Source of the DNA: Methanoculleus horonobensis
GTDB lineage: Archaea; Halobacteriota; Methanomicrobia; Methanomicrobiales; Methanoculleaceae
Direction: 5' to 3'
Length of the DNA stretch: 64,000 nucleotides
Assembly (NCBI RefSeq): GCF_001602375.1
Contig: NZ_BCNY01000015.1
Coordinates: 372,001 to 436,000 of the forward strand
In this document: piece by piece, positions 1-64,000 of the stretch
Numbering within the stretch: position 1 is the stretch's first letter
Layout: each line of letters starts with the position of its first letter
Made by a program: the position numbers and the translations under genes
Notes under the pieces: model-generated
Told to the model about the DNA's origin: nothing
The model's database searches: none
What the model saw: only the letters and a program-made list of their open reading frames with translations

Positions 1-241
1 TCACCCCGGTCAGGGTCTCCTTCTCGAAGGTTGCGTAACTCTTCACCGCGCCGAGGAGCTGCTCGATCATGTCCAGCCGCTTCTTCATCGCGACCTTCAC
101 CTGCCCGACCGTCGCTTCGGCGGAGTTTTTGAGGGAGAAGAACCGGTTGTAGATGCCGACTGCCGCCGCCACGATGCCGATGACGATCAGCACCACGACG
201 ACGATAAGGACAAGGGAGATGATGTCCAATGTTGTCACCAT
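1..241 (-). CDS. LemA family membrane protein (partial, N-terminal part)
   Basis: This gene starts at ATG 241 and runs off the left edge, so only about 80 residues are visible. They show one N-terminal hydrophobic helix (about residues 5-28), then the [14 protein letters not shown] stretch and the [11 protein letters not shown] segment, followed by an helical stretch ending near ETLTGV. That order matches the start of LemA proteins, which have one N-terminal membrane helix and a long cytoplasmic or extracytoplasmic helical bundle. The cellular role of LemA is poorly defined. The family call rests on pattern recognition; the missing C-terminus prevents a length check. Confidence 0.75.
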
Positions 242-365
242 TACTCTATGTGCCCCGCGGCGTATTTAAGGAGTGACCCTTGAAACAGCACGGGGGAGCG
301 AAAAAAACCGATACGGAAGGGATTGGGCGGTTCCCCGCTTTGACCGCGTTTCCACGATAAAACGG

Positions 366-2042
366 CTACTCGGCGATCTCCTCGCCGGAACTCACCATCG
401 CCACGACGTTGCCGTCCGCGTCCCGCAGAAGGGCGTTGTGCCAGAGGATCGGCCGCTCCCGCCCGTCCCGCGTGACGACCGGACTCTCCTCGAACGGCGG
501 AGGCTCGGCACCGCAGGCCACGAGACGGCTGAAGTTCTGCGCGAGCCGCTTCCGCAGCCGCTCGGGGACGACCGTCTCAAACCAGTTCTTTCCTGCGAGA
601 TCTCTCTCGGTGTATCCCAGGATCTCGCTCGCCTTCCGGTTGACGAGGTCGATGGTGCCGTCCGCCCGGATCACCGCGATCACCACGCCCGCTGCCTCCA
701 GGTACCCCTGCGCCCGGTCGCGCTCGGCGATCAGGAGAACCTCCGCGGCTGCGCGATCGGTGACGTCCTCGGCGATCCCGAGCATGTACTTCAGCATGCC
801 CCGTGAGCTGAAGATCGGGATCTTCTTCACGGAGAGCGTCCGCCCGCCCCCGATCCGGATCTCTTTCTCAAGGGCGGCCGCCCGCTCCACCAGTTCCCGG
901 TCTCCGTCGGCGAAGAAAGCCGCCATCTCCGGCGGGAAGATCTCCGCAGCCTGTCTTCCCGTCATCTCCTCCTGCGTCAACCCAAGGAACGTCTCGGCGG
1001 CCTTATTCGAGAAGACGAAGGTGTTTCCCTCCACCTCCCGAACGAAGACCATGCTCGGGATGTTGTTGACCACCGAGTAGAGGAACGACTTCCACTGGCC
1101 CACCCGCTTTGCGGCACGCGCCCGTTCGGTGACGTCGCGGCAGACCATCCGGTAGCCGGTGAAGTCGCCGATCACGTCGTAGACCGGCGTTGCGCTCACC
1201 TCGAGGACGACGGGGCTCCCGTCCCGATGGAGCATCGTCCATTCGAAGAGAACCCCCGGTCTTGGTTCGGCTAAAAGTGCGGCAAACTGTTCCCGAACCG
1301 GCTCCGCCTTCTCCGGGGGCATGAAGTCGCAGGGTGTCTTTCGGAGCATCTCTTCAGGTGCGTAGCCGAGGATCTCCCGGCTTTTCGGGCTGACATAGGT
1401 GAACGTGCAGATCTCGTCGACGTTCAGGATAAGGTCGCTGATGTTCTCGACGAGGCTCCTAAAGAGGAGCTCGCTCTCGCGCAGGGCCTCCTCCGCCCGC
1501 CGTCCCTCGGTGATCTCCTCGAGGATGATGGTGACGCCCGGCGCTCCGTCGTTGAAGACGGTGGGGAGGAACTTGATCCTGAAGAAGAGTTCCTCGTCGT
1601 GACGCAGGAACCGGAGTTCTTCGGTGACCTCGCGGCCGCCCAGGGCGTCGGTGATCCGGCTCCGTATCAGCGGGTGATCGAACGCGGCGAGCGGCGACGT
1701 CTCGATGGAGTTCCCGATGATGTCATCCCGCTCCCTCCCTGAAAACGAACAGACGGCATCGTTCGCCTGGACGATCCGGCGGTCCCGGTCGAGCACCAGC
1801 ACGAGATCCGACGAGAAGTTGAGCATGGCGGCGATGGGAACCCTCTGCGAGAGGTAGAAGACCTTGGCCTTCCCGTAGGTCTCCATCTCTACCTGGCCCG
1901 ATACCAGGAGGACATCGAGGTACCGGGAGACGGTGTTTCGATTGATCCCGACGGCGGCGGCAAGATCGGAGACCGACATGCCACGCGGGTGCTCTTTTAA
2001 GGCCCGGAGCAGGAGAGAGAGTGCGTCGGTAGTGGGATCCAT
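366..2042 (-). CDS. HTH-PAS sensor-regulator with multiple PAS domains
   Basis: A 558-residue soluble protein. The N-terminus (about 1-70) is a winged helix-turn-helix with the recognition-helix stretch GINRNTVSRYLDVLL. About four PAS domains follow (roughly 72-180, 190-310, 320-435, 440-555); each closes with a PAC-like motif such as IILEEITE, VCRDVTER or IAEDVTDR. There is no histidine kinase or receiver domain, so signal sensing appears to be coupled directly to DNA binding. A paralogue with the same HTH-PAS start and a similar VPxxAxLxF junction lies at 9608-11479. The start is ATG 2042; a TATA-like GCTATATCT lies shortly upstream on the minus strand, which would give a nearly leaderless mRNA. 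The ligand is unknown. Confidence 0.8.
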   Translation of the reverse strand: MDPTTDALSLLLRALKEHPRGMSVSDLAAAVGINRNTVSRYLDVLLVSGQVEMETYGKAKVFYLSQRVPIAAMLNFSSDLVLVLDRDRRIVQANDAVCSFSGRERDDIIGNSIETSPLAAFDHPLIRSRITDALGGREVTEELRFLRHDEELFFRIKFLPTVFNDGAPGVTIILEEITEGRRAEEALRESELLFRSLVENISDLILNVDEICTFTYVSPKSREILGYAPEEMLRKTPCDFMPPEKAEPVREQFAALLAEPRPGVLFEWTMLHRDGSPVVLEVSATPVYDVIGDFTGYRMVCRDVTERARAAKRVGQWKSFLYSVVNNIPSMVFVREVEGNTFVFSNKAAETFLGLTQEEMTGRQAAEIFPPEMAAFFADGDRELVERAAALEKEIRIGGGRTLSVKKIPIFSSRGMLKYMLGIAEDVTDRAAAEVLLIAERDRAQGYLEAAGVVIAVIRADGTIDLVNRKASEILGYTERDLAGKNWFETVVPERLRKRLAQNFSRLVACGAEPPPFEESPVVTRDGRERPILWHNALLRDADGNVVAMVSSGEEIAE

Positions 2043-2535
2043 GTGAAAAGAGTGTTTCGTGCCGGGAGATATAGCGTTTTGCAGTGCTGCATGCTATGTC
2101 GCTACACGCAACGCCACACATCAATGCAAGGCAATGGCCGAAAACAATAAATATCCCCCCGATCAACATATGATCCCCAGAGTCGAGAGACGGGGAATCT
2201 CTCCGACAAACCGGATCGCGCAGGCACAGCGGTCCGGGCCGGGCCGGCACAGGAACGGCTGGGATCGGTGAACGGAACATTCACCACGCAGACTGCATCA
2301 ACGTCACGATGCACCGGAAGAGACCCGGTGCACACAGGCACACCTCTCTAGAACACTCATACCGGCACGGTGAACTGCGGCACCGGGGCGGGCGGCACAA
2401 CCGCCCCGAAACCTCCCCGCAGACACCGGATGGTTATCACACACCCGATAATATCCCTTTTTTTGTTCTCTTCCTCTAAGACGCCCGAAAACAGAGAGCA
2501 ACATCTATCTTTCATCAGAACAAAAAACTCATCAA
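2043..2535. other. Divergent intergenic region with two perfect hairpins
   Basis: No convincing gene is seen between the HTH-PAS regulator and the STAS gene. Two perfect 8-bp-arm inverted repeats occur. The first has arms TGCACCGG at 2311-2318 and CCGGTGCA at 2326-2333, with a 7-nt loop. The second has arms CGGGGCGG at 2384-2391 and CCGCCCCG at 2401-2408, with a 9-nt loop. An AT-rich stretch (2450-2535) just before the STAS gene probably holds its promoter. A partial inverted repeat, ATAGC...GCAG-TG-CTGC...GCTAT (2071-2097), lies by the regulator start and could be an operator. Confidence 0.5.
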
Positions 2536-2892
2536 ATGAGCGGACACGTTGAGATCACCGAGAGACGGGCCAGCAATGTCGATATCATCGCGGTGAAAGG
2601 GCGGCTGGACGCAGGCTCCTCGGAGACGGTACAGGAGCGGATCAACAAGGTGCTCGACGCCGGAGGGAGAAACCTCCTCGTCAACCTCTGTGACCTCGAC
2701 TACATCAGCAGTTCCGGGCTCCGGGTGCTGCTTGCCGCGCTGAAGCGGCTGAAGGCCGACGGTGGCACATTCCGGATCGCCTGCGCACAGCCGCAGATCC
2801 TCGAGGTCTTCACCATGGCGGGGTTCCACCGGATCTTCTCGCTCTCTCCCGACGAGGCAACCGCACTTGCCGGATTTCCAGCGGAGTCCTGA
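2536..2892 (+). CDS. STAS-domain anti-sigma-factor antagonist-like protein (RsbV/SpoIIAA type)
   Basis: A 118-residue single STAS domain. The signature loop LDYISSSGLRVLL covers about residues 54-66, where SpoIIAA/RsbV proteins have D-S-S/T-G-L and are phosphorylated on serine; Ser58-Ser60 are the candidates here. It is the first gene of a three-gene unit with a SpoIIE-type phosphatase (gap 25 bp) and an RsbW-like kinase. In bacteria this trio is a partner switch: the kinase phosphorylates the STAS protein, the phosphatase reverses it, and the free STAS protein sequesters the kinase. Archaea lack sigma factors, so the output must differ. No Shine-Dalgarno sequence is obvious and the start may be leaderless. 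Confidence 0.88.
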   Translation: MSGHVEITERRASNVDIIAVKGRLDAGSSETVQERINKVLDAGGRNLLVNLCDLDYISSSGLRVLLAALKRLKADGGTFRIACAQPQILEVFTMAGFHRIFSLSPDEATALAGFPAES

Positions 2893-2917
2893 GCGGCACC
2901 ACGGGCGGTAGACCGGC

Positions 2918-4285
2918 ATGGCGTTCTCCGGCTTCGGCGATATGTTCTTCGTGCTCCTGCAGATGATCTGCGTCATCATCGTGGTCGCCTACCTGATCAC
3001 ACGGACGAAGTCGTTTACGCAGGTGCTCAACGGGATCTTCACCTGGAAGGGCCAGGTGACCCTCATCCTCCTCTTCGGAGCGCTCTCCATCTACGGCACC
3101 GAGAGCGGCATCACCATCCTCGGGGCCACGGCAAACGTCCGCGACCTCGGCCCCATGGTCGGCGGGCTCGCCTGCGGGCCGGTGGTGGGGCTCGGCGCCG
3201 GTCTGATCGGCGCAGCATACCGCTTCTCCCTCGGGGGGTTCACCGCCGTCCCGTGTGCAACCGCGACCATCCTCGCGGGGCTCTTCGGGGGGCTGATCTT
3301 CCTCCTTGCCGGCCGCAGATTCATCGGGATGCACGGCGCAGTCCTCTTCGCCGTCGGGATGGAGGCGCTCCACATGGGGATCACCCTCCTCCTCTGCCGG
3401 CCCTTCGAGCAGGCGCTCGGGGTCGTTGAGGGAGTGGCCGTCCCGATGATCATCGCCAATGCCACCGGGGTCTTCATCTTCGCGTTCATCATCGGGAATC
3501 TGATCGCCGAGCGGCAGACGAAGGATGAGCGCGACTCCTTCCTCTCGGAACTCGAGCGTAAAAAGGCCGAACTGAAGATCGCGCACGATATCCAGATGAG
3601 TTTCCTCCCCGAACGGCTGCCGGAAGTTCCGGGCTTCGAACTCGCCGCCCTCTCGCTCCCGGCAAAGGAGGTCGGCGGGGACTTCTACGACGCGATCCCC
3701 CTTCCCGGCGGCCGGACAGCCTTTGTCATAGCCGACGTCTCGGGAAAAGGCGTCCCGGCGGCGCTCTTTATGGCGCTCTCGCGGACGGTGCTACGGGCGA
3801 ACTCGCTGATCCCGCGGAGTGCCCGCGACGCCGTCACCGAGGCCAATATGCTGATAGCCGAGGACGCGAAGTCCGGGATGTTCGTCACCCTCTTCTACGC
3901 GGTCGCCGACCCGGGCAAGAAGACACTCACCTACGTCAACGCGGGGCACAACCCGCCGCTCCTCTTCCGGCCGGGCAGCGGCCGGCCCACAGGGCTGAAA
4001 GGAACCGGGATCATCCTCGGGGTCATGCCGGAGGCCGAGTACGGCGAGGAGACGATCCATCTTGTGAGCGGCGACCTCGTCCTCCTCTACACCGACGGCG
4101 TCACCGAGGCGATCAACCCCGATGAAGAGCAGTTCGGGGAGGAGCGGCTGATAGAGACCGCCTCGGCCTCTCTTGACCTGCCGCCGGCCGAGATCGTCGA
4201 GAGAGTCCGCGACGCGGTCATGGCGTTCTCGGGCGACGAGCCGCAGTTCGATGACCTGACCCTCATGATTCTCCGGGTGGTCTGA
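2918..4285 (+). CDS. Membrane-anchored SpoIIE/RsbU-type PP2C phosphatase with a LytS-like 5TM sensor
   Basis: A 455-residue protein. The N-terminal 200 residues are membrane-spanning and resemble the 5TMR-LYT sensor of LytS proteins, with glycine-rich helices around LGPMVGGLACGPVVGLGAGL. A short coiled-coil (about 208-225, LSELERKKAELKIAHDIQ) leads to the phosphatase domain (about 230-455). That domain carries PAKEVGGDFYD, DVSGKGVPAAL and LYTDGVTEA, the metal-binding motifs of the SpoIIE branch of PP2C. It probably dephosphorylates the upstream STAS protein in response to a membrane signal. The stop TGA overlaps the ATG of the RsbW-like gene, which indicates translational coupling. Confidence 0.9.
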   Translation: MAFSGFGDMFFVLLQMICVIIVVAYLITRTKSFTQVLNGIFTWKGQVTLILLFGALSIYGTESGITILGATANVRDLGPMVGGLACGPVVGLGAGLIGAAYRFSLGGFTAVPCATATILAGLFGGLIFLLAGRRFIGMHGAVLFAVGMEALHMGITLLLCRPFEQALGVVEGVAVPMIIANATGVFIFAFIIGNLIAERQTKDERDSFLSELERKKAELKIAHDIQMSFLPERLPEVPGFELAALSLPAKEVGGDFYDAIPLPGGRTAFVIADVSGKGVPAALFMALSRTVLRANSLIPRSARDAVTEANMLIAEDAKSGMFVTLFYAVADPGKKTLTYVNAGHNPPLLFRPGSGRPTGLKGTGIILGVMPEAEYGEETIHLVSGDLVLLYTDGVTEAINPDEEQFGEERLIETASASLDLPPAEIVERVRDAVMAFSGDEPQFDDLTLMILRVV

Positions 4286-4692
4286 TGGCGGAACTCACCG
4301 TGCGGGCGGAACTCGGCGCACTCACGGCGATCGCCGACTTCCTCGCGGAGACGCTCGCCGGATGCGGCGACGAGCTCGTCTTTGCGATCCAGCTTGCCGT
4401 CGACGAAGCCTGCAGCAATATTGTCCTTTACGGGTATCCCGGGGAGCCGGGATCGATCACGATCGCCTGCACCGCGGACGACGACACCGTCCGCGTGACG
4501 ATCACCGACGACGGCGTCCCCTTCGACCCGCTCACCGCCCCGCCGCCGCCTCTCGACGTTCCCGTGGAAGAGCGGCCGATCGGGGGGCTCGGGATCCACT
4601 TCATCCGGACGGTGACGGACAGCGTGGCCTACGCCCGCGAAGGTGAGAGGAACGTCCTCTCGATGGAGAAGAAGCGGCCGGCGTCACCTTGA
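4285..4692 (+). CDS. RsbW-like serine kinase (GHKL ATPase)
   Basis: A 135-residue GHKL ATPase. The N box is LAVDEACSNIV (Glu41, Asn45), the G1 box is ITDDGVPFDP (about 73-82), and the G2 box is IGGLGIHFIRTV (about 99-110). This is the full RsbW/SpoIIAB fold. By analogy it would phosphorylate the STAS protein two genes upstream and bind an unknown target when that protein is phosphorylated. It overlaps the phosphatase gene by one base. Its 3' end overlaps the convergent gene at 4684 by 9 bp. Confidence 0.88.
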   Translation: MAELTVRAELGALTAIADFLAETLAGCGDELVFAIQLAVDEACSNIVLYGYPGEPGSITIACTADDDTVRVTITDDGVPFDPLTAPPPPLDVPVEERPIGGLGIHFIRTVTDSVAYAREGERNVLSMEKKRPASP

Positions 4693-5523
4693 GGCCAGGA
4701 GCGGCGACCCGAGCGCCCGGGGGAGATCCACTTTTCTCGTGACCACGACCGCGGACTCTTCGAGCATCAGGTTGACCTGCTCGTGATGCCCGGCAATCCG
4801 GAAGTCGGTGCGGAGCGCGACGACCTTCTTTCCAAGGCCATACGCGTACCCCATCTCCCACGAGGTTCCGGAATCGGCGTCCGCGCCGTCGATGACGGCG
4901 ACGACGGTATCGATCTCGCGGAGCACCGCGGTGTGCTGAGCAAAGATGGCCAGGTGCTCCTCCCGGCACCGGGTGTGGCTCGTGTCACCCACCTCCTGGG
5001 GGAGGTAGACGTCGAAGAGGTGCGCTTCGAGGAGGTCGCGGAGCGCAAGGTTGTAGGCCACCTCAGCCTCCGAGAAGAGCGGGGCGGCGAGGTAGACCCG
5101 GTAGCAGGCGAACTCCTTCACGTCGATCGCCGGGATATCCGGGAACCTGGCGAGAAACGCCCCGCGCCCGGGCTGTTTCTCCGACGAGTAGTAGGTGGCG
5201 TTCACCCCGCAGGTCGGGGAGGAGTCCACCCCGACGATGGCGATGGGGGGCTCCCCGCGTTCCCGTATCGCGGCACGGACCTCTGATTCGAGCCCATCAA
5301 GGAGCGCGGCAAACTCGTCGGTCGCGAGCCGCTCGACGAACGAACCCGGCGGGCGGTCGGCGCCGAGGTAGATCGTCTCCGGGCAGGGGAGTGGGACCAT
5401 CTCGATCGAGAAGCGCCGGCACCGCTCTACAGCCCGGCCAAAATAGCGCAGGTCCTCATCGGTCGTTATCCCGCGGGCGCGGCACCCGGGGTTCTGGATG
5501 CAGGGAGCGACGAGCACGTACAT
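4684..5523 (-). CDS. DUF523-like domain fused to nucleoside 2-deoxyribosyltransferase-like domain
   Basis: A 279-residue protein from ATG 5523. The N-terminal part (about 1-135) begins MYVLVAPCIQNPGCRARG and contains the VDSSPTCGVN stretch, resembling DUF523/TudS-type Cys-containing proteins. The C-terminal part (about 140-279) starts RVYLAAPLFSEAE and carries VAVIDGADADSGTSWEMGYAYG, the pattern of the nucleoside 2-deoxyribosyltransferase family (active-site Glu in the WEMGYA segment, Asp in the VIDG segment). The C-terminal domain would cleave or transfer N-glycosidic bonds of nucleoside-like substrates. Earlier start codons would reach 5835 but add low-complexity sequence overlapping tsr3, so ATG 5523 is preferred. 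Confidence 0.75.
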   Translation of the reverse strand: MYVLVAPCIQNPGCRARGITTDEDLRYFGRAVERCRRFSIEMVPLPCPETIYLGADRPPGSFVERLATDEFAALLDGLESEVRAAIRERGEPPIAIVGVDSSPTCGVNATYYSSEKQPGRGAFLARFPDIPAIDVKEFACYRVYLAAPLFSEAEVAYNLALRDLLEAHLFDVYLPQEVGDTSHTRCREEHLAIFAQHTAVLREIDTVVAVIDGADADSGTSWEMGYAYGLGKKVVALRTDFRIAGHHEQVNLMLEESAVVVTRKVDLPRALGSPLLASR

Positions 5524-5558
5524 TGATAGTACCTCGACGGCGTACCATAACAAGACAG

Positions 5559-6050
5559 ATGATACCGCTCTACGCCTACCGGGACGATACCTGCGACCCC
5601 CGGAAATGCACGGTGAAGAAACTCGCCCGGCGCGGGCTTGCCCGGATCGCAACGAGCATCGCAAAGATCCCCCGTCAGACCCTCCTCCTCGACCCGACGG
5701 CAGAGCAAGCGGTCTCCCCCCCCGACCGGAACCTCCCCTCGATAACAGCGCTCGACTGCTCCTGGGAGGTGCTCGATACCGGGGCGGTCGCCTCCTGGCG
5801 CAACCGCCGGGCGCTCCCCTTCCTGGTGGCCGCAAACCCGGTGAACTTCGGCCGCCCGTTCCGGCTCACCTCGGTGGAGGCGATGGCCGCAACCCTCTAC
5901 ATCCTCGGCGAGAAGGAGCAGGCGCATGACGTTCTCGCCCCGTTCGGGTGGGGGCTCCGGTTCCTCGAGGTGAACGCCGACCCCCTCGAGGACTACTCGC
6001 GGGCAAAGGACAGCGCCGAGGTCGTCGCTATTCAGGCGCTGTATATGTAG
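5559..6050 (+). CDS. tsr3: Tsr3-like 18S/16S rRNA aminocarboxypropyltransferase (DUF367)
   Basis: A 163-residue protein from ATG 5559. It shows the N-terminal block DDTCDPRKCTVKKLARRGLA, the DCSWE motif, and the C-terminal blocks RRALPFLVAANPVNFGRP and VEAMAATLYILGEKEQA, all characteristic of Tsr3. Tsr3 transfers the aminocarboxypropyl group of SAM to a hypermodified uridine in the small-subunit rRNA decoding region. The length is typical of archaeal members. It is divergent from the deoxyribosyltransferase fusion (35-bp gap), and the LarC-like frame overlaps or follows its end. Confidence 0.9.
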   Translation: MIPLYAYRDDTCDPRKCTVKKLARRGLARIATSIAKIPRQTLLLDPTAEQAVSPPDRNLPSITALDCSWEVLDTGAVASWRNRRALPFLVAANPVNFGRPFRLTSVEAMAATLYILGEKEQAHDVLAPFGWGLRFLEVNADPLEDYSRAKDSAEVVAIQALYM

Positions 6051-6484
6051 CCGGAACCCCGGCGCTCGGGAAGAAGAACCGGCCGGTCAACGTCGTATCG
6101 GTGATGGTTGCGGCAGGGGAGGAAGACCGCCGGATCCGGGTTCTCATGGAAGAGACCGGGACGCTCGGGGTGCGGGTGCACGAGTTTCGGAAGGTGGTGG
6201 CCGTCCGGGAGAAGGAGACGGTGCCGGTCAGTCTCGGCGGCAGGGTGTACCCTATCCGGGTGAAGACCTCGACCGTGAACGGCCGCGTAATCGCAGAGAA
6301 ATCCGAATACGACGACCTCTCCGCGATCGCACGGGAAGAGGGCATTCCCCTCAGGTTCGTGGACGAGGAGGTCAGGCTACGCATATCGGAATGGAAAAGA
6401 GAACGCGCCACCATTAGAGGGGGTGCAGGGGGTGGATGCCCACCCGACCACCCAAACGCGGCAAATACCGCACGCGACGAGTGA
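5948..6484 (+). CDS. LarC C-terminal domain-like protein, start uncertain, possibly truncated
   Basis: From about 6056 the frame encodes GTPALGKKNRPVNVVSV, then LMEETGTLGVRVHEFRK, then KSEYDDLSAIAREEGIPLRF. This is the C-terminal part of LarC, the nickel-insertion enzyme for the pyridinium nickel-pincer cofactor. The N-terminal two thirds of LarC are absent; tsr3 lies there instead. The conserved segment begins before the first good start codons (GTG 6101, ATG 6104). Translation would have to start at GTG 5948 inside tsr3 in another frame, or through a -1 frameshift from tsr3; otherwise the gene is a remnant. Coordinates give the longest open frame. Function as a stand-alone domain is unproven. 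Confidence 0.55.
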   Translation: MGAPVPRGERRPPRGLLAGKGQRRGRRYSGAVYVAGTPALGKKNRPVNVVSVMVAAGEEDRRIRVLMEETGTLGVRVHEFRKVVAVREKETVPVSLGGRVYPIRVKTSTVNGRVIAEKSEYDDLSAIAREEGIPLRFVDEEVRLRISEWKRERATIRGGAGGGCPPDHPNAANTARDE

Positions 6485-6519
6485 GTTCGAGCACATCCCT
6501 CCGGGACGTGCCCCACTCG
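6478..6519. terminator. Compound inverted repeat overlapping the LarC-like stop codon
   Basis: Outer arms CGAGTG (6478-6483) and CACTCG (6514-6519) enclose a nested stem GCAC-A-TCCC (6491-6499) paired with GGGA-C-GTGC (6503-6511) around a TCC loop with one A-C mismatch. The structure covers the TGA stop. It could act in mRNA 3'-end formation, but there is no T-run, so the terminator role is a guess. Confidence 0.35.
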
Positions 6520-7031
6520 CGTCTACAGTTCTCTCATGTCACCGGGGTAATAGTTCCCCAAGATATTAGATGATGCATGCGATATTTATACAATTCTATT
6601 TCGTATCGGCGATCAGCCCCCGTTTTTGCCTCGATTCGCCAAAAACCTTTTGAGCCGGGCGACGTTCCGGGAAAAGTTCCCACAAAGCGGCTCCAGATAG
6701 CGAAAAAAAGGATATTTCGACACCATTCGAGGGAGACGATCGTTCTCCGCCTTCACCCGCGAGACCCCTGCCCGAGAAGGCGCATCATCACTCCCGCATC
6801 CTCGAAGATCGCATGATCGCTGTTGAAGAAGGTGTGCACCCGCTCCTGATCTCTCCCGGGCCCGTCCCTGATACCCACGAGTTCATCCCCCGTGTGGTCT
6901 GCCGGTACAGGCCTTGCCGACCGCAGCCGAAGGCACTCCGGAGACCGGCAGGGGCGGCCATTACGCCTCCTTTCACCAACAATCCTGTAAAAATAGAGTA
7001 TATTTAATAATTCTCCAGTATAACTCCGGTT
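6485..7031. other. Intergenic region with promoter of the Cache lipoprotein gene
   Basis: No supported gene is seen. Short open frames exist on both strands but lack a plausible ribosome binding site or recognisable sequence. At the right end, TATATTTAAT at 6999-7008 lies 24-33 bp before ATG 7032, the right distance for an archaeal TATA box producing a leaderless mRNA. Confidence 0.55.
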
Positions 7032-8687
7032 ATGCGCATACCTGCATATATTGCCGCCCTTCTCATCACCGTCGCGGTGCTCGGGGCAGGCTGCACGGAA
7101 GAGAACCGGCCCCCTGTAGGGGAGGACGGGGAGGCAGTTCTTCTAGAGGCCGTCGCCGGGATAAACGGTGAACTCGCGTCGGTAAGAGCCTCGGCAGGCG
7201 AGAGTGCACGGGTACTCGGCGAGGCCGGGCTCACGAGCGCCGCCGGGAAGGAGGCGGTGCAGCAGGCGATGCTGAACCACCCCTATACGGAGTCGACCCT
7301 GGTGGTGACGAACGACGGCATCGTGGCCATGGCCGTGCCCGATAACTACGCCGACACGGTAGAGAGCGACATCTCGTCCCACCCGGAGACCGCGCGAGCG
7401 GTGCGGGAGCAGGTGCCGCTCGTAAGCGAGGTCTTCCCGCTTAAAGAGGGATACGCCGGGGTTGCCCAGAGTCATCCCATCTTCGGGAAGGGAGGGGAGT
7501 ACCTCGGGTTCGTGAGTATCGCATACCGTCCCGACGCCCTCATCGGCCGGATGGTTGCGCCCCTGACGAACGCCACCCCGTACGATATCTGGGTGACGCA
7601 GACCGACGGGCGGGTTATCTACGACACGACGCCCGAAGAGATCGGGAAGAACCTCTTCTCAGACCCTGCATACCAGTCCCCGACCCTCCAGAGGGTCTTC
7701 TCCCGAATCGTCACCGAACCCTCGGGATCGCTCGAGTACTCGTTCTGGGACCGGAACTGGGAGCGGAACGTGACGAAGGAAGCAGTATGGGGAACCGCCG
7801 GCATCGACGGGGCGGAGTGGCGCGTCGTCGTCACCCGGAGCCCTGGTGCGGAAGAGGTGCCGACCGCAGCCGGCGAAAGGCCGCCTGTGGCGGATGCCGA
7901 CGACGAGATGAAGGCCTTTGTCGCCGAGGCGGCTCTCTATGCACGTGAGCACGGACGCACCGAAGCCATTTCCGCCTTCAACGACCCGGACGGCGATTTC
8001 GTCAGGGACGAGCTCTACATCTTCGCCTACGACATGAACGGCACCGTTCTCGCCCTCCCCTTCCAGCAGGGGTTCATCGGCACCAATCGCAGCGAGGTGC
8101 ACGACTCGAGCGGGGTTGCCTACATCGCCGGGATGAGCAGGCTTGCAGCGGAAGGCGGCGGCAGCATCTGTTATCTCTACCCGAACCCTGCGCGGGAGTA
8201 CGCCGAAGAGCTCAAACTCGGCTACGTCCTCCCCGTGGACGAGACCTGGTTCGTCGGCTCAGGAACCTACATCCCCGCGGTCGGGACTGAATTCGACACG
8301 GAGGTCAGGGAGACGCTCGTGCAGCGGGTGAAGGCTGCACGGGACTACGCGCAGGAGCACGGAAAAGAGGCGGCGTGCGCCGCGTTCAACGACCTCTCCG
8401 GCGACTTTGCCGACGGCGGAGCGTATATCTTCGCCTATAGAACGGATGGAATGACACTCGCCCTCCCGTACCAGCCGGAATACATCGGGGAGAACCGTTT
8501 CGACCTCGAAGACCGGTACGGTGTCCGGGTGATCCTGCTCGAGACCGTCGCCGCAGAGAGCGGAGGCGGGTTCGTCTATATCACCTACTATAACCCCGAG
8601 ACCGGGCTCGACGAGTTGAAACTCTGCTACGTGGCCCCGGTTGACGAAGAGTGGTTCGTCGGCTCGGGCGTATACGCCGGGGCGTAA
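7032..8687 (+). CDS. Extracytoplasmic Cache-domain lipoprotein
   Basis: A 551-residue protein with a lipoprotein signal: hydrophobic residues 4-17, then VLGAGC with Cys19 as the probable lipid attachment site. Residues about 35-275 form a double-Cache-like sensor (YDIWVTQTDGRVIYDT near the middle). Two homologous Cache repeats follow, at about 290-410 and 425-550. Each has AREHG/AQEHG, AFNDxxGDF, YIFAYxxxG, LALPxQ and WFVGSGxY. There is no transmembrane signalling module, so this is an exported ligand-binding protein rather than a receptor. A TATA box sits 24-33 bp upstream. It is transcribed alone. Confidence 0.78.
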   Translation: MRIPAYIAALLITVAVLGAGCTEENRPPVGEDGEAVLLEAVAGINGELASVRASAGESARVLGEAGLTSAAGKEAVQQAMLNHPYTESTLVVTNDGIVAMAVPDNYADTVESDISSHPETARAVREQVPLVSEVFPLKEGYAGVAQSHPIFGKGGEYLGFVSIAYRPDALIGRMVAPLTNATPYDIWVTQTDGRVIYDTTPEEIGKNLFSDPAYQSPTLQRVFSRIVTEPSGSLEYSFWDRNWERNVTKEAVWGTAGIDGAEWRVVVTRSPGAEEVPTAAGERPPVADADDEMKAFVAEAALYAREHGRTEAISAFNDPDGDFVRDELYIFAYDMNGTVLALPFQQGFIGTNRSEVHDSSGVAYIAGMSRLAAEGGGSICYLYPNPAREYAEELKLGYVLPVDETWFVGSGTYIPAVGTEFDTEVRETLVQRVKAARDYAQEHGKEAACAAFNDLSGDFADGGAYIFAYRTDGMTLALPYQPEYIGENRFDLEDRYGVRVILLETVAAESGGGFVYITYYNPETGLDELKLCYVAPVDEEWFVGSGVYAGA

Positions 8688-8711
8688 CCGGAACCTTCCT
8701 TTTTTTATCGC

Positions 8712-9449
8712 CTAATAAAACCCGGGCACCAGAACGTAGAGCGCCCAGCCCATGTGCTCGCGGCCGTAGCCGAAGTACTCGTCCTGGATGCGATGGAGGT
8801 AATCGACCATGAAGTCGCGGTCGGGGTGACCGGGGTGCTCGCCGAGCCAGGAGAGGATCGACTGCCAGATCCCCGACTCGTAGCGATCCCAGTCGTCCGC
8901 GCTCGACCGGACGACGGCGGCGACGTCGAGCCCGGCATCCCGCACAATACCCAGGATCTCGTACTCGGTCGGGATCTCGGGCCACTCCCGGGCAAAATCA
9001 GGTGGGACGCGGCTGGATTGCCAGTAACGGTCGCCGATAACGATGGTTCCCTCGTCGTGAACCAGGTCGAGGAGAGCGTCGAGCGTCGCCGAAAACCCGC
9101 CCCGGATATGGGACGCACCGATCGAGGCGGCACGGTCGAACGGTTCGTCGGGGACGTAACTACGGGCATCCATGCACCGGACACGGAGCCGGTCGTGAAG
9201 CCCCGCAGCCCGGAACGTCTCCTCCGCCCGCCGGCAGGCATCCTCCCGGGCCTCGATCCCGAGGCCGGATATCCCGTACTCGCGCCCCCAGAGAGCAAGG
9301 ATCGTACCGTTCCCGCACCCGACCTCCACGACGCGGGAGCCTTCCTTGAGCCCCGCAGCCCGGCCGGCGGCGAGCACCTTCTCCGGGGTAGTCGGGTTCA
9401 TGATCGCGAGCGTTCCCTGGGTTATACTGACGAGTTCGTTCTGCTCCAT
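8712..9449 (-). CDS. Class I SAM-dependent methyltransferase
   Basis: A 245-residue protein with the Rossmann motif I VVEVGCGNGTILAL (about 40-53), the acidic end of motif II in GLGIEARED, and motif post-I RVRCMDARSY. The central DRAASIGASHIRGG stretch and the later DRYWQSSRVPPDF fit small-molecule methyltransferases of the SmtA/UbiE type. The substrate is unknown. The gene converges on the Cache lipoprotein gene and is divergent from the HTH-PAS gene; nothing in the context names a pathway. Confidence 0.8.
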   Translation of the reverse strand: MEQNELVSITQGTLAIMNPTTPEKVLAAGRAAGLKEGSRVVEVGCGNGTILALWGREYGISGLGIEAREDACRRAEETFRAAGLHDRLRVRCMDARSYVPDEPFDRAASIGASHIRGGFSATLDALLDLVHDEGTIVIGDRYWQSSRVPPDFAREWPEIPTEYEILGIVRDAGLDVAAVVRSSADDWDRYESGIWQSILSWLGEHPGHPDRDFMVDYLHRIQDEYFGYGREHMGWALYVLVPGFY

Positions 9450-9573
9450 CTTCGGGGGTCCTCCGGGCGCCTGGCCTGTCGTACAGGGTATGCACTCCCC
9501 GCTTAAATCCCTGCACCCCCAACGGAGGTGCCCAACCCGCCAGCGAGGAGTCCGCTATCAGGAGCATAACCAT

Positions 9574-9591
9574 ATATGCCAGACGGCATAT
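9574..9591. promoter_or_regulatory. Palindrome overlapping the TATA region of the HTH-PAS gene
   Basis: Arms ATATGCC (9574-9580) and GGCATAT (9585-9591) are separated by AGAC. The left arm overlaps the TATA-like CATATATG, and the ATG of the regulator is 17 bp downstream. A repressor bound here would block TBP/TFB. Autoregulation by the adjacent HTH-PAS protein is the simplest idea. Confidence 0.5.
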
Positions 9592-9607
9592 CACGCACCG
9601 AGACGGT

Positions 9608-11479
9608 ATGCAGCCGGAGCGGGATATCCCCGGGAGAGTCCTGCGGACTCTCAGGTTCCGGCCGAAGGGCATGACGATCACCGAGATCGCGAAGGCCCTC
9701 GGAGCAAACCGGAACTCGGTCTCGAAACATCTCGAGGTGATGCAGGCGGCGGGCCAGGTCGAGGCACGGCTCGTCGGCAACGCCAAGGTCTATTCCATCG
9801 CGCAACGCGTGCCACTCTCGGCGTTCCTCTGCTTCACGAAGAACCTGATCCTGGTCATCGACGCCGACCTCACGATCGTCCAGGCGAACGACCAGTGCCT
9901 CAGGCGTTTCGGGCGTGCTAAAGACGAGATCATCGGGCAGAACATTCACGAGATGACGCTTCCCGTCGTCTCATCCCCCGAAGCCCTCGCCGTCGTCGAG
10001 GGGCTCGAGCGGGAGCAGGTGATCGCCGACATCTCCCACCGGCGGGACGACGGTGGGGTGGTCTTCTACCAGATGCAGGCGATCCCGACGACATTCGAGG
10101 ACGGGGAGAAGGGCTGCACGATCGTGCTCGAGGATATCACCGAGCGGAAGCAGTACCTCCGGAACACATCGTTCCTCGCGCGGACGGCGATCGACCTCGT
10201 CGATCTGCAACCGGTGGAGGACATCTACCGGTACATCATCGACGGGCTTGCGGAACTCGCGCCGGGAGCGTTTGCTTACTTCTTCTCCTACGATGAGGCC
10301 GACCGGCATTTCGTCATCCGGCCGGTCGCGGGCGGGGGATTCCGGGAAGGGCTCACGGAACTCCTGGGACGGGACCCCGTCGGCCTGGCGCTCCCGATCA
10401 TCCGGATCTTCGACGCCCCCTATCACCAGACTCCCCTCTCAATGCGTGGCCTCCAGGAGTTCGTCCTCCGCCCCGAGCCGTCATCGTGGTCGCTCTACGA
10501 TCTCTGTTTCAGGGGGATCCCAAAAGAGGTCTGCGAGGCAATCCTCACCAGGTTCGATATCGCGAAGCTCTGTGTCATGGGGCTGGTCTGGCAGGAGGAG
10601 ATCTTCGGGATGGCCGGGATCTTCCTCCCCCCGGGAAGGGATCTTGAGAACCGCGAGACGATCGAGTCGTTCATCCGGCAGGCCTCGATCGCCCTCGCCC
10701 GGCGGCAGACCGCCGAGCGGCTCAAGAGAAGCGAGGCCCGATTCCGGGGGATGGTCGACTCGTCACCCTTCGGGGTCGCGCTCATCGACCGCGAAAGGCG
10801 ATTTCTCTACGTCAACCGGAGGTTCGTGGAGATCTTCGGCTACGGCCCGGACGAGATGCCCACGGTCACGGAATGGACCCGGCTGATCTTTCCGGATGAA
10901 GAAGCCCGGCAGGAGGCACTCGGTGCCTGGCGATCGGATCTCGAACGGTCGGTTCCGGGCCAGGTCAGGCCCCGGACGTTCACCGTCCGGTGCCGGGACG
11001 GGTCGAGGAAGACAGTTCTTTCCCGCACCGTCACCCTCTGCGACGGGACAGAGTACTCGACCTGCGAGGATATCACCGAAGAGACGCGGGCCTACCACCT
11101 CCTCGTCGCGGATATCGCCGACCTTCGGCGGCGGGAGCAGGAACTTCTCATCAAGGACCGGGCGATAGCCTCCACCCGGCGGGCGGTCGCCCTCCTCGAC
11201 CCGGGTGGGGTGGTGACCTACGCAAACGACGCCTTCCTGACCCTCTGGGGTTACCCGAACCCTAAAGAAGTTCAGGAATCGCATTTCTCCCGGTTCTGGG
11301 AGCGCCCGGATGAGATCAAGGGCATCATCCAGACAGTCATCGACGGCGGATTCTGGCACGGGGAGGTTGCCGGCCTCCGAAACGGCGGCGAGAAGTTCCA
11401 GGCGGACCTCCTCGGGACGCCGATCGTGGCCGAGGAGGGCAGGGTGATCGGGATGATGGCGGCAGTCACTGCCCGGTAG
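9608..11479 (+). CDS. HTH-PAS-GAF-PAS-PAS sensor-regulator
   Basis: A 623-residue soluble protein. An N-terminal winged HTH (about 1-68) contains MTITEIAKALGANRNSVSKH. A PAS domain follows (about 75-185, ending IVLEDITERK), then a GAF-like region (about 190-365), then two PAS domains (about 375-490 and 505-623) with YVNRRFVEIFGY and YANDAFLTLWGY. No kinase or receiver domain is present. It is the paralogue of the minus-strand gene at 366-2042 and probably regulates transcription directly in response to redox or small ligands. A palindrome lies on its promoter. Confidence 0.8.
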   Translation: MQPERDIPGRVLRTLRFRPKGMTITEIAKALGANRNSVSKHLEVMQAAGQVEARLVGNAKVYSIAQRVPLSAFLCFTKNLILVIDADLTIVQANDQCLRRFGRAKDEIIGQNIHEMTLPVVSSPEALAVVEGLEREQVIADISHRRDDGGVVFYQMQAIPTTFEDGEKGCTIVLEDITERKQYLRNTSFLARTAIDLVDLQPVEDIYRYIIDGLAELAPGAFAYFFSYDEADRHFVIRPVAGGGFREGLTELLGRDPVGLALPIIRIFDAPYHQTPLSMRGLQEFVLRPEPSSWSLYDLCFRGIPKEVCEAILTRFDIAKLCVMGLVWQEEIFGMAGIFLPPGRDLENRETIESFIRQASIALARRQTAERLKRSEARFRGMVDSSPFGVALIDRERRFLYVNRRFVEIFGYGPDEMPTVTEWTRLIFPDEEARQEALGAWRSDLERSVPGQVRPRTFTVRCRDGSRKTVLSRTVTLCDGTEYSTCEDITEETRAYHLLVADIADLRRREQELLIKDRAIASTRRAVALLDPGGVVTYANDAFLTLWGYPNPKEVQESHFSRFWERPDEIKGIIQTVIDGGFWHGEVAGLRNGGEKFQADLLGTPIVAEEGRVIGMMAAVTAR

Positions 11480-11485
11480 GGCAGT
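11468..11485. terminator. Hairpin at the 3' end of the HTH-PAS gene
   Basis: Perfect 7-bp arms ACTGCCC (11468-11474) and GGGCAGT (11479-11485) with a GGTA loop span the TAG stop. AATTTGAG follows. This is a plausible 3'-end hairpin, but there is no proof that it terminates transcription. Confidence 0.4.
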
Positions 11486-11514
11486 AATTTGAGAAAACGC
11501 GAAACTTTTCGATG

Positions 11515-11910
11515 GCGACGGGCCGAAGGGCCGGAGCGCGAGCACCGCCAGGTGTGAGGGGCGACGGGCCGAAGGGCCGGAGCGCGAGCACCGCCAGGTG
11601 TGAGGGGCGACGGGCCGAAGGGCCGGAGCGCGAGCACCGCCAGGTGTGAGGGGCGACGGGCCGAAGGGCCGGAGCGCGAGCACCGCCAGGTGTGAGGGGC
11701 GACGGGCCGAAGGGCCGGAGCGCGAGCACCGCCAGGTGTGAGGGGCGACGGGCCGAAGGGCCGGAGCGCGAGCACCGCCAGGTGTGAGGGGCGACGGGCC
11801 GAAGGGCCGGAGCGCGAGCACCGCCAGGTGTGAGGGGCGACGGGCCGAAGGGCCGGAGCGCGAGCACCGCCAGGTGTGAGGGGCGACGGGCCGAAGGGCC
11901 GGAGCGCGAG
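11515..11910. repeat. 46-bp tandem repeat array, eight full copies plus a partial ninth
   Basis: The unit begins GCGACGGGCCGAAGGGCCGG and is 46 bp long. Copies follow with no spacer at 11515, 11561, 11607, 11653, 11699, 11745, 11791 and 11837; a 28-bp partial copy covers 11883-11910. The copies appear identical. The unit contains GGCC-GAAG-GGCC, which can fold as a short stem. Since 46 is not a multiple of 3, all frames cycle through one 46-residue pattern, producing long but spurious open frames. The following 50 bp hold a diverged echo (GGAGCGCGAGCACTGTC). Confidence 0.95.
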
Positions 11911-12077
11911 AAGACCGAGGGTCTTCGAGGACAGGAGCGCGAGCACTGTCACGGCCATCCCCGAGGGTATAAGAACCTATGCCCGGCAGTACAGATCCAC
12001 AGTACCGCACGACGATTCTGGTTCGTAAAGGCTTATTGTACCCCCGGGCATCCCCCTTCTTGCCAGGAGGTGAGGAG

Positions 12078-12578
12078 ATGCAGAAGACCATAGAAAGGAG
12101 AGAGGTACAGGAGGAGGACAACATGGAGATCCGGGCGCTGATGCACGCCATGCTCAACGGCGACACCTACACCAGCCTGCAGGCGATCGGTGCCCTCGGG
12201 GCCATGGGAGCACCGGCGGTCGGGCCGCTGGTGCGGACGCTGCTTGCCGTCGACAGCGATGCACGGTGGAGCGTGGCGATGGCGCTCGCCCGGGCCGGAA
12301 CCGAAGCGGTGGAGCCGCTCGTCGGGGTCGTGCTCGTCGCGGACGACGAGATCAAGAACCCGGCGATCTGGGCGCTTGCTGAGATCGGCGACCCGAGAGC
12401 GGTCGAACCGCTTGTCGGCACCCTCAGGACAAGCCAATCCGAGTGCTGCCGCGCCCTGACCGCCGCGGCCCTGCTGAAACTCGGCGACCCCGTGGGGATT
12501 GCCGAGGTGGAGAAGGAGTTCGAGCAGTCGGGCGAGGGGTTCAGAGGCCTTGCCATGGAGGCCTTCGAGGGGACGTGA
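12078..12578 (+). CDS. HEAT-repeat protein
   Basis: A 166-residue protein from ATG 12078, which has a strong Shine-Dalgarno GGAGGTGA at 12067-12074. Helical repeats match PBS-lyase/HEAT units: ALGAMGAPAVGPLVRTLL, ALARAGTEAVEPLVGVVL, ALAEIGDPRAVEPLVGTL and a final LKLGDPVGIAEVEKEF. Such short HEAT proteins are protein-protein scaffolds; no partner is suggested by context. The 46-bp repeat array ends about 170 bp upstream. Confidence 0.85.
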   Translation: MQKTIERREVQEEDNMEIRALMHAMLNGDTYTSLQAIGALGAMGAPAVGPLVRTLLAVDSDARWSVAMALARAGTEAVEPLVGVVLVADDEIKNPAIWALAEIGDPRAVEPLVGTLRTSQSECCRALTAAALLKLGDPVGIAEVEKEFEQSGEGFRGLAMEAFEGT

Positions 12579-12665
12579 AGTTCCCCTCCGGGCACCTCTT
12601 TTTAGCCGGCTTCCGAGCGGCATTGATGGGTAACTTCTAATAGAGCCCGCAAACAAGAGATCAGT

Positions 12666-13331
12666 ATGCAAGGGCGCCATATCCTCGTCCTGATCCTGCT
12701 TATAGGCGCCGTCATCGCCGGAGGCTGCACGGCCGAGGGGGACACCATAGACGCGCAGCCGGTCTCCCAGACACCCGCGCCGACGGAGATGCAGGCGGTG
12801 GGCGGGAACCAGCCGGCCCCGACGCCCCACGTGCCCCCTCGCGGGAAGGATCAGCCGCAGAGCGTGGGGTTCGTCGACCCCGCGGCCTATCACCTCTCGA
12901 TGACCCCGACGCCCACGGCGACGATGATGAGACCGCCAAACGACATCCGCGTCTCCGAGAAGATGGTGGAGTATGCGGCGGTATCCTGCGACGACGGCCT
13001 TTACGGGCGCCGCGTTCTGACCACCGAGGTCTACCATATCCCGTTCCCTTACTGGGCGGTCACCGTGAGCGCAACGGCGGGAACCGACTACCCCTGGCTC
13101 GTAGTGGAGATCCGCGATCCCGATGACCCGAACCGGCTCGTCGAGGAGATTCGATACTTCCGGGGCGATATACTCGAGGTCGAGAGCAACGCTACAACCA
13201 GCAACTCCGTAGAAAAGGATAAGACGTTCCTCATCCGGGAAGGGTATGACAACTACTACTTCGTCACCCGTTCGGAGTCGCTGGAATCCTTTAAGATCAC
13301 CATCTCCGTCCCGGAGAAGTACCTCGTCTAG
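12666..13331 (+). CDS. Secreted lipoprotein of unknown function
   Basis: A 221-residue protein. The N-terminus is a lipoprotein signal (hydrophobic 6-19, then VIAGGC with Cys at about 21). A Pro/Thr-rich linker (about 30-90) follows, as is common in archaeal surface proteins. The C-terminal domain (about 95-221) is beta-rich, with YWAVTVSATAGTDYPWLVVEIRDPDDPNRLVEEI and FKITISVPEKYLV. No catalytic motif is visible. Its stop overlaps the convergent gene at 13328 by 4 bp. Confidence 0.7.
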   Translation: MQGRHILVLILLIGAVIAGGCTAEGDTIDAQPVSQTPAPTEMQAVGGNQPAPTPHVPPRGKDQPQSVGFVDPAAYHLSMTPTPTATMMRPPNDIRVSEKMVEYAAVSCDDGLYGRRVLTTEVYHIPFPYWAVTVSATAGTDYPWLVVEIRDPDDPNRLVEEIRYFRGDILEVESNATTSNSVEKDKTFLIREGYDNYYFVTRSESLESFKITISVPEKYLV

Positions 13332-13939
13332 GCGGGAGGAACTTCCGTCCCCTCTTCTGCGGCGCGGAGCTCGCGATCGTAATCCGCGATCGCGGCGGCG
13401 TACTCCCGCCACGCCTTGTCCGCTTCTGCGAGATTCCGGTTTGCGGCACCGTAATCGCGCATATCGTAGGCGCCCGCGGCCGACGACCAGTACGTGAACG
13501 CACGGTTCAGGTTGTCGAGTGCCCGGAGATAGGTCGACTGCGCTCCGGTGTAGGCCTCCGGGACGGCATCTGCCGCGACGATCTGGCGATGGTAGGCCGT
13601 AACGTCTCTGCCGTACCTCGCGACTGCCGCAAACTCCCGGGCATGAGCGTCGCATTCGGCAACCGAGAGGTCGTCTATGGAGGTGCGCATATACGAGGCG
13701 GTCTTTCCGTAGACCCGGAAGAGATCGGCCTCCGATGCCGAGATGTGGCTGCGGAACGCCGCAATCTGTTGATCCTCCAGGTAATCCATAACAAGCATCC
13801 CCCCGACCAGCAGAACAACCATCGCGGCAACCGCCGCCCCGGCAGCGGTGAGGGCCTTCCTCCGATCGACGGCCAGTTTCGGCAGTTTCGGGATCTTCAG
13901 GCCGCCGGACGGTTCGGGGGTATCGGGATTCATGTCCAT
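13328..13939 (-). CDS. Membrane-anchored helical protein of unknown function
   Basis: A 203-residue protein from ATG 13939, which overlaps the TGA of the upstream transglutaminase-like gene (translational coupling). It has a Pro-rich N-terminus, one transmembrane helix (about 28-50, ALTAAGAAVAAMVVLLVGGMLV), then a long alpha-helical region rich in Ala, Tyr and Asp, such as DDLSVAECDAHAREFAAVAR and TYWSSAAGAYDMRDYGAANR. It may work with the transglutaminase-like protein at the membrane. No family is recognised. Confidence 0.65.
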   Translation of the reverse strand: MDMNPDTPEPSGGLKIPKLPKLAVDRRKALTAAGAAVAAMVVLLVGGMLVMDYLEDQQIAAFRSHISASEADLFRVYGKTASYMRTSIDDLSVAECDAHAREFAAVARYGRDVTAYHRQIVAADAVPEAYTGAQSTYLRALDNLNRAFTYWSSAAGAYDMRDYGAANRNLAEADKAWREYAAAIADYDRELRAAEEGTEVPPA

Positions 13940-14898
13940 CACACCCCATTCGCCGGCAGGCGGGCGGGAGAGATCCGGTACTCCCCCGGCCTGGGGACGT
14001 AGCGGAGCGGGACGATCTCCGGGGTCTCCGACTGCACGCTCGGGAGACCCGTGCCGGCGGCGTCCCCGATGGCGAGCGGTCTTCCCCAGATCGCCGTGGA
14101 GCCGACCGAGACGTTTCCCCACTCAAAATTCGTTCCCTCGACGTAGTAGTAATGCTGCCCCTCATGTGTGAAGTATCTCGGCGTGTATCTCGCGTAGCAG
14201 GGGTTGAACTCGTTCATCCGGATGCCGAGGGCCATGTGATCCGAGTATCGGAGCAGCACCGTGTCGTAGCCGAGGGCGTCGAGGAGCCCCGCCATCAGGA
14301 TGGCCGCATCCTCGCAGTCCCCCCTCCCGTCGACGAGCATCTCGACGGGGTATTTCGGATATTCGACGCCGTCCTCCAGGTACATGGCATAGCGGGGAAG
14401 GACGCCCTCGGTGTAGGAGGTCGTGTTGTCGTCCATATCGTAGGGGATCTGCTGGACGAAGAAGACGACGTTCATCAACCGGAAGTAATCCTCGTCCGGA
14501 TTGGCTGCGGGGGGCGCGATCCGGCGGGCGAGATCCGCGAGAACCGGCCGGTCGGCGTCCGCGAGTGCATACCTCCCCCAGGAGGTATAGTCGCTGAACC
14601 GCGGGGTTCCCCGGTGCGCAAGGAAGAGCGCCTCCGGAACCGTGACCTCCGTCGTCTGGACGCCGCCGTCGATCGCCGTCCAGCGGAAGTTCCGCGTGGA
14701 GACCTCGCCGTCGTCCGGGAACGGCGTTGCCGTCGGTATCGGCGCGGGCGGGATGTATGCGGGCGGACTGCCGATCGGGGCCGGATCGCGAGAGCCAAAG
14801 CCAATAGGCTCCCCGAGGAGAGCGGGTTTCACTATGAGGGCTACGACCAGGATCACGACCGCACCCGCGATGACCGGGATGACGTCCTTCCACTCCAT
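13939..14898 (-). CDS. Membrane-anchored transglutaminase-like (cysteine protease fold) protein
   Basis: A 319-residue protein with one N-terminal transmembrane helix (about 8-27), a Pro-rich linker, and a transglutaminase-core-like domain. The Cys is in LVDGRGDCEDAAILMAGLL (about residue 195) and the His in RYSDHMALGIRM. The YYYVEGTNFEWG segment would carry the third catalytic-site region. The domain faces outside by the positive-inside rule and could act as a peptidase or scaffold on surface proteins. It is the first gene of a two-gene unit with the 13328-13939 gene. Confidence 0.8.
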   Translation of the reverse strand: MEWKDVIPVIAGAVVILVVALIVKPALLGEPIGFGSRDPAPIGSPPAYIPPAPIPTATPFPDDGEVSTRNFRWTAIDGGVQTTEVTVPEALFLAHRGTPRFSDYTSWGRYALADADRPVLADLARRIAPPAANPDEDYFRLMNVVFFVQQIPYDMDDNTTSYTEGVLPRYAMYLEDGVEYPKYPVEMLVDGRGDCEDAAILMAGLLDALGYDTVLLRYSDHMALGIRMNEFNPCYARYTPRYFTHEGQHYYYVEGTNFEWGNVSVGSTAIWGRPLAIGDAAGTGLPSVQSETPEIVPLRYVPRPGEYRISPARLPANGV

Positions 14899-15069
14899 AG
14901 CAGAACCAGCAACGGCCTCCGGTAGAGGTATTTGCTATCTACCGTTAAAAAACGTTAACTGTTGTGATCAGGCCGAGGTTTGTTCCGAAACAAGTTAATA
15001 GGGGAGATTGAAGAGGGGGCGAACGGTTCCGGGCGCCACCCTGCCGGAGGAGGCGGCGTCGGTTCCGTA

Positions 15070-17295
15070 TCACCTCATTCTGGGCGTGATCTCCGTAGGG
15101 CAGACTCCCTCGAGTCCGGCCAGTTGCTCTCCCGGTCCGGCCGCATACCTGCAGACCGAAGGGTAGTACCTGGTGACATAATCCTTGAGCATCCGGATGG
15201 AACAGTACTGCGGGGCGATGCTCTTTATCGACTCTTTCATCATCCGGACCCACTTGTGCGGGACATCGTCCATCGTCCGCGAGTAGTAGAGCGGCGCAAC
15301 CTCGTTCTCGATGAGGTCGTAGATCGTCTTCGCGTCCGGCTGGTTACCCTCCGCGGAGGGGGCGTGGCCCTCGAAGCCCCAGCCGTTCCTGCCGTTGTAT
15401 CCCTCGACCCACCAGCCGTCCAGAACCGAGAGGTTCAGCACCCCGTTCATCCCCGCCTTCATACCGCTCGTGCCGCTCGCCTCCATCAGCGGGACGGGGG
15501 TGTTCATCCAGACATCGACGCCGTGAACCATGTAGCGTGCAAGCTGCTCGCTGTAGTCCTCGACAAACGCTATCCGACCGCCGAACTGCGGATCCTGCGA
15601 GTACTGGTAGATCTTTTGCAGGATCCGCTTGCCCCGATCGTCGGCCGGATGAGCCTTCCCGGCGAAGATGAACTGCACCGGCCTCCAGCGGTTGTTCACG
15701 ATCCGATCAAGCCGGTCGATGTCCTCAAAGATGAGATCCGCTCGCTTGTACTCGGCAAACCGGCGGGCAAACCCGATCGTCAGCGCCGAGGTGTCGAGCA
15801 TGAGCCCTTCGGCAGCGAGGTTTGCAGGCTCATCCCGGTGCCTCGCCCACTTGCGGCGTTTCCGATCCCGGATCCGGGCAAAGAGTTTCATCTTCAGCCA
15901 CTGGTGCTCGCGCCAGAGCTCTTCGTCCGGGATCTCATCGACCATCTCCCAGATGGCCGGGTTGTCGTAGTCCTCCCGCCAGTTCGGGTAGACCGGATCC
16001 ATATACCGATCGAAGATCGCCTCGATTCGGTGGTTCAACCACGAGGGCATGTGGACGCCGTTCGTGATGGCGTCGATCGGGATCTTCTCGGGAGGGAGAT
16101 CGGGCCAGAGCGGCTGCCACATCTCCCGGGCGACCTCGCCGTGCTTCTGGGAGACGCCGTTGTGGAACCGGCTCATCCGGAGCGCAAAAGCAGTCATATT
16201 GAACCCGGCACCCGGGTTATGCGGGTCATCACCGAGTGCCATGAACTCGTCCCAGGTCAGATTGAGCGACGAGCAGTAACTCCGGAAGTACTTTGCCATC
16301 AGATCCTCGGGGAAGACATCGTGGGCGGCCGCCACAGGAGTGTGGGTGGTGAAGACCGAGGTGCCCCTGACCTGCTCCCGCGCCTCGTCGGGAGGCATCC
16401 CGGCCACGAGCCGCTCCCGGAGCCGTTCAAGTATGGCAAACGCAGAATGTCCTTCGTTCAGGTGCATCGCCGAGTATTCCACGCCGAGGGTATGGAGAAC
16501 CTTCCTCCCGCCGATACCGAGCACCAGTTCCTGCCGGAGCCGGCACTCGAGTTCCTTCAAGTAAAGGCGGTGGGAGATGCTCCGATTCTCGGGATGGTTC
16601 TCATCGATATGCGTATCCAGGAGGTAGAGGGGAACCCGTCCCACCTGTACCTTCCAGACCGCGACGTAGATCGGCGGATCGATCAGGGGGACCTGCACCA
16701 CGAGCTGCTTCCCGTCGTCACCGAGCACCCGCAGAACCGGGGCGGCGTCGCGATCCAGGATCTCCGCGACGTTCCTCTGCCACCCGTTCCCCTCGATGTG
16801 CTGGTGGAGGTAGCCTTCGGCGTACATGAACCCGACGGCGACCGTCGGCACGCCGAGATCGCTCGACGCTTTGACGTGGTCGCCCGCGAGGATGCCGAGC
16901 CCTCCCGCGTAGAACGGGAGCGAGTGGTGCAGCCCGAACTCGCTCGAGAGGTAGGCGATCGTCAGCGGCGTCCGGCCGGGATAATACTGCGCAAACCAGC
17001 TCGTTCCCGGCACCATGTACTCCCCGAATCGATGCATGATGATATCGTAGCGGCGGAGGTACTCCGGGTTCGCCGCCGCCCGCTCAAAGAACCGCGGTGG
17101 GGTATTGAGAAGCATCCTGACCGGGTTGTGGCGGCTCATCTTCCACTCCGCCCGGTTCAGCATCTTGAAGAGCGTGCTCGCCGAGGAGTGCCAGCTCCAC
17201 CAGAGGTTGTATGCCAGGTCGACCAGCCCGAAGATCCGTTCCGGGACGTGGGCGAATCGGTCGTAGGGTATCTCCATCTTCATCGCGACGGGCAT
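15070..17295 (-). CDS. glgP: Alpha-glucan (glycogen) phosphorylase
   Basis: A 741-residue protein. It has AYLSSEFGLHHSLPFYAGGLGILAGDH near residue 120 and the PLP-binding region EASGTSGMKAGMNGVLN near residue 640, where Lys holds the pyridoxal phosphate. ITNGVHMPSW and FVEDYSEQLARYMVHG are further family blocks. It belongs to the short archaeal/bacterial type related to maltodextrin phosphorylases with the N-terminal DUF3417-like region. It releases glucose-1-phosphate from storage glycogen. ATG 17295 is chosen because GGTGG/GAGCGG precedes it; a GTG lies four codons upstream. Confidence 0.92.
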   Translation of the reverse strand: MPVAMKMEIPYDRFAHVPERIFGLVDLAYNLWWSWHSSASTLFKMLNRAEWKMSRHNPVRMLLNTPPRFFERAAANPEYLRRYDIIMHRFGEYMVPGTSWFAQYYPGRTPLTIAYLSSEFGLHHSLPFYAGGLGILAGDHVKASSDLGVPTVAVGFMYAEGYLHQHIEGNGWQRNVAEILDRDAAPVLRVLGDDGKQLVVQVPLIDPPIYVAVWKVQVGRVPLYLLDTHIDENHPENRSISHRLYLKELECRLRQELVLGIGGRKVLHTLGVEYSAMHLNEGHSAFAILERLRERLVAGMPPDEAREQVRGTSVFTTHTPVAAAHDVFPEDLMAKYFRSYCSSLNLTWDEFMALGDDPHNPGAGFNMTAFALRMSRFHNGVSQKHGEVAREMWQPLWPDLPPEKIPIDAITNGVHMPSWLNHRIEAIFDRYMDPVYPNWREDYDNPAIWEMVDEIPDEELWREHQWLKMKLFARIRDRKRRKWARHRDEPANLAAEGLMLDTSALTIGFARRFAEYKRADLIFEDIDRLDRIVNNRWRPVQFIFAGKAHPADDRGKRILQKIYQYSQDPQFGGRIAFVEDYSEQLARYMVHGVDVWMNTPVPLMEASGTSGMKAGMNGVLNLSVLDGWWVEGYNGRNGWGFEGHAPSAEGNQPDAKTIYDLIENEVAPLYYSRTMDDVPHKWVRMMKESIKSIAPQYCSIRMLKDYVTRYYPSVCRYAAGPGEQLAGLEGVCPTEITPRMR

Positions 17296-17352
17296 TACCC
17301 GCTCCACCAGATAAGTGCTTCTGTCACCGGAAACGGTCGGGCAGGAACCGGC

Positions 17353-17631
17353 TCACCGTCGCTCTTCGCGCTCCATAAACTCCCGGATCTTCTTCTCTTC
17401 CCACTCCCGGCCGAAGATCCGGCCTTCGACATAGACGCCGAACCCGTGGAGCACCACGCCGATCCCCCAGAAGAACGTCACCCAGTAGAACCAGAGCGAG
17501 TCCGGGCTGAAGAGCATGTTGATCCCGAAGAGGATGAGGTTGACGGCGATATAGAGCACGAGGTGCTCGTAGAACTCCCGGATCTCACCGACTCGTCGCC
17601 TCGCACGCGCATATCGATCCTGCTCGTCCAT
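17353..17631 (-). CDS. Small 2TM-domain membrane protein
   Basis: A 92-residue protein from ATG 17631. Two hydrophobic helices (about 22-42 and 46-66) are separated by a short NMLFSPDSLWFYW turn and flanked by charged tails; the C-terminus ends GREWEEKKIREFMEREERR. This is the 2TM domain pattern (YEHLVLYIAVNLILFGIN), often found alone in small proteins or fused to LytTR domains. Its role is unknown. Confidence 0.75.
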   Translation of the reverse strand: MDEQDRYARARRRVGEIREFYEHLVLYIAVNLILFGINMLFSPDSLWFYWVTFFWGIGVVLHGFGVYVEGRIFGREWEEKKIREFMEREERR

Positions 17632-17850
17632 GGGATTCCGATGACAGACCGGGATACTTATACCTGCCCATGCCCCGGTGCGGCAGGTAGACCACCTCTC
17701 GCGGCAACCCGGGGAGGTGCCGGGATAACAGCCTCGACTTCGGGCGTATTTTTGCAGATACAGCCTCAAGACGGCAAAAGCAAATTGGAAGGCATTATAT
17801 GCGCCGTCTACTGATCTTCCTTCAAGAAGACCCGAAGGAGGGTGACCCAC

Positions 17851-18576
17851 GTGCGGCAGATGATCGAGGCAACCGAACTCACGAAGAATTACGGCAACGT
17901 CACCGCCGTGAACAGGGTATCGTTCTCTGTCACGGAAGGGGAACTCTTCGGCCTGCTCGGGCCGAACGGTTCGGGGAAGACGACGATGATCCGGATGCTG
18001 ACCGGGCAGATTCCGCCGACGGCAGGATCGGCCCGGGTGATGGGGATCGATCCGGTGAAAGACCCCATCGGGGCCCGGGGGCTTGTCGGGATCATCCCCG
18101 AGCAGGAGACGCCGCCGAGTTTCCTCACCGCGGAGGAGTACCTGCGTTTCGTGGCCAGCATCCGAAACCTCGACGCCGTCGACGAGCGGTGCGACCGCTG
18201 GTTCGACCTCCTGGAGTTCCAGGACAAGCGGGACGTCCTCTGCAAGGATCTCTCGCGGGGTACCCGGCAGAAACTGATGTTTGCTCAGGCGTTCCTCCAC
18301 GAACCGAAACTCGCCCTCATCGACGAGCCGCTCATAAACCTGGATCCTATCATGCAGCGGACGGTCAAAGACTTCCTCAAGGATTACGTCCAGGGCGGCG
18401 GAACCGTCTTCATCTCCACCCACATCCTCGAGATCGCCGAGGAGATATGCGACCGTATCGGGATCATCCACAACGGCAGGCTCCTCCACTCCGGCCCGGT
18501 CGAAGACCTCGTCGCGACGGGCAGGCATCTCGAGTCCTTCTTCCTCGATCTCGTGCGGGGTGACGCCGGTGCCTGA
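17851..18576 (+). CDS. ABC transporter ATP-binding protein (ABC-2 exporter type)
   Basis: About 241 residues. Walker A is GPNGSGKTT, the signature region is DLSRGTRQKLMFAQAFLH (a divergent LSGGQ, LSRGT), Walker B is LALIDEPLINLD, and the switch His is in ISTHILEIAEEI. It energises the multi-spanning permease encoded immediately downstream. GTG 17851 is preferred because GGAGG at 17837-17841 is properly spaced; GTG 17842 in the same frame is too close to that site. The 3' end overlaps the permease gene by up to 17 bp. Confidence 0.88.
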   Translation: MRQMIEATELTKNYGNVTAVNRVSFSVTEGELFGLLGPNGSGKTTMIRMLTGQIPPTAGSARVMGIDPVKDPIGARGLVGIIPEQETPPSFLTAEEYLRFVASIRNLDAVDERCDRWFDLLEFQDKRDVLCKDLSRGTRQKLMFAQAFLHEPKLALIDEPLINLDPIMQRTVKDFLKDYVQGGGTVFISTHILEIAEEICDRIGIIHNGRLLHSGPVEDLVATGRHLESFFLDLVRGDAGA

Positions 18577-19975
18577 CCTCTTTCGCGCGATGATGAAGGA
18601 AGAGTGGCGGATGCATTCGACGATCTTCGGGAGCCTCGGCTTCGCACTCTTCCCGGCGGTCATCGCAATCTTCGCCTTTCTCGGGTCGCTCACCCTCCCG
18701 ATCTTCGCAGACGTCTTTCCGTTCGACGTGATCGCGCTCCTCATGCACGCTCTCTTCCTCCTCATGGGCGTGATGGTGGGGTCGTTCGGCCTCATGGGCC
18801 GGGAGTTCATGAACCGGCGGTTCGGGCAGGCAAGCCTCATCGCCTACGCTTCCCGGAGCCTCCCGGTCTCGGAACGGCGGATCTTCGCCGCGTTTCTCGC
18901 GAAGGATACCGTCTACTACATCCTGCTCTACGTCCTTCCCTTCGCCGCCGGGTTCACCGCAGCGACGCCGTTCACCGGCCTCGATCCGCTCCTGGGACTC
19001 CTCGCGTTCGTCTCCCTCGCGCTCGCCTTCCTCCTCGGGCTCTCCGCCGTCTGCTTCCTCTCGACCCTCTACACACGCTCCGTCGCGCTCCTCGCCGGAA
19101 CTGCGGCGGTGCTTGCGGTTGCGGCCATCGCGGCGTTCCGCCTCGGGGCGATCACCGTCTCAGCCGTTCTTCCCCCCTACGCCTTCTTCCTCGACCCCGC
19201 CCCCGAACCGCTCGCGCTCGCGCTCCTCCTCATCCTGGTGCCGGCAACCGCATCCGTGCTCTTCGTCACCGTCGATTACCCGGATCGGACGAGGCGGTTT
19301 AAAAATCGTCTCGACCCTCTCGCGGGGAGGCTCCACGGCCTCGGGAGCGCACATTTCATCGCGAAAGACGCTCTCGACCTTCTCCGGAGCGAAGGCGGCG
19401 CCGGGAAAGTGATCTTCTCGTTCCTCCTCCCCCTCGGCCTCGTCTGGATCTGCCTTCAGGTTCTGATCCGGTTCATCCCGGGGATCGATCCGCTGGTGGT
19501 CTTCGCGGTTCTGCTCGGGGTGATATCGGCCACCATCTACAACTGGCTGACCGAGTTCGACTCCTTCACCTCCTACGCCTTCCTGCCGGTGGATGTCCCG
19601 GAGGTGATCGACGCGAAACTGAAGAGTTATGCGCTTGCAAACCTCCTCCCGCTCGGAGTGCTCGTGCTCGCGGCGGCGACCTCCGGTGCGGCGGGAACCT
19701 TCCTCCCGGCCCTTGCCGCGTTCGCCTCGGTCTCGGCCTACACCCTCGCGGTGACGCTCTACCTCACGGGGCTCCACCCGAACGTGATGCTCTATCACGC
19801 CTGGGTCTTCCTCCGCTACCTCCTCGCGATAAGCCCGGCGCTCCTGCTCCTCATCTTCGTCTCGATCGTCGACCCCGCGTACGCGGCGTTAAGCCTCCTC
19901 CTCGTCGCGCCGGCGGTGTTTCTCCTCGCCCGCGGGCGGAAGAAGTGGCAGGCGTGGGAGATGCCACAGTTTTAG
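18560..19975 (+). CDS. ABC transporter permease, multi-spanning
   Basis: About 471 residues with roughly ten hydrophobic segments spread over the whole protein and no soluble domain. It overlaps the preceding ATPase gene, so the two form an ABC-2-like exporter. An alternative start GTG 18569 has GGGGTGA (18557-18563) in better spacing and may be the real one. The substrate is unknown. Confidence 0.82.
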   Translation: MTPVPDLFRAMMKEEWRMHSTIFGSLGFALFPAVIAIFAFLGSLTLPIFADVFPFDVIALLMHALFLLMGVMVGSFGLMGREFMNRRFGQASLIAYASRSLPVSERRIFAAFLAKDTVYYILLYVLPFAAGFTAATPFTGLDPLLGLLAFVSLALAFLLGLSAVCFLSTLYTRSVALLAGTAAVLAVAAIAAFRLGAITVSAVLPPYAFFLDPAPEPLALALLLILVPATASVLFVTVDYPDRTRRFKNRLDPLAGRLHGLGSAHFIAKDALDLLRSEGGAGKVIFSFLLPLGLVWICLQVLIRFIPGIDPLVVFAVLLGVISATIYNWLTEFDSFTSYAFLPVDVPEVIDAKLKSYALANLLPLGVLVLAAATSGAAGTFLPALAAFASVSAYTLAVTLYLTGLHPNVMLYHAWVFLRYLLAISPALLLLIFVSIVDPAYAALSLLLVAPAVFLLARGRKKWQAWEMPQF

Positions 19976-20048
19976 AACCTCGTCGCATCTCTCACTTTCA
20001 CCCCCCGCACGGCGCGGTTTTTAAACCCCCGCGGGCGACTCCGGGAGT

Positions 20049-20441
20049 ATGCTAGAGAGAGCGGGCTACCTCCAGAACAACAGGTGCGCCGCGACCGACG
20101 AATGGGGGCGACCCTGCCAGATCGTCGAGATCGCCCTCGACGGCAGGCGGTTCGGAGCCCGGGTCAGCGATCTCCAGCAGGCGCTCGGCGGCCGGTACCC
20201 GGCCCGGGTCAGGCTGCTTCGCGACGACTGGGGCCCGGTTCTCGGGGACACGGTCGGCCGCGCGGAGCGGTCGCGGACAGGCAAAGCGGTCGTCTTCGAG
20301 CTCGTCACCGGCGAGCGCTACACGGTGCCGGCCGCGGCGCTCCGGGCCGTTCTTGCCCGGACTGCCGCTTTCGCTCCCGTCTCGGCAATCCTTCCCGCGG
20401 GAATCCCCGCCGCCCGGCAGCAGGCTCTCGTCACCGGGTAG
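20049..20441 (+). CDS. Hypothetical protein, 130 residues
   Basis: No family is recognised. It starts MLERAGYLQNNRCAATDEWG and contains several short beta-strand-like stretches (CQIVEIALDGRRFGARVS, YPARVRLLRDDWGPVLG, KAVVFELVTGERYTVPAAAL), suggesting a small beta-barrel protein. TTTTTAAACC (about 20019-20028) is a candidate TATA element 21-30 bp upstream. Codon use matches the neighbours. It converges on the YigZ-like gene with an 11-bp overlap. Confidence 0.6.
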   Translation: MLERAGYLQNNRCAATDEWGRPCQIVEIALDGRRFGARVSDLQQALGGRYPARVRLLRDDWGPVLGDTVGRAERSRTGKAVVFELVTGERYTVPAAALRAVLARTAAFAPVSAILPAGIPAARQQALVTG

Positions 20442-20688
20442 TCCCTGCCTCGCGGATCGCCGCCTCCCCGGCATCGCGGAACGCCCGGCCGACCTCGGCG
20501 TCGTTCTTGAACTCCTCGAGAGCACCGCACCGGAATGCTGCGCAGTGATGGGCGGCCTTCCGGTAGGCCTCCCGGTGGCCGGCGAGAACCGCCGCGACGT
20601 CCTGTGGCCCTTCAACCCGGTAAAGGTGAGCGTAGAACCGCGATCGCCGGACCTCGATCGCGGCGGCGGCGAGGGGTTCCGCGGTCAC
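20431..20688 (-). CDS. Short YigZ/IMPACT-like domain protein
   Basis: An 85-residue protein starting at GTG 20688, which overlaps the TGA of the upstream phosphatase gene. The stretch RRSRFYAHLYRVEGPQD followed by EAYRKAAHHCAAFR matches the N-terminal core of the YigZ/IMPACT (UPF0029) family (KSRF...A.H.C.AY), with a partial match in FKNDAEVGRAF where full-length members have the NDDGEPSGTAG block. It is less than half the usual length of about 200 residues, so it is either a short archaeal form or a truncated one. Function is unknown. Confidence 0.6.
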   Translation of the reverse strand: MTAEPLAAAAIEVRRSRFYAHLYRVEGPQDVAAVLAGHREAYRKAAHHCAAFRCGALEEFKNDAEVGRAFRDAGEAAIREAGTTR

Positions 20689-21194
20689 GCCGCCAGCCGC
20701 CTCCTCGCGTACTCCTCCCAGTGCGCCATAAGAAAGCCCCGGATTCCCCGGCCGGGTTTATAGGGAGGGTATATCCTGCGGTAGGCCTCCTCGGCGTCGG
20801 AAAACTGCTCCTTCGGCAGGACGTCGGTGTAGGCCGCGAGGTAGAGAAGCCCGATCGCTGCCGACCGGGAGACGCCGAAGCCGCAGTGAACCAGCACCTG
20901 CCGCCCCTCCGAGAGACACCGGTCGATGAAGGCGAGAGCCGCATCGATCGCCTCCTGCGGAACGTCTTCGGGATCCCTCACATCGAGCAGGTTGAGCATC
21001 AGCCGGTTCCCCCGCCGGGCGACCAGGTGCTCGGGATGATCCGGCGGCACCGTCCCCAGAGGCGAGTAGGTGACCGCCAGGCAGTGGTAGGGGCTCCGGC
21101 AGGCGTGCACCACGCACCAGGTCTCGTGTGCCTCCACCGCGACCTCGTAGTCCTCCTGCGTCCCGATATACAGGTTCTGGTAGATCTCGATCAC
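20685..21194 (-). CDS. Dual-specificity-like protein phosphatase
   Basis: A 169-residue protein from GTG 21194, which overlaps the stop of the ROK kinase gene. The catalytic loop is VLVHCGFGVSRSA (CX5R: Cys then Arg five residues later), and the general-acid Asp is probably in NLLDVRDPEDVP. It would dephosphorylate phosphotyrosine/phosphoserine or another phosphomonoester. It sits in the middle of a three-gene unit with a sugar kinase and a YigZ-like protein, so a phosphorylated metabolite is a possible alternative substrate. Confidence 0.85.
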   Translation of the reverse strand: MIEIYQNLYIGTQEDYEVAVEAHETWCVVHACRSPYHCLAVTYSPLGTVPPDHPEHLVARRGNRLMLNLLDVRDPEDVPQEAIDAALAFIDRCLSEGRQVLVHCGFGVSRSAAIGLLYLAAYTDVLPKEQFSDAEEAYRRIYPPYKPGRGIRGFLMAHWEEYARRRLAA

Positions 21195-22135
21195 ACCCCT
21201 CGCCCCCTCCTCATCGCCTCGAGCGCGTACGCCGCCGCCCCGAGAAGCGGCGCCTGTCCTGCAAGTTCGGAGACGACAAGCCGGGGAAGCGAGAGGTAGC
21301 GGTCGATGAACGGCTCCATATGCCGGATCACGATATCCCCGTAGTACCGGGCGAGCGGCCCGTCGAAGACGATCACCTCGGGGTTGTAGGCGACGATGAC
21401 CGCCGAGACCCCGCGGCCGTTCATCTCTCCGAGCGCCTCCATGAAGGCAAGGGCGGCCGGATCCTCCGCCCGTGCCGCGTCGAAGATCTCCCGGGTGGAG
21501 GAGGGGTCGAAGACGACATGCCGGACGTCGGCCGCCTCCCGCCACGCCGCGAAGAACCCGGGGATGTTCTTTGCGGAGGCATAGGCCTCCCAGTGGCCGG
21601 CAAACCCGCACCCGCAGACGAGGTTGTAGCGGGTATCGACGGGGATATGCCCGATCTCCCCGGCGTTCCCATTCATCCCGAGGAGGAGGAGGGCGTTCAC
21701 CACCGCACCGCCGCCGATGCCGGTCGAGAGGGTGATGTAGACGACGTTATCGGAGCCGCGTGCGGCGCCCGCCCACCGTTCGCCGAGGACGCCTGCCCGG
21801 GCGTCGTTGATGAGCGTGACCGGAAGCCCGAACCGCTCCCGGAGCGGCTCGACGATCTCCACGACCGGGAACGCGATGTTCGGGGAGTCGACGACCCACC
21901 CCCGGTCGGGGTCCAGCGGGCCGGCCGATGCGACGCCGATGGCCGCAGCCTCCTTCCCCTCCGGCAACGCGAGGAGGGCTTCCACCCGGGCGGCGATCGC
22001 GGCGGTGATCACCTCCCCGGACGATCCCGTAGTCGGCGTCGGGACGGCGTCATGGGCGAGTATCGTCGCGTCCGAGCCTACCAGGGCGGCGCGGAGGTTG
22101 GTTCCGCCGAGGTCAACGGCAATCACGGTCGTCAT
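21191..22135 (-). CDS. ROK family sugar kinase (glucokinase-like)
   Basis: A 314-residue protein from ATG 22135. The N-terminal phosphate loop is VIAVDLGGTNLRAAL; the second ATP motif is STGIGGGAVVN. The ROK zinc region reads AGEIGHIPVDT then CGCGFAGHWEAYAS, in which the usual last Cys of the zinc site is His, as in several archaeal members. The catalytic Asp is in INDARAGVLGE. It probably phosphorylates glucose or a related hexose with ATP, feeding glycogen or gluconeogenic pools. It leads the phosphatase/YigZ-like unit. Confidence 0.88.
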   Translation of the reverse strand: MTTVIAVDLGGTNLRAALVGSDATILAHDAVPTPTTGSSGEVITAAIAARVEALLALPEGKEAAAIGVASAGPLDPDRGWVVDSPNIAFPVVEIVEPLRERFGLPVTLINDARAGVLGERWAGAARGSDNVVYITLSTGIGGGAVVNALLLLGMNGNAGEIGHIPVDTRYNLVCGCGFAGHWEAYASAKNIPGFFAAWREAADVRHVVFDPSSTREIFDAARAEDPAALAFMEALGEMNGRGVSAVIVAYNPEVIVFDGPLARYYGDIVIRHMEPFIDRYLSLPRLVVSELAGQAPLLGAAAYALEAMRRGRGV

Positions 22136-22246
22136 ATGGGTCACTTCTCCGGGCAGCAGGTGCTCTTCTTCTCGGATTACGCGAACCACCGGGATAAACC
22201 TTGCTTCCGGCCGGGCCGGCGGATCCGGGAGAGAGACCGCGGCTAC

Positions 22247-22269
22247 GGAAGTAAGGTATATCTACTTCC
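22247..22269. promoter_or_regulatory. Inverted repeat around the feo TATA box
   Basis: Arms GGAAGTA (22247-22253) and TACTTCC (22263-22269) flank AGGTATATC, which holds the TATA-like GGTATATCT (22256-22264). Binding here would control promoter access. It may be a second regulator's site or a variant site of the same regulator that binds at 22279-22294. Confidence 0.5.
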
Positions 22270-22278
22270 CGCACCAGA

Positions 22279-22294
22279 TTTAGGTATACCTAAA
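22279..22294. promoter_or_regulatory. DtxR-type operator at the feoA start
   Basis: TTTAGGTATACCTAAA is a perfect 16-bp palindrome ending one base before the feoA ATG (22296) and lying about 15-38 bp after the TATA-like element, so it covers the expected transcription start. Its form resembles operators of the DtxR/IdeR/MntR family, and a DtxR-family gene closes the same operon. Confidence 0.75.
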
Positions 22295-22295
22295 A

Positions 22296-22538
22296 ATGAT
22301 CGCCATGGAAAAAACGTTGCTTGATCTGGAACCGGGCATGCAGGGAACCATCGCCCGATTTATCGGGAATCCGGGCTTTGTCCGGAAACTCAGAACCATC
22401 GGAATCAGGGAAGGCAAGAACCTCACCGTCGTCACCCGTCACCCCCTCGGCGGTCCGGTGGTGATCGAAGTGGATGGCCGGGAAGTGACGCTCGGCCGGG
22501 GAATGGCCGTAAGAGTCGTCGTGGACGTTGCCGCATGA
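22296..22538 (+). CDS. feoA: Ferrous iron transport protein FeoA
   Basis: An 80-residue SH3-like protein with LEPGMQGTIARF, RKLRTIGIREGKNL and GPVVIEVDGREVTLGRGMA, the standard FeoA pattern. It assists FeoB-mediated Fe(II) uptake at the cytoplasmic side. The start is ATG 22296, directly after the palindromic operator; ATG 22305 in the same frame is an alternative. The end overlaps the feoB start by 4 bp (ATGA). Confidence 0.92.
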   Translation: MIAMEKTLLDLEPGMQGTIARFIGNPGFVRKLRTIGIREGKNLTVVTRHPLGGPVVIEVDGREVTLGRGMAVRVVVDVAA

Positions 22539-24250
22539 AGACCGTCGTCCTGATGGGCAACCCGAACGTCGGGAAGAGCGGGATCTTCTCTCGGCTGACC
22601 GGCACCCGGGTCATCACCTCGAACTACGCCGGAACCACCGTCGACGTCTCCCGCGGGAAGATGCGTCTTCCGGACGGCCCCGCCGCGGTGATCGACGCAC
22701 CCGGTACCTACTCCCTCACCCCCACGAACCCGGCCGAAGAGGTCGCCACGGAGATCCTCGGAGAGGCCGACGTCGTCGTCAACGTCGTCGATGCGACCAA
22801 CCTGGAGAGAAACCTCTACCTGACCCTCGAGACCCTGGAGCGCGGGGTCCCGGCGGCCGTCGCGCTCAACCTCTGGGACGAGGCCGGCCACCAGGGGATC
22901 GCGATCGACGTCGACGGACTTGAAGCGCTCCTCGGGGTGCCGGTCGTCCCGACCGTGGGCCTTTCCGGGGAGGGGATCCGGGAACTCGTGAGGCGGCTCG
23001 GCGAGGCATGCCCCTCGGCGACGATACAGCCCATGAGCGAGGAGGAGCGGTGGGTGGCGGTCGGCCGGATCACCGGGGAGGTGCAGACGATCGCCCACCG
23101 GCACCACACCCTCGCCGACCGGCTCAGCGAGGCGAGCATCCGGCCGACCAGCGGCCTCTTCATAGCTCTCGCGGTCATCGCCGCCGCGTTCCTGGCGGTC
23201 CGGTGGATCGGCGAAGGACTCATATCGTTCGTCTTCGAGCCGCTCTTCGACCTCTATACCCCGATCGTCATGAGGGCGAGTGACCTCCTCGGCCCCGGGA
23301 TCCTGCACGAGATCCTGATCGGGCACCTCATCGACGGCGAGATCGATTACGTCCAGTCGATGGGGCTCCTGACGACGGGGCTGTACGTTCCATTCGCCAT
23401 GATCCTCCCCTACATCGTGGCGTTCTACCTCGTCCTCTCGATCCTCGAGGACACCGGCTACCTCCCCCGGCTCGCGACGCTGGCCGATACCTTCTTCCAC
23501 CGGCTCGGGATGCACGGCTACGGCATCATCCCGGTCTTCCTCGGGTTCGGGTGCAACGTGCCGGGGGCGCTCGCCACCCGGGTGCTGGAGACGAAGAAGC
23601 AGCGGTTCATCGCCGCCACCCTCATGTCGCTTGCGATCCCGTGCATGGCCCAGATCGCGATGATCTTCGCGGTGCTCGGGCCTTTCGGTCTGCACTACGT
23701 AGTGATGGTCTTTGTGACCCTCGCGCTCGTCTACGTCGCCGCGGGCCTGATCCTGAACCGGGTCGTGCCGGGCGAGTGCCCGGAGATATTTTTAGAGATC
23801 CCGCCCTACCGGGCGCCGGATCTCCGGGCGACCGTCACGAAGACCTGGATGCGGGTTAGGGGCTTCGTCGGGGAGGCGATCCCCTACCTCTTTCTTGGTA
23901 TCCTGCTCGTCAACCTGCTCTATTCGGTCGGGTTCCTCGACCTGCTCGCGGCCGCCTTCGCTCCGGTGATGGAGGCCTGGCTCGGGCTTCCCGCCGGGGC
24001 GGCCGTCGCGCTCCTCGTAGGTTTTCTCAGAAAGGATCTCGCGGTGGGGATGCTGGTGCCGCTCGGGATGAGCCCGGAACAGCTCGTGATCGCGGTGACG
24101 ATGCTCACGATCTACTTCCCGTGCGTGGCGACGTTCGTTGTGCTCCTCCGGGAACTCGGGGCGCGGGGGATGCTCGCCGCCGCAGGCGTGATGGTGACGG
24201 CGGCGCTCCTCGTCGGGGGCGCGCTGCGGGTGATCCTGATCGGGTTTTAA
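22535..24250 (+). CDS. feoB: Ferrous iron transporter FeoB
   Basis: A 571-residue protein. The N-terminal G domain (about 1-160) has G1 GNPNVGKS, G3 DAPGTYS, G4 NLWD and a G5-like TVGLSGEG. About eight transmembrane segments follow from residue 205, including the Gate motifs GYLPRLATLADTFFHRLGMHG and FGCNVPGALATRV, and the C-terminal AVTMLTIYFPCVATF. It imports Fe(II) through the cytoplasmic membrane. It is shorter than enterobacterial FeoB, as usual in archaea. It is flanked by feoA (overlap) and the dtxR-type gene (13-bp gap). Confidence 0.95.
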   Translation: MKTVVLMGNPNVGKSGIFSRLTGTRVITSNYAGTTVDVSRGKMRLPDGPAAVIDAPGTYSLTPTNPAEEVATEILGEADVVVNVVDATNLERNLYLTLETLERGVPAAVALNLWDEAGHQGIAIDVDGLEALLGVPVVPTVGLSGEGIRELVRRLGEACPSATIQPMSEEERWVAVGRITGEVQTIAHRHHTLADRLSEASIRPTSGLFIALAVIAAAFLAVRWIGEGLISFVFEPLFDLYTPIVMRASDLLGPGILHEILIGHLIDGEIDYVQSMGLLTTGLYVPFAMILPYIVAFYLVLSILEDTGYLPRLATLADTFFHRLGMHGYGIIPVFLGFGCNVPGALATRVLETKKQRFIAATLMSLAIPCMAQIAMIFAVLGPFGLHYVVMVFVTLALVYVAAGLILNRVVPGECPEIFLEIPPYRAPDLRATVTKTWMRVRGFVGEAIPYLFLGILLVNLLYSVGFLDLLAAAFAPVMEAWLGLPAGAAVALLVGFLRKDLAVGMLVPLGMSPEQLVIAVTMLTIYFPCVATFVVLLRELGARGMLAAAGVMVTAALLVGGALRVILIGF

Positions 24251-24263
24251 GGAGGGAGGAGAG

Positions 24264-24689
24264 ATGCGGAGGAAGACGACGGAAGAGTACATCGAGATCA
24301 TCTGCCTGCTCGAGAGACAGGAGGGGCGGGCGCAGACCGGCAGGATCGCGGAAGCGATCGACGTCAAACCGCCGTCGGTCACGGAGATGCTCCGGAAACT
24401 GGAGCAGGAGGGGCTCATCGTCTACGAGTCCTACGCGGGCGCGACGTTGACCCCGGCAGGGGAAGAGATGGCCCGCGATCTCCAGAGAAGGCACAGGACG
24501 TTTGCGGATCTGCTGGAGCTCCTGGGGGTCGAGGGAGAGACCGCGGAGACGGACGCCTGCCAGTTCGAGCATCACGTGAGCCCGGAGACGATGGAGCGCC
24601 TCAGGCTCTTTCTCGAGTTCCTGAGCAAGAGCCCGGACGGCCGGCGGTGCCTCGCGGCGTTTGGGGAGTTCCAGAAACACGAACGGTGA
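24264..24689 (+). CDS. DtxR-family metal-dependent repressor
   Basis: A 141-residue protein. The N-terminal winged HTH is TEEYIEIICLLERQEGRAQTGRIA..PSVTEMLRKLEQEGLI, and the metal-binding/dimerisation domain includes HRTFADLLELLGV and ACQFEHHVSPETMERL (Glu/His/His ligands). No SH3 domain is present. It probably senses Fe(II) or Mn(II) and represses this operon through the palindrome at 22279-22294. GGAGGGAGGAGAG precedes the ATG. Confidence 0.9.
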   Translation: MRRKTTEEYIEIICLLERQEGRAQTGRIAEAIDVKPPSVTEMLRKLEQEGLIVYESYAGATLTPAGEEMARDLQRRHRTFADLLELLGVEGETAETDACQFEHHVSPETMERLRLFLEFLSKSPDGRRCLAAFGEFQKHER

Positions 24690-24701
24690 GGCAGGTTCGC
24701 G

Positions 24702-24941
24702 TCAGACCTCCTCCCCCACCATCATGCAGGGAAACTTCTCCCGCGGGTACCTGCCCTCTATCGACTCGCGAACGAACTGCCCCCGCGACGGGGCCGCGAA
24801 GAGGGCGTCGTAGACCTCTTTTGGAACGCCGGCATAACGATAGGCGTCGGCGCTCTCGCAGATGACGAGGAGCGCCTTCGTCGTCGGGTCGTAGCCGACG
24901 GATCGTACGGCGCCGGAACGTCCGGCTGACTGTCGGGACAT
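24702..24941 (-). CDS. KTSC domain protein
   Basis: A 79-residue protein from ATG 24941. It shows RSVGYDPTTKALLVICESADAYRYAGVPKEVYDALFAAPSRGQFVRESI, matching the KTSC domain (V.YD....L.V.F..G..Y.Y..VP..VY..L..A.S.G.F), found alone and fused to lysyl-tRNA synthetases. Biochemical role is unknown. A paralogue lies just upstream at 24988-25200, so the pair arose by duplication. Confidence 0.8.
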   Translation of the reverse strand: MSRQSAGRSGAVRSVGYDPTTKALLVICESADAYRYAGVPKEVYDALFAAPSRGQFVRESIEGRYPREKFPCMMVGEEV

Positions 24942-24987
24942 ACGGGGGGGTTGTGGCGGGCGAAGATGATAGCGGTTGCGGCGGGTC

Positions 24988-25200
24988 TCACCGGACCTTC
25001 TCGTAGGGGTAGCGCAGCCGGATGAAGTCGCCGAAATACCGGCCTTTCGAGCGTGCCGCGAGCATTCCTTCGTAGACGTCGGGCGGCACCCCGACGTAGT
25101 GGTAGACTCCGCCGCTATGAAACTCAACCTCCAGAACCTCGTCTTCCGGGTCGTAGCCGACCGATTTTATGTTGGTGGACTCGACGATCTGGCGCTGCAT
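24988..25200 (-). CDS. KTSC domain protein (second copy)
   Basis: A 70-residue protein from ATG 25200, with KSVGYDPEDEVLEVEFHSGGVYHYVGVPPDVYEGMLAARSKGRYFGDFI. It is closer to the KTSC consensus than its neighbour and lacks an extended tail. It lies 46 bp upstream of the first copy on the same strand. Function is unknown. Confidence 0.82.
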   Translation of the reverse strand: MQRQIVESTNIKSVGYDPEDEVLEVEFHSGGVYHYVGVPPDVYEGMLAARSKGRYFGDFIRLRYPYEKVR

Positions 25201-25264
25201 GGGCGGGGGTAACGGGGGTTGTGGGGATAAGGATTGTGGGGGCACGCGGTAAGGGGGCGGGAAC

Positions 25265-25663
25265 CTACATCGCCCTGGTGAAGGCCGCAACCGCCGCGAA
25301 CGCGAGAAGGGTGAGAAACGCGAGTACCCCGGCCATCCAGACGACCATGAAGAGCACGGCCGAGACGAAGCGCATCTTTCGGAACGGGACGGTTCCCTCG
25401 TTCATTCGCCGCGCGGTCGCCAGGGCGTCGTAGACCGAAAAGATCCAGACGATCGCCCCGGGGATGAGCATCACAAGAAGCCCCGCGAGAACCCCGAAAA
25501 GCACCAGGATGCCCCTGCCCGTCTCTCCATTATAGACCTGACCGAGCCCCGGGAAGAGAAGGGAGAGACCCGCCGCAAAGATCGGATTCTTCTCCTCCCG
25601 CACCGGGGCATCGCCTCCCGCTTCCCGGACGCCTGCACCCGGGAGTTCAGCCGGTTCCGTCAT
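25265..25663 (-). CDS. TM2/DUF5683-like small membrane protein
   Basis: A 132-residue protein. After a charged, Ala/Pro-rich N-terminus come KNPIFAAGLSLLFPGLGQVYNGETGRGILVLFG, typical of the TM2/DUF5683 group (A..LS...PGLGQ.Y.G...KG), then three to four hydrophobic helices. No catalytic motif. It is transcribed toward the KTSC genes, with a 64-bp gap. Confidence 0.75.
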   Translation of the reverse strand: MTEPAELPGAGVREAGGDAPVREEKNPIFAAGLSLLFPGLGQVYNGETGRGILVLFGVLAGLLVMLIPGAIVWIFSVYDALATARRMNEGTVPFRKMRFVSAVLFMVVWMAGVLAFLTLLAFAAVAAFTRAM

Positions 25664-25777
25664 GGTTCTCCGTACATACCGTCATCGCCGGGAAAATAAG
25701 GAAGTTTCGGCTCATCCGTCTCACGCCTCCGTCAGGCTCATATCCCCGGAGAGCTACCCTCCACCGGTGAGATCCAC

Positions 25778-26062
25778 ATGGCACGAAGAGACATAACCGC
25801 GGATGAAGCAAAGGCGATGGGCGAGCAGCTCGGCATCACCTGGGAGGAGTTCGACGTCGAACAGTTCCGGCGCGGCATGGTCGTGGAACTCGAGCACGGC
25901 CTCCGCGACCCGGCGACGAACGTCACCGACGACGACCTCTTTCTGACGGCAAAGATAGCGCTTGCCCACTTGAACGAGTTCCCGGACTACTACAACCGGC
26001 TCGAGGAGATGGAGGAAGAGGCGGAGGCTTACTGGGCGGAGCAGGCAGCGCAGGCGCCCTAG
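25778..26062 (+). CDS. Small acidic protein, DUF5661-like
   Basis: A 94-residue protein: ADEAKAMGEQLGITWEEFDVEQFRRGMVVELEHGLRDPATNVTDDDLFLTAKIALAHLNEFPDYYNRLEEME. The F..G...E.EHG..DP.TNVT.DD....GKIALAHL.E.PDYY pattern is that of DUF5661. It is soluble, helical and of unknown function, and often occurs in archaea and phage-like regions. Confidence 0.75.
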   Translation: MARRDITADEAKAMGEQLGITWEEFDVEQFRRGMVVELEHGLRDPATNVTDDDLFLTAKIALAHLNEFPDYYNRLEEMEEEAEAYWAEQAAQAP

Positions 26063-26124
26063 AGCCTGGCGGGCCCGGCAGTCGATACACAAGAACTATT
26101 ATCCGCCCGCTGCAACGATAAAGC

Positions 26125-26334
26125 ATGGATCGGAGGCCAATGCCCGATTGGATCGGAATACGACAACGTCGGGTCATCGACGAGAGAGAGTACTACGCCG
26201 AACGGCTCTACGAGACCCAGCAGGCCGCAAAAACCTACGCCCAGCAACTGGAGCACCGCGGGAAGGACGTCCACGTCCTCAGAACCGCCACCGAAGGCGG
26301 GTGCCGGGGCTATGCCGTCTTTTTCGAGAGATAG
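26125..26334 (+). CDS. Small hypothetical protein, 69 residues
   Basis: No family is recognised. The sequence is basic and mixed alpha/beta: MDRRPMPDWIGIRQRRVIDE, then YYAERLYETQQAAKTYAQQLEHRG and a C-terminal strand VHVLRTATEGGCRGYAVFFER. ACTATTATCC (about 26096-26105) could be a TATA element for a near-leaderless mRNA. It is accepted as probably real because of codon use and its defined promoter-like upstream sequence. Confidence 0.5.
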   Translation: MDRRPMPDWIGIRQRRVIDEREYYAERLYETQQAAKTYAQQLEHRGKDVHVLRTATEGGCRGYAVFFER

Positions 26335-26484
26335 TGTCCGGAAAACCTTCAGACCGGCGGGCGGCCTTCGGCGGGGCGACAACAGAGTGGGGGGCGAACC
26401 CCGTCCACATTCCCCATTAAACCATCGTACCTGAGTCTAATATAATTCTCGTACGGCAGGAGCTCGAAGGTTGAACTCGCGGGT

Positions 26485-27063
26485 TCAGGGTTCCCGGATC
26501 GTCGGGGCCGTCCACCGCTCCCGCCAATCGTCGCTAAGAATCCCCCAGACCTCGACGTCCTCGAAGACTCCCCACTTCCTCGCGTGCTCCCGGAGGTGCG
26601 CCTCGTGCCCCATCCCGCACTTCTCCATTACCCGGCCCGAGGCCGGATTGCGGGAGAAGTGCGTGCCGTAGACCCGGTGCAGCCCGAGGATCGAGAACCC
26701 GTACTCGATCAACGCACGGGCGGCCTCGGTGGCATATCCCCGGCCCCAGCAGGATTTCGCAACCCAGAACCCGAGCTCCGCCCGCCCATGACCGTGGTCA
26801 ATCTCCGTGAGCCCGACCGCGCCCACGAGTCCCGGCTCGCCGCGCCGGGTGACGGCGTAGACGATCTGAACCCCCTGCTCAAACCCGGGCGCGAGGGTGG
26901 CGATCCAGGTCTCCGCCGCTCCGTCGGGGTAAGGATAGGGTATATCGAGGGCGCGGGAGGCGATCTCGTAGTCGCCGGCGATCCGCTGCACCTCCGGGGC
27001 ATCCGCGAGGGTGAACGGCCGCAGGAGCAGGCGATCGGTTGCAAGGACGGGCTGTCCGGTCAT
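26485..27063 (-). CDS. GNAT acetyltransferase (RimJ/RimL type)
   Basis: A 192-residue protein from ATG 27063. It has the RimL-like start LATDRLLLRPFTLADAPEVQ, the motif A region GFWVAKSCWGRGYATEAARALIEYGF (acetyl-CoA pyrophosphate loop), and FSRNPASGRVMEKCGM near the end. It would acetylate a protein N-terminus or a small amine. It overlaps the stop of its upstream paralogue by 4 bp, forming a duplicated pair. Confidence 0.88.
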   Translation of the reverse strand: MTGQPVLATDRLLLRPFTLADAPEVQRIAGDYEIASRALDIPYPYPDGAAETWIATLAPGFEQGVQIVYAVTRRGEPGLVGAVGLTEIDHGHGRAELGFWVAKSCWGRGYATEAARALIEYGFSILGLHRVYGTHFSRNPASGRVMEKCGMGHEAHLREHARKWGVFEDVEVWGILSDDWRERWTAPTIREP

Positions 27064-27644
27064 ACGGGCACCCTCGACAGCGCCGGGGAGGCATACATTC
27101 TGGTAGGGGGGACCTGCTCGCTCAGAATCCCCCAGATATCGACATCCTCGTATACGCCCCATTTTTTTATGTGTCCGCGGAGCCGGCCTTCGTGCACCAT
27201 CCCGCACTTCTCCATCACCCGGCCCGAGGCCGGGTTGCGGGAGAAGTGCATGGCATGGATCCGGTGCAGCCCGAGGACGGAGAACCCATACTCGATCAAC
27301 GCACGGACGGCTTCGGTGGCATATCCCCGGCCCCAGCAGGTCTTCGCAACCCAGAACCCGAGCTCGCCGCGGGCGTGATCGGGCTCGATCCGAAGACGGG
27401 CACCGCCGATGAGGGTTCCGTCCCCGGCAAGGGTGACGGCGAAAGCCGCGGCGTTGCCGCGCTCGGTGCCTTCGTCAAGCGAGGCGATCCAGACCTCGGC
27501 GAGGCCGTCCGGGTACGGGTAGGGGAGAAGAGTCGTCGCCGAGACAGCGTAGTCTCCGCAGAGCCGCTGCACCGCACGGGCATCCGAGAGGGTATACGGC
27601 CGCAGGAGAAGGCGGTCGGTTGCGAGGACGGGCTGCTGATCCAT
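27060..27644 (-). CDS. GNAT acetyltransferase (RimJ/RimL type), paralogue
   Basis: A 194-residue protein from ATG 27644. It is closely similar to its downstream neighbour over the whole length: LATDRLLLRPYTLSDARAVQ, CWGRGYATEAVRALIEYGF and FSRNPASGRVMEKCGM are nearly identical, while the middle (substrate-side) region differs. An in-frame ATG 18 bp upstream (MEDIFMDQ) is an alternative start. The acceptor substrate is unknown. Confidence 0.88.
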   Translation of the reverse strand: MDQQPVLATDRLLLRPYTLSDARAVQRLCGDYAVSATTLLPYPYPDGLAEVWIASLDEGTERGNAAAFAVTLAGDGTLIGGARLRIEPDHARGELGFWVAKTCWGRGYATEAVRALIEYGFSVLGLHRIHAMHFSRNPASGRVMEKCGMVHEGRLRGHIKKWGVYEDVDIWGILSEQVPPTRMYASPALSRVPV

Positions 27645-27928
27645 GAATATATCCTCCATCGTCCCGATTGGATATAAGTCCTGCCGCACCGCGCCTCTGC
27701 CTCTCCGGGAGGGGAGCAGGGAAGAGAGCCGGCAGAAATCGTCCTGCCGTTCCCGGGTCCGCGCGAACCCTGCCGTGTTTATATCTTGGGGTTCCGTTCG
27801 CTTTGTTTGCACGGAGCTGCGGGTATTATCGGCCCCCACAAGAGCCGGTTTCCGATAAGGGTTTCTAATAGCCTTTCTATTTGCAAACCAGCAACCTTTA
27901 TTAATTTTTGTTCTGTATTCCATCATGC

Positions 27929-28954
27929 ATGATCAAAGTCGCGATCAACGGGTTCGGCACCATCGGTAAACGGGTCGCCGATGCGGTCACCGCACAACCC
28001 GATATGGAAGTCATCGGGGTCTCTAAGACGAGCGTCTCCGCTGAGGCATACATTGCAAAAGAGCGCGGATACCCCCTCTACATCGCTGACCTCGGGAAGA
28101 AGTCGGCGTTCGAGAAGGCCGGGATCGAGGTCGCCGGCGACGTCGAAGCGATGCTCAAGGCCGCCGATATCGTCGTAGACGCCACCCCCGGCGGCGTCGG
28201 CGAGAAGAACAGGCCAATCTATGAGAAACTCGGCAAAAAGGCGATCTTCCAGGGCGGCGAAGATCACGAGGTCGCCGGGTTCTCTTTCAACGCCCACGCG
28301 AACTACAACGAGGCCGAAAACCACCAGTTCGCCCGGGTCGTCTCGTGCAACTCCACCGGGCTCGTCCGGATCATCCACGCCCTGGACCAGGCCTTCGGCG
28401 TCGCACGGGTTCGGGCGGTGATGGTCCGGCGCGGCGCGGACCCCGACGACGTGAAGCGGGGACCGATCGATGCCATCGTCCTGAACCCGGCGTCCATCCC
28501 GAGCCACCACGGCCCCGACGTCAACACCGTCCTCCCGCACATCAACATCGTCACGCTCGCGATGATCGTCCCGACGACGTTTATGCACATGCACTCGATC
28601 CAGATGGACTTAAAGAAGGAGACCACCCGCGAGGAGGTGCTGAAGGTCTTTGAGAACCACAGCCGGATCGGGCTCGTCCGCAAGACCATGGGGATCAAGA
28701 GCAACGCCCAGCTCCGGGAGTACACCCAGGATCTCGGCCGGCCGAGGACGGATCTCTGGGAGAACGGGGTCTTCGAGGAGTCGGTCTCGATCCTCGACGG
28801 TAAAGAGTTCTACTGCTTCCAGGCGATCCACCAGGAGGCCGACGTCGTCCCCGAGAACATCGACTGCATCCGCGCCCTGATGGGAACGGTGAAGGATTCA
28901 CAAGAGTCCATCCGGATGACCAACGAAGCGCTCGGTCTCGTCGCTATCGGATGA
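27929..28954 (+). CDS. gap: Type II glyceraldehyde-3-phosphate dehydrogenase (archaeal)
   Basis: A 341-residue protein. It begins MIKVAINGFGTIGKRVADAV (Rossmann NAD(P)-binding site) and has the catalytic region RVVSCNSTGLVRI with Cys near residue 140, followed by VMVRRGADPDDVKRGPIDAI. The lack of the bacterial SCTTN block and the SCNSTG form mark the archaeal type II enzyme. It acts in gluconeogenesis in hydrogenotrophic methanogens. A TATA-like CTTTATTAATTTTT (about 27895-27908) lies 21-34 bp upstream of the ATG, giving a leaderless mRNA. Confidence 0.95.
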   Translation: MIKVAINGFGTIGKRVADAVTAQPDMEVIGVSKTSVSAEAYIAKERGYPLYIADLGKKSAFEKAGIEVAGDVEAMLKAADIVVDATPGGVGEKNRPIYEKLGKKAIFQGGEDHEVAGFSFNAHANYNEAENHQFARVVSCNSTGLVRIIHALDQAFGVARVRAVMVRRGADPDDVKRGPIDAIVLNPASIPSHHGPDVNTVLPHINIVTLAMIVPTTFMHMHSIQMDLKKETTREEVLKVFENHSRIGLVRKTMGIKSNAQLREYTQDLGRPRTDLWENGVFEESVSILDGKEFYCFQAIHQEADVVPENIDCIRALMGTVKDSQESIRMTNEALGLVAIG

Positions 28955-29008
28955 ACGGAGAGCGGGGGAGGAAGAAGCATTAACTCCCCGGCAGACCCAC
29001 TATTTTTA

Positions 29009-29956
29009 ATGGATCCGTACGAACTGGCGACCCGGAATACCGTAGAGGTCGTCACCGACGAGGAACTGCGCGCGCTCATCGACCGTCCGGTCAGGCGGGT
29101 CTACACCGGCTACGAGCCGAGCGGAGAGATCCACCTCGGCCATATGGTGACGGTGAACAAGCTGATGGACCTGCAGCAGGCAGGGTTCGAGGTGACCGTG
29201 CTGATCGCCGACCTCCACGCGTTCTTGAACCGCAAGGGGACGATGGAAGAGATCCGGGAGACGGCCGAGTACAACCGCCTCTGCTTCGAGGGGCTCGGCC
29301 TCCGCGGCGCAAACTATGTCCTCGGCTCGGACGTGCAGCTCACGGCGGAGTACGAGCTCGCCGTCCTTGAACTCTCCCAGGCGATCACCCTCAACCGGGC
29401 GAAGAGGAGCATGGACGAGGTCGGGCGGCAGATGGATAACCCGACGGTCTCGCAGATGGTCTACCCCATCATGCAGATGGTCGATATCGCGACGCTTAAG
29501 GTGGACGCCGCCGTCGGCGGGATCGACCAGCGAAAGATTCACATGCTCGCGCGGGAACACCTCCCGTCGATCGGGTATCCGGCGCCGGTCTGCATCCATA
29601 CGCCGATCATCAACGGCCTCGACGGAAAGAAGATGTCGTCGTCAGCCGGAAACGTCATATCGGTCGCCGATTCCGAGGAGGATATCAAGAAGAAGATGAA
29701 GAAGGCGTTCTGCCCACCGGAGATCGAGAACAACCCGGTGCTCGAGATCCTGCGCTACCACGTCTTCCCCCGGACGGATGCGGTTGCCATCCGCCGGCCG
29801 GAGAAGTTCGGCGGCGACCGGGAGTTTGCCGTCTACGAAGACCTCGAGCGTGCCTACGCCGCGGGCGAGGTTCACCCGATGGACCTCAAAGCGGCGGCAG
29901 CCGCGCACCTCATCGATATCCTCGCCCCCGTACACGATTACGTCTGCAGCAGGTGA
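29009..29956 (+). CDS. tyrS: Tyrosyl-tRNA synthetase
   Basis: A 315-residue class I synthetase. HIGH motif is HLGH in SGEIHLGHMVTV, KMSKS motif is KMSSS in DGKKMSSSAGN. The tyrosine-binding residues lie in YTGYEPSG and SQMVYPIMQMVDI. It is the compact archaeal form without an S4 domain. It charges tRNA-Tyr. It is followed 7 bp later by the RIO1 kinase gene, forming the start of an information-processing gene cluster. Confidence 0.96.
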   Translation: MDPYELATRNTVEVVTDEELRALIDRPVRRVYTGYEPSGEIHLGHMVTVNKLMDLQQAGFEVTVLIADLHAFLNRKGTMEEIRETAEYNRLCFEGLGLRGANYVLGSDVQLTAEYELAVLELSQAITLNRAKRSMDEVGRQMDNPTVSQMVYPIMQMVDIATLKVDAAVGGIDQRKIHMLAREHLPSIGYPAPVCIHTPIINGLDGKKMSSSAGNVISVADSEEDIKKKMKKAFCPPEIENNPVLEILRYHVFPRTDAVAIRRPEKFGGDREFAVYEDLERAYAAGEVHPMDLKAAAAAHLIDILAPVHDYVCSR

Positions 29957-29963
29957 TCCGGCC

Positions 29964-30740
29964 GTGACCCGTGATGAAGAGCATGATCAGTTCGACCGCA
30001 AGATCGAGGCGATGGGCGTCAGGATAAAAGACGCCAACACCGTGAAGGTACGGGAGGATGTCTTCGACGAGGTCACCCTGATGGCCCTCTACAAGCTCGT
30101 CCAGAAGAAACTGATCTCGGTCATCGGCGGGCCTATCAGCACGGGAAAAGAGGCAAACGTCTTCTACGGCGAGCGTGACGGACAGGGGCTTGCCATCAAG
30201 ATCTACCGCATCCAGACCGCGAACTTCAAGGCGATGAACGATTACCTGGCGGGGGATCGCCGGTTCTCGAGCGTCCGGGGAACGCGCAAGGCTCTCATCT
30301 TCGCCTGGACGAAGAAAGAGTACAGCAACCTCGCCCGGGCGCACGAAGCGGGGATTCCGGCCCCCGAACCGTTTGCGTTCGACCGGAACATCCTCTTAAT
30401 GGAGTTCCTGGGCGAGGACGAGGTGCCGTATCCGCAGCTCCGGAACGCCGAGGTCGAGGATTACGGAGCGGTATACCGCGATATCCTCGGCTACGTGGAG
30501 CGGCTCTACCGGGAGGCACGCCTGGTTCACGCCGACCTCTCCGAATACAATATCCTCTACCACGAGAAACCATACCTGATCGATATGGGACAGGCGGTCA
30601 CCCTGGATCACCCACGGGCGTCGGCGTTTCTGGTCCGGGATATCAAGAACCTCAATCGATATTTCTCCCGCTACTGCGACGTGGTCGACGAGCAGGAGAT
30701 CATCGGAACGCTCGTCGGCACCGGACGCCGGGAGCCCTGA
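29964..30740 (+). CDS. rio1: RIO1-type serine/threonine protein kinase
   Basis: A 258-residue protein from GTG 29964, preceded by AGGTGATC. The RIO P-loop is STGKEANVFYGERDG, the Lys is in LAIKIYRI, the catalytic loop is VHADLSEYNILYH, and the metal-binding loop is LIDMGQAV. RIO1 ATPase/kinase acts in maturation of the small ribosomal subunit. The next gene encodes a Dim2-like KH protein, a ribosome-assembly partner in this arrangement. Confidence 0.94.
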   Translation: MTRDEEHDQFDRKIEAMGVRIKDANTVKVREDVFDEVTLMALYKLVQKKLISVIGGPISTGKEANVFYGERDGQGLAIKIYRIQTANFKAMNDYLAGDRRFSSVRGTRKALIFAWTKKEYSNLARAHEAGIPAPEPFAFDRNILLMEFLGEDEVPYPQLRNAEVEDYGAVYRDILGYVERLYREARLVHADLSEYNILYHEKPYLIDMGQAVTLDHPRASAFLVRDIKNLNRYFSRYCDVVDEQEIIGTLVGTGRREP

Positions 30741-30763
30741 CCACCGGAAGGAGGGATGCAACC

Positions 30764-31306
30764 ATGACCATACAGGAGATGAAAGTTTCAACAGCGAGGA
30801 TCGGTGTACTCATCGGGAAGAGCGGGTCCACGAAGCGCGAGATCGAGGAGAAGACCGGGATAACCCTCCGGATCGACAGCGAGGAAGGGCTTGTGACGCT
30901 CGAAGGAGAGGACCCCGTCGGCGTCATGACGGCGACAAACGTCGTCTCCGCGATCAACCGGGGGTTCTCGCCGGAGCGTGCGCTCCGGCTCCTCGACGAC
31001 GAGGACATGATGCTCGACATCCTCGATCTCGCCGACCTCTCGGGGACGACCCGGCAGCTCGAACGGCTCCGGGGGCGGATCATCGGGAAGGCGGGCACCT
31101 CCCGCGCCCAGATCGAGGATATGACCACCACGGAGATCTCGGTCCAGGGCAAGACCGTCGCGATCATCGGTCTCCCCGACCAGGTCGAGACCGCGAGGAA
31201 GGCGGTGGAGATGCTGATCCAGGGCGTGCCGCACGAGCATGTCTACGGATTCCTCGACCGGAAGAAGAAGGAAGCCAAGCAGGCGATGCTGGAGTACTAC
31301 TCGTGA
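30764..31306 (+). CDS. KH-domain RNA-binding protein (Dim2/Pno1-like)
   Basis: A 180-residue protein with two KH domains: VLIGKSGSTKREIEEKTG (GxxG loop GKSG) near residues 15-33, and GRIIGKAGTSRAQIEDMTTTEI (GKAG) near 104-125. The C-terminal HEHVYGFLDRKKKEAKQ is typical of the archaeal Dim2p homologue. It binds 16S rRNA near the 3' end during subunit assembly, together with RIO kinases. Shine-Dalgarno GGAGGG precedes the ATG. Confidence 0.93.
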   Translation: MTIQEMKVSTARIGVLIGKSGSTKREIEEKTGITLRIDSEEGLVTLEGEDPVGVMTATNVVSAINRGFSPERALRLLDDEDMMLDILDLADLSGTTRQLERLRGRIIGKAGTSRAQIEDMTTTEISVQGKTVAIIGLPDQVETARKAVEMLIQGVPHEHVYGFLDRKKKEAKQAMLEYYS

Positions 31307-31382
31307 TGCGGCAGGGCCGGACCGACCCTGCCCATGACGATACGGAAGATATGCGGTTTGCAGTGGAAATGAAGGGGTACAC

Positions 31383-33521
31383 ATGGAGATAGCCGGCCTC
31401 CCCGTCCCGCCGGATCTTGCCCGGCGCTACATCGACGGCGGGATCACGGAACTCTACCCGCCGCAGGCCGCCTGCGTCGAAGCGGGCCTTTTTTCGGGAA
31501 AGAACCTTCTCGTCGCCATCCCCACGGCGAGCGGCAAGACCCTGGTCGCCGAGATGGCGATGCATCACCAGGTGGGGAAGGGCGGTAAGTGCCTCTACAT
31601 CGTTCCTTTGCGGGCGCTCGCGAGCGAGAAGTTCGAGGAGTTCTCCGGAAAGGGTCTCCGCGTCGGGATCGCCACCGGCGACTTCGATCGAAGGGACGAG
31701 TATCTGGGAAGAAACGACATCATCGTCGCGACGAGCGAGAAGGTGGACTCACTCCTGCGGAACCGGACGCCGTGGCTCTCGGAGATCAGCCTGCTCGTCG
31801 TCGACGAGGTTCACCTGATCGACGATCCGTCGAGGGGAGCGACGGTCGAGATGGTGATTGCGAAACTCCGGCACAAGAACCCCGAGATGCAGATCATCGC
31901 TCTCTCGGCGACCATCGGCAACCCCGCCGACCTCGCCGGATGGCTGGACGCCGAACTCGTCGAGAGCGAGTGGCGCCCGGTCGACCTCCGCGAGGGGGTC
32001 TTCTTCGAGGACGGCATCCGGTTTGCCGACAGCACCCGGGAGGTCGAGCGAAAGAGCAAGTACGAGGACCTGGATCTCGTCCTCGATACGGTCGCGGAGG
32101 GCGGCCAGTGCCTGGTCTTCGTCAGTTCCCGCAAAAACGCCGAGGCGTTCGCGAAACGCGCGGCATCCGGCCTGAAACTTGCAAACCCCGCTCTCGCCGG
32201 CTACGCCGATAGGATACGGTCGAGCGCCTCGACCGATATGGGGAAGATCCTCGCCGCCTGCGTCGCGCAGGGGGCGGCATTCCACCACGCGGGGCTCTCG
32301 CGGGAGGAGCGCCAGATCGTCGAAGCCGGATTCCGTGAGGGGCAGATCAAGGCCATCTCCTCTACCCCGACGCTTGCCGCCGGCCTGAACCTCCCCGCCA
32401 GGCGGGTGATCGTCCGCGACTACCTCCGGTTCAACGCCGGGGAGGGGATGGTGCCGATCCCGGTCCGGGAGTACCGGCAGATGGCCGGGCGAGCCGGGCG
32501 ACCGCGGCTCGACCCCTACGGCGAGGCCGTCCTGATCGCGAAGTCCGAGGAGATGGTCGACGAGCTCTTCGACTACTACATCGAGGCGGCGGCAGAAGAT
32601 GTCCGGAGCCGGTGCGCGGACGAGGCAGTCCTCTGCACCCATATCCTCTCGCTCATCGCGACCGGCTTCGCCCGCGAGACGGGCGAGGTGCTCGGGTTCA
32701 TGGACGGGACGTTCTACGCCCACCAGGGCGAGAGCCCGCGTGCGCTGAAACGGGCGGTCGACCGGGTGCTCGAGTTCCTGCGGGAGAGCGAGATGATCAC
32801 CGAGGTGGGGGAGTGGCTCGAGACGACCGAGTACGGGTCGCTCGTCTCCCGGCTCTACATCGATCCCCGGAGCGCCGAGGTGATCGTGAACGCACTGACG
32901 CGCCAGAAGGACTACACCGATATCGGCTTCCTCCACCTCCTCTGCGCGACGCCGGATATGCCGACGCTCTTTGTGCGCAAAAACGATATGTATGCCCTCG
33001 ACCGATTCCTCGCCGACCACCGGGACGAACTCTGGATGGAGATCCCCTGGGACGCGGGCGAGGAGTTCGACCGCAGCCTCAAGACGGCGCTCCTCCTTGC
33101 CGACTGGGCGGACGAGGTGGGCGAAGACGTGATCTGCGAGCGCTACAGTGTCGGGCCGGGCGACGTCTACGGGATGGTGGAGAGCGTGGCCTGGCTGGTT
33201 CACGCGAGCCGGCACCTCGCCGGACTCTTTGCCCCGCACCTCAAGGCCCCGATCGAGGAGATGGAACTCCGGACGAAGCACGGTATCAAGAAGGAACTCC
33301 TGCCGCTCATCAGGATCCGCGGGATCGGCCGGGTCAGAGCCCGCCGGCTCTTCAACAACGGTATCGACTCGATCGAGGCGCTCCGGGAGGCAGGATCCGA
33401 GAAGGTCGGCAAGATCCTCGGGCAGGGAATCGCCACCCAGATCTTCGAGCAGCTCGATGGTGTCCGGGACGAGATCGGGGGTGCCGCCGAGGAGCAGTCG
33501 ACCCTCTTCCGGTTCGGGTGA
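31383..33521 (+). CDS. hel308: Hel308 (Hjm) superfamily 2 DNA helicase
   Basis: A 712-residue protein. Motif I is [14 protein letters not shown] (Walker A about 47-53), motif II is VVDEVHLI, motif III is LSATIGNP, and motif VI is [11 protein letters not shown]. The C-terminal helical ratchet and HhH-like [19 protein letters not shown] segment are present. Hel308 unwinds lagging-strand forks 3'-5' and restarts stalled forks. Cgi121 follows directly (start codon adjacent to the stop). Confidence 0.95.
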
Positions 33522-34049
33522 ATGAATATGACAGAGATACCCTGCGATATCTACCGGGCGGCTTTCACGGTCGATGACAACGCCGCTTTCCTCACAGAGA
33601 TCCGAACGATCGCCGACGAGTTTGAGACCCACATCATCCTCTTCGACGCCGACCGCCTGACCGGACGGGATCACGTCGAGGCGGCGCTCCGGCACGCCCG
33701 GAGGTCCTGGGCCGGCGGTGAAGCGATCGCGAACTCACTTGAGATGGAGGCCCTCCTCTACGCTGCGGGAACCCGGCAGTGCCAGGTGGCCTCGTCGTTC
33801 GGGATTCACCCGGGCGAGAACCGGTCGTTTGTCGCCGTCTGCCCGCCGGCGCCCGGCGTCCGGGACCAGCTGGCGGGTCTCGTGAGGATCGTCAGCGATG
33901 AAGAGGATGGGGAAGAGATCGATCCCGCAAAAAGGGCGCGTCTTGCCGACCTCTTCTCGATCACCCCCGAGGAGGTTGCCGTGGTCGGCGAGGAGCGGTT
34001 CCGCGAACTCGTCCTCGAGCGGGTGGCGCTCCTCGACGTCTACCGCTGA
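33522..34049 (+). CDS. cgi121: KEOPS complex subunit Cgi121
   Basis: A 175-residue protein with HIILFDADRLTGRDHVEAALRHA, SLEMEALLYAAGTRQC and FGIHPGENRSFVAV, matching Cgi121/TPRKB. It is a regulatory subunit of KEOPS, which makes N6-threonylcarbamoyl-adenosine on tRNA; Cgi121 recruits the tRNA 3' end. It follows hel308 with no gap; ATG 33528 is an alternative start. Its last 10 bp overlap the convergent moaB-like gene. Confidence 0.9.
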   Translation: MNMTEIPCDIYRAAFTVDDNAAFLTEIRTIADEFETHIILFDADRLTGRDHVEAALRHARRSWAGGEAIANSLEMEALLYAAGTRQCQVASSFGIHPGENRSFVAVCPPAPGVRDQLAGLVRIVSDEEDGEEIDPAKRARLADLFSITPEEVAVVGEERFRELVLERVALLDVYR

Positions 34050-34537
34050 CCGGCCCCGGCGTGGCTGAGGATGTGCCGGATCTCGGGGATGATGATCTCT
34101 TTTGCGGCCAGGGTGACCGCCTTCGTCGAGCCCGGGATACAGAAGACCGCCCGGCCGCCGACGACCCCGGCGATCGCCCGCGAGAGGATCGCGGACGTCC
34201 CGATCTCGTCGTAGCTCTTCAGCCGAAAGAGTTCCCCGAACCCGTCGATCGTCTTTTCAAGGAGCGGTGCGACTGCTTCGATGGTCACGTCGTCGGCAGT
34301 GAGCCCGGTGCCCCCGGTAACGATGACGCAGTTTGCACGCGAAAGCGCTGTGCGAACCTCGGAGCGGATCCGCTCCTGGTCGTCGGGGATGACGCCATAA
34401 TGGGTCACCTCGATCTCCGCGGCCGAGAGGAGGTCGATGAGCGTCTTTCCGCTGGTGTCGGTCTCGGGTTTCCGAGTCGAGGAGACGGTGATGACGGCAC
34501 CGGTTACGGTGAGCGGTTTAAGATGACTGCTGTCCAT
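34040..34537 (-). CDS. moaB: Molybdenum cofactor biosynthesis protein MoaB/MogA family
   Basis: A 165-residue protein: AVITVSSTRKPETDTSGKTLIDLL, VIVTGGTGLTADDVTIEAVAPLLEK, GFGELFR, and IPGSTKAVTLAAKEIIIPE. These are the molybdopterin-binding motifs (GGTG, PGxP-like PGST). It adenylates molybdopterin. Methanogens need this for the Mo/W-bis(molybdopterin guanine dinucleotide) of formyl-methanofuran and formate dehydrogenases. It is transcribed away from the origin region. Confidence 0.93.
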   Translation of the reverse strand: MDSSHLKPLTVTGAVITVSSTRKPETDTSGKTLIDLLSAAEIEVTHYGVIPDDQERIRSEVRTALSRANCVIVTGGTGLTADDVTIEAVAPLLEKTIDGFGELFRLKSYDEIGTSAILSRAIAGVVGGRAVFCIPGSTKAVTLAAKEIIIPEIRHILSHAGAGQR

Positions 34538-34608
34538 AGGATCTTCCAGTACCCCTGTACCATGTATTTTACTTCATTCTATCTCCTGTTTTCAAGAGTT
34601 CGATCCCC

Positions 34609-34631
34609 GACCCCTTTGTTTCCCATGGAGA
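34609..34631 (-). promoter_or_regulatory. ORB-like origin recognition box (left, inverted)
   Basis: Read on the minus strand the site is CTCCATGGGAAACAAAGGGG followed by TC and a G-string (GGGG) three bases on. It matches the archaeal ORB core TCCA-TGGAAAC-AAGGGG with one change. Orientation is opposite to the two right-hand boxes, as in flanked origins. Confidence 0.75.
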
Positions 34632-34811
34632 AATGAAGGGCGCTGCAGGCCAGGAGACGGAGAGGACAGAGAGGATGGGAGCTGGAATACAGGATTTCCG
34701 AAGAGGATCAGAACCGGAACACAGGATTTCCAGAGAGGAAATCCGTTTATCAGGAAGATTCGATGAGATCGCTCTCAGAGGACAGGTGGGCAGGATGGAT
34801 CGAGGTGAACC

Positions 34812-35145
34812 GGATCAGGGCGAAACCAGGTGAGTCGGATCAGAGCGAAACCGGGTGAATCGGGTCAGGATGGAACGTACCAGGACAGGATTCGAGAGAG
34901 ATGAAGATGAGATAAGTCGGATCAGGGCGAAACCAGGCGAATCAGGGCAGATGAAACGTAATTGGACGGGAGTTGAGAGAGATGAAGGTGAGATGAGCCG
35001 GATCAGGGCGAAACCGGGTGAATCAGGTCAGATGAAACGTACCAGGACGGGATTCGAGAGAGATGAAACGTACCAGGACGGGATTCGAGAGAGATGAAAC
35101 GTACCAGGACGGGATTCGAGAGAGATGAAACGTACCAGGACGGAT
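34812..35145. repeat. Origin-internal tandem repeats (about 81 bp and 31 bp units)
   Basis: An imperfect 81-82 bp unit beginning GGATCAGGGCGAAACC recurs at 34837, 34919 and 35000, with an extra partial start at 34812. It runs into a nearly exact 31-bp unit starting ACCAGGACGGGATTCGAGAG at 35041, 35072, 35103 and (partial) 35134. The two are nested: the 31-bp unit is part of the longer one. Purine-rich on the plus strand. Open frames through it are low-complexity and unsupported. Confidence 0.9.
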
Positions 35146-35556
35146 CTGGAGGGAGAAGAACCGGGATGGGACGAGGGGAAGCTGGGATGGATGAGGTGAG
35201 GTGACATGGATTGGAACAGTGATCGGGCAGAAATATGACTGGATCTCTGGCCAGCTGACCCGTTCCAGGGCTTCTGTTCTCATGTTCCAGAACTTTCTCT
35301 TCTCGTTATGCTCCTACTACGTATTTTCCATTAAACTGCTTATTACCGGTTATTTCAAAAATAATTGTTTCTTGACCCTTATTTCCGGTTTTTCCCTGCT
35401 TTTAGCCTTTTATTTCCCGTTTAATCCCTTAAAATCAGCTTTTAATCCGTTTTATCCCTTTTTCCCTGTTTTTTGTTTCTTTGTTACTATACGATATATC
35501 TTTATATCTTAAGTTTCAGAGGTACACATGACTATCGTCATCAGTTTTTGAGTGAG

Positions 35557-35575
35557 CGATACACCCGGTGTATCG
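35557..35575. promoter_or_regulatory. Palindrome beside the middle ORB
   Basis: Perfect arms CGATACAC (35557-35564) and GTGTATCG (35568-35575) around CCG lie 8 bp before the ORB at 35583. The right arm continues into TATCGTCATCAG, which is a direct repeat of the same 12 bases at 35533-35544. It may be an additional binding site within the origin or a regulatory site. Confidence 0.55.
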
Positions 35576-35582
35576 TCATCAG

Positions 35583-35605
35583 GTTCCACTCGAAACAAAG
35601 GGGTC
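35583..35605 (+). promoter_or_regulatory. ORB-like origin recognition box (middle)
   Basis: GTTCCACTCGAAACAAAGGG plus GTC, followed by GGGG at 35606-35609. It matches the ORB core with one change (TCGAAAC for TGGAAAC). It lies just right of the AT-rich tract. Confidence 0.8.
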
Positions 35606-35699
35606 GGGGTGATCCCCATCAACTCCCCCGATCCCTCTCCCCTGGACTTCCCTCAACCTGACCGGTTCATCGGGATCTCCCGGCGATACAGCCTCCGGA

Positions 35700-35722
35700 G
35701 TTCCACTGGAAACGAAGGGGTT
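35700..35722 (+). promoter_or_regulatory. ORB-like origin recognition box (right, best match)
   Basis: GTTCCACTGGAAACGAAGGG plus GTT is an essentially perfect ORB core (TTCCACTGGAAAC followed by GAAGGGGT). It lies 99 bp upstream of the orc1/cdc6 ATG, so Orc1 bound here could also autoregulate its gene. Confidence 0.88.
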
Positions 35723-35798
35723 ATCTGTCCCTAAAACGATCATATTAAGAGACCTCGACGCGAAAATTTCGTGTCCTGCCTCCCTCCCCGGTGACATC

Positions 35799-37082
35799 AT
35801 GTCGGACGATAAAACGAGCCCAATGGGATTATTTAAAAAATACCTGACCAATAGACGTATATTCAAGAATAGGGAAGTCCTCCGGCACAACTATCGTCCC
35901 CAGATCCTTCCTCACCGGAAGCCCCAGATCGACGAACTTGCCTCTATTCTCGCACCCGCTCTCACAAACGAGACTCCCTCAAACATCCTCATCTACGGCA
36001 AGACGGGAACCGGGAAGACGGCGTCTGTCCGGTACGTGGGAACGGAACTCGAGAACGCAAGCGCCCTCGCCGGGACGAAGTGCACGATCGTTCACCTCAA
36101 CTGCGAAGTGATCGACACCCAGTACCGGGTTCTCGCCCAGATCGCGAACGGTCTCGACAACGCCGACGAGCACCCGAGCGACAGCACGAGGAACCACATC
36201 CCCATGACCGGGTGGCCGACCGATCAGGTCTACATGGAGCTCAAGAACCAGCTCGAGAGCAACGGCGGGGTCATGGTCATCATCCTCGACGAGATCGACA
36301 AACTCGTGAAGAAGAGCGGCGACGACACCCTCTACAACCTCACCCGGATCAACTCCGACCTCAAGTTCGCAAAGGTGAGCATCATCGGGATCTCGAACGA
36401 TCTCCGGTTCACCGACTTCCTGGATCCCCGTGTCCTCTCTTCGCTCTCTGAAGAGGAGATCGTCTTCCCCCCTTATAACGCCCCGCAGCTCTGCGACATC
36501 CTCCAGCAGAGAGCAGAGATGGCGTTCGTCGACGGCGCGCTCGACGAGACGGTCATCCCGCTCTGTGCGGCGCTCGCGGCCCAGGAGCACGGCGACGCAC
36601 GGCGGGCGCTCGACCTGTTCCGGGTATCGGGCGAACTCGCGGACCGCGAGAACGCCGCGGGTGTGACCGAGAAGCACGTCCGGATGGCTCAGGAGAAGAT
36701 CGAGACCGACAGCATGGTCGAGTGCATCTCCACCCTCCCGACCCAGAGCAAGGCGGTCCTCTACGCGATGCTGATTCTCGAGCAGATGGGCAAGAGGATC
36801 TTCACGAGCGGCGAGGTCACGGTGGTCTACCGCGAGATCGCCCGGATCATCGACCTCGACGTCCTGACGCACCGCCGGATCACCGACCTCATCTCCGAAC
36901 TCAACATGCTCGGCGTCATCAACACCCGGGTCATCTCGCGGGGCCGCTACGGCCGGACGAAGGAGATGTGGTTCGACGCAACGACGAGCAAGATCGAGGA
37001 GGTCGTCACGCGCGATCCGAGGCTCGACGACGCGAGGCTCAAGAAACTCGACATCAACCGACTGAGAGCAATGTTCAGGTGA
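35799..37082 (+). CDS. orc1: Orc1/Cdc6 replication initiator
   Basis: A 427-residue AAA+ protein. Walker A is YGKTGTGKT (about 66-74), Walker B is VIILDEIDKL, sensor 1 is IIGISND, sensor 2 is HGDARRALDLF. The C-terminal winged helix (about 320-427) includes SGEVTVVYREIARIIDLD and the beta-wing RYGRTKEMWFD. It binds ORB elements and loads MCM. It sits next to an ORB-flanked AT-rich region, the usual place for an archaeal initiator. The ATG follows a GGTGACATC Shine-Dalgarno-like sequence. Confidence 0.96.
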   Translation: MSDDKTSPMGLFKKYLTNRRIFKNREVLRHNYRPQILPHRKPQIDELASILAPALTNETPSNILIYGKTGTGKTASVRYVGTELENASALAGTKCTIVHLNCEVIDTQYRVLAQIANGLDNADEHPSDSTRNHIPMTGWPTDQVYMELKNQLESNGGVMVIILDEIDKLVKKSGDDTLYNLTRINSDLKFAKVSIIGISNDLRFTDFLDPRVLSSLSEEEIVFPPYNAPQLCDILQQRAEMAFVDGALDETVIPLCAALAAQEHGDARRALDLFRVSGELADRENAAGVTEKHVRMAQEKIETDSMVECISTLPTQSKAVLYAMLILEQMGKRIFTSGEVTVVYREIARIIDLDVLTHRRITDLISELNMLGVINTRVISRGRYGRTKEMWFDATTSKIEEVVTRDPRLDDARLKKLDINRLRAMFR

Positions 37083-37086
37083 AGTT

Positions 37087-37578
37087 ATGGACGAAAAGGA
37101 TCGTATCCTCCTCCATCTCCTGGAGGAGAACTGCCGCACCCCGACAGAAGAACTTGCGGTGCTGGCCGAGATGAGCGAAGAGGACGTAAGAGACCGAATC
37201 GGCCGGCTGGAAACTTCAGGCGCCATCCGTCGCTACGGGGCGGTCGTCGACTGGGAGGGGGCCGGCGACGGAAACGTCGTCGCGGTGCTCGAACTCAAAG
37301 TCTCGCCCGAGCGGGACTTCGGCTACGACCGGATCGCCGAGCGGATCACCCGGTTCCCGCAGGTCCGGTCGCTCCGCCTGATGACCGGCGCGTACGACCT
37401 TCAGCTCCTGGTCACCGGGCCGAGCATGCACGAGATCGCGCGGTTCGTCTCCGAACAGATCGCCCCGATGGACAGGATCCGGGAGACGGCGACGCACATC
37501 ATCATGAAGACCTACAAGGAGAACGGCACCACCTTCGCCGAGCGCGAAGAGGTCGAGCGGCTCCCCTACTCGTTCTGA
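37087..37578 (+). CDS. Lrp/AsnC-family transcriptional regulator
   Basis: A 163-residue protein. An N-terminal HTH (DEKDRILLHLLEENCRTPTEELAVLAEMSEEDVRDRIGRLETSGAI) is followed by a RAM-like ligand/oligomerisation domain with LMTGAYDLQLLVTGPSM. Feast/famine regulators of this kind respond to amino acids. It is 4 bp downstream of orc1 and 1 bp upstream of an aminotransferase gene, so it may regulate that enzyme. Confidence 0.9.
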   Translation: MDEKDRILLHLLEENCRTPTEELAVLAEMSEEDVRDRIGRLETSGAIRRYGAVVDWEGAGDGNVVAVLELKVSPERDFGYDRIAERITRFPQVRSLRLMTGAYDLQLLVTGPSMHEIARFVSEQIAPMDRIRETATHIIMKTYKENGTTFAEREEVERLPYSF

Positions 37579-37579
37579 G

Positions 37580-38749
37580 GTGAGACGTTTGAGGGATTTC
37601 GTCTCGAAACGGGCCCGCGCCATACCACCCTCGGGTATCCGGAAGTTCTTCGATCTCGCCCAGACGATGGAAGATGTCATATCCCTGGGCGTCGGGGAAC
37701 CGGACTTCGTGACTCCCTGGTGCGTCTGCGAGGCGTCCATCTACTCCATCGAGCAGGGATCGACCGCCTACACCTCGAACAAGGGGACGCCGCAGCTCCG
37801 GGACGCCATCAGCCGCTACCTCGATACCCGGTTCTCCACCCGGTACGATCCCGAGGCGGAGATCATCGTCACCTGCGGCGTCTCGGAGGCGGCTGATATC
37901 GCCATCCGGGCCGTCGCCGACCCCGGTGACGATATCCTGGTCGCCGAACCCTGCTACGTCTCCTACAGCCCCTGTGTCTCCCTTGCCGGAGGAACCCCGG
38001 TGCCCGTCCTCTGCCGGGCGGAGGACGAGTTCCGGCTGACGGGCGACGCGCTTGCGGAGAGCATCACCCCGCGGACGAAGGCGCTGATTGCAAACTTCCC
38101 GAACAACCCCACCGGCGGGGTGATGGAGGAGGCGGACTGGCACGCGATCGCCGATCTCCTCGTCGACCATGACCTCCTCCTCATCAGCGACGAGGTCTAC
38201 GCCGAGCTCACCTACGACGGCGACCACTTCTCCCCGGCAAGGATCCCGGAACTTCGCGACCGGACGATCACCTTGAACGGGTTCTCGAAGGCCTTTGCCA
38301 TGACCGGGTGGCGGATCGGCTACCTCTGCGCCCCGCCCGAGATCACCGCGGCGGCGTTGAAGATTCACCAGTACGTCGCGCTCTGCGCTCCCGTCATGGG
38401 GCAGATCGCGGCATACGAGGCACTCCGAAACGGGGAGGCCGAGAAGGATGCGATGGTCAGGGAGTACCGTCTCCGGCGCAACCTCTTCGTCGACGGGCTG
38501 AACAAGCTCGGTCTTGCCTGCCACGTCCCGAAGGGTGCGTTCTATGCCTTCCCGTCGGTGGAGAGCACCGGGATGACCGATGTCGAGTTCGCGGAGGGGC
38601 TCCTCCGGGAGCAGCACGTCGCGGTGGTTCCGGGGAGCGCTCTCGGCCCCTCCGGCGCCGGGCACGTGCGGTGCGCCTACGCCGTCTCGCGCGACGATCT
38701 CAAGGAGGCGCTCTCCCGGATGGGAGCCTTCCTGGAATCGTTAAAATAA
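37580..38749 (+). CDS. Class I/II pyridoxal-phosphate aminotransferase
   Basis: About 389 residues. SLGVGEPDF at the start, NFPNNPTGGVM, ISDEVYAELTYDG and the PLP-lysine region LNGFSKAFAMTGWRIGY are those of fold-type I aspartate-type aminotransferases. The substrate (aromatic, alanine or aspartate) cannot be decided. The gene follows an Lrp-type regulator. GTG 37580 is the longest start; TTG 37589 has GAGGTGA (37577-37583) in better spacing and may be used. Confidence 0.9.
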   Translation: MRRLRDFVSKRARAIPPSGIRKFFDLAQTMEDVISLGVGEPDFVTPWCVCEASIYSIEQGSTAYTSNKGTPQLRDAISRYLDTRFSTRYDPEAEIIVTCGVSEAADIAIRAVADPGDDILVAEPCYVSYSPCVSLAGGTPVPVLCRAEDEFRLTGDALAESITPRTKALIANFPNNPTGGVMEEADWHAIADLLVDHDLLLISDEVYAELTYDGDHFSPARIPELRDRTITLNGFSKAFAMTGWRIGYLCAPPEITAAALKIHQYVALCAPVMGQIAAYEALRNGEAEKDAMVREYRLRRNLFVDGLNKLGLACHVPKGAFYAFPSVESTGMTDVEFAEGLLREQHVAVVPGSALGPSGAGHVRCAYAVSRDDLKEALSRMGAFLESLK

Positions 38750-39372
38750 AAATACCTCCATAAATATCTTCAAACGGAAATCGAAACTCTTTTATGAGAG
38801 ATCCCTGCCCGGGCAACCGATAGTTTGGTGTCCGACAGAGGAATGACGGGTGGAGAACCCCATTACTTCCACTGGAGATGTGGATTTATTCGGGGATTTT
38901 GGCCGGTCGGGATCGCGTCGCGCCTGTATCGGTCATACATACTCTATCCTCAAAACCCTGACCGGATCTTCGGGTTCACACCCGTGCTCCGGTGGAACGA
39001 TCTGGCTACAGATCGGCATCCCGCTCCGGAGGAAAAACCCGGTGTGTCAGCCGGTAATGCTTCTAGGACGGAAATTCCACTGGAAACAAAGGGGTCAAGA
39101 TCCCGACGGTGATCGTACCGGGGGTGACCCGCAGGAGTCCGGGTTGATCTACACCTTCCGCTGTCGCCGGAAATAGGAGGATAGGCGAATATCGGGGTGC
39201 GGCGCCCTGCCCGGCGGGGATGTCTCCTGCGCCTCTTCCCGGGCGCGGAACGGTGGAGCGGGGGATGCAGGTGTTGCTGAAACCCGGTTGCCTTTATACG
39301 GGGTGGCCGTTCTCCCGGTATCACATTGTAACGTTTATCAGGATGTATCGCTCCATCCTACTTGATAGAACA
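38750..39372. other. Intergenic region upstream of purA containing an ORB-like box
   Basis: No supported protein gene. The notable element is the ORB-like box at 39074-39096. Two degenerate relatives may exist at 38871-38880 (TTCCACTGGA) and 38991-38999 (CCGGTGGAA). The last 60 bp before purA hold AT-rich sequence (CACATTGTAACGTTTATCAGG) that is likely the purA promoter. Confidence 0.55.
39074..39096 (+). promoter_or_regulatory. ORB-like box upstream of purA
   Basis: ATTCCACTGGAAACAAAGGG plus GTC is a full match to the ORB core, about 3.4 kb from the best box at the origin and beyond the orc1-aminotransferase genes. It may belong to an extended origin or act as a reservoir site for Orc1. Confidence 0.8.
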
Positions 39373-40383
39373 ATGAGTTGTACTATTATCGTCGGCGGGT
39401 TCTTTGGTGACGAGGGAAAAGGAAAGATCGTGGCCCATATCGCTCACCAGGACAGACCATCCATCATCTCCCGGGGCGGCGTCGGCCCGAACGCTGGGCA
39501 TACCGTCCTCATTGGAGAGAAGGAATACGGGGTTCGGATGGTTCCCTCAGGGTTCGTCTACCCGGAAGCGCGCCTCATGATCGGGAGCGGCGTGCTCGTC
39601 GATCCTCGTGTCTTTCTGCGGGAAGTCGACCTGGTCGGCGTCCGGGACAGGATCTTTGTTGATGGACGGTGCGGTGTCATCGAAGAGGATCACATCGCGC
39701 GGGACAAGGGAAGCGATCACCTCAGCAAGAAGATCGGGAGCACCGGAACCGGGTGCGGCCCGGCAAACGCGGATCGTGTTCTCCGGACGTCGCGGCAGGC
39801 GAAGGACGTCCCGGAGCTCGCGGGTTTCATCACCGACGTGGCCGAGGACGTCAACTCTGCTCTCGATAACGACGAGGTGGTTCTCCTCGAAGGAACCCAG
39901 GGTTTCGGGATCTCGCTCTACTTCGGAACCTACCCGTTCGTGACGAGCAAGGATACCTCCGCCTCGCAGATCGCCGCCGACAACGGCGTCGGTCCGACCA
40001 GGGTCGACGACGTCATCGTCGTCTTCAAGGCCTACCCGACCCGGGTCGGCGAAGGCCCCTTCTCCACCGAGATGTCGTCGGCGCGGTCGCACGAGCTCGG
40101 GATCGAGGAGTTCGGCACCGTCACCCATCGCCAGCGCCGCATCGGCACCTGGGACGGGAAGATGGCGCGCTACTCGGCGATGATCAACGGCTGCACCCAG
40201 GCGGCGATCACCGGTATCGACCGGATCGACCCGGCCTGTTTCGGCGCGACGGAGTACGATCAGCTGACGAAGGCGGCACGGGACTTCATCGCGCAGGCCG
40301 AAAAAGACATCGGCAAACCCGTCACCCTGATCTCGACGGGTCCCGAGATGTCCCAGATCATCGATCTTCGGAGCGAACTATGA
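39373..40383 (+). CDS. purA: Adenylosuccinate synthetase
   Basis: A 336-residue protein from ATG 39373. GTP-binding GDEGKGKIVAHIA and the IMP-binding region RGGVGPNAGHTV are clear, followed by STGTGCGPANADRV. It converts IMP and aspartate to adenylosuccinate using GTP. It is about 90 residues shorter than bacterial PurA, as in other short archaeal forms. Its stop overlaps the start of the Trm112-like gene by 4 bp. Confidence 0.95.
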   Translation: MSCTIIVGGFFGDEGKGKIVAHIAHQDRPSIISRGGVGPNAGHTVLIGEKEYGVRMVPSGFVYPEARLMIGSGVLVDPRVFLREVDLVGVRDRIFVDGRCGVIEEDHIARDKGSDHLSKKIGSTGTGCGPANADRVLRTSRQAKDVPELAGFITDVAEDVNSALDNDEVVLLEGTQGFGISLYFGTYPFVTSKDTSASQIAADNGVGPTRVDDVIVVFKAYPTRVGEGPFSTEMSSARSHELGIEEFGTVTHRQRRIGTWDGKMARYSAMINGCTQAAITGIDRIDPACFGATEYDQLTKAARDFIAQAEKDIGKPVTLISTGPEMSQIIDLRSEL

Positions 40384-40565
40384 GAAAGAACCTGATGGAG
40401 ATACTCTGCTGTCCGGTCTGCAAGGGGGAACTCGAACTGACCGTGACCGAAGAGAGCGGTGAGGAGGTGCTGGAGGGGACTCTCCGGTGCGCGGCGTGCA
40501 GCGTCGACTACCCCATCAGCGAGGGCATCCCGAACCTCCTCCCGGAGACCGCCTGCGAGGACTGA
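40380..40565 (+). CDS. Trm112-like zinc-ribbon protein
   Basis: A 61-residue protein: MRKNLMEILCCPVCKGELEL, then LRCAACSVDYPISEGIPNLLPE. The two CxxC pairs and the Y-P-I-x-x-G-I-P-x-L-L-P tail match Trm112/YcaR proteins. Archaeal Trm112 activates several tRNA/rRNA/protein methyltransferases. It is coupled to purA by a 4-bp overlap. Confidence 0.88.
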   Translation: MRKNLMEILCCPVCKGELELTVTEESGEEVLEGTLRCAACSVDYPISEGIPNLLPETACED

Positions 40566-40567
40566 TT

Positions 40568-41098
40568 GTGCCGATGACGGAGATCCAGCTCAACCGCCGG
40601 GGGATCAACTCCATCGAGGTTCCTGCCGAGGTAGAGGCAACGCCGGGGAGCGACCTCGTTCTCCGGATCGTCAACCACGGATCGCCGTTGCATATCACCC
40701 TCGCCTCCTCGAACTCCTCAGCCTTCACCAGCTTCTTCCATGAGAACCTCTACGTGAACGGGCCCGAGGAGTTCGCCATCCCCATCCGGGGTAACGTCTA
40801 CCCCGGCACCTTCAATATCGAGGTCATCGCCGGATACGGCGCTAGAAAGGCGGAGTTCCGGGTCGTCGTCAGGGAGCGGGCGGCACCGGAGCCCGAACCC
40901 GTCGAGATTCCGGCAACTCCCGCCGTTCCGGCGAGATCGCTACGGTGGCGGTCGTCCGCCCCGACTCTTCTCCTCACCGCCGCCGCCCTGGTGCTCTACG
41001 GTCTGTGGCTGGTCTACCGGGTGGATCTCTTGAACGCCGCGTCGTTCGCGGCGCTCCTCCTCGGGGTCATCCTCGCATGGCTGCGGCAGCGGTCGTAG
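40568..41098 (+). CDS. Membrane-anchored beta-sandwich protein of unknown function
   Basis: A 176-residue protein from GTG 40568 (ATG 40574 also possible). Residues 1-105 look like an immunoglobulin-type beta domain ([33 protein letters not shown]). A Pro-rich linker and two transmembrane helices (about 125-145, 150-168) follow. It resembles the DUF7524-like proteins of haloarchaea by layout only. It overlaps the start of cbiB by 22 bp. Confidence 0.6.
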
Positions 41099-41997
41099 TC
41101 GCCGCGTCGCTGCTGGTGGATCGGCTGATCGGCGACCCGCACTCACGCTACCACCCGGTGGCGCTCCTCGGCCGGTTCATCGGGTGGTGGGGGGTTCCGG
41201 CCCGCTACCCGGCCCGCATCCAGCGGGTTGCCGGGGTTGCGGGAGCCGTCCTGACCGTCGCGCTCTTTGCCGCACCCTTCGCGCTCGTCGAGCTCGCCGC
41301 ACCCTGGTATCTCTACCTCCTCCTCGCGCCCCTCCTCTTGAAGGCCTGTCTTGCCTGGCGGGCGCTCGAGGAGCATGCCGCGGCCGTGGTTCAGGCGCTC
41401 GGGGAGGGGGGAGTCGATGCGGGGCGCGCCCGGGTCGGGATGATGGTGAGCCGGGATACGGCGCGCCTCGATCCCGAGCACGTCCTCTCGGCCGCGTACG
41501 AATCGATGACCGAGAACCTGGTGGACAGCATCGTCTCTCCGCTCTTCTACTTCGGGCTCTTCGGGCTCGCCGGGGCTGCAGCCTTCCGGGCGGTCAATAC
41601 CCTGGACGCCATGCTCGGCTACCGCGACGAGCGAGCCCGGATCGGATGGTTCTCGGCCCGCGCAGACGATGTTGCAAACTTCATCCCGGCGCGGCTGACC
41701 GGCCTCATCCTTCTCGCCTACTTCGCAGCGAAGGGCCGGTTCGCCCCGGCCTGGACGGCGCTCCGGCGCGATGCGAAGAAACGCCCCGGATTCAACGGGG
41801 GGATCCCGATGGCCGTCATCGCCGGCGGCGTCGGTATCCGGCTCGAGAAGCCCGGTGCCTACACCCTCGGGGACGCGGAACGGACGCTCGCGGAAGGGGG
41901 CGCCGGGATCGTCTCTGCGGTTCGGGCGGCGACGATCATCTTTGTGATCTTCGAGATCGCCGCACTATTTTTATTGGGGTCAGTGAGCTATACATAA
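41077..41997 (+). CDS. cbiB: Adenosylcobinamide-phosphate synthase CbiB
   Basis: A 306-residue membrane protein from ATG 41077. [69 protein letters not shown] and [17 protein letters not shown] are the conserved CbiB/CobD blocks. It attaches the aminopropanol-phosphate arm to cobyric acid in the cytoplasmic membrane. Methanogens need corrinoids for methyl transfer. It overlaps the preceding membrane protein gene and ends 5 bp before pdxS. Confidence 0.93.
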
Positions 41998-42002
41998 GAG
42001 TA

Positions 42003-42899
42003 ATGAAACTCGAGGAACTGAGATTTGGCACCGAGCTGATCAAGCGCGGCTTTGCGTCGATGCAGAAGGGCGGCGTCATCATGGACGTCGTCAACGCAGA
42101 GCAGGCCGAGCTCGCCGAAGAGGCCGGTGCCGTCGCCGTCATGGCGCTTGAGAGAGTCCCTGCCGATATCAGAGCGGCCGGTGGCGTGGCCCGCATGGCC
42201 GACCCGCAGAAGATCGTCGAGATCATCGATGCGGTATCCATCCCGGTGATGGGGAAGGCCAGGATCGGCCACTTCGTCGAGGCGCAGATCCTGGAAGCTC
42301 TCGGCGTGGACATGGTCGATGAGAGCGAGGTGCTGACCCCGGCCGACGAGCAGTTCCACATCGATAAGACCGGGTTTGGCGTCCCGTTCGTCTGCGGCGC
42401 CCGGAACCTCGGGGAGGCGCTGCGCCGTATCAACGAGGGAGCGGCGATGATCCGGACGAAGGGCGAGGCCGGAACCGGCAACGTCGTGGAGGCCGTCCGC
42501 CATATGCGGGCGATCATGGGCGGGATCCGGGCTCTCTCCGGCCTCTCCAGTCAGGAACTCGTCGACTGCGCCCGCGATATCGAGGCGCCCGTGGATCTGG
42601 TCATCGAGTGCGCACAGCGCGGCCGCCTCCCCGTGGTGAACTTCTCCGCGGGCGGGATCGCGACGCCCGCCGACGCGGCGCTGATGATGCAGCTCGGCGC
42701 CGATGGGGTCTTCGTCGGGTCGGGCATCTTCAAGTCCACGAACCCCGAGGCGACCGCCCGGGCGATCGTGGAGGCGGTCAACCACTACGACGACGCAAAG
42801 GTCATCGCCGAAGTGAGCAAGGGTCTTGGAGAGGCGATGAAGGGCCTCGACGTCCATCTCCTCCGCGAAGACGAGGTGTTGCAGAACCGTGGGCGTTAA
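42003..42899 (+). CDS. pdxS: Pyridoxal 5'-phosphate synthase subunit PdxS
   Basis: A 298-residue TIM-barrel protein. [44 protein letters not shown], and [39 protein letters not shown] are signature blocks. With PdxT it makes PLP from ribose-5-phosphate, glyceraldehyde-3-phosphate and glutamine-derived ammonia. ATATTTTTATTGG (41967-41979) suits a TATA box 24-36 bp upstream. Confidence 0.97.
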
Positions 42900-43467
42900 G
42901 GTCGGTGTTCTCGCGCTCCAGGGCGACGTCGCCGAGCATATCGCGGCGTTCCGGGAGGCTCTCGCGGAGAGGCCGGGCTCATCGGTCACGGCGGTCAGAA
43001 GGGCCGCGGATCTCGCGGGGCTCGATGCGCTCGCGATACCGGGCGGGGAGTCCACCACCATCTCCCGGTTGATCGAGAAGAACGGGCTCTATGAGCCGCT
43101 CGTGGGGTTCGAGGGCGGGATATTCGCCACCTGCGCGGGGATGGTTCTCATCTCGGATCAGGTGGACGATCCCAGGATCCGGACGCTCTCCCTCATCCCG
43201 ATGCACGTGGCGAGGAACGCCTTCGGGCGGCAGGTCGACTCCCGCGAGACGATGCTCGAGGTTGCCGGGCTTGCCGAACCTTTTCGCGCGGTCTTCATCC
43301 GGGCGCCGGTGGCGACGGATGCCGGGGATGGCGTCGAGGTGCTTGCCCGCATCCCGGAGGGGATTGTCGCCGTCAGGAGCGGCCGGCACATGGCGTTCGC
43401 CTTCCACCCGGAGCTCGGCGGGGATCTCCGCCTGCACCGGATATTTTTAGAGGGGCTCGGGGTATAG
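42889..43467 (+). CDS. pdxT: PLP synthase glutaminase subunit PdxT
   Basis: A 192-residue class I glutaminase from GTG 42889, overlapping pdxS by 11 bp. The nucleophile Cys is in [13 protein letters not shown], the His/Glu pair in [18 protein letters not shown] and [13 protein letters not shown] are PdxT-specific. It supplies ammonia to PdxS. Confidence 0.95.
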
Positions 43468-43488
43468 GCCCCGGCATCCACCTATCTT

Positions 43489-43872
43489 TCAACTTCCATC
43501 GTCATCCACGATCTGTTGCGCCCACGCTTCACCTTCGGTCGTCAGGCGGTAGATGATCCAGTTCCCCTGTGCCTCGCCGGTGATCAGGTTCGCTTTCTTC
43601 AGGACACCGAGGTGGTAGGAGAGTTTCGAGTCTGCAATGCCGAGCACCGCCTTGACGATGCAGACGCAGAGCGGCTGCACGGAGAGCATCATGAGAATCT
43701 TGAGACGAAGCGGATCACCGAGCGCGCGGTGGACGCCGCTCTCCCGCTCAAGCAACGCATCGTCCGGCAACTGATCTACGAGCCCTGCAATCCCGCCACA
43801 CTGACAGAGCGACTCTTCGACTCCGGGAGGGAGGGGCAGGGATGTCTCCTGATACTCTTCGCCTCCTGCCAT
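43489..43872 (-). CDS. ArsR-family thiol/metalloid-sensing repressor
   Basis: A 127-residue winged-helix protein. LGDPLRLKILMMLSVQPLCVCIVKAVLGIADSKLSYHLGVLKKANLI is the ArsR fold, with Cys69-Val-Cys71 at the classical As(III)/Sb(III)-sensing position of helix 3. A second pair, Cys23-Gln-Cys25, lies in the N-terminal extension. It is divergent from the permease/thioredoxin cluster and is the likely repressor acting at the TTCAA-N6-TTGAA sites upstream of 44280. Confidence 0.9.
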   Translation of the reverse strand: MAGGEEYQETSLPLPPGVEESLCQCGGIAGLVDQLPDDALLERESGVHRALGDPLRLKILMMLSVQPLCVCIVKAVLGIADSKLSYHLGVLKKANLITGEAQGNWIIYRLTTEGEAWAQQIVDDDGS

Positions 43873-44209
43873 CCGACCATCACACCCTTCTTTTGAGATA
43901 ATGGGGGACGAAAGTACCTATAACCTTTCGCTGCTACCGCGCGAGGTACGAACTAGCCATTCGACAGCTGAGGAGAAAAGAGCATGGACGTCATAACCGC
44001 CGATTTGCTCGTCTGTTCTCACGGTTCGGGGCCTGCTTCCGGTCGCCACCGGTACGGGCTCCCCGCCCCTGCCCGGTCGGAGAACCTCACTGACGCTGTT
44101 GTGAATCCCGCCCCCGTCAGCCGATCGCCGCCGGCGAGGAGAGTATCCGTGAGATCTATCCGGCGAGCCTGAAGGGGTTCTACTGCAAGCCCGCCGGTTG
44201 ACCCCTCGG

Positions 44210-44225
44210 TTCAACTCTTTTTGAA
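44210..44225. promoter_or_regulatory. ArsR operator candidate 1
   Basis: TTCAA (44210-44214), six bases, TTGAA (44221-44225). This matches the interrupted-palindrome form known for ArsR operators. It lies just upstream of the TATA candidate at 44231-44240. Confidence 0.65.
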
Positions 44226-44259
44226 ACCAGAACATTTATCGGGTGGCGTCACTACACTA

Positions 44260-44277
44260 TTTCAAATAATGTTGAAA
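44260..44277. promoter_or_regulatory. ArsR operator candidate 2
   Basis: TTTCAA (44260-44265), ATAATG, TTGAAA (44272-44277), ending 2 bp before ATG 44280. It has the same TTCAA-N6-TTGAA core as the site at 44210; the two centres are 51 bp apart, nearly five helical turns, so they lie on one DNA face and bracket the promoter. Confidence 0.7.
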
Positions 44278-44279
44278 CG

Positions 44280-44444
44280 ATGAGGCGTAACACCATGACG
44301 GACGACACCAGCAAAAATCGGAAGGAAGGCATCGCCGGACGGATCAAGAACCTTTTTGCACCGGAGAGCGACTGCGGCTGCGGCGGCGGCTGCTGCGGCA
44401 ACGTGAAGATTGTGCCGAAGAAGACGGACGAGAAGAAGGAGTGA
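44280..44444 (+). CDS. Small Cys-rich protein of the ArsR cluster
   Basis: A 54-residue protein from ATG 44280 (ATG 44295 is a second choice): basic N-terminal half, then DCGCGGGCCGNVKIVPKKTD. The cysteines (CxC-x3-CC) can bind a soft metal or metalloid. It is the first gene after the ArsR operator pair, so it is probably the most strongly regulated. Similar short 'CC..KIVPK' proteins accompany permeases in methanogens; this is from memory, not an alignment. Confidence 0.7.
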   Translation: MRRNTMTDDTSKNRKEGIAGRIKNLFAPESDCGCGGGCCGNVKIVPKKTDEKKE

Positions 44445-44542
44445 CCGGACGCGCAGCATGGCAGGCGGATGGGTCGAGGAAGCCCGTGCCCCGACGGCGT
44501 ACGAACCTCAGGAGAGGGAACGGGGCAGGTGAGTGAACGGCC

Positions 44543-45448
44543 ATGGATGCCGCTTCGAACCTGATCACCGCCGGAGAGTTCTTCGTCGTCATTGCCGGGG
44601 AACTGATCCTGCTCTTTGTCGGGATCACCTTCCTGGTCGGGCTGCTGCAGGCCTACATCCCGGAAGAGCGGATCCGAAGCGTGCTTGCCGGGAGGCGGCA
44701 GGGTGTCGGGAATGTCCTTTCTGCCGGGTTCGGAGCGTTCACCCCGTTCTGCTCCTGCTCGACGATCCCGATCCTGCTCGGCCTCCTCGACATCGGGGTC
44801 CCGTTCGGCGTCTGCATGTCGTTCCTGCTCGCCTCCCCGCTCCTGAACCCGGTGATCCTCGCCCTTCTCGTGGCGCTGGTGGGAATCGTCCCGACCGCCA
44901 TCTACGCCGCCCTTACCTTCACGGCCGCGGTCGTCATAGGCTGGCTCCTCGGACGGCTCGGCTACGCCCGCTACGTGAAAGACGTCATGGTCGAAAGCCG
45001 GCCGGAACCGTGCGGCTGCAACAGCAGCCACGGGACGCGGATTCGCGGTGCGTTCTCCTTCGCCGTCCGTCTCTTCCGGCAGGTCTTCCCCTACCTCATC
45101 CTCGGAGCGGGGATCGGGGCGTTCATCTACGGGTTCATCCCCGGAGACCTGATCGTCTCTCTCGCGGGGCCGGACAACCCCCTCGCCATCCCGGTCGCGG
45201 CGGTCATCGGCATCCCGATGTACATCCGGGCGGAGACGCTCATTCCCGTGAGCGCCGTCCTCCTCGAGAAGGGGATGGGCATCGGCGCCGTGATGGCACT
45301 GATCATCGGCGGTGCAGGAGCGAGCATCCCGGAGGTGACGCTGCTCGCCGCGATCTTCGAGCGGAGACTGGTCGCCGCGTTCGTCGCGGTCATCCTCGGC
45401 GTCGCCGTCCTCGCCGGCGCGGCCTTCCAGGTCCTCGCCGTCATCTGA
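44543..45448 (+). CDS. ArsP/DUF318-type permease (first)
   Basis: A 301-residue membrane protein with about eight helices. The first half has GAFTPFCSCSTIPILLGLLDIGVPFGVCMSFLLASPLLNP; the TPFCSCSTIP motif with two cysteines is the hallmark of the ArsP/UPF0718 permeases. A cytoplasmic loop holds PCGCNSS, a further Cys pair. ArsP members export organoarsenicals; the real substrate here is open. It is in the ArsR-controlled cluster. Confidence 0.85.
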   Translation: MDAASNLITAGEFFVVIAGELILLFVGITFLVGLLQAYIPEERIRSVLAGRRQGVGNVLSAGFGAFTPFCSCSTIPILLGLLDIGVPFGVCMSFLLASPLLNPVILALLVALVGIVPTAIYAALTFTAAVVIGWLLGRLGYARYVKDVMVESRPEPCGCNSSHGTRIRGAFSFAVRLFRQVFPYLILGAGIGAFIYGFIPGDLIVSLAGPDNPLAIPVAAVIGIPMYIRAETLIPVSAVLLEKGMGIGAVMALIIGGAGASIPEVTLLAAIFERRLVAAFVAVILGVAVLAGAAFQVLAVI

Positions 45449-45505
45449 GCTGCAGATTGAGGGAACGATAAGAGAACACCAGAGTACAACAAAAGGGAAC
45501 AGACC

Positions 45506-46585
45506 ATGATCGAGATACTCATCGGCGCTCTTGCGTCGGGGCTCGCGGCAGTGCTCGACTACCTCTCGGCGCACGTCCTCACCTGCCTGGTCCCGGCGTT
45601 CTTCATCGCCGGCGCCATCGCGGCTTTCGTCAAGAAGGATGCGATCCTGAAGTACTTCAGCCCGGACGCACCCAGGCACATCTCTTACGGGATCGCATCG
45701 GTCTCGGGGACGGTTCTTGCCGTCTGCAGCTGCACCATCCTCCCGATATTCGCCGGGATCCTCAAGAAAGGGAGCGGGATCGGTCCGGCAACGACGTTCC
45801 TCTTTGCCGGCCCCGCCATCAACATCCTCGCGATCATCTACACCGCATGGGTGCTCGGCTTCGACCTGGGTATTGCCCGGGCAGTCTCGGCGGTTCTGCT
45901 CGCCATCGTCATCGGGCTTGCCATGGCGCTGATCTTCCGGTCGACGGACGTCGAGACCCTGAAGCGGAAGGCGATGGCGCCGAGCGTCGCCGGGGCGTGC
46001 GAGGAGGAGAAGCCGCGCTGGGTCACGCCGGCGTTCTTCGCCCTCCTCGTCGGGGTGCTGGTCTTCGGGGCCTCGCCGCTCGACTGGACGCTCCGGCTCT
46101 CGATCGTCTACATCCTCACCCTCGCGATCGCCATCCTGCTCATCTACTACTTCGACCGGGACGAGGTGACCGACTGGGGGATGGAGACCTGGGATCTCAC
46201 GAAGAAGATCTTTCCGATCCTGATCGCCGGGACCTTCCTCGTCGGGATCATCGCCTTCTTCCTCCCGCCCGAGACCTTCCAGCCCTACTTCGGGAACAAC
46301 TCGCTCGGCGCGAACTTCCTTGCGGCCGTTGTCGGGATGATCCTCTACATGCCGACGCTGCTTGAAGTCCCGATCATCGGCACGACGTTCGGCTACACCA
46401 GCGGGCACATGGCCGCAGGGCCGGCGCTCGCCCTCCTGCTCGCGGGCCCGACGATCAGCCTCCCCTCCGTCCTCGTCATCTCCCGGATCGTCGGGGCGAA
46501 GAAGACGGCAGCCTACGTGGGGCTGGTGGTCGTCTTCGCGACCATCGCCGGGTTCCTGTACGGGAACGGGATGCTGCTTATCTAG
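45506..46585 (+). CDS. ArsP/DUF318-type permease (second)
   Basis: A 359-residue membrane protein with about ten helices. VSGTVLAVCSCTILPIFAGILKKGSGIGPATTFLFAGPAINILAI is the conserved Cys-containing block; a second half repeats the fold (MILYMPTLLEVPIIGTTFGYTSGHMAAGPALALLLAGPTISLP). It is a distinct subgroup from its neighbour at 44543. Two different members in one operon suggest transport of a thiol-reactive compound or a two-part channel. Confidence 0.85.
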   Translation: MIEILIGALASGLAAVLDYLSAHVLTCLVPAFFIAGAIAAFVKKDAILKYFSPDAPRHISYGIASVSGTVLAVCSCTILPIFAGILKKGSGIGPATTFLFAGPAINILAIIYTAWVLGFDLGIARAVSAVLLAIVIGLAMALIFRSTDVETLKRKAMAPSVAGACEEEKPRWVTPAFFALLVGVLVFGASPLDWTLRLSIVYILTLAIAILLIYYFDRDEVTDWGMETWDLTKKIFPILIAGTFLVGIIAFFLPPETFQPYFGNNSLGANFLAAVVGMILYMPTLLEVPIIGTTFGYTSGHMAAGPALALLLAGPTISLPSVLVISRIVGAKKTAAYVGLVVVFATIAGFLYGNGMLLI

Positions 46586-46595
46586 GAGAGGACCC

Positions 46596-46865
46596 ATGGA
46601 GACAGAGAAGCGAGAAAAACCCTGCTGCGCTGCCGAAGCCCTGCGCCGCGTCCGCCGGATCGAGGTCGGCGGGGTCGTCGTCGGGCTCGCGATGCTCGAC
46701 GATATCCTGGCCGATACGGTTGCCCGTAACCTCTCCGGCGAGACCGCCATCGGCGACGAACTCATCAAACAGGTGAAGATCTACAACTACATCCCGAAGG
46801 GGGCCGAACCGCTCTACCGGGCGGCGCTCCTCTGTGAGTACCAGAACGAGGTGAAGAAACAATGA
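46596..46865 (+). CDS. Small protein with N-terminal CC pair, operon-associated
   Basis: An 89-residue protein from ATG 46596. It starts METEKREKPCCAAEALRRV, continues VGGVVVGLAMLDDILADTVA, and ends with KIYNYIPKGAEPLYRAALLCEYQNEVKKQ. The NYIP...YR.AL..EY tail looks conserved in this setting, but I know no functional name. Cys10-Cys11 fit a thiol-related role. It overlaps the next gene by 4 bp. Confidence 0.65.
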   Translation: METEKREKPCCAAEALRRVRRIEVGGVVVGLAMLDDILADTVARNLSGETAIGDELIKQVKIYNYIPKGAEPLYRAALLCEYQNEVKKQ

Positions 46866-47095
46866 AGATTGAAGTGCTCGGAACCGGCTGCGCCAAGTGC
46901 AAGCGGCTTGCAAAGAACGTTGAAGCGGCAATCAAGGACCTCGGCATCGAGGCCGAACTCGTCAAGGTCGACGACATCACCGAGATCATGGACCGCGGCG
47001 TGATGCTGACCCCCGCCCTCGCCGTCGACGGCGAACTGAAGGTCTCCGGCCGGGTGGCGGACGTCAAAGAGATCAAGGAGATCCTGCAGGGGTGA
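46862..47095 (+). CDS. Mini-thioredoxin (redox-active disulfide protein) 1
   Basis: A 77-residue protein. EVLGTGCAKCKRLAKNVEAAI carries the CxxC active site (CAKC), and RGVMLTPALAVDGELKVSGR the cis-Pro loop. It belongs to the small archaeal thioredoxin-like family (MTH895 type). It may reduce disulfides in the Cys-rich partners of this operon. The start overlaps the preceding gene. Confidence 0.9.
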   Translation: MKIEVLGTGCAKCKRLAKNVEAAIKDLGIEAELVKVDDITEIMDRGVMLTPALAVDGELKVSGRVADVKEIKEILQG

Positions 47096-47128
47096 GACCC
47101 CTTTTTCCCCTGCAGTGGAGTCTGAGAG

Positions 47129-47371
47129 ATGGTGCTGGTTGAAATCTTCGGAACCGGCTGCGCCAGGTGCAAGCGGATGAACCGGAACGTCGAGATCGCG
47201 GTCGGGGAGCTCGAGATCGATGCGGAGATCCGCAAGATCGAGAGCCTCGATGCGATGATCGAGCGGGGCGTGATGCTGACGCCGGCGCTCTACGTCGACG
47301 GCGAGGCCAAGGTCGTCGGCCACGTCCCCTGCGTCGAGGATATCAAACAGATATTGCTTGGAGAGAAGTGA
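47129..47371 (+). CDS. Mini-thioredoxin (redox-active disulfide protein) 2
   Basis: An 80-residue paralogue of the preceding protein: EIFGTGCARCKRMNRNVEIAV with active site CARC, RGVMLTPALYVDGEAKVVGHV, and an extra Cys in HVPCVEDIKQIL. Tandem duplication with divergence is likely. Its stop is followed after one base by the ATG of the DGC-DUF2703 gene. Confidence 0.9.
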   Translation: MVLVEIFGTGCARCKRMNRNVEIAVGELEIDAEIRKIESLDAMIERGVMLTPALYVDGEAKVVGHVPCVEDIKQILLGEK

Positions 47372-47372
47372 G

Positions 47373-48227
47373 ATGACGGAACAGAACACACCCCGGTGCG
47401 CCTGTGAATCCGGGATAGAGCCGGAAGGCGGAACGAAACGGATCATCTTCGCCTGCGCCGGCGCATCGAAGGCCGGACAGCTCACAAACGAGGCCGCTGT
47501 CCGGTTGACGAAGGAAGGATACGGGAAGATCGCCTGCACGGCCTCCCTCGCCGTCTCTACACCCTCGATCACGAAGAAGGTCGAGGCGGCGGACGAGGTG
47601 GTCGTCATCGACGGCTGCCCGGTCGGCTGCGCCCGCCAGATCGCTGAGAAGGCAGGCATCACGCCCGACCAGGAGATCGTGGTCACGGACCTCGGGATCG
47701 AGAAAGGCGGGGGCCTCGACCTCTCCGAAGAGGACGTCGAGACGGTCGTCTCCGCCGCCTGGGAGGGCAAAGGGAGAACGGAGGAGGAGAAGGGGCGCAG
47801 GCCGTCCGGTGGATGCGGCTGTGGTTGCGGGGGCTCGATGGATACTCTCGTCATCGAATGGCGGCATATCGGAAGAGACATCGAGAACACCTGCGAGCGG
47901 TGCGGCGCGACCGGGCGGGCGGTGATGGACGTCGTCGAGCAGATCCGCCCCATCCTCGAGGAAGAAGGCATCGCGGTCCGGGTTGTCGAGACGGTTCTCG
48001 AGAACGAGGCGATAACGGAGTCGAACAGCATCCTCTTCAACGGCGTGGCGCTCGAGATCCTCATCGAAGGCATGGAGGTTACCAGCACGCCCTGTGCCTC
48101 CTGCTCCTGCATCACCGGGCAGGACGACGTCGAGTGTCGTGCGGTCGAGTATAACGGCGAGCGTTACGAGTCGATCCCGCCGGAGCTGATCGCCCGGGCG
48201 GCGCTGAAGGCGCTCGGGCTGGAGTGA
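47373..48227 (+). CDS. DGC zinc-binding domain fused to DUF2703
   Basis: A 284-residue protein. The N-terminal part (about 1-130) has IIFACAGASKAGQLTNEAAVRL and VVVIDGCPVGCARQIAEKAG, the DGC motif with paired Cys. A Gly/Cys hinge GGCGCGCGGS (about 147-156) leads to DUF2703 (158-284): LVIEWRHIGRDIENTCERCGATG, then a Cys cluster CASCSCITG and YNGERYESIPPELIARAALKAL. Sixteen or so cysteines suggest metal or metalloid chelation. ATG 47373 is preferred (GAGAAGTGAG upstream). Confidence 0.8.
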   Translation: MTEQNTPRCACESGIEPEGGTKRIIFACAGASKAGQLTNEAAVRLTKEGYGKIACTASLAVSTPSITKKVEAADEVVVIDGCPVGCARQIAEKAGITPDQEIVVTDLGIEKGGGLDLSEEDVETVVSAAWEGKGRTEEEKGRRPSGGCGCGCGGSMDTLVIEWRHIGRDIENTCERCGATGRAVMDVVEQIRPILEEEGIAVRVVETVLENEAITESNSILFNGVALEILIEGMEVTSTPCASCSCITGQDDVECRAVEYNGERYESIPPELIARAALKALGLE

Positions 48228-48370
48228 TCGTGGCGGAGACGCGCTCTCCGCCTGCACACACAACGTCGAAGTTGTCCCCGAGGCCGGAATAGCGAACGGC
48301 TTGCAGCCCGGCCGATAAGATGCACCTTTAATACTCCCTCCCTCAAACATATTGTTCGGGACGGAACGCC

Positions 48371-49336
48371 GTGATCAAAGAGAACAGTGACGATCCGTCG
48401 GCCGGTGGGCCGAACGTAATCGAGGTCGAGAACCTCACGAAGACTTTCGGCGCCGTCACTGCCGTGGACCGCGTCTCGTTCGAGGTTCGGCGGGGCGAGA
48501 TCTTCGGGTTCCTCGGGCCGAACGGCGCCGGGAAGACCACCACCACGCGGATGCTCACCGGCGTCGTCCCGATGGACGGCGGGAGCGTGAGGATCTTCGG
48601 CCACGATATCCTGAAGGAACCGGTCCAGGCGAAACAGCGGTTCGGCGTCGTGCCCGAGACCTCGAACGCCTACGTCGAGCTCACCGCGTGGCAGAACCTC
48701 ATGCTGATGGGCGACCTCTACGGGCTCGACCGCGCCCACTCGGAGCGGCGCTCACGCGAACTCCTCGAAACCCTCGGTCTCTACGGGAGGAGGGACCAGA
48801 AGGTGCGGGGCTACTCGAAGGGGATGAAACAGCGGCTCGTTCTCGCCATGGCGCTCCTCCACGAGCCCGAGCTCCTCTTCCTCGACGAACCGACGAGCGG
48901 GCTCGACGTGCAGAGCACGCAGATGATCCTCGTCCTCCTGCGCGAGCTGAACACGGACGGAACCACCATCTTTCTGACCACCCACAACATGGAGGAGGCG
49001 AACCGGCTCTGTGACCGCATAGGCATCATCCGGGCCGGAAAGATCGTCGCGATCGATGCCCCCGAGAGGCTGAAGACGGCGATCGACCGCATGCACCGGC
49101 TTGAGGTGAGCTTCGACCGGCCGGTGCCCGCCGACGCCCTCGCGGGACTCGACGGCGTGGCCGAAGCGTACCGGACGGGGGATAAGTGGCGGATCGTTAC
49201 GGAGGATCCGGATCTCGTCATCCGGTCGCTCGTGGCCTTCAGCGGCGATTGCAGTGCGGCGATCCTCACCTTAAATACCCTCGCCCCGTCGCTCGACGAG
49301 GTCTTCCTGCGGCTGACCGGGGAGGAGCAACCGTGA
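48371..49336 (+). CDS. ABC transporter ATP-binding protein (drug-exporter DrrA type)
   Basis: A 321-residue protein from GTG 48371. Walker A GPNGAGKTTTTRML, signature YSKGMKQRLVLAMALLH, Walker B LLFLDEPTSGLD, and switch TTHNMEEANRLCDRIGII. A C-terminal DUF4162-like domain (about 230-321) is typical of DrrA-type ATPases. CTTTAATACTCC (about 48327-48338) may be a TATA element, so this could be a separate transcript from the preceding gene. It overlaps the permease gene by 4 bp. Confidence 0.9.
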   Translation: MIKENSDDPSAGGPNVIEVENLTKTFGAVTAVDRVSFEVRRGEIFGFLGPNGAGKTTTTRMLTGVVPMDGGSVRIFGHDILKEPVQAKQRFGVVPETSNAYVELTAWQNLMLMGDLYGLDRAHSERRSRELLETLGLYGRRDQKVRGYSKGMKQRLVLAMALLHEPELLFLDEPTSGLDVQSTQMILVLLRELNTDGTTIFLTTHNMEEANRLCDRIGIIRAGKIVAIDAPERLKTAIDRMHRLEVSFDRPVPADALAGLDGVAEAYRTGDKWRIVTEDPDLVIRSLVAFSGDCSAAILTLNTLAPSLDEVFLRLTGEEQP

Positions 49337-50088
49337 ACCCGGCGGCGTACGGTGAGCAGGCGCGGCGGGCTTGGGCGATTGCGAGGAAAGACATCCGCGT
49401 CTACTACCTCAAGGGCCCGGTGCTCATCTTCGGGATCTTCATGCCGGTCTTCCTCTTCCTCGCCTTCTTCCTGGGCGGCCGGGACCTCCCGCTCGCGTTC
49501 CTCCTCTCCGGGCTCGTGGGGATGACCCTCTTCTTCACCGCGACCGCCGTCTCGCCGGCGATCTTCCCCTGGGAAGGGCAGGCAAGGACGCTCGAACGCC
49601 TTGCCGCCTGCCCCGTCACCATCGAGGCGATCGTCCTCGGGGACATGATTGCCTCCGTCCTCTTCGGGATCGGGGTCACGGCGGTCACCATTCTCCTCGC
49701 GCTCGGGCTCGGCCTGCCCCTCCTGCACGGCATCGTGCTTGGCATTGCCGTCCTCATCGCTGCATGCTGCTTCTCGGCAATCGGCGTCCTCCTTGCCGTC
49801 CCCCCGACGAACGTGCCCTCGAACATCATGATGCTCTCCACCCTCCTGAAGTTCCCGCTCGTCTTCATATCCGGCATCTTCGTCCCCCTGGAGCAGATGC
49901 CGGCGTGGGGGCTCATGCTTGCGGCCTGCTCGCCGCTCACCTACTTCACGGACGTCGTCCGCTACGCGTTTTCCGGCGCACACCACTTCCCGGTGGTGGT
50001 CGATATTGCGGCGCTCACGCTCTTTGCCCTGGTCTTCACCGCCGCCGCGATGTACCTGCACAGGCGGAGCATGCCGCGGAGGATCTGA
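49333..50088 (+). CDS. ABC-2 type transporter permease
   Basis: A 251-residue protein from GTG 49333, overlapping the ATPase stop (GTGA). Six hydrophobic helices, with the ABC-2 motif LKFPLVFISGIFVPLEQMPAWG and LAACSPLTYFTDVVRYAFSG. With the ATPase it forms a DrrAB-like exporter. Its position between two DUF2703 genes suggests it belongs to the same detoxification or thiol system. Confidence 0.88.
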   Translation: MNPAAYGEQARRAWAIARKDIRVYYLKGPVLIFGIFMPVFLFLAFFLGGRDLPLAFLLSGLVGMTLFFTATAVSPAIFPWEGQARTLERLAACPVTIEAIVLGDMIASVLFGIGVTAVTILLALGLGLPLLHGIVLGIAVLIAACCFSAIGVLLAVPPTNVPSNIMMLSTLLKFPLVFISGIFVPLEQMPAWGLMLAACSPLTYFTDVVRYAFSGAHHFPVVVDIAALTLFALVFTAAAMYLHRRSMPRRI

Positions 50089-50141
50089 TCCGGTGCAGCG
50101 ACAGGAAGATGTCCTGTCAATGTCAACAGTGGAGGTGCACC

Positions 50142-50546
50142 ATGAAGAAGGAACTCGTCATCGAATGGAAGCACGCTGAAGGGAACATCGAAAAGACCCC
50201 TGAGGAGTTCGAGGAGACCGGGATGACGCTTGCGGCGGTCCTCGCGGAGATCCGGATGCTCCTTGAGATGGAGGGGGTCGGCGTCCGGGTGGTCGAGACG
50301 GTCCTCCCCGACGATGCCGCCGCAGAGTCGGAGTCCCTCCTCTTCAACGGGATCCCGGTCGAGCAGCTCCTCGAAGGGGTCGAGGTGACCGCGACGGCCT
50401 GTGCCTGTGCATCATGTGAATCCTGCGAGACCTGCGGGGAGGAGGAGGCGGAGTGCCGGACGCTCCGCTACAACGGCGAGGAGTACGAGGCGATCCCGCC
50501 GGAACTGATCGGTCGGGCCGCCGCAAAAGCGCTCGAGATGGAGTGA
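50142..50546 (+). CDS. Stand-alone DUF2703 protein
   Basis: A 134-residue protein from ATG 50142 (Shine-Dalgarno GGAGGTG). It parallels the C-terminal domain of the 47373 gene: LVIEWKHAEGNIEKT, VVETVLPDDAAAESESLLFNG, then the Cys cluster ACACASCESCETCGEEEAEC and YNGEEYEAIPPELIGRAAAKAL. It lacks the first CxxC found in the fused copy but has an enlarged later cluster. Function is unknown; metal or metalloid binding is plausible. Confidence 0.8.
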   Translation: MKKELVIEWKHAEGNIEKTPEEFEETGMTLAAVLAEIRMLLEMEGVGVRVVETVLPDDAAAESESLLFNGIPVEQLLEGVEVTATACACASCESCETCGEEEAECRTLRYNGEEYEAIPPELIGRAAAKALEME

Positions 50547-50794
50547 GGCGGGGCTGTCGGGCCGCCGTCGCCGGTTCCCTCTCATGCTGGGAGCCGGAGG
50601 TTTCCCGAACGCCGGAGTACACGGGGCCGGTTCCCGTAGCGGGGCGGGGGAGACTTTTTCAATCTGTTTTCAATGTATTGTACTTAACATTAACATAAAG
50701 TTAAATGACTATTTTTAATAAGGGCCGCGTTCCAACCACGATACCGTAAGCCTCCGATACCTCCCCGGAGCGTACCGGAGAGGACCGAACGGAC

Positions 50795-51877
50795 GTGGTA
50801 GCCATTACAAGACGTTGTCATCTTCTGCTCACCCTCCTCTGCATCTGCGGGGTGCTCCTCTGCACCTCCGCCGCCTGCACGACCGTCCGGGGGACGGATT
50901 CCCCTGCGGAAAGCCGCACGATCACCGATATGGCGGGCCGGACCGTCGCCGTCCCGTCGGAGATCGAGAGCATCGCCTGCACCTCGCCGCCGTCGACGAT
51001 GCTCGTCTACATGGTCGCGCCCGACCGGCTCGCGGGCTGGAACTTCGCGCCCGAAGAGGGCTACATCCCCGAGCGGTACATGGCACTCCCGGTCGTCGGG
51101 GGCTGGTTCGGGAAAGAGACCGGCAACTACGAGACCTTCATCTCGATGCACCCCGACATCGTCGTCGAGGGCTACACCACCGACGGCGGGGCGGCGCACG
51201 TCACCGTCGCGGAGCGGCAGCAGAAGATGGGTTCCATCCCGGTCGTCGCCGTCGAGGACACCACCAACGCCACCCGCTACTCGGGTCCCATCAGGTTCAT
51301 GGGCGGCCTCCTCGGGGAAGAGGAGCAGGCCGAAGCGATGATCGCCTTCTACGAGGGCGTGCTCGCCACGGTGACGGAGCGGGTGGCCTCGATCCCCGAC
51401 GACGAGCGGGTGGCGGTCTACTATGCCGAGGGGCCGAAAGGGCTCATGACCGACCCCTCGGGTTCGCCCCATGCCGAACTCATCGACCTCTGTGGCGGGA
51501 GGAACGTCGCCGAATGCGCGATTACGCCGGGAATGGGGATGACGGAGGTCTCGATGGAGCAGGTCATCGCCTGGAACCCGGACGTCGTTCTGGTCCACGA
51601 CCCGGGATTCTACGCCACGGTCCGGACCGACCCTCTCTGGCAGGAGATCACCGCCGTGAAGACGGGCCGGGTCTACCTCATCCCGCAGACGGCTTTCTGC
51701 TGGTTCGACCGTCCGCCCGGGATCAACCGGATCGTCGGGATCCCCTGGACCGCCAAAGTCCTGTATCCGGACCTCTTCGCGGATATGGATCTCGAATCCC
51801 TCGTCCGTGAGTACCACGAGACCTTCATTCACGTATCGCTTTCCGACGACCGGATCCGGGAGATCCTGAACCCCTGA
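50795..51877 (+). CDS. ABC importer substrate-binding protein (BtuF/FecB-like)
   Basis: A 360-residue exported protein from GTG 50795. The signal region LLLTLLCICGVLLCTSAAC ends at a possible lipobox Cys; a helical-backbone binding protein fold follows (TITDMAGRTVAVPSEIESI; HPDIVVEGY; VYYAEGPKGLMTD; WNPDVVLVHDPGFY; FDRPPGINRIVGIPW). This family binds cobalamin, ferric chelates or other metal complexes. It starts a cluster with a methyltransferase, a radical-SAM enzyme and, convergently, a matching permease and ATPase. ATTTTTAATAAG (50711-50722) is the TATA candidate. Confidence 0.87.
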   Translation: MVAITRRCHLLLTLLCICGVLLCTSAACTTVRGTDSPAESRTITDMAGRTVAVPSEIESIACTSPPSTMLVYMVAPDRLAGWNFAPEEGYIPERYMALPVVGGWFGKETGNYETFISMHPDIVVEGYTTDGGAAHVTVAERQQKMGSIPVVAVEDTTNATRYSGPIRFMGGLLGEEEQAEAMIAFYEGVLATVTERVASIPDDERVAVYYAEGPKGLMTDPSGSPHAELIDLCGGRNVAECAITPGMGMTEVSMEQVIAWNPDVVLVHDPGFYATVRTDPLWQEITAVKTGRVYLIPQTAFCWFDRPPGINRIVGIPWTAKVLYPDLFADMDLESLVREYHETFIHVSLSDDRIREILNP

Positions 51878-51884
51878 GGTCAAG

Positions 51885-52526
51885 ATGGGATACGTACCAG
51901 GCAGATTCGACCGCGACGGGGCGGAGGATATGGACCGGATTGCAAAGACGATCTTCGCCCCGATCTATCCGGTGATTGCGCAGCAGATAATCGAGCGGTG
52001 CGGGATCTCCCGCGGCAGGTGCCTTGATATCGGCAGCGGCCCCGGCTCGCTCGGGATCGCCCTTGCGCAGGCGAGCGCGTTAGCGGTCACGCTCCTCGAC
52101 TCCTCCCCGGAGATGATCGCCATTGCAGGAGGGAACGTCCGGGAGGCCGGGCTTTCGGGGCGCGTCGCGCTTCTATCGGGCGACGTCCACGAGATCCCAC
52201 TTCCCGATAGGTCCGTCGATCTCGCGGTCAGCCGCGGTTCGCTCTTCTTCTGGGAGGATCTCCCCCGTGCGTTCTCCGAGATCCACCGGGTTCTCGCACC
52301 GGGCGGGACGGCCTACGTCGGGGGCGGGTTCGGTACGGCCGAACTCCGGGACACCATCGCAGCCACGATGGAGAGGGCGAACCCGGACTGGAGGAGTTTC
52401 CGGGACAGGAACCTCGGCGCGGATAACCGGGAGCGGGTCGCCGGGATCCTCGCGGCCCTCGGGTTCCGTCACCGGCTCGTCAGCGACGACTCGGGGTTCT
52501 GGGTTGTGATGGAGAAGGAGGGTTGA
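51885..52526 (+). CDS. SAM-dependent methyltransferase (UbiE/MenG-like)
   Basis: A 213-residue protein: LDIGSGPGSLGIALA (motif I), VTLLDSSPEMI (motif II), GDVHEIPLPDRSVDLAVSRGSLFFWED and IHRVLAPGGTAYVGGG (motif III). It starts 7 bp after the binding-protein gene and ends next to the radical-SAM gene, so the three are probably one transcript. It may methylate the imported compound or one made by the radical-SAM enzyme. Confidence 0.87.
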   Translation: MGYVPGRFDRDGAEDMDRIAKTIFAPIYPVIAQQIIERCGISRGRCLDIGSGPGSLGIALAQASALAVTLLDSSPEMIAIAGGNVREAGLSGRVALLSGDVHEIPLPDRSVDLAVSRGSLFFWEDLPRAFSEIHRVLAPGGTAYVGGGFGTAELRDTIAATMERANPDWRSFRDRNLGADNRERVAGILAALGFRHRLVSDDSGFWVVMEKEG

Positions 52527-52528
52527 GC

Positions 52529-54265
52529 ATGCGCTGCTCAATCTGCGAGAACCGCTGCGCCGTCCCGCCCGGGGGCGTCGGGCGGTGCAGGATGTATACG
52601 AACGAGGGCGAAGCGATCGTCGAGCGGTTTCCCGACCGCTACATCGCAGTCATGCCGATCGCGATCGAGACGATGCCGATCTGCCACTACCACCCCCGTG
52701 GGACGTTCCTGCAGGCGAGCGGTATCGGATGCACCTTCTCCTGCGGGGGGTGCATATCCGAGACGATCGCCTTCCACGCGGAGGCGGTCTCCGGGGCCCT
52801 CAGGCATATCCCGTCCGACGCTCTGGTCAAGCGCGCCTTAAAAGAGGGGTGCCGGGGGATAGCCTTCTGCCTCAACGACCCGACCGCCATGCACCAGACC
52901 TTCCTCCGGGTGGCCCGGGCTGCGCACGACGCCGGCCTCCTCGTTGGGTGCGCGACGAACGGCTACTACACGGAGGAGTCCCTCCGCGACCTCGCGCCCG
53001 TCGTCGACTTCGCGAACATCGGGCTGAAAGGAGCGTCGGATGCGCGTTACCGTGCGTGCGGTGCGCTCTCGGCGGAACCGGCCTTCCGGACGGTGAAGAC
53101 CCTTCACGAAGCAGGCGTCCATGTCGAGGTCTCCTGCATCCACGCCCGGGGGTGCGACGACGAGATCCGGGCCGCGGCCGCCCGGGTTGCGGAGATCTCC
53201 CCCGATATCCCGTTCCTCGTCATGCGGTTCATTCCGTTCGGCGACGAACCGCCGGAGAGGGAACCGACGATTGCGGAGTCGGAGCGGATCTGCGACGATC
53301 TGCGGCGGACACTCCGCTACGTCTACCTCTTCAACTCGCCCGGGACCGGGTACCTCGATACGGCGTGCCCGTCCTGCGGGAAGACCGTCGTCCGGCGGGA
53401 GTTCTTCGGGCCGATGGGGGCGCGGACGATCGCGATCCCGCCGGATGCCCGGTGCTCCTGCGGTTGTTCTCTCCCCGTGACCGGGAGCGTCGCGGAGACG
53501 CCCTACGCCGAGCCGGGGATGATGGGCGGTTACCGGTTCACCCGGGCGCTGGAGATGGTTCACGCCGTCCTGGTCTGCCTCGGTGTCGAGTCCGATGCCG
53601 ACCTCGCCCGTATCTGGGCCGGGGTCATCCGGGACGACTACATCCGGGACCTCCACGGGAAGATCCAGACAATAGACGGCTACCTTGATCTCGTCCGTGA
53701 ACTCGGGGAGCGGGCCGGCCGCACCGGGGCGGCGGAGAGGCTGGCCGGCTACATCGGCGACCGGGTGGCGGCGGTCTCGTCGGCGGTCGAGGGCTGCCGC
53801 CGGCCGCGGGTCTACTACTCAATGGGGTCGCCGCTCTTTGCCCTGAACGCCGACCGGTTCGAGATGGACCTCGTGGAAGCGGCCGGCGGCGACCCCGTTA
53901 ACCACGGGATCGTCCGGGCCGGAAAACCGGGCGTCAACATAACGCCGGAAGAGTTCGCCGCATTCAACCCCGAATATATCTTCATATCCGGGTTCCTCTC
54001 GGCACCCGCCTCCGATTACATCGCGGCGTGCCGGAGGATGGGGCTCTCTGCCGACGCCGTCGAACACAGCCGTGTCTACACCCTTCCGCCGGGCTGGGAC
54101 TTCGGCAACCCCCGCTGGGTGCTCGGCCTCTCTGCCATCGCAGGCACCCTCCACCCGGAGCGTGCCGTCTTCGACCTTGCCGCGGAGCAGGATCGGTTCT
54201 ACCGGACGTTCTACGGGACCGATGCGGCCGCGATCACGGGGAACCGGTCGTTCTACCGTCCTTAG
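52529..54265 (+). CDS. Radical-SAM enzyme fused to a BtuF-like binding domain
   Basis: A 578-residue protein with no signal peptide. The N-terminal MRCSICENRCAVPPGGVGRC (Cys3, 6, 10, 20) resembles the extra cluster site of activase-like (PflA/AmmeMemoRadiSam) enzymes. The radical-SAM motif is IGCTFSCGGC (Cys68, 72, 75). A Cys-rich zinc-ribbon-like part follows (CPSCGK..CSCGCS, about 277-312). From about residue 425, VYYSMGSPLFALNADRFE, NPEYIFISGFL and TLPPGWDFGNPRWVLG match the C-lobe of BtuF/FecB proteins. ATG 52529 has AAGGAGGGT upstream; TTG 52523 is an alternative. The last 4 bp overlap the convergent ATPase gene. Confidence 0.82.
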   Translation: MRCSICENRCAVPPGGVGRCRMYTNEGEAIVERFPDRYIAVMPIAIETMPICHYHPRGTFLQASGIGCTFSCGGCISETIAFHAEAVSGALRHIPSDALVKRALKEGCRGIAFCLNDPTAMHQTFLRVARAAHDAGLLVGCATNGYYTEESLRDLAPVVDFANIGLKGASDARYRACGALSAEPAFRTVKTLHEAGVHVEVSCIHARGCDDEIRAAAARVAEISPDIPFLVMRFIPFGDEPPEREPTIAESERICDDLRRTLRYVYLFNSPGTGYLDTACPSCGKTVVRREFFGPMGARTIAIPPDARCSCGCSLPVTGSVAETPYAEPGMMGGYRFTRALEMVHAVLVCLGVESDADLARIWAGVIRDDYIRDLHGKIQTIDGYLDLVRELGERAGRTGAAERLAGYIGDRVAAVSSAVEGCRRPRVYYSMGSPLFALNADRFEMDLVEAAGGDPVNHGIVRAGKPGVNITPEEFAAFNPEYIFISGFLSAPASDYIAACRRMGLSADAVEHSRVYTLPPGWDFGNPRWVLGLSAIAGTLHPERAVFDLAAEQDRFYRTFYGTDAAAITGNRSFYRP

Positions 54266-55095
54266 GTGCCGTGGGGTTTTGTCCCGGCGGTATTCGCCCT
54301 TCCCCCGCCACGGCAGCCGCACGGGTTCATCGGGATGCAGACCGTCCGCCCGGCCTCCTTGATGTAGTGGACGCAGATATCGATCCCGTAGGCTTCACGG
54401 AGGTTCTCCTTCGTGATGACGTCCTCGGCCCGGCCCTGCGCGATCAGCCTGCCTTTATTGAGGATGGCGGCCGAATGCGAGATCAGGAACGCGTGGTCGG
54501 GGAAGTGGGTGCACATCAGGATGGCGATCCCGTCGGCGGCGAGCTGGTCGATAGTCGCTATCGTCTTCATCTGGTTGCCGATATCGAGATGCGACGTCGG
54601 TTCGTCGAGGATGAGCAGCGACGGCTCCTGGGCGAGGGCGCGGGCGATCATCACCATCTGCGACTCCCCGCCCGATATCTCGGAGATGGACTTCTCCCGG
54701 AGATGGGTGATCCCGATCCGCTCAAATGCCTCCTCCGCCTTCTCGTAGTCCTCTTCGCCCGGAACCGAGAAGGCCGATATATGGGGGGCTCTCCCCATGA
54801 GGACGAAATCGAGCGCCGAGAACGGGAAGACAGCCTGGTGGGCCTGGGGGACGTAACCGACCTGCCGCGCGACTTCCTCGGGCCGCATATCGGCGACCCG
54901 GCGGCCGTTGATCTCCACCTCCCCACCCTGGAGCCTGAGGATGTTTAAGATGCACTTGATCAGGGTCGATTTTCCGGTCCCGTTCCTCCCGAGGAGGGAG
55001 AGGACCTCTCCTCTCCGGAGGGAGAGGGAGATCTCTTCGAACTGTTTTGTGATGCCGTCGTACGAGAACGAGGCGTTGTTGACGTTCAGAATCAT
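54262..55095 (-). CDS. ABC importer ATPase (FecE/BtuD type)
   Basis: A 277-residue protein. Walker A LLGRNGTGKSTLIKC, signature SEISGGESQMVMIARAL, Walker B LLILDEPTSHLD, and switch THFPDHA are those of type II importers. A short Cys tail MNPCGCRGGG closes the protein. Its start overlaps the permease stop by 4 bp. It should energise the FecCD-like permease for the binding protein at 50795. Confidence 0.9.
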   Translation of the reverse strand: MILNVNNASFSYDGITKQFEEISLSLRRGEVLSLLGRNGTGKSTLIKCILNILRLQGGEVEINGRRVADMRPEEVARQVGYVPQAHQAVFPFSALDFVLMGRAPHISAFSVPGEEDYEKAEEAFERIGITHLREKSISEISGGESQMVMIARALAQEPSLLILDEPTSHLDIGNQMKTIATIDQLAADGIAILMCTHFPDHAFLISHSAAILNKGRLIAQGRAEDVITKENLREAYGIDICVHYIKEAGRTVCIPMNPCGCRGGGRANTAGTKPHGT

Positions 55096-56279
55096 GATAT
55101 CCAGCCTACCTTTTTGCGTGTTAAGAGGTATGCGAAGAATGGCGCACCGATGAGCGACGTCAGGATGCCGAGCGGGATCTCGGCTGCGGTCAGGGTTCTT
55201 GCGATATCGTCAACGATCAGGATGAAAGAAGCCCCGATAACGGCCGATACGGGGATGAGTTTCCGGAAGTCAGGGCCGACGAGCATCCTTCCTATGTGGG
55301 GGACGACGAGGCCGACCCAGCCGATGATCCCGCTGATACAGACCGCGGAGGCGGTGATGACCGTCGAGGCGATGATGAGCACCACGGTCATCCTCTTTGT
55401 GTCCACCCCGAGCGCCCGCGCCTCCTCTTCGCCGACCGCGAGGAGGTTGATTCGCCACCTGACGAGGTAAAGGCAGAGAGCGCAGAGAAGGATCGGCGGG
55501 GCGACCGCGATGACGTCGGCGTTCGAGACCGTAGAGAGGCTTCCCATCAGCCAGAAGACTATCGCGGGCAGGGTGTCGTAGGGGTCGGCGACGTATTTGG
55601 TGAGGGATATGAAGGCGGAGAAGAGTGATCCAACGATGATCCCCCCGAGGACGAGGACGAGGGTCGAGCCCTTGCCGACGGCCCGACCGATGCCGTAGGT
55701 GACGGCGACCGCGAGGATCCCGAAGAAGAAGGCGGAGACCTGGATGACCCAGGGGTTGCCGGAGAGGAGGATCCCGACGGCTGCCCCAAACCCTGCGCCG
55801 GCGGACACGCCGAGGATATCGGGCGAGACGAGGGGGTTCCTGAAGAGTCCCTGGAACGAGGCCCCGGCGATGGCGAGTCCTCCCCCGATGAGCATCGCCG
55901 CAATCAACCGCGGGAGCCTGATCCGGAAGACGACCACCTGTTCCGATGCTCCCCAGGTCTGCTCGAAGGAGGGGAGGAGGACCGGGTGACCGGAGACGGT
56001 CGAGAGCAGGGACGACGCACCGCCGAAGCATGCGTTCGCCGACCCGATGATGAGGATCCGGAAGGTCTCCACCGGGTCCATCATGTATCTCCCGAAGAAG
56101 AGGGAGAAGAAGAAGAGGGCAACCGGGAGGAGGTAGATGGCCTTCCCTGCCGGCATCAGCCGGAGAACGGCTTCGCGGATCGGCATCTCTTTCCGGGAGG
56201 CGGATCGCAGAAGATCGATCGCAACGCTCTTTTGGGGCTCCTGCCCAATCTCCATGGTCGTCTCTTCTCTGTGGGTCAT
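55092..56279 (-). CDS. ABC importer permease (FecCD/BtuC type)
   Basis: About 395 residues with around ten helices. The conserved RLPRLIAAMLIGGGLAIAGASFQGLFRNPLVSPDILGVSAGAGFGAAVG and ISGIIGWVGLVVPHIGRMLVGPD are the BtuC/FecD blocks. Start ATG 56279 is preferred; GTG 56288 and ATG 56255 are in frame. An AT-rich promoter (minus-strand ATTAAATAAAAAA, about 56310-56325) precedes it. It forms the importer with the ATPase at 54262 and probably the binding protein at 50795. Confidence 0.9.
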   Translation of the reverse strand: MTHREETTMEIGQEPQKSVAIDLLRSASRKEMPIREAVLRLMPAGKAIYLLPVALFFFSLFFGRYMMDPVETFRILIIGSANACFGGASSLLSTVSGHPVLLPSFEQTWGASEQVVVFRIRLPRLIAAMLIGGGLAIAGASFQGLFRNPLVSPDILGVSAGAGFGAAVGILLSGNPWVIQVSAFFFGILAVAVTYGIGRAVGKGSTLVLVLGGIIVGSLFSAFISLTKYVADPYDTLPAIVFWLMGSLSTVSNADVIAVAPPILLCALCLYLVRWRINLLAVGEEEARALGVDTKRMTVVLIIASTVITASAVCISGIIGWVGLVVPHIGRMLVGPDFRKLIPVSAVIGASFILIVDDIARTLTAAEIPLGILTSLIGAPFFAYLLTRKKVGWIS

Positions 56280-56555
56280 CCGGCGCACCGTGCATACCGG
56301 ATATGTAAGGTTTTTTATTTAATTTTATGGCAATGTAAATGACATAACCTTTACAACGGTGGTAAAAAGGTTCGGTAGACCTCGGTTCTGCTGCAATCAA
56401 AGATCGGGGTCTGAGGATCGAACGTGCGGCCCGGCGGCTATCGTTCGATGCGGTGGTGCGGGTGAGACGGTCCTGCGGCGGGTTCAGGCGTGAGAGAAAA
56501 AAGAGGCGCGGAGTGTTTTCCGGCAAGTGGCCGTTCCGGATCGGGGGGGGATCTC

Positions 56556-57245
56556 TCACTCCTCAGGGCCGTAGCACCGCCGGAGGATGACCGGAGTGTT
56601 CCGTGGCGCTCCGGCGGCGGTATCCGCAAAGAGCGCTGGAGCGGCGATGCGATCTCCCGGGGTCGGAGGCGCCGGAACCGGGGAGAACGCCTGTGCCTCG
56701 CGCCACTCCCAGACGGCATCCATCACGGCCTCCGCCGTCGCCATGACGCTCGCGGCTCCGACGTCCACCACGACGGCGTTCGTGATCTTCCACCGCTCTA
56801 CGACCGTATCGAGCAGCCGGCGCCGGACCGTCCAGACCATCGGTGGGTGCGGATGCGCGAGCAGGTGGTCGAGCTGCTCCGCCCAGACCGCGCCCTGGAG
56901 CTCGAATCTCCCCACCTCGTCGATGACCATGAGATCCGTCTCCCGCGGGTCCGGCGGCGCGAGCGCCCGGCGGCCGAACACGAGCCCCTCGGGGCGGAAG
57001 TAGAACCGGCCGTGGGCCTCGCACCGCGGGTCGGGGTCGATCGAACAGAGTTCCTCGTGCTCGCCGGTGGCGAGGTCGACCAGGGTGAACCCCGACCTCC
57101 GCCCGTCCCGCACGTGTCCGGGGGCGATGACCCCGCGGACCCGGACGTTCAGCCCGACGATGAGCCCGAGAACCAGGTGCAGGAACGTCGTCTTGCACTG
57201 GCCCTGCCCGCCGGTGATGATGAAGACCGGTGCCCGGTGGTTCAT
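56556..57245 (-). CDS. P-loop NTPase (THEP1/DUF2478-like) with altered Walker A
   Basis: A 229-residue protein. The start MNHRAPVFIITGGQGQCKTT resembles the P-loop of nucleoside-triphosphatases, but the Gly before the Lys is Cys17 (Cys17-Lys18-Thr19). Walker B is LMVIDEVGRFELQG, as in THEP1 and DUF2478 nucleotide hydrolases. An extra RFYFRPEGLVFGRRAL stretch lies between. Substrate is unknown, and the Gly-to-Cys change may reduce or alter nucleotide binding. Confidence 0.7.
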   Translation of the reverse strand: MNHRAPVFIITGGQGQCKTTFLHLVLGLIVGLNVRVRGVIAPGHVRDGRRSGFTLVDLATGEHEELCSIDPDPRCEAHGRFYFRPEGLVFGRRALAPPDPRETDLMVIDEVGRFELQGAVWAEQLDHLLAHPHPPMVWTVRRRLLDTVVERWKITNAVVVDVGAASVMATAEAVMDAVWEWREAQAFSPVPAPPTPGDRIAAPALFADTAAGAPRNTPVILRRCYGPEE

Positions 57246-57472
57246 CCGTGGACCCCTCCGCTTTTGAAGAACGGATCAGGGGCTACCGGTCTGTCCCGGT
57301 CTCCTCCGGGGAGGGAAACCCTGGAGACGTTCACTCGGGAGTACATGGGTATACATTGCGACCTCGGGTATAAAACACTTTTACTAATTTGATTTGTTAA
57401 TATCGAAACATTTACCGTGTGGCTACCGCGGGGCCCGCAACCCTTATGCGAGGTCCGGTGCCTGGGGTGCCC

Positions 57473-58144
57473 ATGAACCAGGAGAGGGCCTGTTCAGCCT
57501 GCAGGAAGAACCTCGTCCCGCGTGAGAGGGGGTCGGAACCGGCGCCGCCGGGAGAGGAGACGCTCTCGAACCTCGACCTGATCGAGCGGATCTGCCTGAC
57601 GACGACCGAGACCGATCCGCTCGCGCTCGCCTGCACGATCATGCGGCACCCACAGATCAGCCTTCACGGCCCGGAGCACCACTTCCTGGTGCCGGCCGTC
57701 CTGCTTGCGGCTTACTACAACCACCGCGGGAGCCCGGAGAAGAAGGAACCGGCCCTCCGGCAGGCGAGGAAACGGGCCGAGGCCGTTCAACCGGCCTTCT
57801 GCGGCACGCACGGGACCTGCGGCGCGGCGATCGGCACCGGGATCTTCATGAGCCTCATTACGCACTCCGGCCCGCTGAAGAAGGAGGAGTGGTCGCTCTC
57901 CAACCAGATGACGGCACGGAGCCTCACGGCGATAGCCGTGAGCGGCGGGCCGCGTTGCTGCAAACGCGATTCGTGGCTCGCGATCGGCGAGGCGGTGAAG
58001 TTTCTCGCCGAGAAGTGCGGTATCCGTCTACCGGTGACGGAGCATATCGCGTGCGAGTACGCGACCGTAAGCAGCGACTGCACGGGTTACGAGTGCCCGT
58101 TTTACCCCGGTGAGGAGTCCGGCCCGCGCCCTCCATCAGTATAA
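57473..58144 (+). CDS. DUF5714-like Cys-rich protein
   Basis: A 223-residue soluble protein. CSACRKNLV at the start, then TDPLALACTIMRHPQISLHGPEHHFLVPAVLLAAYYN, FCGTHGTCGAAIGTGIFMSLIT, SGGPRCCKRDSWLAI, and CEYATVSSDCTGYECPFYP. The block pattern fits DUF5714, a family with Cys/His residues able to hold a metal or iron-sulfur cluster. ATG 57473 is preferred because TTATGC at 57444-57449 can serve as TATA; an in-frame GTG exists at 57419. Confidence 0.75.
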   Translation: MNQERACSACRKNLVPRERGSEPAPPGEETLSNLDLIERICLTTTETDPLALACTIMRHPQISLHGPEHHFLVPAVLLAAYYNHRGSPEKKEPALRQARKRAEAVQPAFCGTHGTCGAAIGTGIFMSLITHSGPLKKEEWSLSNQMTARSLTAIAVSGGPRCCKRDSWLAIGEAVKFLAEKCGIRLPVTEHIACEYATVSSDCTGYECPFYPGEESGPRPPSV

Positions 58145-58176
58145 GTAGCAACGATGAACAATACCATACGGAGCTA

Positions 58177-58668
58177 ATGATTATGGCTGAGAAGAACGTC
58201 GTGCTCCACACGACCATGGGAGAGATCACGATCCGCCTCTACGACGACATGCCGGTTACCGCGGGGAACTTTGAGAAACTCGCGAAGTCCGGGTTCTACG
58301 ACGGCACGATCTTTCATCGCGTGATCGCGAACTTCATGATCCAGGGCGGCGATCCCACCGGCACCGGGACGGGCGGGCCGGGCTACACCATCACCGACGA
58401 GTTCGTGAAGGGCCACTCGAACCAGCGGGGCACGATCGCGATGGCGAACACCGGACGCCCGAACTCCGGCGGCAGCCAATTCTTCATCAACCTGGTGAAC
58501 AACGACTTCCTCGACTGGGACAACCCCAGGACACCGAGCGCTCATCCGGTCTTCGGTGAGGTGGTGGAGGGGCTCGACATCGTCGACAAGATCGGGAAGG
58601 TGAAGACGGGCTCCGCGGACAAGCCGAAGGTTCCCGTCCGGATCGAGAAGGCGGAAGTCCGGGAGTAA
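58177..58668 (+). CDS. Cyclophilin-type peptidyl-prolyl isomerase
   Basis: A 163-residue protein: GTIFHRVIANFMIQGGDPTGTGTGGPG and NSGGSQFFINLVNN with FGEVVEGLDIVDKI. Active-site Arg is in FHRV, and the substrate residues are in QGGD and GSQFFI. It is cytoplasmic (no signal peptide) and assists protein folding. An ATG three codons later is also possible. Confidence 0.95.
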   Translation: MIMAEKNVVLHTTMGEITIRLYDDMPVTAGNFEKLAKSGFYDGTIFHRVIANFMIQGGDPTGTGTGGPGYTITDEFVKGHSNQRGTIAMANTGRPNSGGSQFFINLVNNDFLDWDNPRTPSAHPVFGEVVEGLDIVDKIGKVKTGSADKPKVPVRIEKAEVRE

Positions 58669-58678
58669 TCCTTTTTTT

Positions 58679-59149
58679 ATGCGCCATAGTGACGCCGGCC
58701 GCAGGGACCCGGGCGTGATCGAGGAGCGGATCGGCTATACCTTCAATGACCGCGCACTCCTCGAACGGGCGCTCACCCGCCTCGCCTACACCCTGGAGGC
58801 GGGCCTTCCCCCCGAGACTCACATGGACGCCCTCGCCACCCTCGGCGATGCGGTCATCAACGTGGTCGTCGTGGAGGCGGTGGTCATGGGCGGGGCGCAC
58901 GACAAGGGCGCGATCACCAACAGGAAGATGAACCTGGTGAATATGACCCGGCTCCGCGGGCTCGCAGAAGACCTCGACCTCGGGAACTACGTCCGCTGGG
59001 GGAAGGGGGAGGCCGCCCAGAGGGTCTGGACATCCGGCCGGGTCCTCGCCGAGTGTCTGGAGGCGCTCGTCGGCGCCGTCTACCTGGACGGCGGGATGGA
59101 GGCGGCCGCAGGAGTGCTCCGGCGGCTCGGGCTTACGGAGAAGGCGTAA
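58679..59149 (+). CDS. RNase III-like domain protein with altered catalytic residues
   Basis: A 156-residue protein without a dsRNA-binding domain. The fold matches RNase III: IEERIGYTFNDRALLERALT, LATLGDAVINVVV and LAECLEALVGAVYLDGG. Against the usual NERLEFLGD box, the first Glu is Asp50 and the second is Ala53, while Asp57 is kept; in the second box the usual Asp is Glu125 and Glu128 is kept. Activity is therefore doubtful or different. It overlaps the convergent transporter gene by 17 bp. Confidence 0.75.
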   Translation: MRHSDAGRRDPGVIEERIGYTFNDRALLERALTRLAYTLEAGLPPETHMDALATLGDAVINVVVVEAVVMGGAHDKGAITNRKMNLVNMTRLRGLAEDLDLGNYVRWGKGEAAQRVWTSGRVLAECLEALVGAVYLDGGMEAAAGVLRRLGLTEKA

Positions 59150-60431
59150 CCCCTTCTTCTCTCTCCTCCCCCGGTGCCGGAACGCCGGCCGGCGGCCGCA
59201 TCAGGAGCCAGGCGACGGCGAACCCCGCCGCCGCGAGGGCCGCGACCCACGGGAAGACGCCGAGATACGTCCCGGTCGCCGTCCGGATGAACCCCGCGAG
59301 CTGCGGCCCGGCGATGGCGCCTGCACCGTAGGCGAGGAAGACGACCCCGTAGCAGCGCGGGTAGTCGCACGTCCCGAAGTAGGACGCCGTCGCCGTCGGC
59401 GCGATCGCAAGCCAGCCCCCGAGGCAACCCCAGAGGACGGCGAACGCGACGATGTAGGCCGGCACGCCGGGCGCAAGCCACATCAGGACGGATGCCGCCG
59501 CGATCAGCGCAAACGTTAGCATCGCCGTCTTCTGCGCCGATATCCGGTCGGCAAGCCCACCGAACGCCGGCCGGCCCAGCCCGTTAAAGACGGCGAAGAA
59601 CCCGACGAGGAGCGTCGCGAGCCCTGCATCCACCCCGGCAAGTTCGGTTCCGACCGGTTTTGCGATCGAGATCGCCATCAGCCCCGCGAGGCAGCCGACG
59701 AAGTAGCAGGCGAAGAGCCCGTAGAATGTCCCCGTCCGGAGCATCCCTCTCCGGTCGCACTCGCAGACCGGCGTCGTTCCGACCCCGGGCGCGGGCGCCG
59801 ACCATCCCGCCGGCCGCCACCCCTCCGGCGGGAACCGGAGCGGCAGGGCCGAGAGGACCAGCACAGCGATCAGCGCGGCGCCGAAGATCCGGAACGTCGC
59901 CATCACCCCGTAGGCGGCGATCAGGGCACCTGCCGCGTTCGCGGTGACGAAGGCCGAGAACCCGAACCCGAGGAGAGCAAGCCCGACGGCAAGCCCCCGC
60001 CGGTCCGGGAACCACCGGGCGGCCACGGCGACCGGTGCCCCATAGGCGATCCCGACCCCTAGACCGCCGATCACGCCGTAGACGACATAGAGCGCCTCGA
60101 CGGACGTCGCCGTCGAGGCGAGGAGCCACCCGAGGCCGGTGAGGAGCCCGCCGACGATCGTCACCTTCCGCGGGCCGTAGCGCTCGATGTACTTCCCAGC
60201 GAGCGGCATCGCTATCGCGAAGAAGGCGAGGAAGACCGAGAACGGGAGGAGGGCCTCCGCCGCCGTCACCTCCCGGCCGAGCGTCGCGGTGAAGTGCGCC
60301 GCGAGCGGCGCCACGAAGACGCTCCAGGAGTAGATGCTCCCGAGGCAGAGGTTGACGACGAGGCCGAGGGCGACGAGCCCCCATCGCCCCTTCTCAGCGG
60401 GCAGCCCGAAGATCGTTGGTGTATCCGGCAT
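59133..60431 (-). CDS. Major facilitator superfamily transporter, OFA family
   Basis: A 432-residue protein with twelve predicted helices. The start RWGLVALGLVVNLCLGSIYSWSVFVAPL, GGLGVGIAYGAPVAVAARWFPDRRGLAVG and GFFAVFNGLGRPAFGGLADRIS are OFA (oxalate/formate antiporter) blocks. It lies 6 bp after the acetyl-CoA synthetase gene, so it may move acetate or another carboxylate for that enzyme; formate is the other possibility in a formate-using methanogen. Confidence 0.87.
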   Translation of the reverse strand: MPDTPTIFGLPAEKGRWGLVALGLVVNLCLGSIYSWSVFVAPLAAHFTATLGREVTAAEALLPFSVFLAFFAIAMPLAGKYIERYGPRKVTIVGGLLTGLGWLLASTATSVEALYVVYGVIGGLGVGIAYGAPVAVAARWFPDRRGLAVGLALLGFGFSAFVTANAAGALIAAYGVMATFRIFGAALIAVLVLSALPLRFPPEGWRPAGWSAPAPGVGTTPVCECDRRGMLRTGTFYGLFACYFVGCLAGLMAISIAKPVGTELAGVDAGLATLLVGFFAVFNGLGRPAFGGLADRISAQKTAMLTFALIAAASVLMWLAPGVPAYIVAFAVLWGCLGGWLAIAPTATASYFGTCDYPRCYGVVFLAYGAGAIAGPQLAGFIRTATGTYLGVFPWVAALAAAGFAVAWLLMRPPAGVPAPGEEREEGVTPSP

Positions 60432-60437
60432 GACCGT

Positions 60438-62345
60438 CTACTCCTCGAGCGTTGAGATGTCGCCCGGGTCCATGCCGAGCTCGCGGGCTTTCAAGACCCG
60501 GCGCATGATCTTGCCGCTCCGGGTCTTGGGGAGCCTCTCCATGAACTCGATCTCGGCCGGAACCGCGACCGGCCCGAGGCTCTTTCGGACGTGCCGGGCG
60601 AGGTCGTCGGTGAGGCCGTCGCCGGGGCTCACCCCCACGCAGAGGGTGACGAATGCCTTGATGACGTTCCCTTTCAGCGGATCGGGTTTTCCGATGACCG
60701 CGGCCTCAGCCACCGCATCGTGGGAGACGAGCGCGCTCTCGACCTCGGCCGTCCCGATGTTGTGCCCGGCGACGACGATCAGGTCGTCGGCCCGGCCGAT
60801 GACCATGATGTAGCCGTCCTCGTCCTTCACTGCGAGATCGCCTGCGGTGTAGCACCCCGGGATGGTGCTCCAGTAGGTGCAGTAACGCTCGTCGTTGCCG
60901 TGAACCGTCCGGAGCATCGCCGGCCAGGGCTCCCGGATCACCAGGAACCCGCCGGTTCCGGGTGGAACGGGTCTCCCCGTCCTGTCGACGACGTCCACGA
61001 CGGCGCCCGGAACGGGTTTGCCGGCAAACCCCGGCTTCATCGCCTCGCCGACCATCGTGGTGATCATGTGCATCCCGGTCTCGGTCTGCCACCAGGTGTC
61101 CACGATCGGGCACCGCCCGCCGCCGATCGAGCGGTAGTACCACTCGAACGCCTCCGGGTTGAGTGGTTCGCCGACCGAGCCGAGCACCCGGAGCGTCGAG
61201 AGGTCGTACTTCGCCGGCCACTCGTCGCCGTAGCGCATGAACATCCGGATGGCCGTCGGCGCGGTGTAGAAGATCGTCACCCCGAGCTCCTGAACCAGCT
61301 TCCAGTAGGCGCCCGGATCCGGGTAGTCCGGCGTTCCTTCGGCGAGGACGACCGTCGTGCCGACCTCGAGCGGGCCGTAGACGATGTAACTGTGGCCGGT
61401 GATCCACCCGGTGTCGGCGGTGCACCAGTAGACGTCGTTTTCTTTGATATCGAAGACGTGACGGGTGGTGTAGTAGGTCCCGACCGCGTAGCCGCCGCAG
61501 GTATGCACGATGCCTTTCGGGGCACCGGTCGAACCGCTCGTGTAGAGGATGAAGAGCGGGTCCTCCGAGTCCATCGCCACCGCCGGGCAGTCGGGTGCGG
61601 CACGGGCCATCAGGTCGGCGTAGTCGACCTCCGTCCCGGGGTCGAGTTCGACGGCCGGTATCTCGCGCCGGAGGACGACGACCTTCTCGACACCCGGTGT
61701 GCGAGTGAGTGCTTCGGTCGCGAGTTCCCGGAGCGGGACGGTCTTTCCCCGGCGGTAGCCGACGTCCGCGGTGACGAGAACCTTCGCCTCGGCGTCGTTG
61801 ATCCGCATCGCGAGCGCGTCCGGCCCGAACCCGCCGAAGACCACCGAGTGAACGGCTCCGATCCGGGCGCAGGCGAGCATCGCGACGACCTGCTCGGGGA
61901 CGAGCGGCATGTAGATGCAGACGCGGTCGCCCTTGTTGACCCCGAGGGACTTCAGGCCGTTTGCAAACTGCATCACCTCGCGGTGCAGGGCCTCGTAGGT
62001 GAGGATCCGCGCCTCTCCGCTCTCGGCGTGCCAGACGATCGCCGGCTTATCCTTCCGGCCGCCGGCGACGTGCCGGTCCAGGCAGCTCGTGGTGATGTTC
62101 AGTTTTCCGTTGACGAACCACTTTGCGTAGGGGTAGTTCCACTCCCTGACCCTGTCCCAGGGCTCGAACCAGTCGAGCTCGCGGGCGACGTTCTCCCAGA
62201 ACCCTTCGGGGTCGCGCAGGAACGTGCTGTAGGCCTGGGTGTAGTCCGGTGTCCAGGCATTCGTTCTGCACCGGGGGTCCGGGAGGTAGCGTTTCTCCTC
62301 CAGTTTCACGGCAAAAGTTTCTGCCATATCTCCAACGTCCTGCAT
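60438..62345 (-). CDS. acs: Acetyl-CoA synthetase (AMP-forming)
   Basis: A 635-residue protein. LYTSGSTGAPKGIVHT (P-loop A3), DTWWQTETGMHM, and the C-terminal PKTRSGKIMRRVLK with the acetylatable catalytic Lys are clear; the order of domains is the standard Acs one. It makes acetyl-CoA from acetate and ATP, releasing AMP and pyrophosphate; hydrogenotrophic methanogens use it to fix acetate carbon. The start is ATG 62345, part of a palindrome, or ATG 62327. Confidence 0.95.
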   Translation of the reverse strand: MQDVGDMAETFAVKLEEKRYLPDPRCRTNAWTPDYTQAYSTFLRDPEGFWENVARELDWFEPWDRVREWNYPYAKWFVNGKLNITTSCLDRHVAGGRKDKPAIVWHAESGEARILTYEALHREVMQFANGLKSLGVNKGDRVCIYMPLVPEQVVAMLACARIGAVHSVVFGGFGPDALAMRINDAEAKVLVTADVGYRRGKTVPLRELATEALTRTPGVEKVVVLRREIPAVELDPGTEVDYADLMARAAPDCPAVAMDSEDPLFILYTSGSTGAPKGIVHTCGGYAVGTYYTTRHVFDIKENDVYWCTADTGWITGHSYIVYGPLEVGTTVVLAEGTPDYPDPGAYWKLVQELGVTIFYTAPTAIRMFMRYGDEWPAKYDLSTLRVLGSVGEPLNPEAFEWYYRSIGGGRCPIVDTWWQTETGMHMITTMVGEAMKPGFAGKPVPGAVVDVVDRTGRPVPPGTGGFLVIREPWPAMLRTVHGNDERYCTYWSTIPGCYTAGDLAVKDEDGYIMVIGRADDLIVVAGHNIGTAEVESALVSHDAVAEAAVIGKPDPLKGNVIKAFVTLCVGVSPGDGLTDDLARHVRKSLGPVAVPAEIEFMERLPKTRSGKIMRRVLKARELGMDPGDISTLEE

Positions 62346-62356
62346 GATTAATCATG
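62343..62356. promoter_or_regulatory. Acs operator site 1 (overlaps start codon)
   Basis: CATGATTAATCATG, a perfect 14-bp palindrome. The minus-strand start ATG of acs (62345-62343) is its last three bases. The core is CATGAT-NN-ATCATG, shared with sites 2 and 3. Confidence 0.65.
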
Positions 62357-62543
62357 CCGGATTCCGCCGGTCGGAACCCGTGCGGGTTCTAACTCCGTGC
62401 AGAAACGGCTGATCGTTCCGTCCGGCGGCCTCCGGCCTCCGGTTCGTGGTCGCTCTCTCATGCGTGCGGCCGCCAGCACCAGGTCGGCAGCCGCCGGGGT
62501 CGTAACCGTTCCGGGTTCCTCCTCCCGTCCGGCCGCCCTCCAG

Positions 62544-62569
62544 ATTATACATGATCGATCATGTATAAT
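62544..62569. promoter_or_regulatory. Acs operator site 2 (26-bp perfect palindrome)
   Basis: A perfect 26-bp palindrome with centre ATCGAT. Arms begin ATTATACATGATC on both strands; the core CATGATCGATCATG lies at 62550-62563. It is at or just after the predicted transcription start of acs. Confidence 0.8.
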
Positions 62570-62571
62570 TT

Positions 62572-62589
62572 TACATGATCAATAATGTA
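62572..62589. promoter_or_regulatory. Acs operator site 3 (imperfect)
   Basis: TACATGATCAATAATGTA has the same core with one arm mismatch (CATGATCAATAATG at 62574-62587). Its centre is 24 bp from site 2, about two helical turns, so both may be bound on one face. Confidence 0.6.
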
Positions 62590-62670
62590 GGATCTGCAAT
62601 AAATATTGCGGTGACCGCCGAAGTGGTGCAGTTGCCCTGCCCGGTGGGCGTATGAAAAAAAGGAGTCGGA

Positions 62671-64000
<1,330 letters not shown>

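Follow-up and report, generated by a model that had tools for sequence, protein, structure and literature searches.

The window (G000:C15:372001-436000), 64 kb from an archaeal draft genome of 2.45 Mb, carries on its plus strand an orc1/cdc6 initiator gene of the Orc1-1 type (35799..37082; NF001625, E=1.5e-181). The encoded protein matches the Orc1/Cdc6 profiles NF001625/TIGR02928, has Cdc6 homolog 1 (PDB 2qby_A) as its nearest solved structure, and shares 99% identity with the protein of M. sediminis S3Fa and 89-98% with those of other Methanoculleus. To the left of orc1 lie hel308 (start codon at 31383), a gene for a Cgi121-like KEOPS subunit (33522) and, on the minus strand, a MoaB-like gene (34040-34537); to the right are found a gene for an Lrp/AsnC regulator (lrp, 37087), an aminotransferase gene (37580) and, at about 39374, a gene to which the name purA was assigned from sequence. 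The genome encodes two further Orc1/Cdc6 paralogues. The third Orc1/Cdc6 homologue is located at G000:C11:153880-154923, and the surrounding 18 kb searched (L121) contained no match to the ORB pattern.

ORB boxes around orc1

Six conserved boxes, B1 to B6, span 7.7 kb around orc1. The pattern TTCCACTGGAAACNAAGGGG, allowing at most 3 mismatches, matched 5 times in the window where 0.03 matches were expected, which excludes chance as the source of the boxes. Across the 2.45-Mb genome a relaxed pattern (≤2 mismatches) gave 6 matches, five of them around the orc1 gene of the window, and the reversed control pattern gave none at the same threshold. Close matches number about four per genome in 35 Methanoculleus congeners, and nearly all are found no more than about 8 kb from orc1; the reversed control had zero matches in these genomes. 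The loci are conserved in position as well, with B1 present in 19/20, B2 in 25/25, B3 in 30/31, B4 in 32/32, B5 in 23/26 and B6 in 23/25 of the congeners, and the reversed control was absent from every one of the six conserved intervals. Beyond the genus, the layout of B2, AT-rich tract, B3, B4 and orc1 recurs in Methanoregula, Methanolinea and other Methanomicrobiales.

The core contains two mutually inverted boxes, B2 (CTCCATGGGAAACAAAGGGG, 34611-34630, minus strand) and B3 (TTCCACTCGAAACAAAGGGG, 35584-35603, plus strand), followed by B4 (TTCCACTGGAAACGAAGGGG, 35701-35720, plus strand). An earlier sequence-only reading had placed three boxes at 34609 (minus), 35583 and 35700 (both plus), which is correct to 1-2 nt; all three are real, but they are only half of the six local boxes, B1, B5 and B6 having been missed. 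Its claim that they share the ORB core TTCCACTGGAAAC was slightly generous, since the core is exact at 35701 only and B2 departs from it by 3 mismatches (one against the relaxed pattern). The facing arrangement over about 950 bp was confirmed, the spacing being 955 bp and 25 nt of the inverted arms showing 88% complementarity, and orc1 indeed starts to the right, 78 bp past the last box (77 in that reading). B4 keeps a position of -97 to -100 relative to the start of orc1 in all 32 congeners and lies immediately upstream of an orc1-proximal TATA-like sequence, ATATTAAG.

Between B2 and B3, a pyrimidine/T-rich, AT-rich stretch of the plus strand (35240..35516) is a candidate duplex-unwinding element. 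It includes the low-GC tract reported earlier (35291-35516), which at 31.4% GC, against 64% for the window, is the lowest 226-bp segment of the 64 kb; the next-lowest such segment has 46.5%. The low-GC minimum adjoins B3 in the congeners regardless of how far away B2 lies, so that the core is constant in B3 and the AT tract and unconstrained in its distance from B2. The rest of the gap (34640..35236, plus strand) is a purine-rich spacer (70% A+G) with tandem repeats of 25, 31, 32 and 81 bp. Repeats within the origin, as previously described, do exist, but they are lineage-specific: their sequence differs between species, and the purine bias is what these have in common. No other purine-to-pyrimidine drop in the window is more than half as large as the one at 35239. 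The plus-strand switch from purine-rich to pyrimidine-rich over 34640-35500 is kept in most Methanoculleus, whereas the underlying sequence is not.

Several Methanoregulaceae and a single Methanoculleus (L062) have a compact gap of about 217 bp between B2 and B3; in most Methanoculleus it measures 325-970 bp, and the long gaps consist of species-specific purine-rich sequence, often repeated, and then a pyrimidine-rich stretch. The tandem repeats are lineage-specific filler, by which an ORB-ORB spacing of 217 bp seems to have been expanded to almost 1 kb, and we infer that the short spacing is the ancestral state. A function of the repeats as iterons was considered and rejected, because the repeats are not the same from species to species and the compact relatives have hardly any spacer.

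A second element next to B3: TATA-like box and inverted repeat

Abutting B3 on the plus strand is an element (35500..35583) that the sequence-only reading had overlooked. It comprises a TATA-like box (CTTTATATCTT, at 35500), two copies of the half-site TATCGTCATCA, termed c1 (35533) and c3 (35571, ending next to B3), and a hairpin-capable inverted repeat with arms GCGATACAC/GTGTATCGT, the right arm of which continues into c3. The arm sequence varies between species while self-complementarity is maintained. With the shuffle figures for the stem and for c1/c3 read as descriptive values and not as formal probabilities, since the sequences are related, the best stem beats mononucleotide shuffles (p<0.05) in 27 of 30 Methanoculleus sequences and in 9 of 24 from other genera, mostly in a similar place and with unrelated arm sequences, and c1 and c3 co-vary within genomes (0/5000 shuffles). 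The effect was milder when RNA folds were compared with dinucleotide shuffles (mean z-scores -1.7 and -1.0). Between 4 and 11 nt separate the two arms, a variability more in keeping with a hairpin than with a rigid dimer operator.

The full element has no second copy in its own genome. A half-site regulon was dismissed: the full element is single-copy, and half-site near-matches (≤1 mismatch) are scattered, at 10 against 1 for the reversed control. A short leader peptide, MTIVISF*, could be read from an ATG after the TATA-like box, but its start and stop are lost in relatives while the half-site and the stem complementarity are kept, and coding was rejected on these grounds. Rfam gave zero matches to known RNAs across 30500-39800, and a scan for bacterial promoters and terminators, which does not model archaeal promoters, stayed at background level.

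Sulfolobus provides a precedent for non-ORB elements in archaeal origins: its ucm motif is essential and is recognised by UBP (PMC12141716). The TATA-like box and inverted repeat are probably a second class of cis-element, either protein-binding or a promoter element, and may play a part like that of ucm, although action as an RNA or as extruded DNA is also conceivable; the element described here is genome-unique and lies at one ORB, whereas UBP of Sulfolobus has hundreds of sites. A further likeness is offered by oriC1 of Haloarcula hispanica, in which inverted ORBs also enclose an inverted repeat (PMC3936714). In the haloarchaeal repeat, which is G-rich, each of the two ORBs has one arm next to it. 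The Methanoculleus repeat, in which both arms adjoin B3 and are not G-rich, is therefore not of the H. hispanica enhancer kind. The chances that the inverted repeat influences initiation or orc1 expression seem to us about even.

Satellite boxes

Three of the boxes lie outside the core. B1 is an ORB-like box (TTGCAGTGGAAATGAAGGGG, 31358..31377, plus strand) with 2 mismatches to the relaxed pattern, which ends 5 bp ahead of the hel308 start codon and keeps this position at hel308 in the congeners that have it; it is graded as probable only, because its GGGGT also occupies the Shine-Dalgarno position of hel308. B5 (CTCCAGTGGAAGTAATGGGG, 38858..38877, minus strand) is degenerate in this genome, with 4 mismatches; in relatives it reads CTCCAGTGGAAATAAAGGGG, and its 23 conserved copies have at most 2 mismatches. 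A block of about 40 bp around B5 (38857-38895) is nearly invariant genus-wide, which exceeds the needs of the ORB itself. B6 (TTCCACTGGAAACAAAGGGG, 39075..39094, plus strand), upstream of purA, has 0 mismatches, and in the alignment its conservation reaches little past the box.

Binding of Orc1 to the satellite boxes is quite likely. B5 and B6, and also B1, are most likely additional Orc1 sites that would tune the amount of free Orc1 or aid assembly of the complex. The satellites could instead have been conserved for reasons outside replication, B1 as the hel308 Shine-Dalgarno sequence and the others as part of a leader or small RNA before purA, in which case the origin itself would stand. The GGGGT of B1 and the position of B5 inside a longer conserved block agree with such a role. 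However, B1, B5 and B6 all match the 20-nt ORB including its G-string, with 0 control matches, an Rfam match is absent, and B6 is hardly conserved outside the box, so we consider this explanation rather unlikely.

H. hispanica provides a model for extra sites, as it also has additional ORBs downstream of cdc6 at oriC2; this ORB-rich region after oriC2-cdc6E represses oriC2, probably by titration of Cdc6E (PMC3936714). That region, oriC2D, contains 11 ORBs directly after cdc6E, whereas in Methanoculleus one or two boxes are found some 1.8-2 kb past the orc1 stop. Instead of a dense array of 3-11 ORBs there is only a pair, B5 and B6, separated from orc1 by lrp and the aminotransferase gene. With fewer boxes at a greater distance, the satellites may be a functional analogue of oriC2D but do not belong to that class.

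B5 and B6 might also form a second working ORB pair, giving a double origin around orc1. Like B2 and B3 they are a minus and a plus box, their start-to-start distance of 214-243 bp in most congeners resembles the roughly 238 bp of compact B2/B3 pairs, and the 226-bp segment that contains B5 ranks second in AT content in the window. Yet the AT-rich stretch lies beside the pair and not between its boxes, B5 has decayed in the genome of the window, the second box is also on the minus strand in other genera, and the downstream ORB region of H. hispanica has no origin activity (PMC3936714). A double origin is accordingly improbable, and extra Orc1 sites remain the preferred reading of B5 and B6.

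A solitary box, B7 (CTCCAGTGGAAATCAAGGGGTT, G000:C14:85540-85561; L120:7541), recurs in most congeners. It is intergenic, after a SET-domain gene, and is followed by a conserved imperfect palindrome, ATCGTAGAGATTCTCTCGAT. In four genomes B7 and oriC were seen to share a contig, and there they are 540-630 kb apart; an orc1 paralogue lies 2-8 kb away from B7 in every case in which the stretch examined includes that gene.

GC skew and assignment of the origin

GC skew, which the sequence-only reading had proposed as a check on its origin, was sampled in 20-kb stretches from three complete genomes (G006, G003 and G001; 15-33% of each). The cumulative minimum of G006 falls at the chromosome start/end, which is where orc1 is located (469 bp), within the 60-kb sampling step. 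In tests of the difference between arms that treat stretches as independent, the skew changes sign at orc1 in G006 (p=0.0017; best rotation 1% of the chromosome away) and in G003 (p=0.0013; best rotation 5% away). The check gave a sign switch in two genomes; G001, with 21 samples, showed no signal and was uninformative. Coding-strand bias around orc1 in G006 was not significant.

These data also bear on the idea that the boxes mainly mark a transcriptional regulon of Orc1 (orc1, hel308, purA), with replication starting elsewhere, for example at an orc1 paralogue. The placement of B4 immediately ahead of the TATA-like box of orc1, of B1 against the hel308 start codon and of B6 upstream of purA, together with the existence of two paralogues, is compatible with it. 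B2 and B3, however, lie on either side of the window's AT-richest tract and are not positioned as operators, the skew switches sign at the orc1 of the window in two genomes, and it is still rising through the paralogue/B7 region; we regard this idea as very improbable. A second origin at orc2/B7 was rejected, as there is a single ORB only and neither G006 nor G003 has a skew minimum there.

We conclude, with a probability of about 0.92, that this locus serves a Methanoculleus species as its chromosomal oriC and belongs to the archaeal oriC1/Orc1-1 type. The earlier origin prediction is supported by boxes that are near-exclusive to the locus in 35 congeners and conserved in position; resting on positions, conservation, near-exclusivity, composition and the skew of two of the three genomes sampled, the assignment is a strong inference. 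The locus has several ORBs with the G-string, at least two of them inverted, an AT-rich region (31% GC) between the inverted ORBs, and an adjacent orc1/cdc6 gene of the Orc1-1 type. An oriC1-type origin is the expected standard archaeal type, to which the satellite boxes and the inverted repeat are additions. It need not be the sole origin, because the genome encodes two more Orc1/Cdc6 paralogues.

Functional precedents for this reading exist (PMC4010727, PMC3936714, PMC12141716). Orc1 from the adjacent gene would bind B2 and B3 across the AT-rich core, and also B4 at its own promoter, where it probably could regulate its own gene. By comparison with Sulfolobus and Pyrococcus, bound Orc1 would direct MCM loading onto the AT-rich tract beside B3, from which two forks would depart. 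A close parallel is Sulfolobus oriC1 (ORB2/ORB3-DUE-ucm, Orc1-1), in which inverted ORBs likewise enclose an AT-rich tract, a gene of the Orc1-1 type is adjacent and the core includes a further conserved motif that is not an ORB (PMC12141716). It differs in that the whole Sulfolobus ORB3-DUE-ORB2 arrangement takes up about 130 bp, against an ORB spacing of 953 bp here, and that the Methanoculleus locus has satellite ORBs up to 4 kb away. Pyrococcus oriC, a single origin upstream of cdc6, has been mapped experimentally, whereas the Methanoculleus locus is predicted and has an expanded core and satellite boxes.

According to a 2014 review, methanogen origins other than that of Methanothermobacter were without experimental mapping (PMC3984812), and the literature searched here yielded no paper on a Methanoculleus origin. 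The present result is a precise comparative origin map for a biogas-relevant genus, in which discrete conserved elements are named (satellite ORBs B1, B5, B6 and B7; the inverted repeat at B3), and it bears on whether archaea beyond the haloarchaea regulate initiation through extra initiator sites. Speculatively, Methanomicrobiales origins might combine a second cis module next to the right-hand ORB, made up of a promoter-like TATA box and a hairpin with a matching direct half-site, the hairpin being conserved in structure and divergent in sequence, with fixed satellite ORBs, one of them solitary near an orc1 paralogue, and control initiation through a co-evolving factor or an origin transcript.

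Two other tandem repeats were observed in the window. At 11514-11910, in GC-rich sequence, a 46-bp unit is repeated in 8.6 copies with zero mismatches, a perfect array that looks like a recent amplification, and at 62544-62589 there is a short AT-rich tandem repeat of palindromic character (ATTATACATGATCAATAATGTATA, 1.9 copies).
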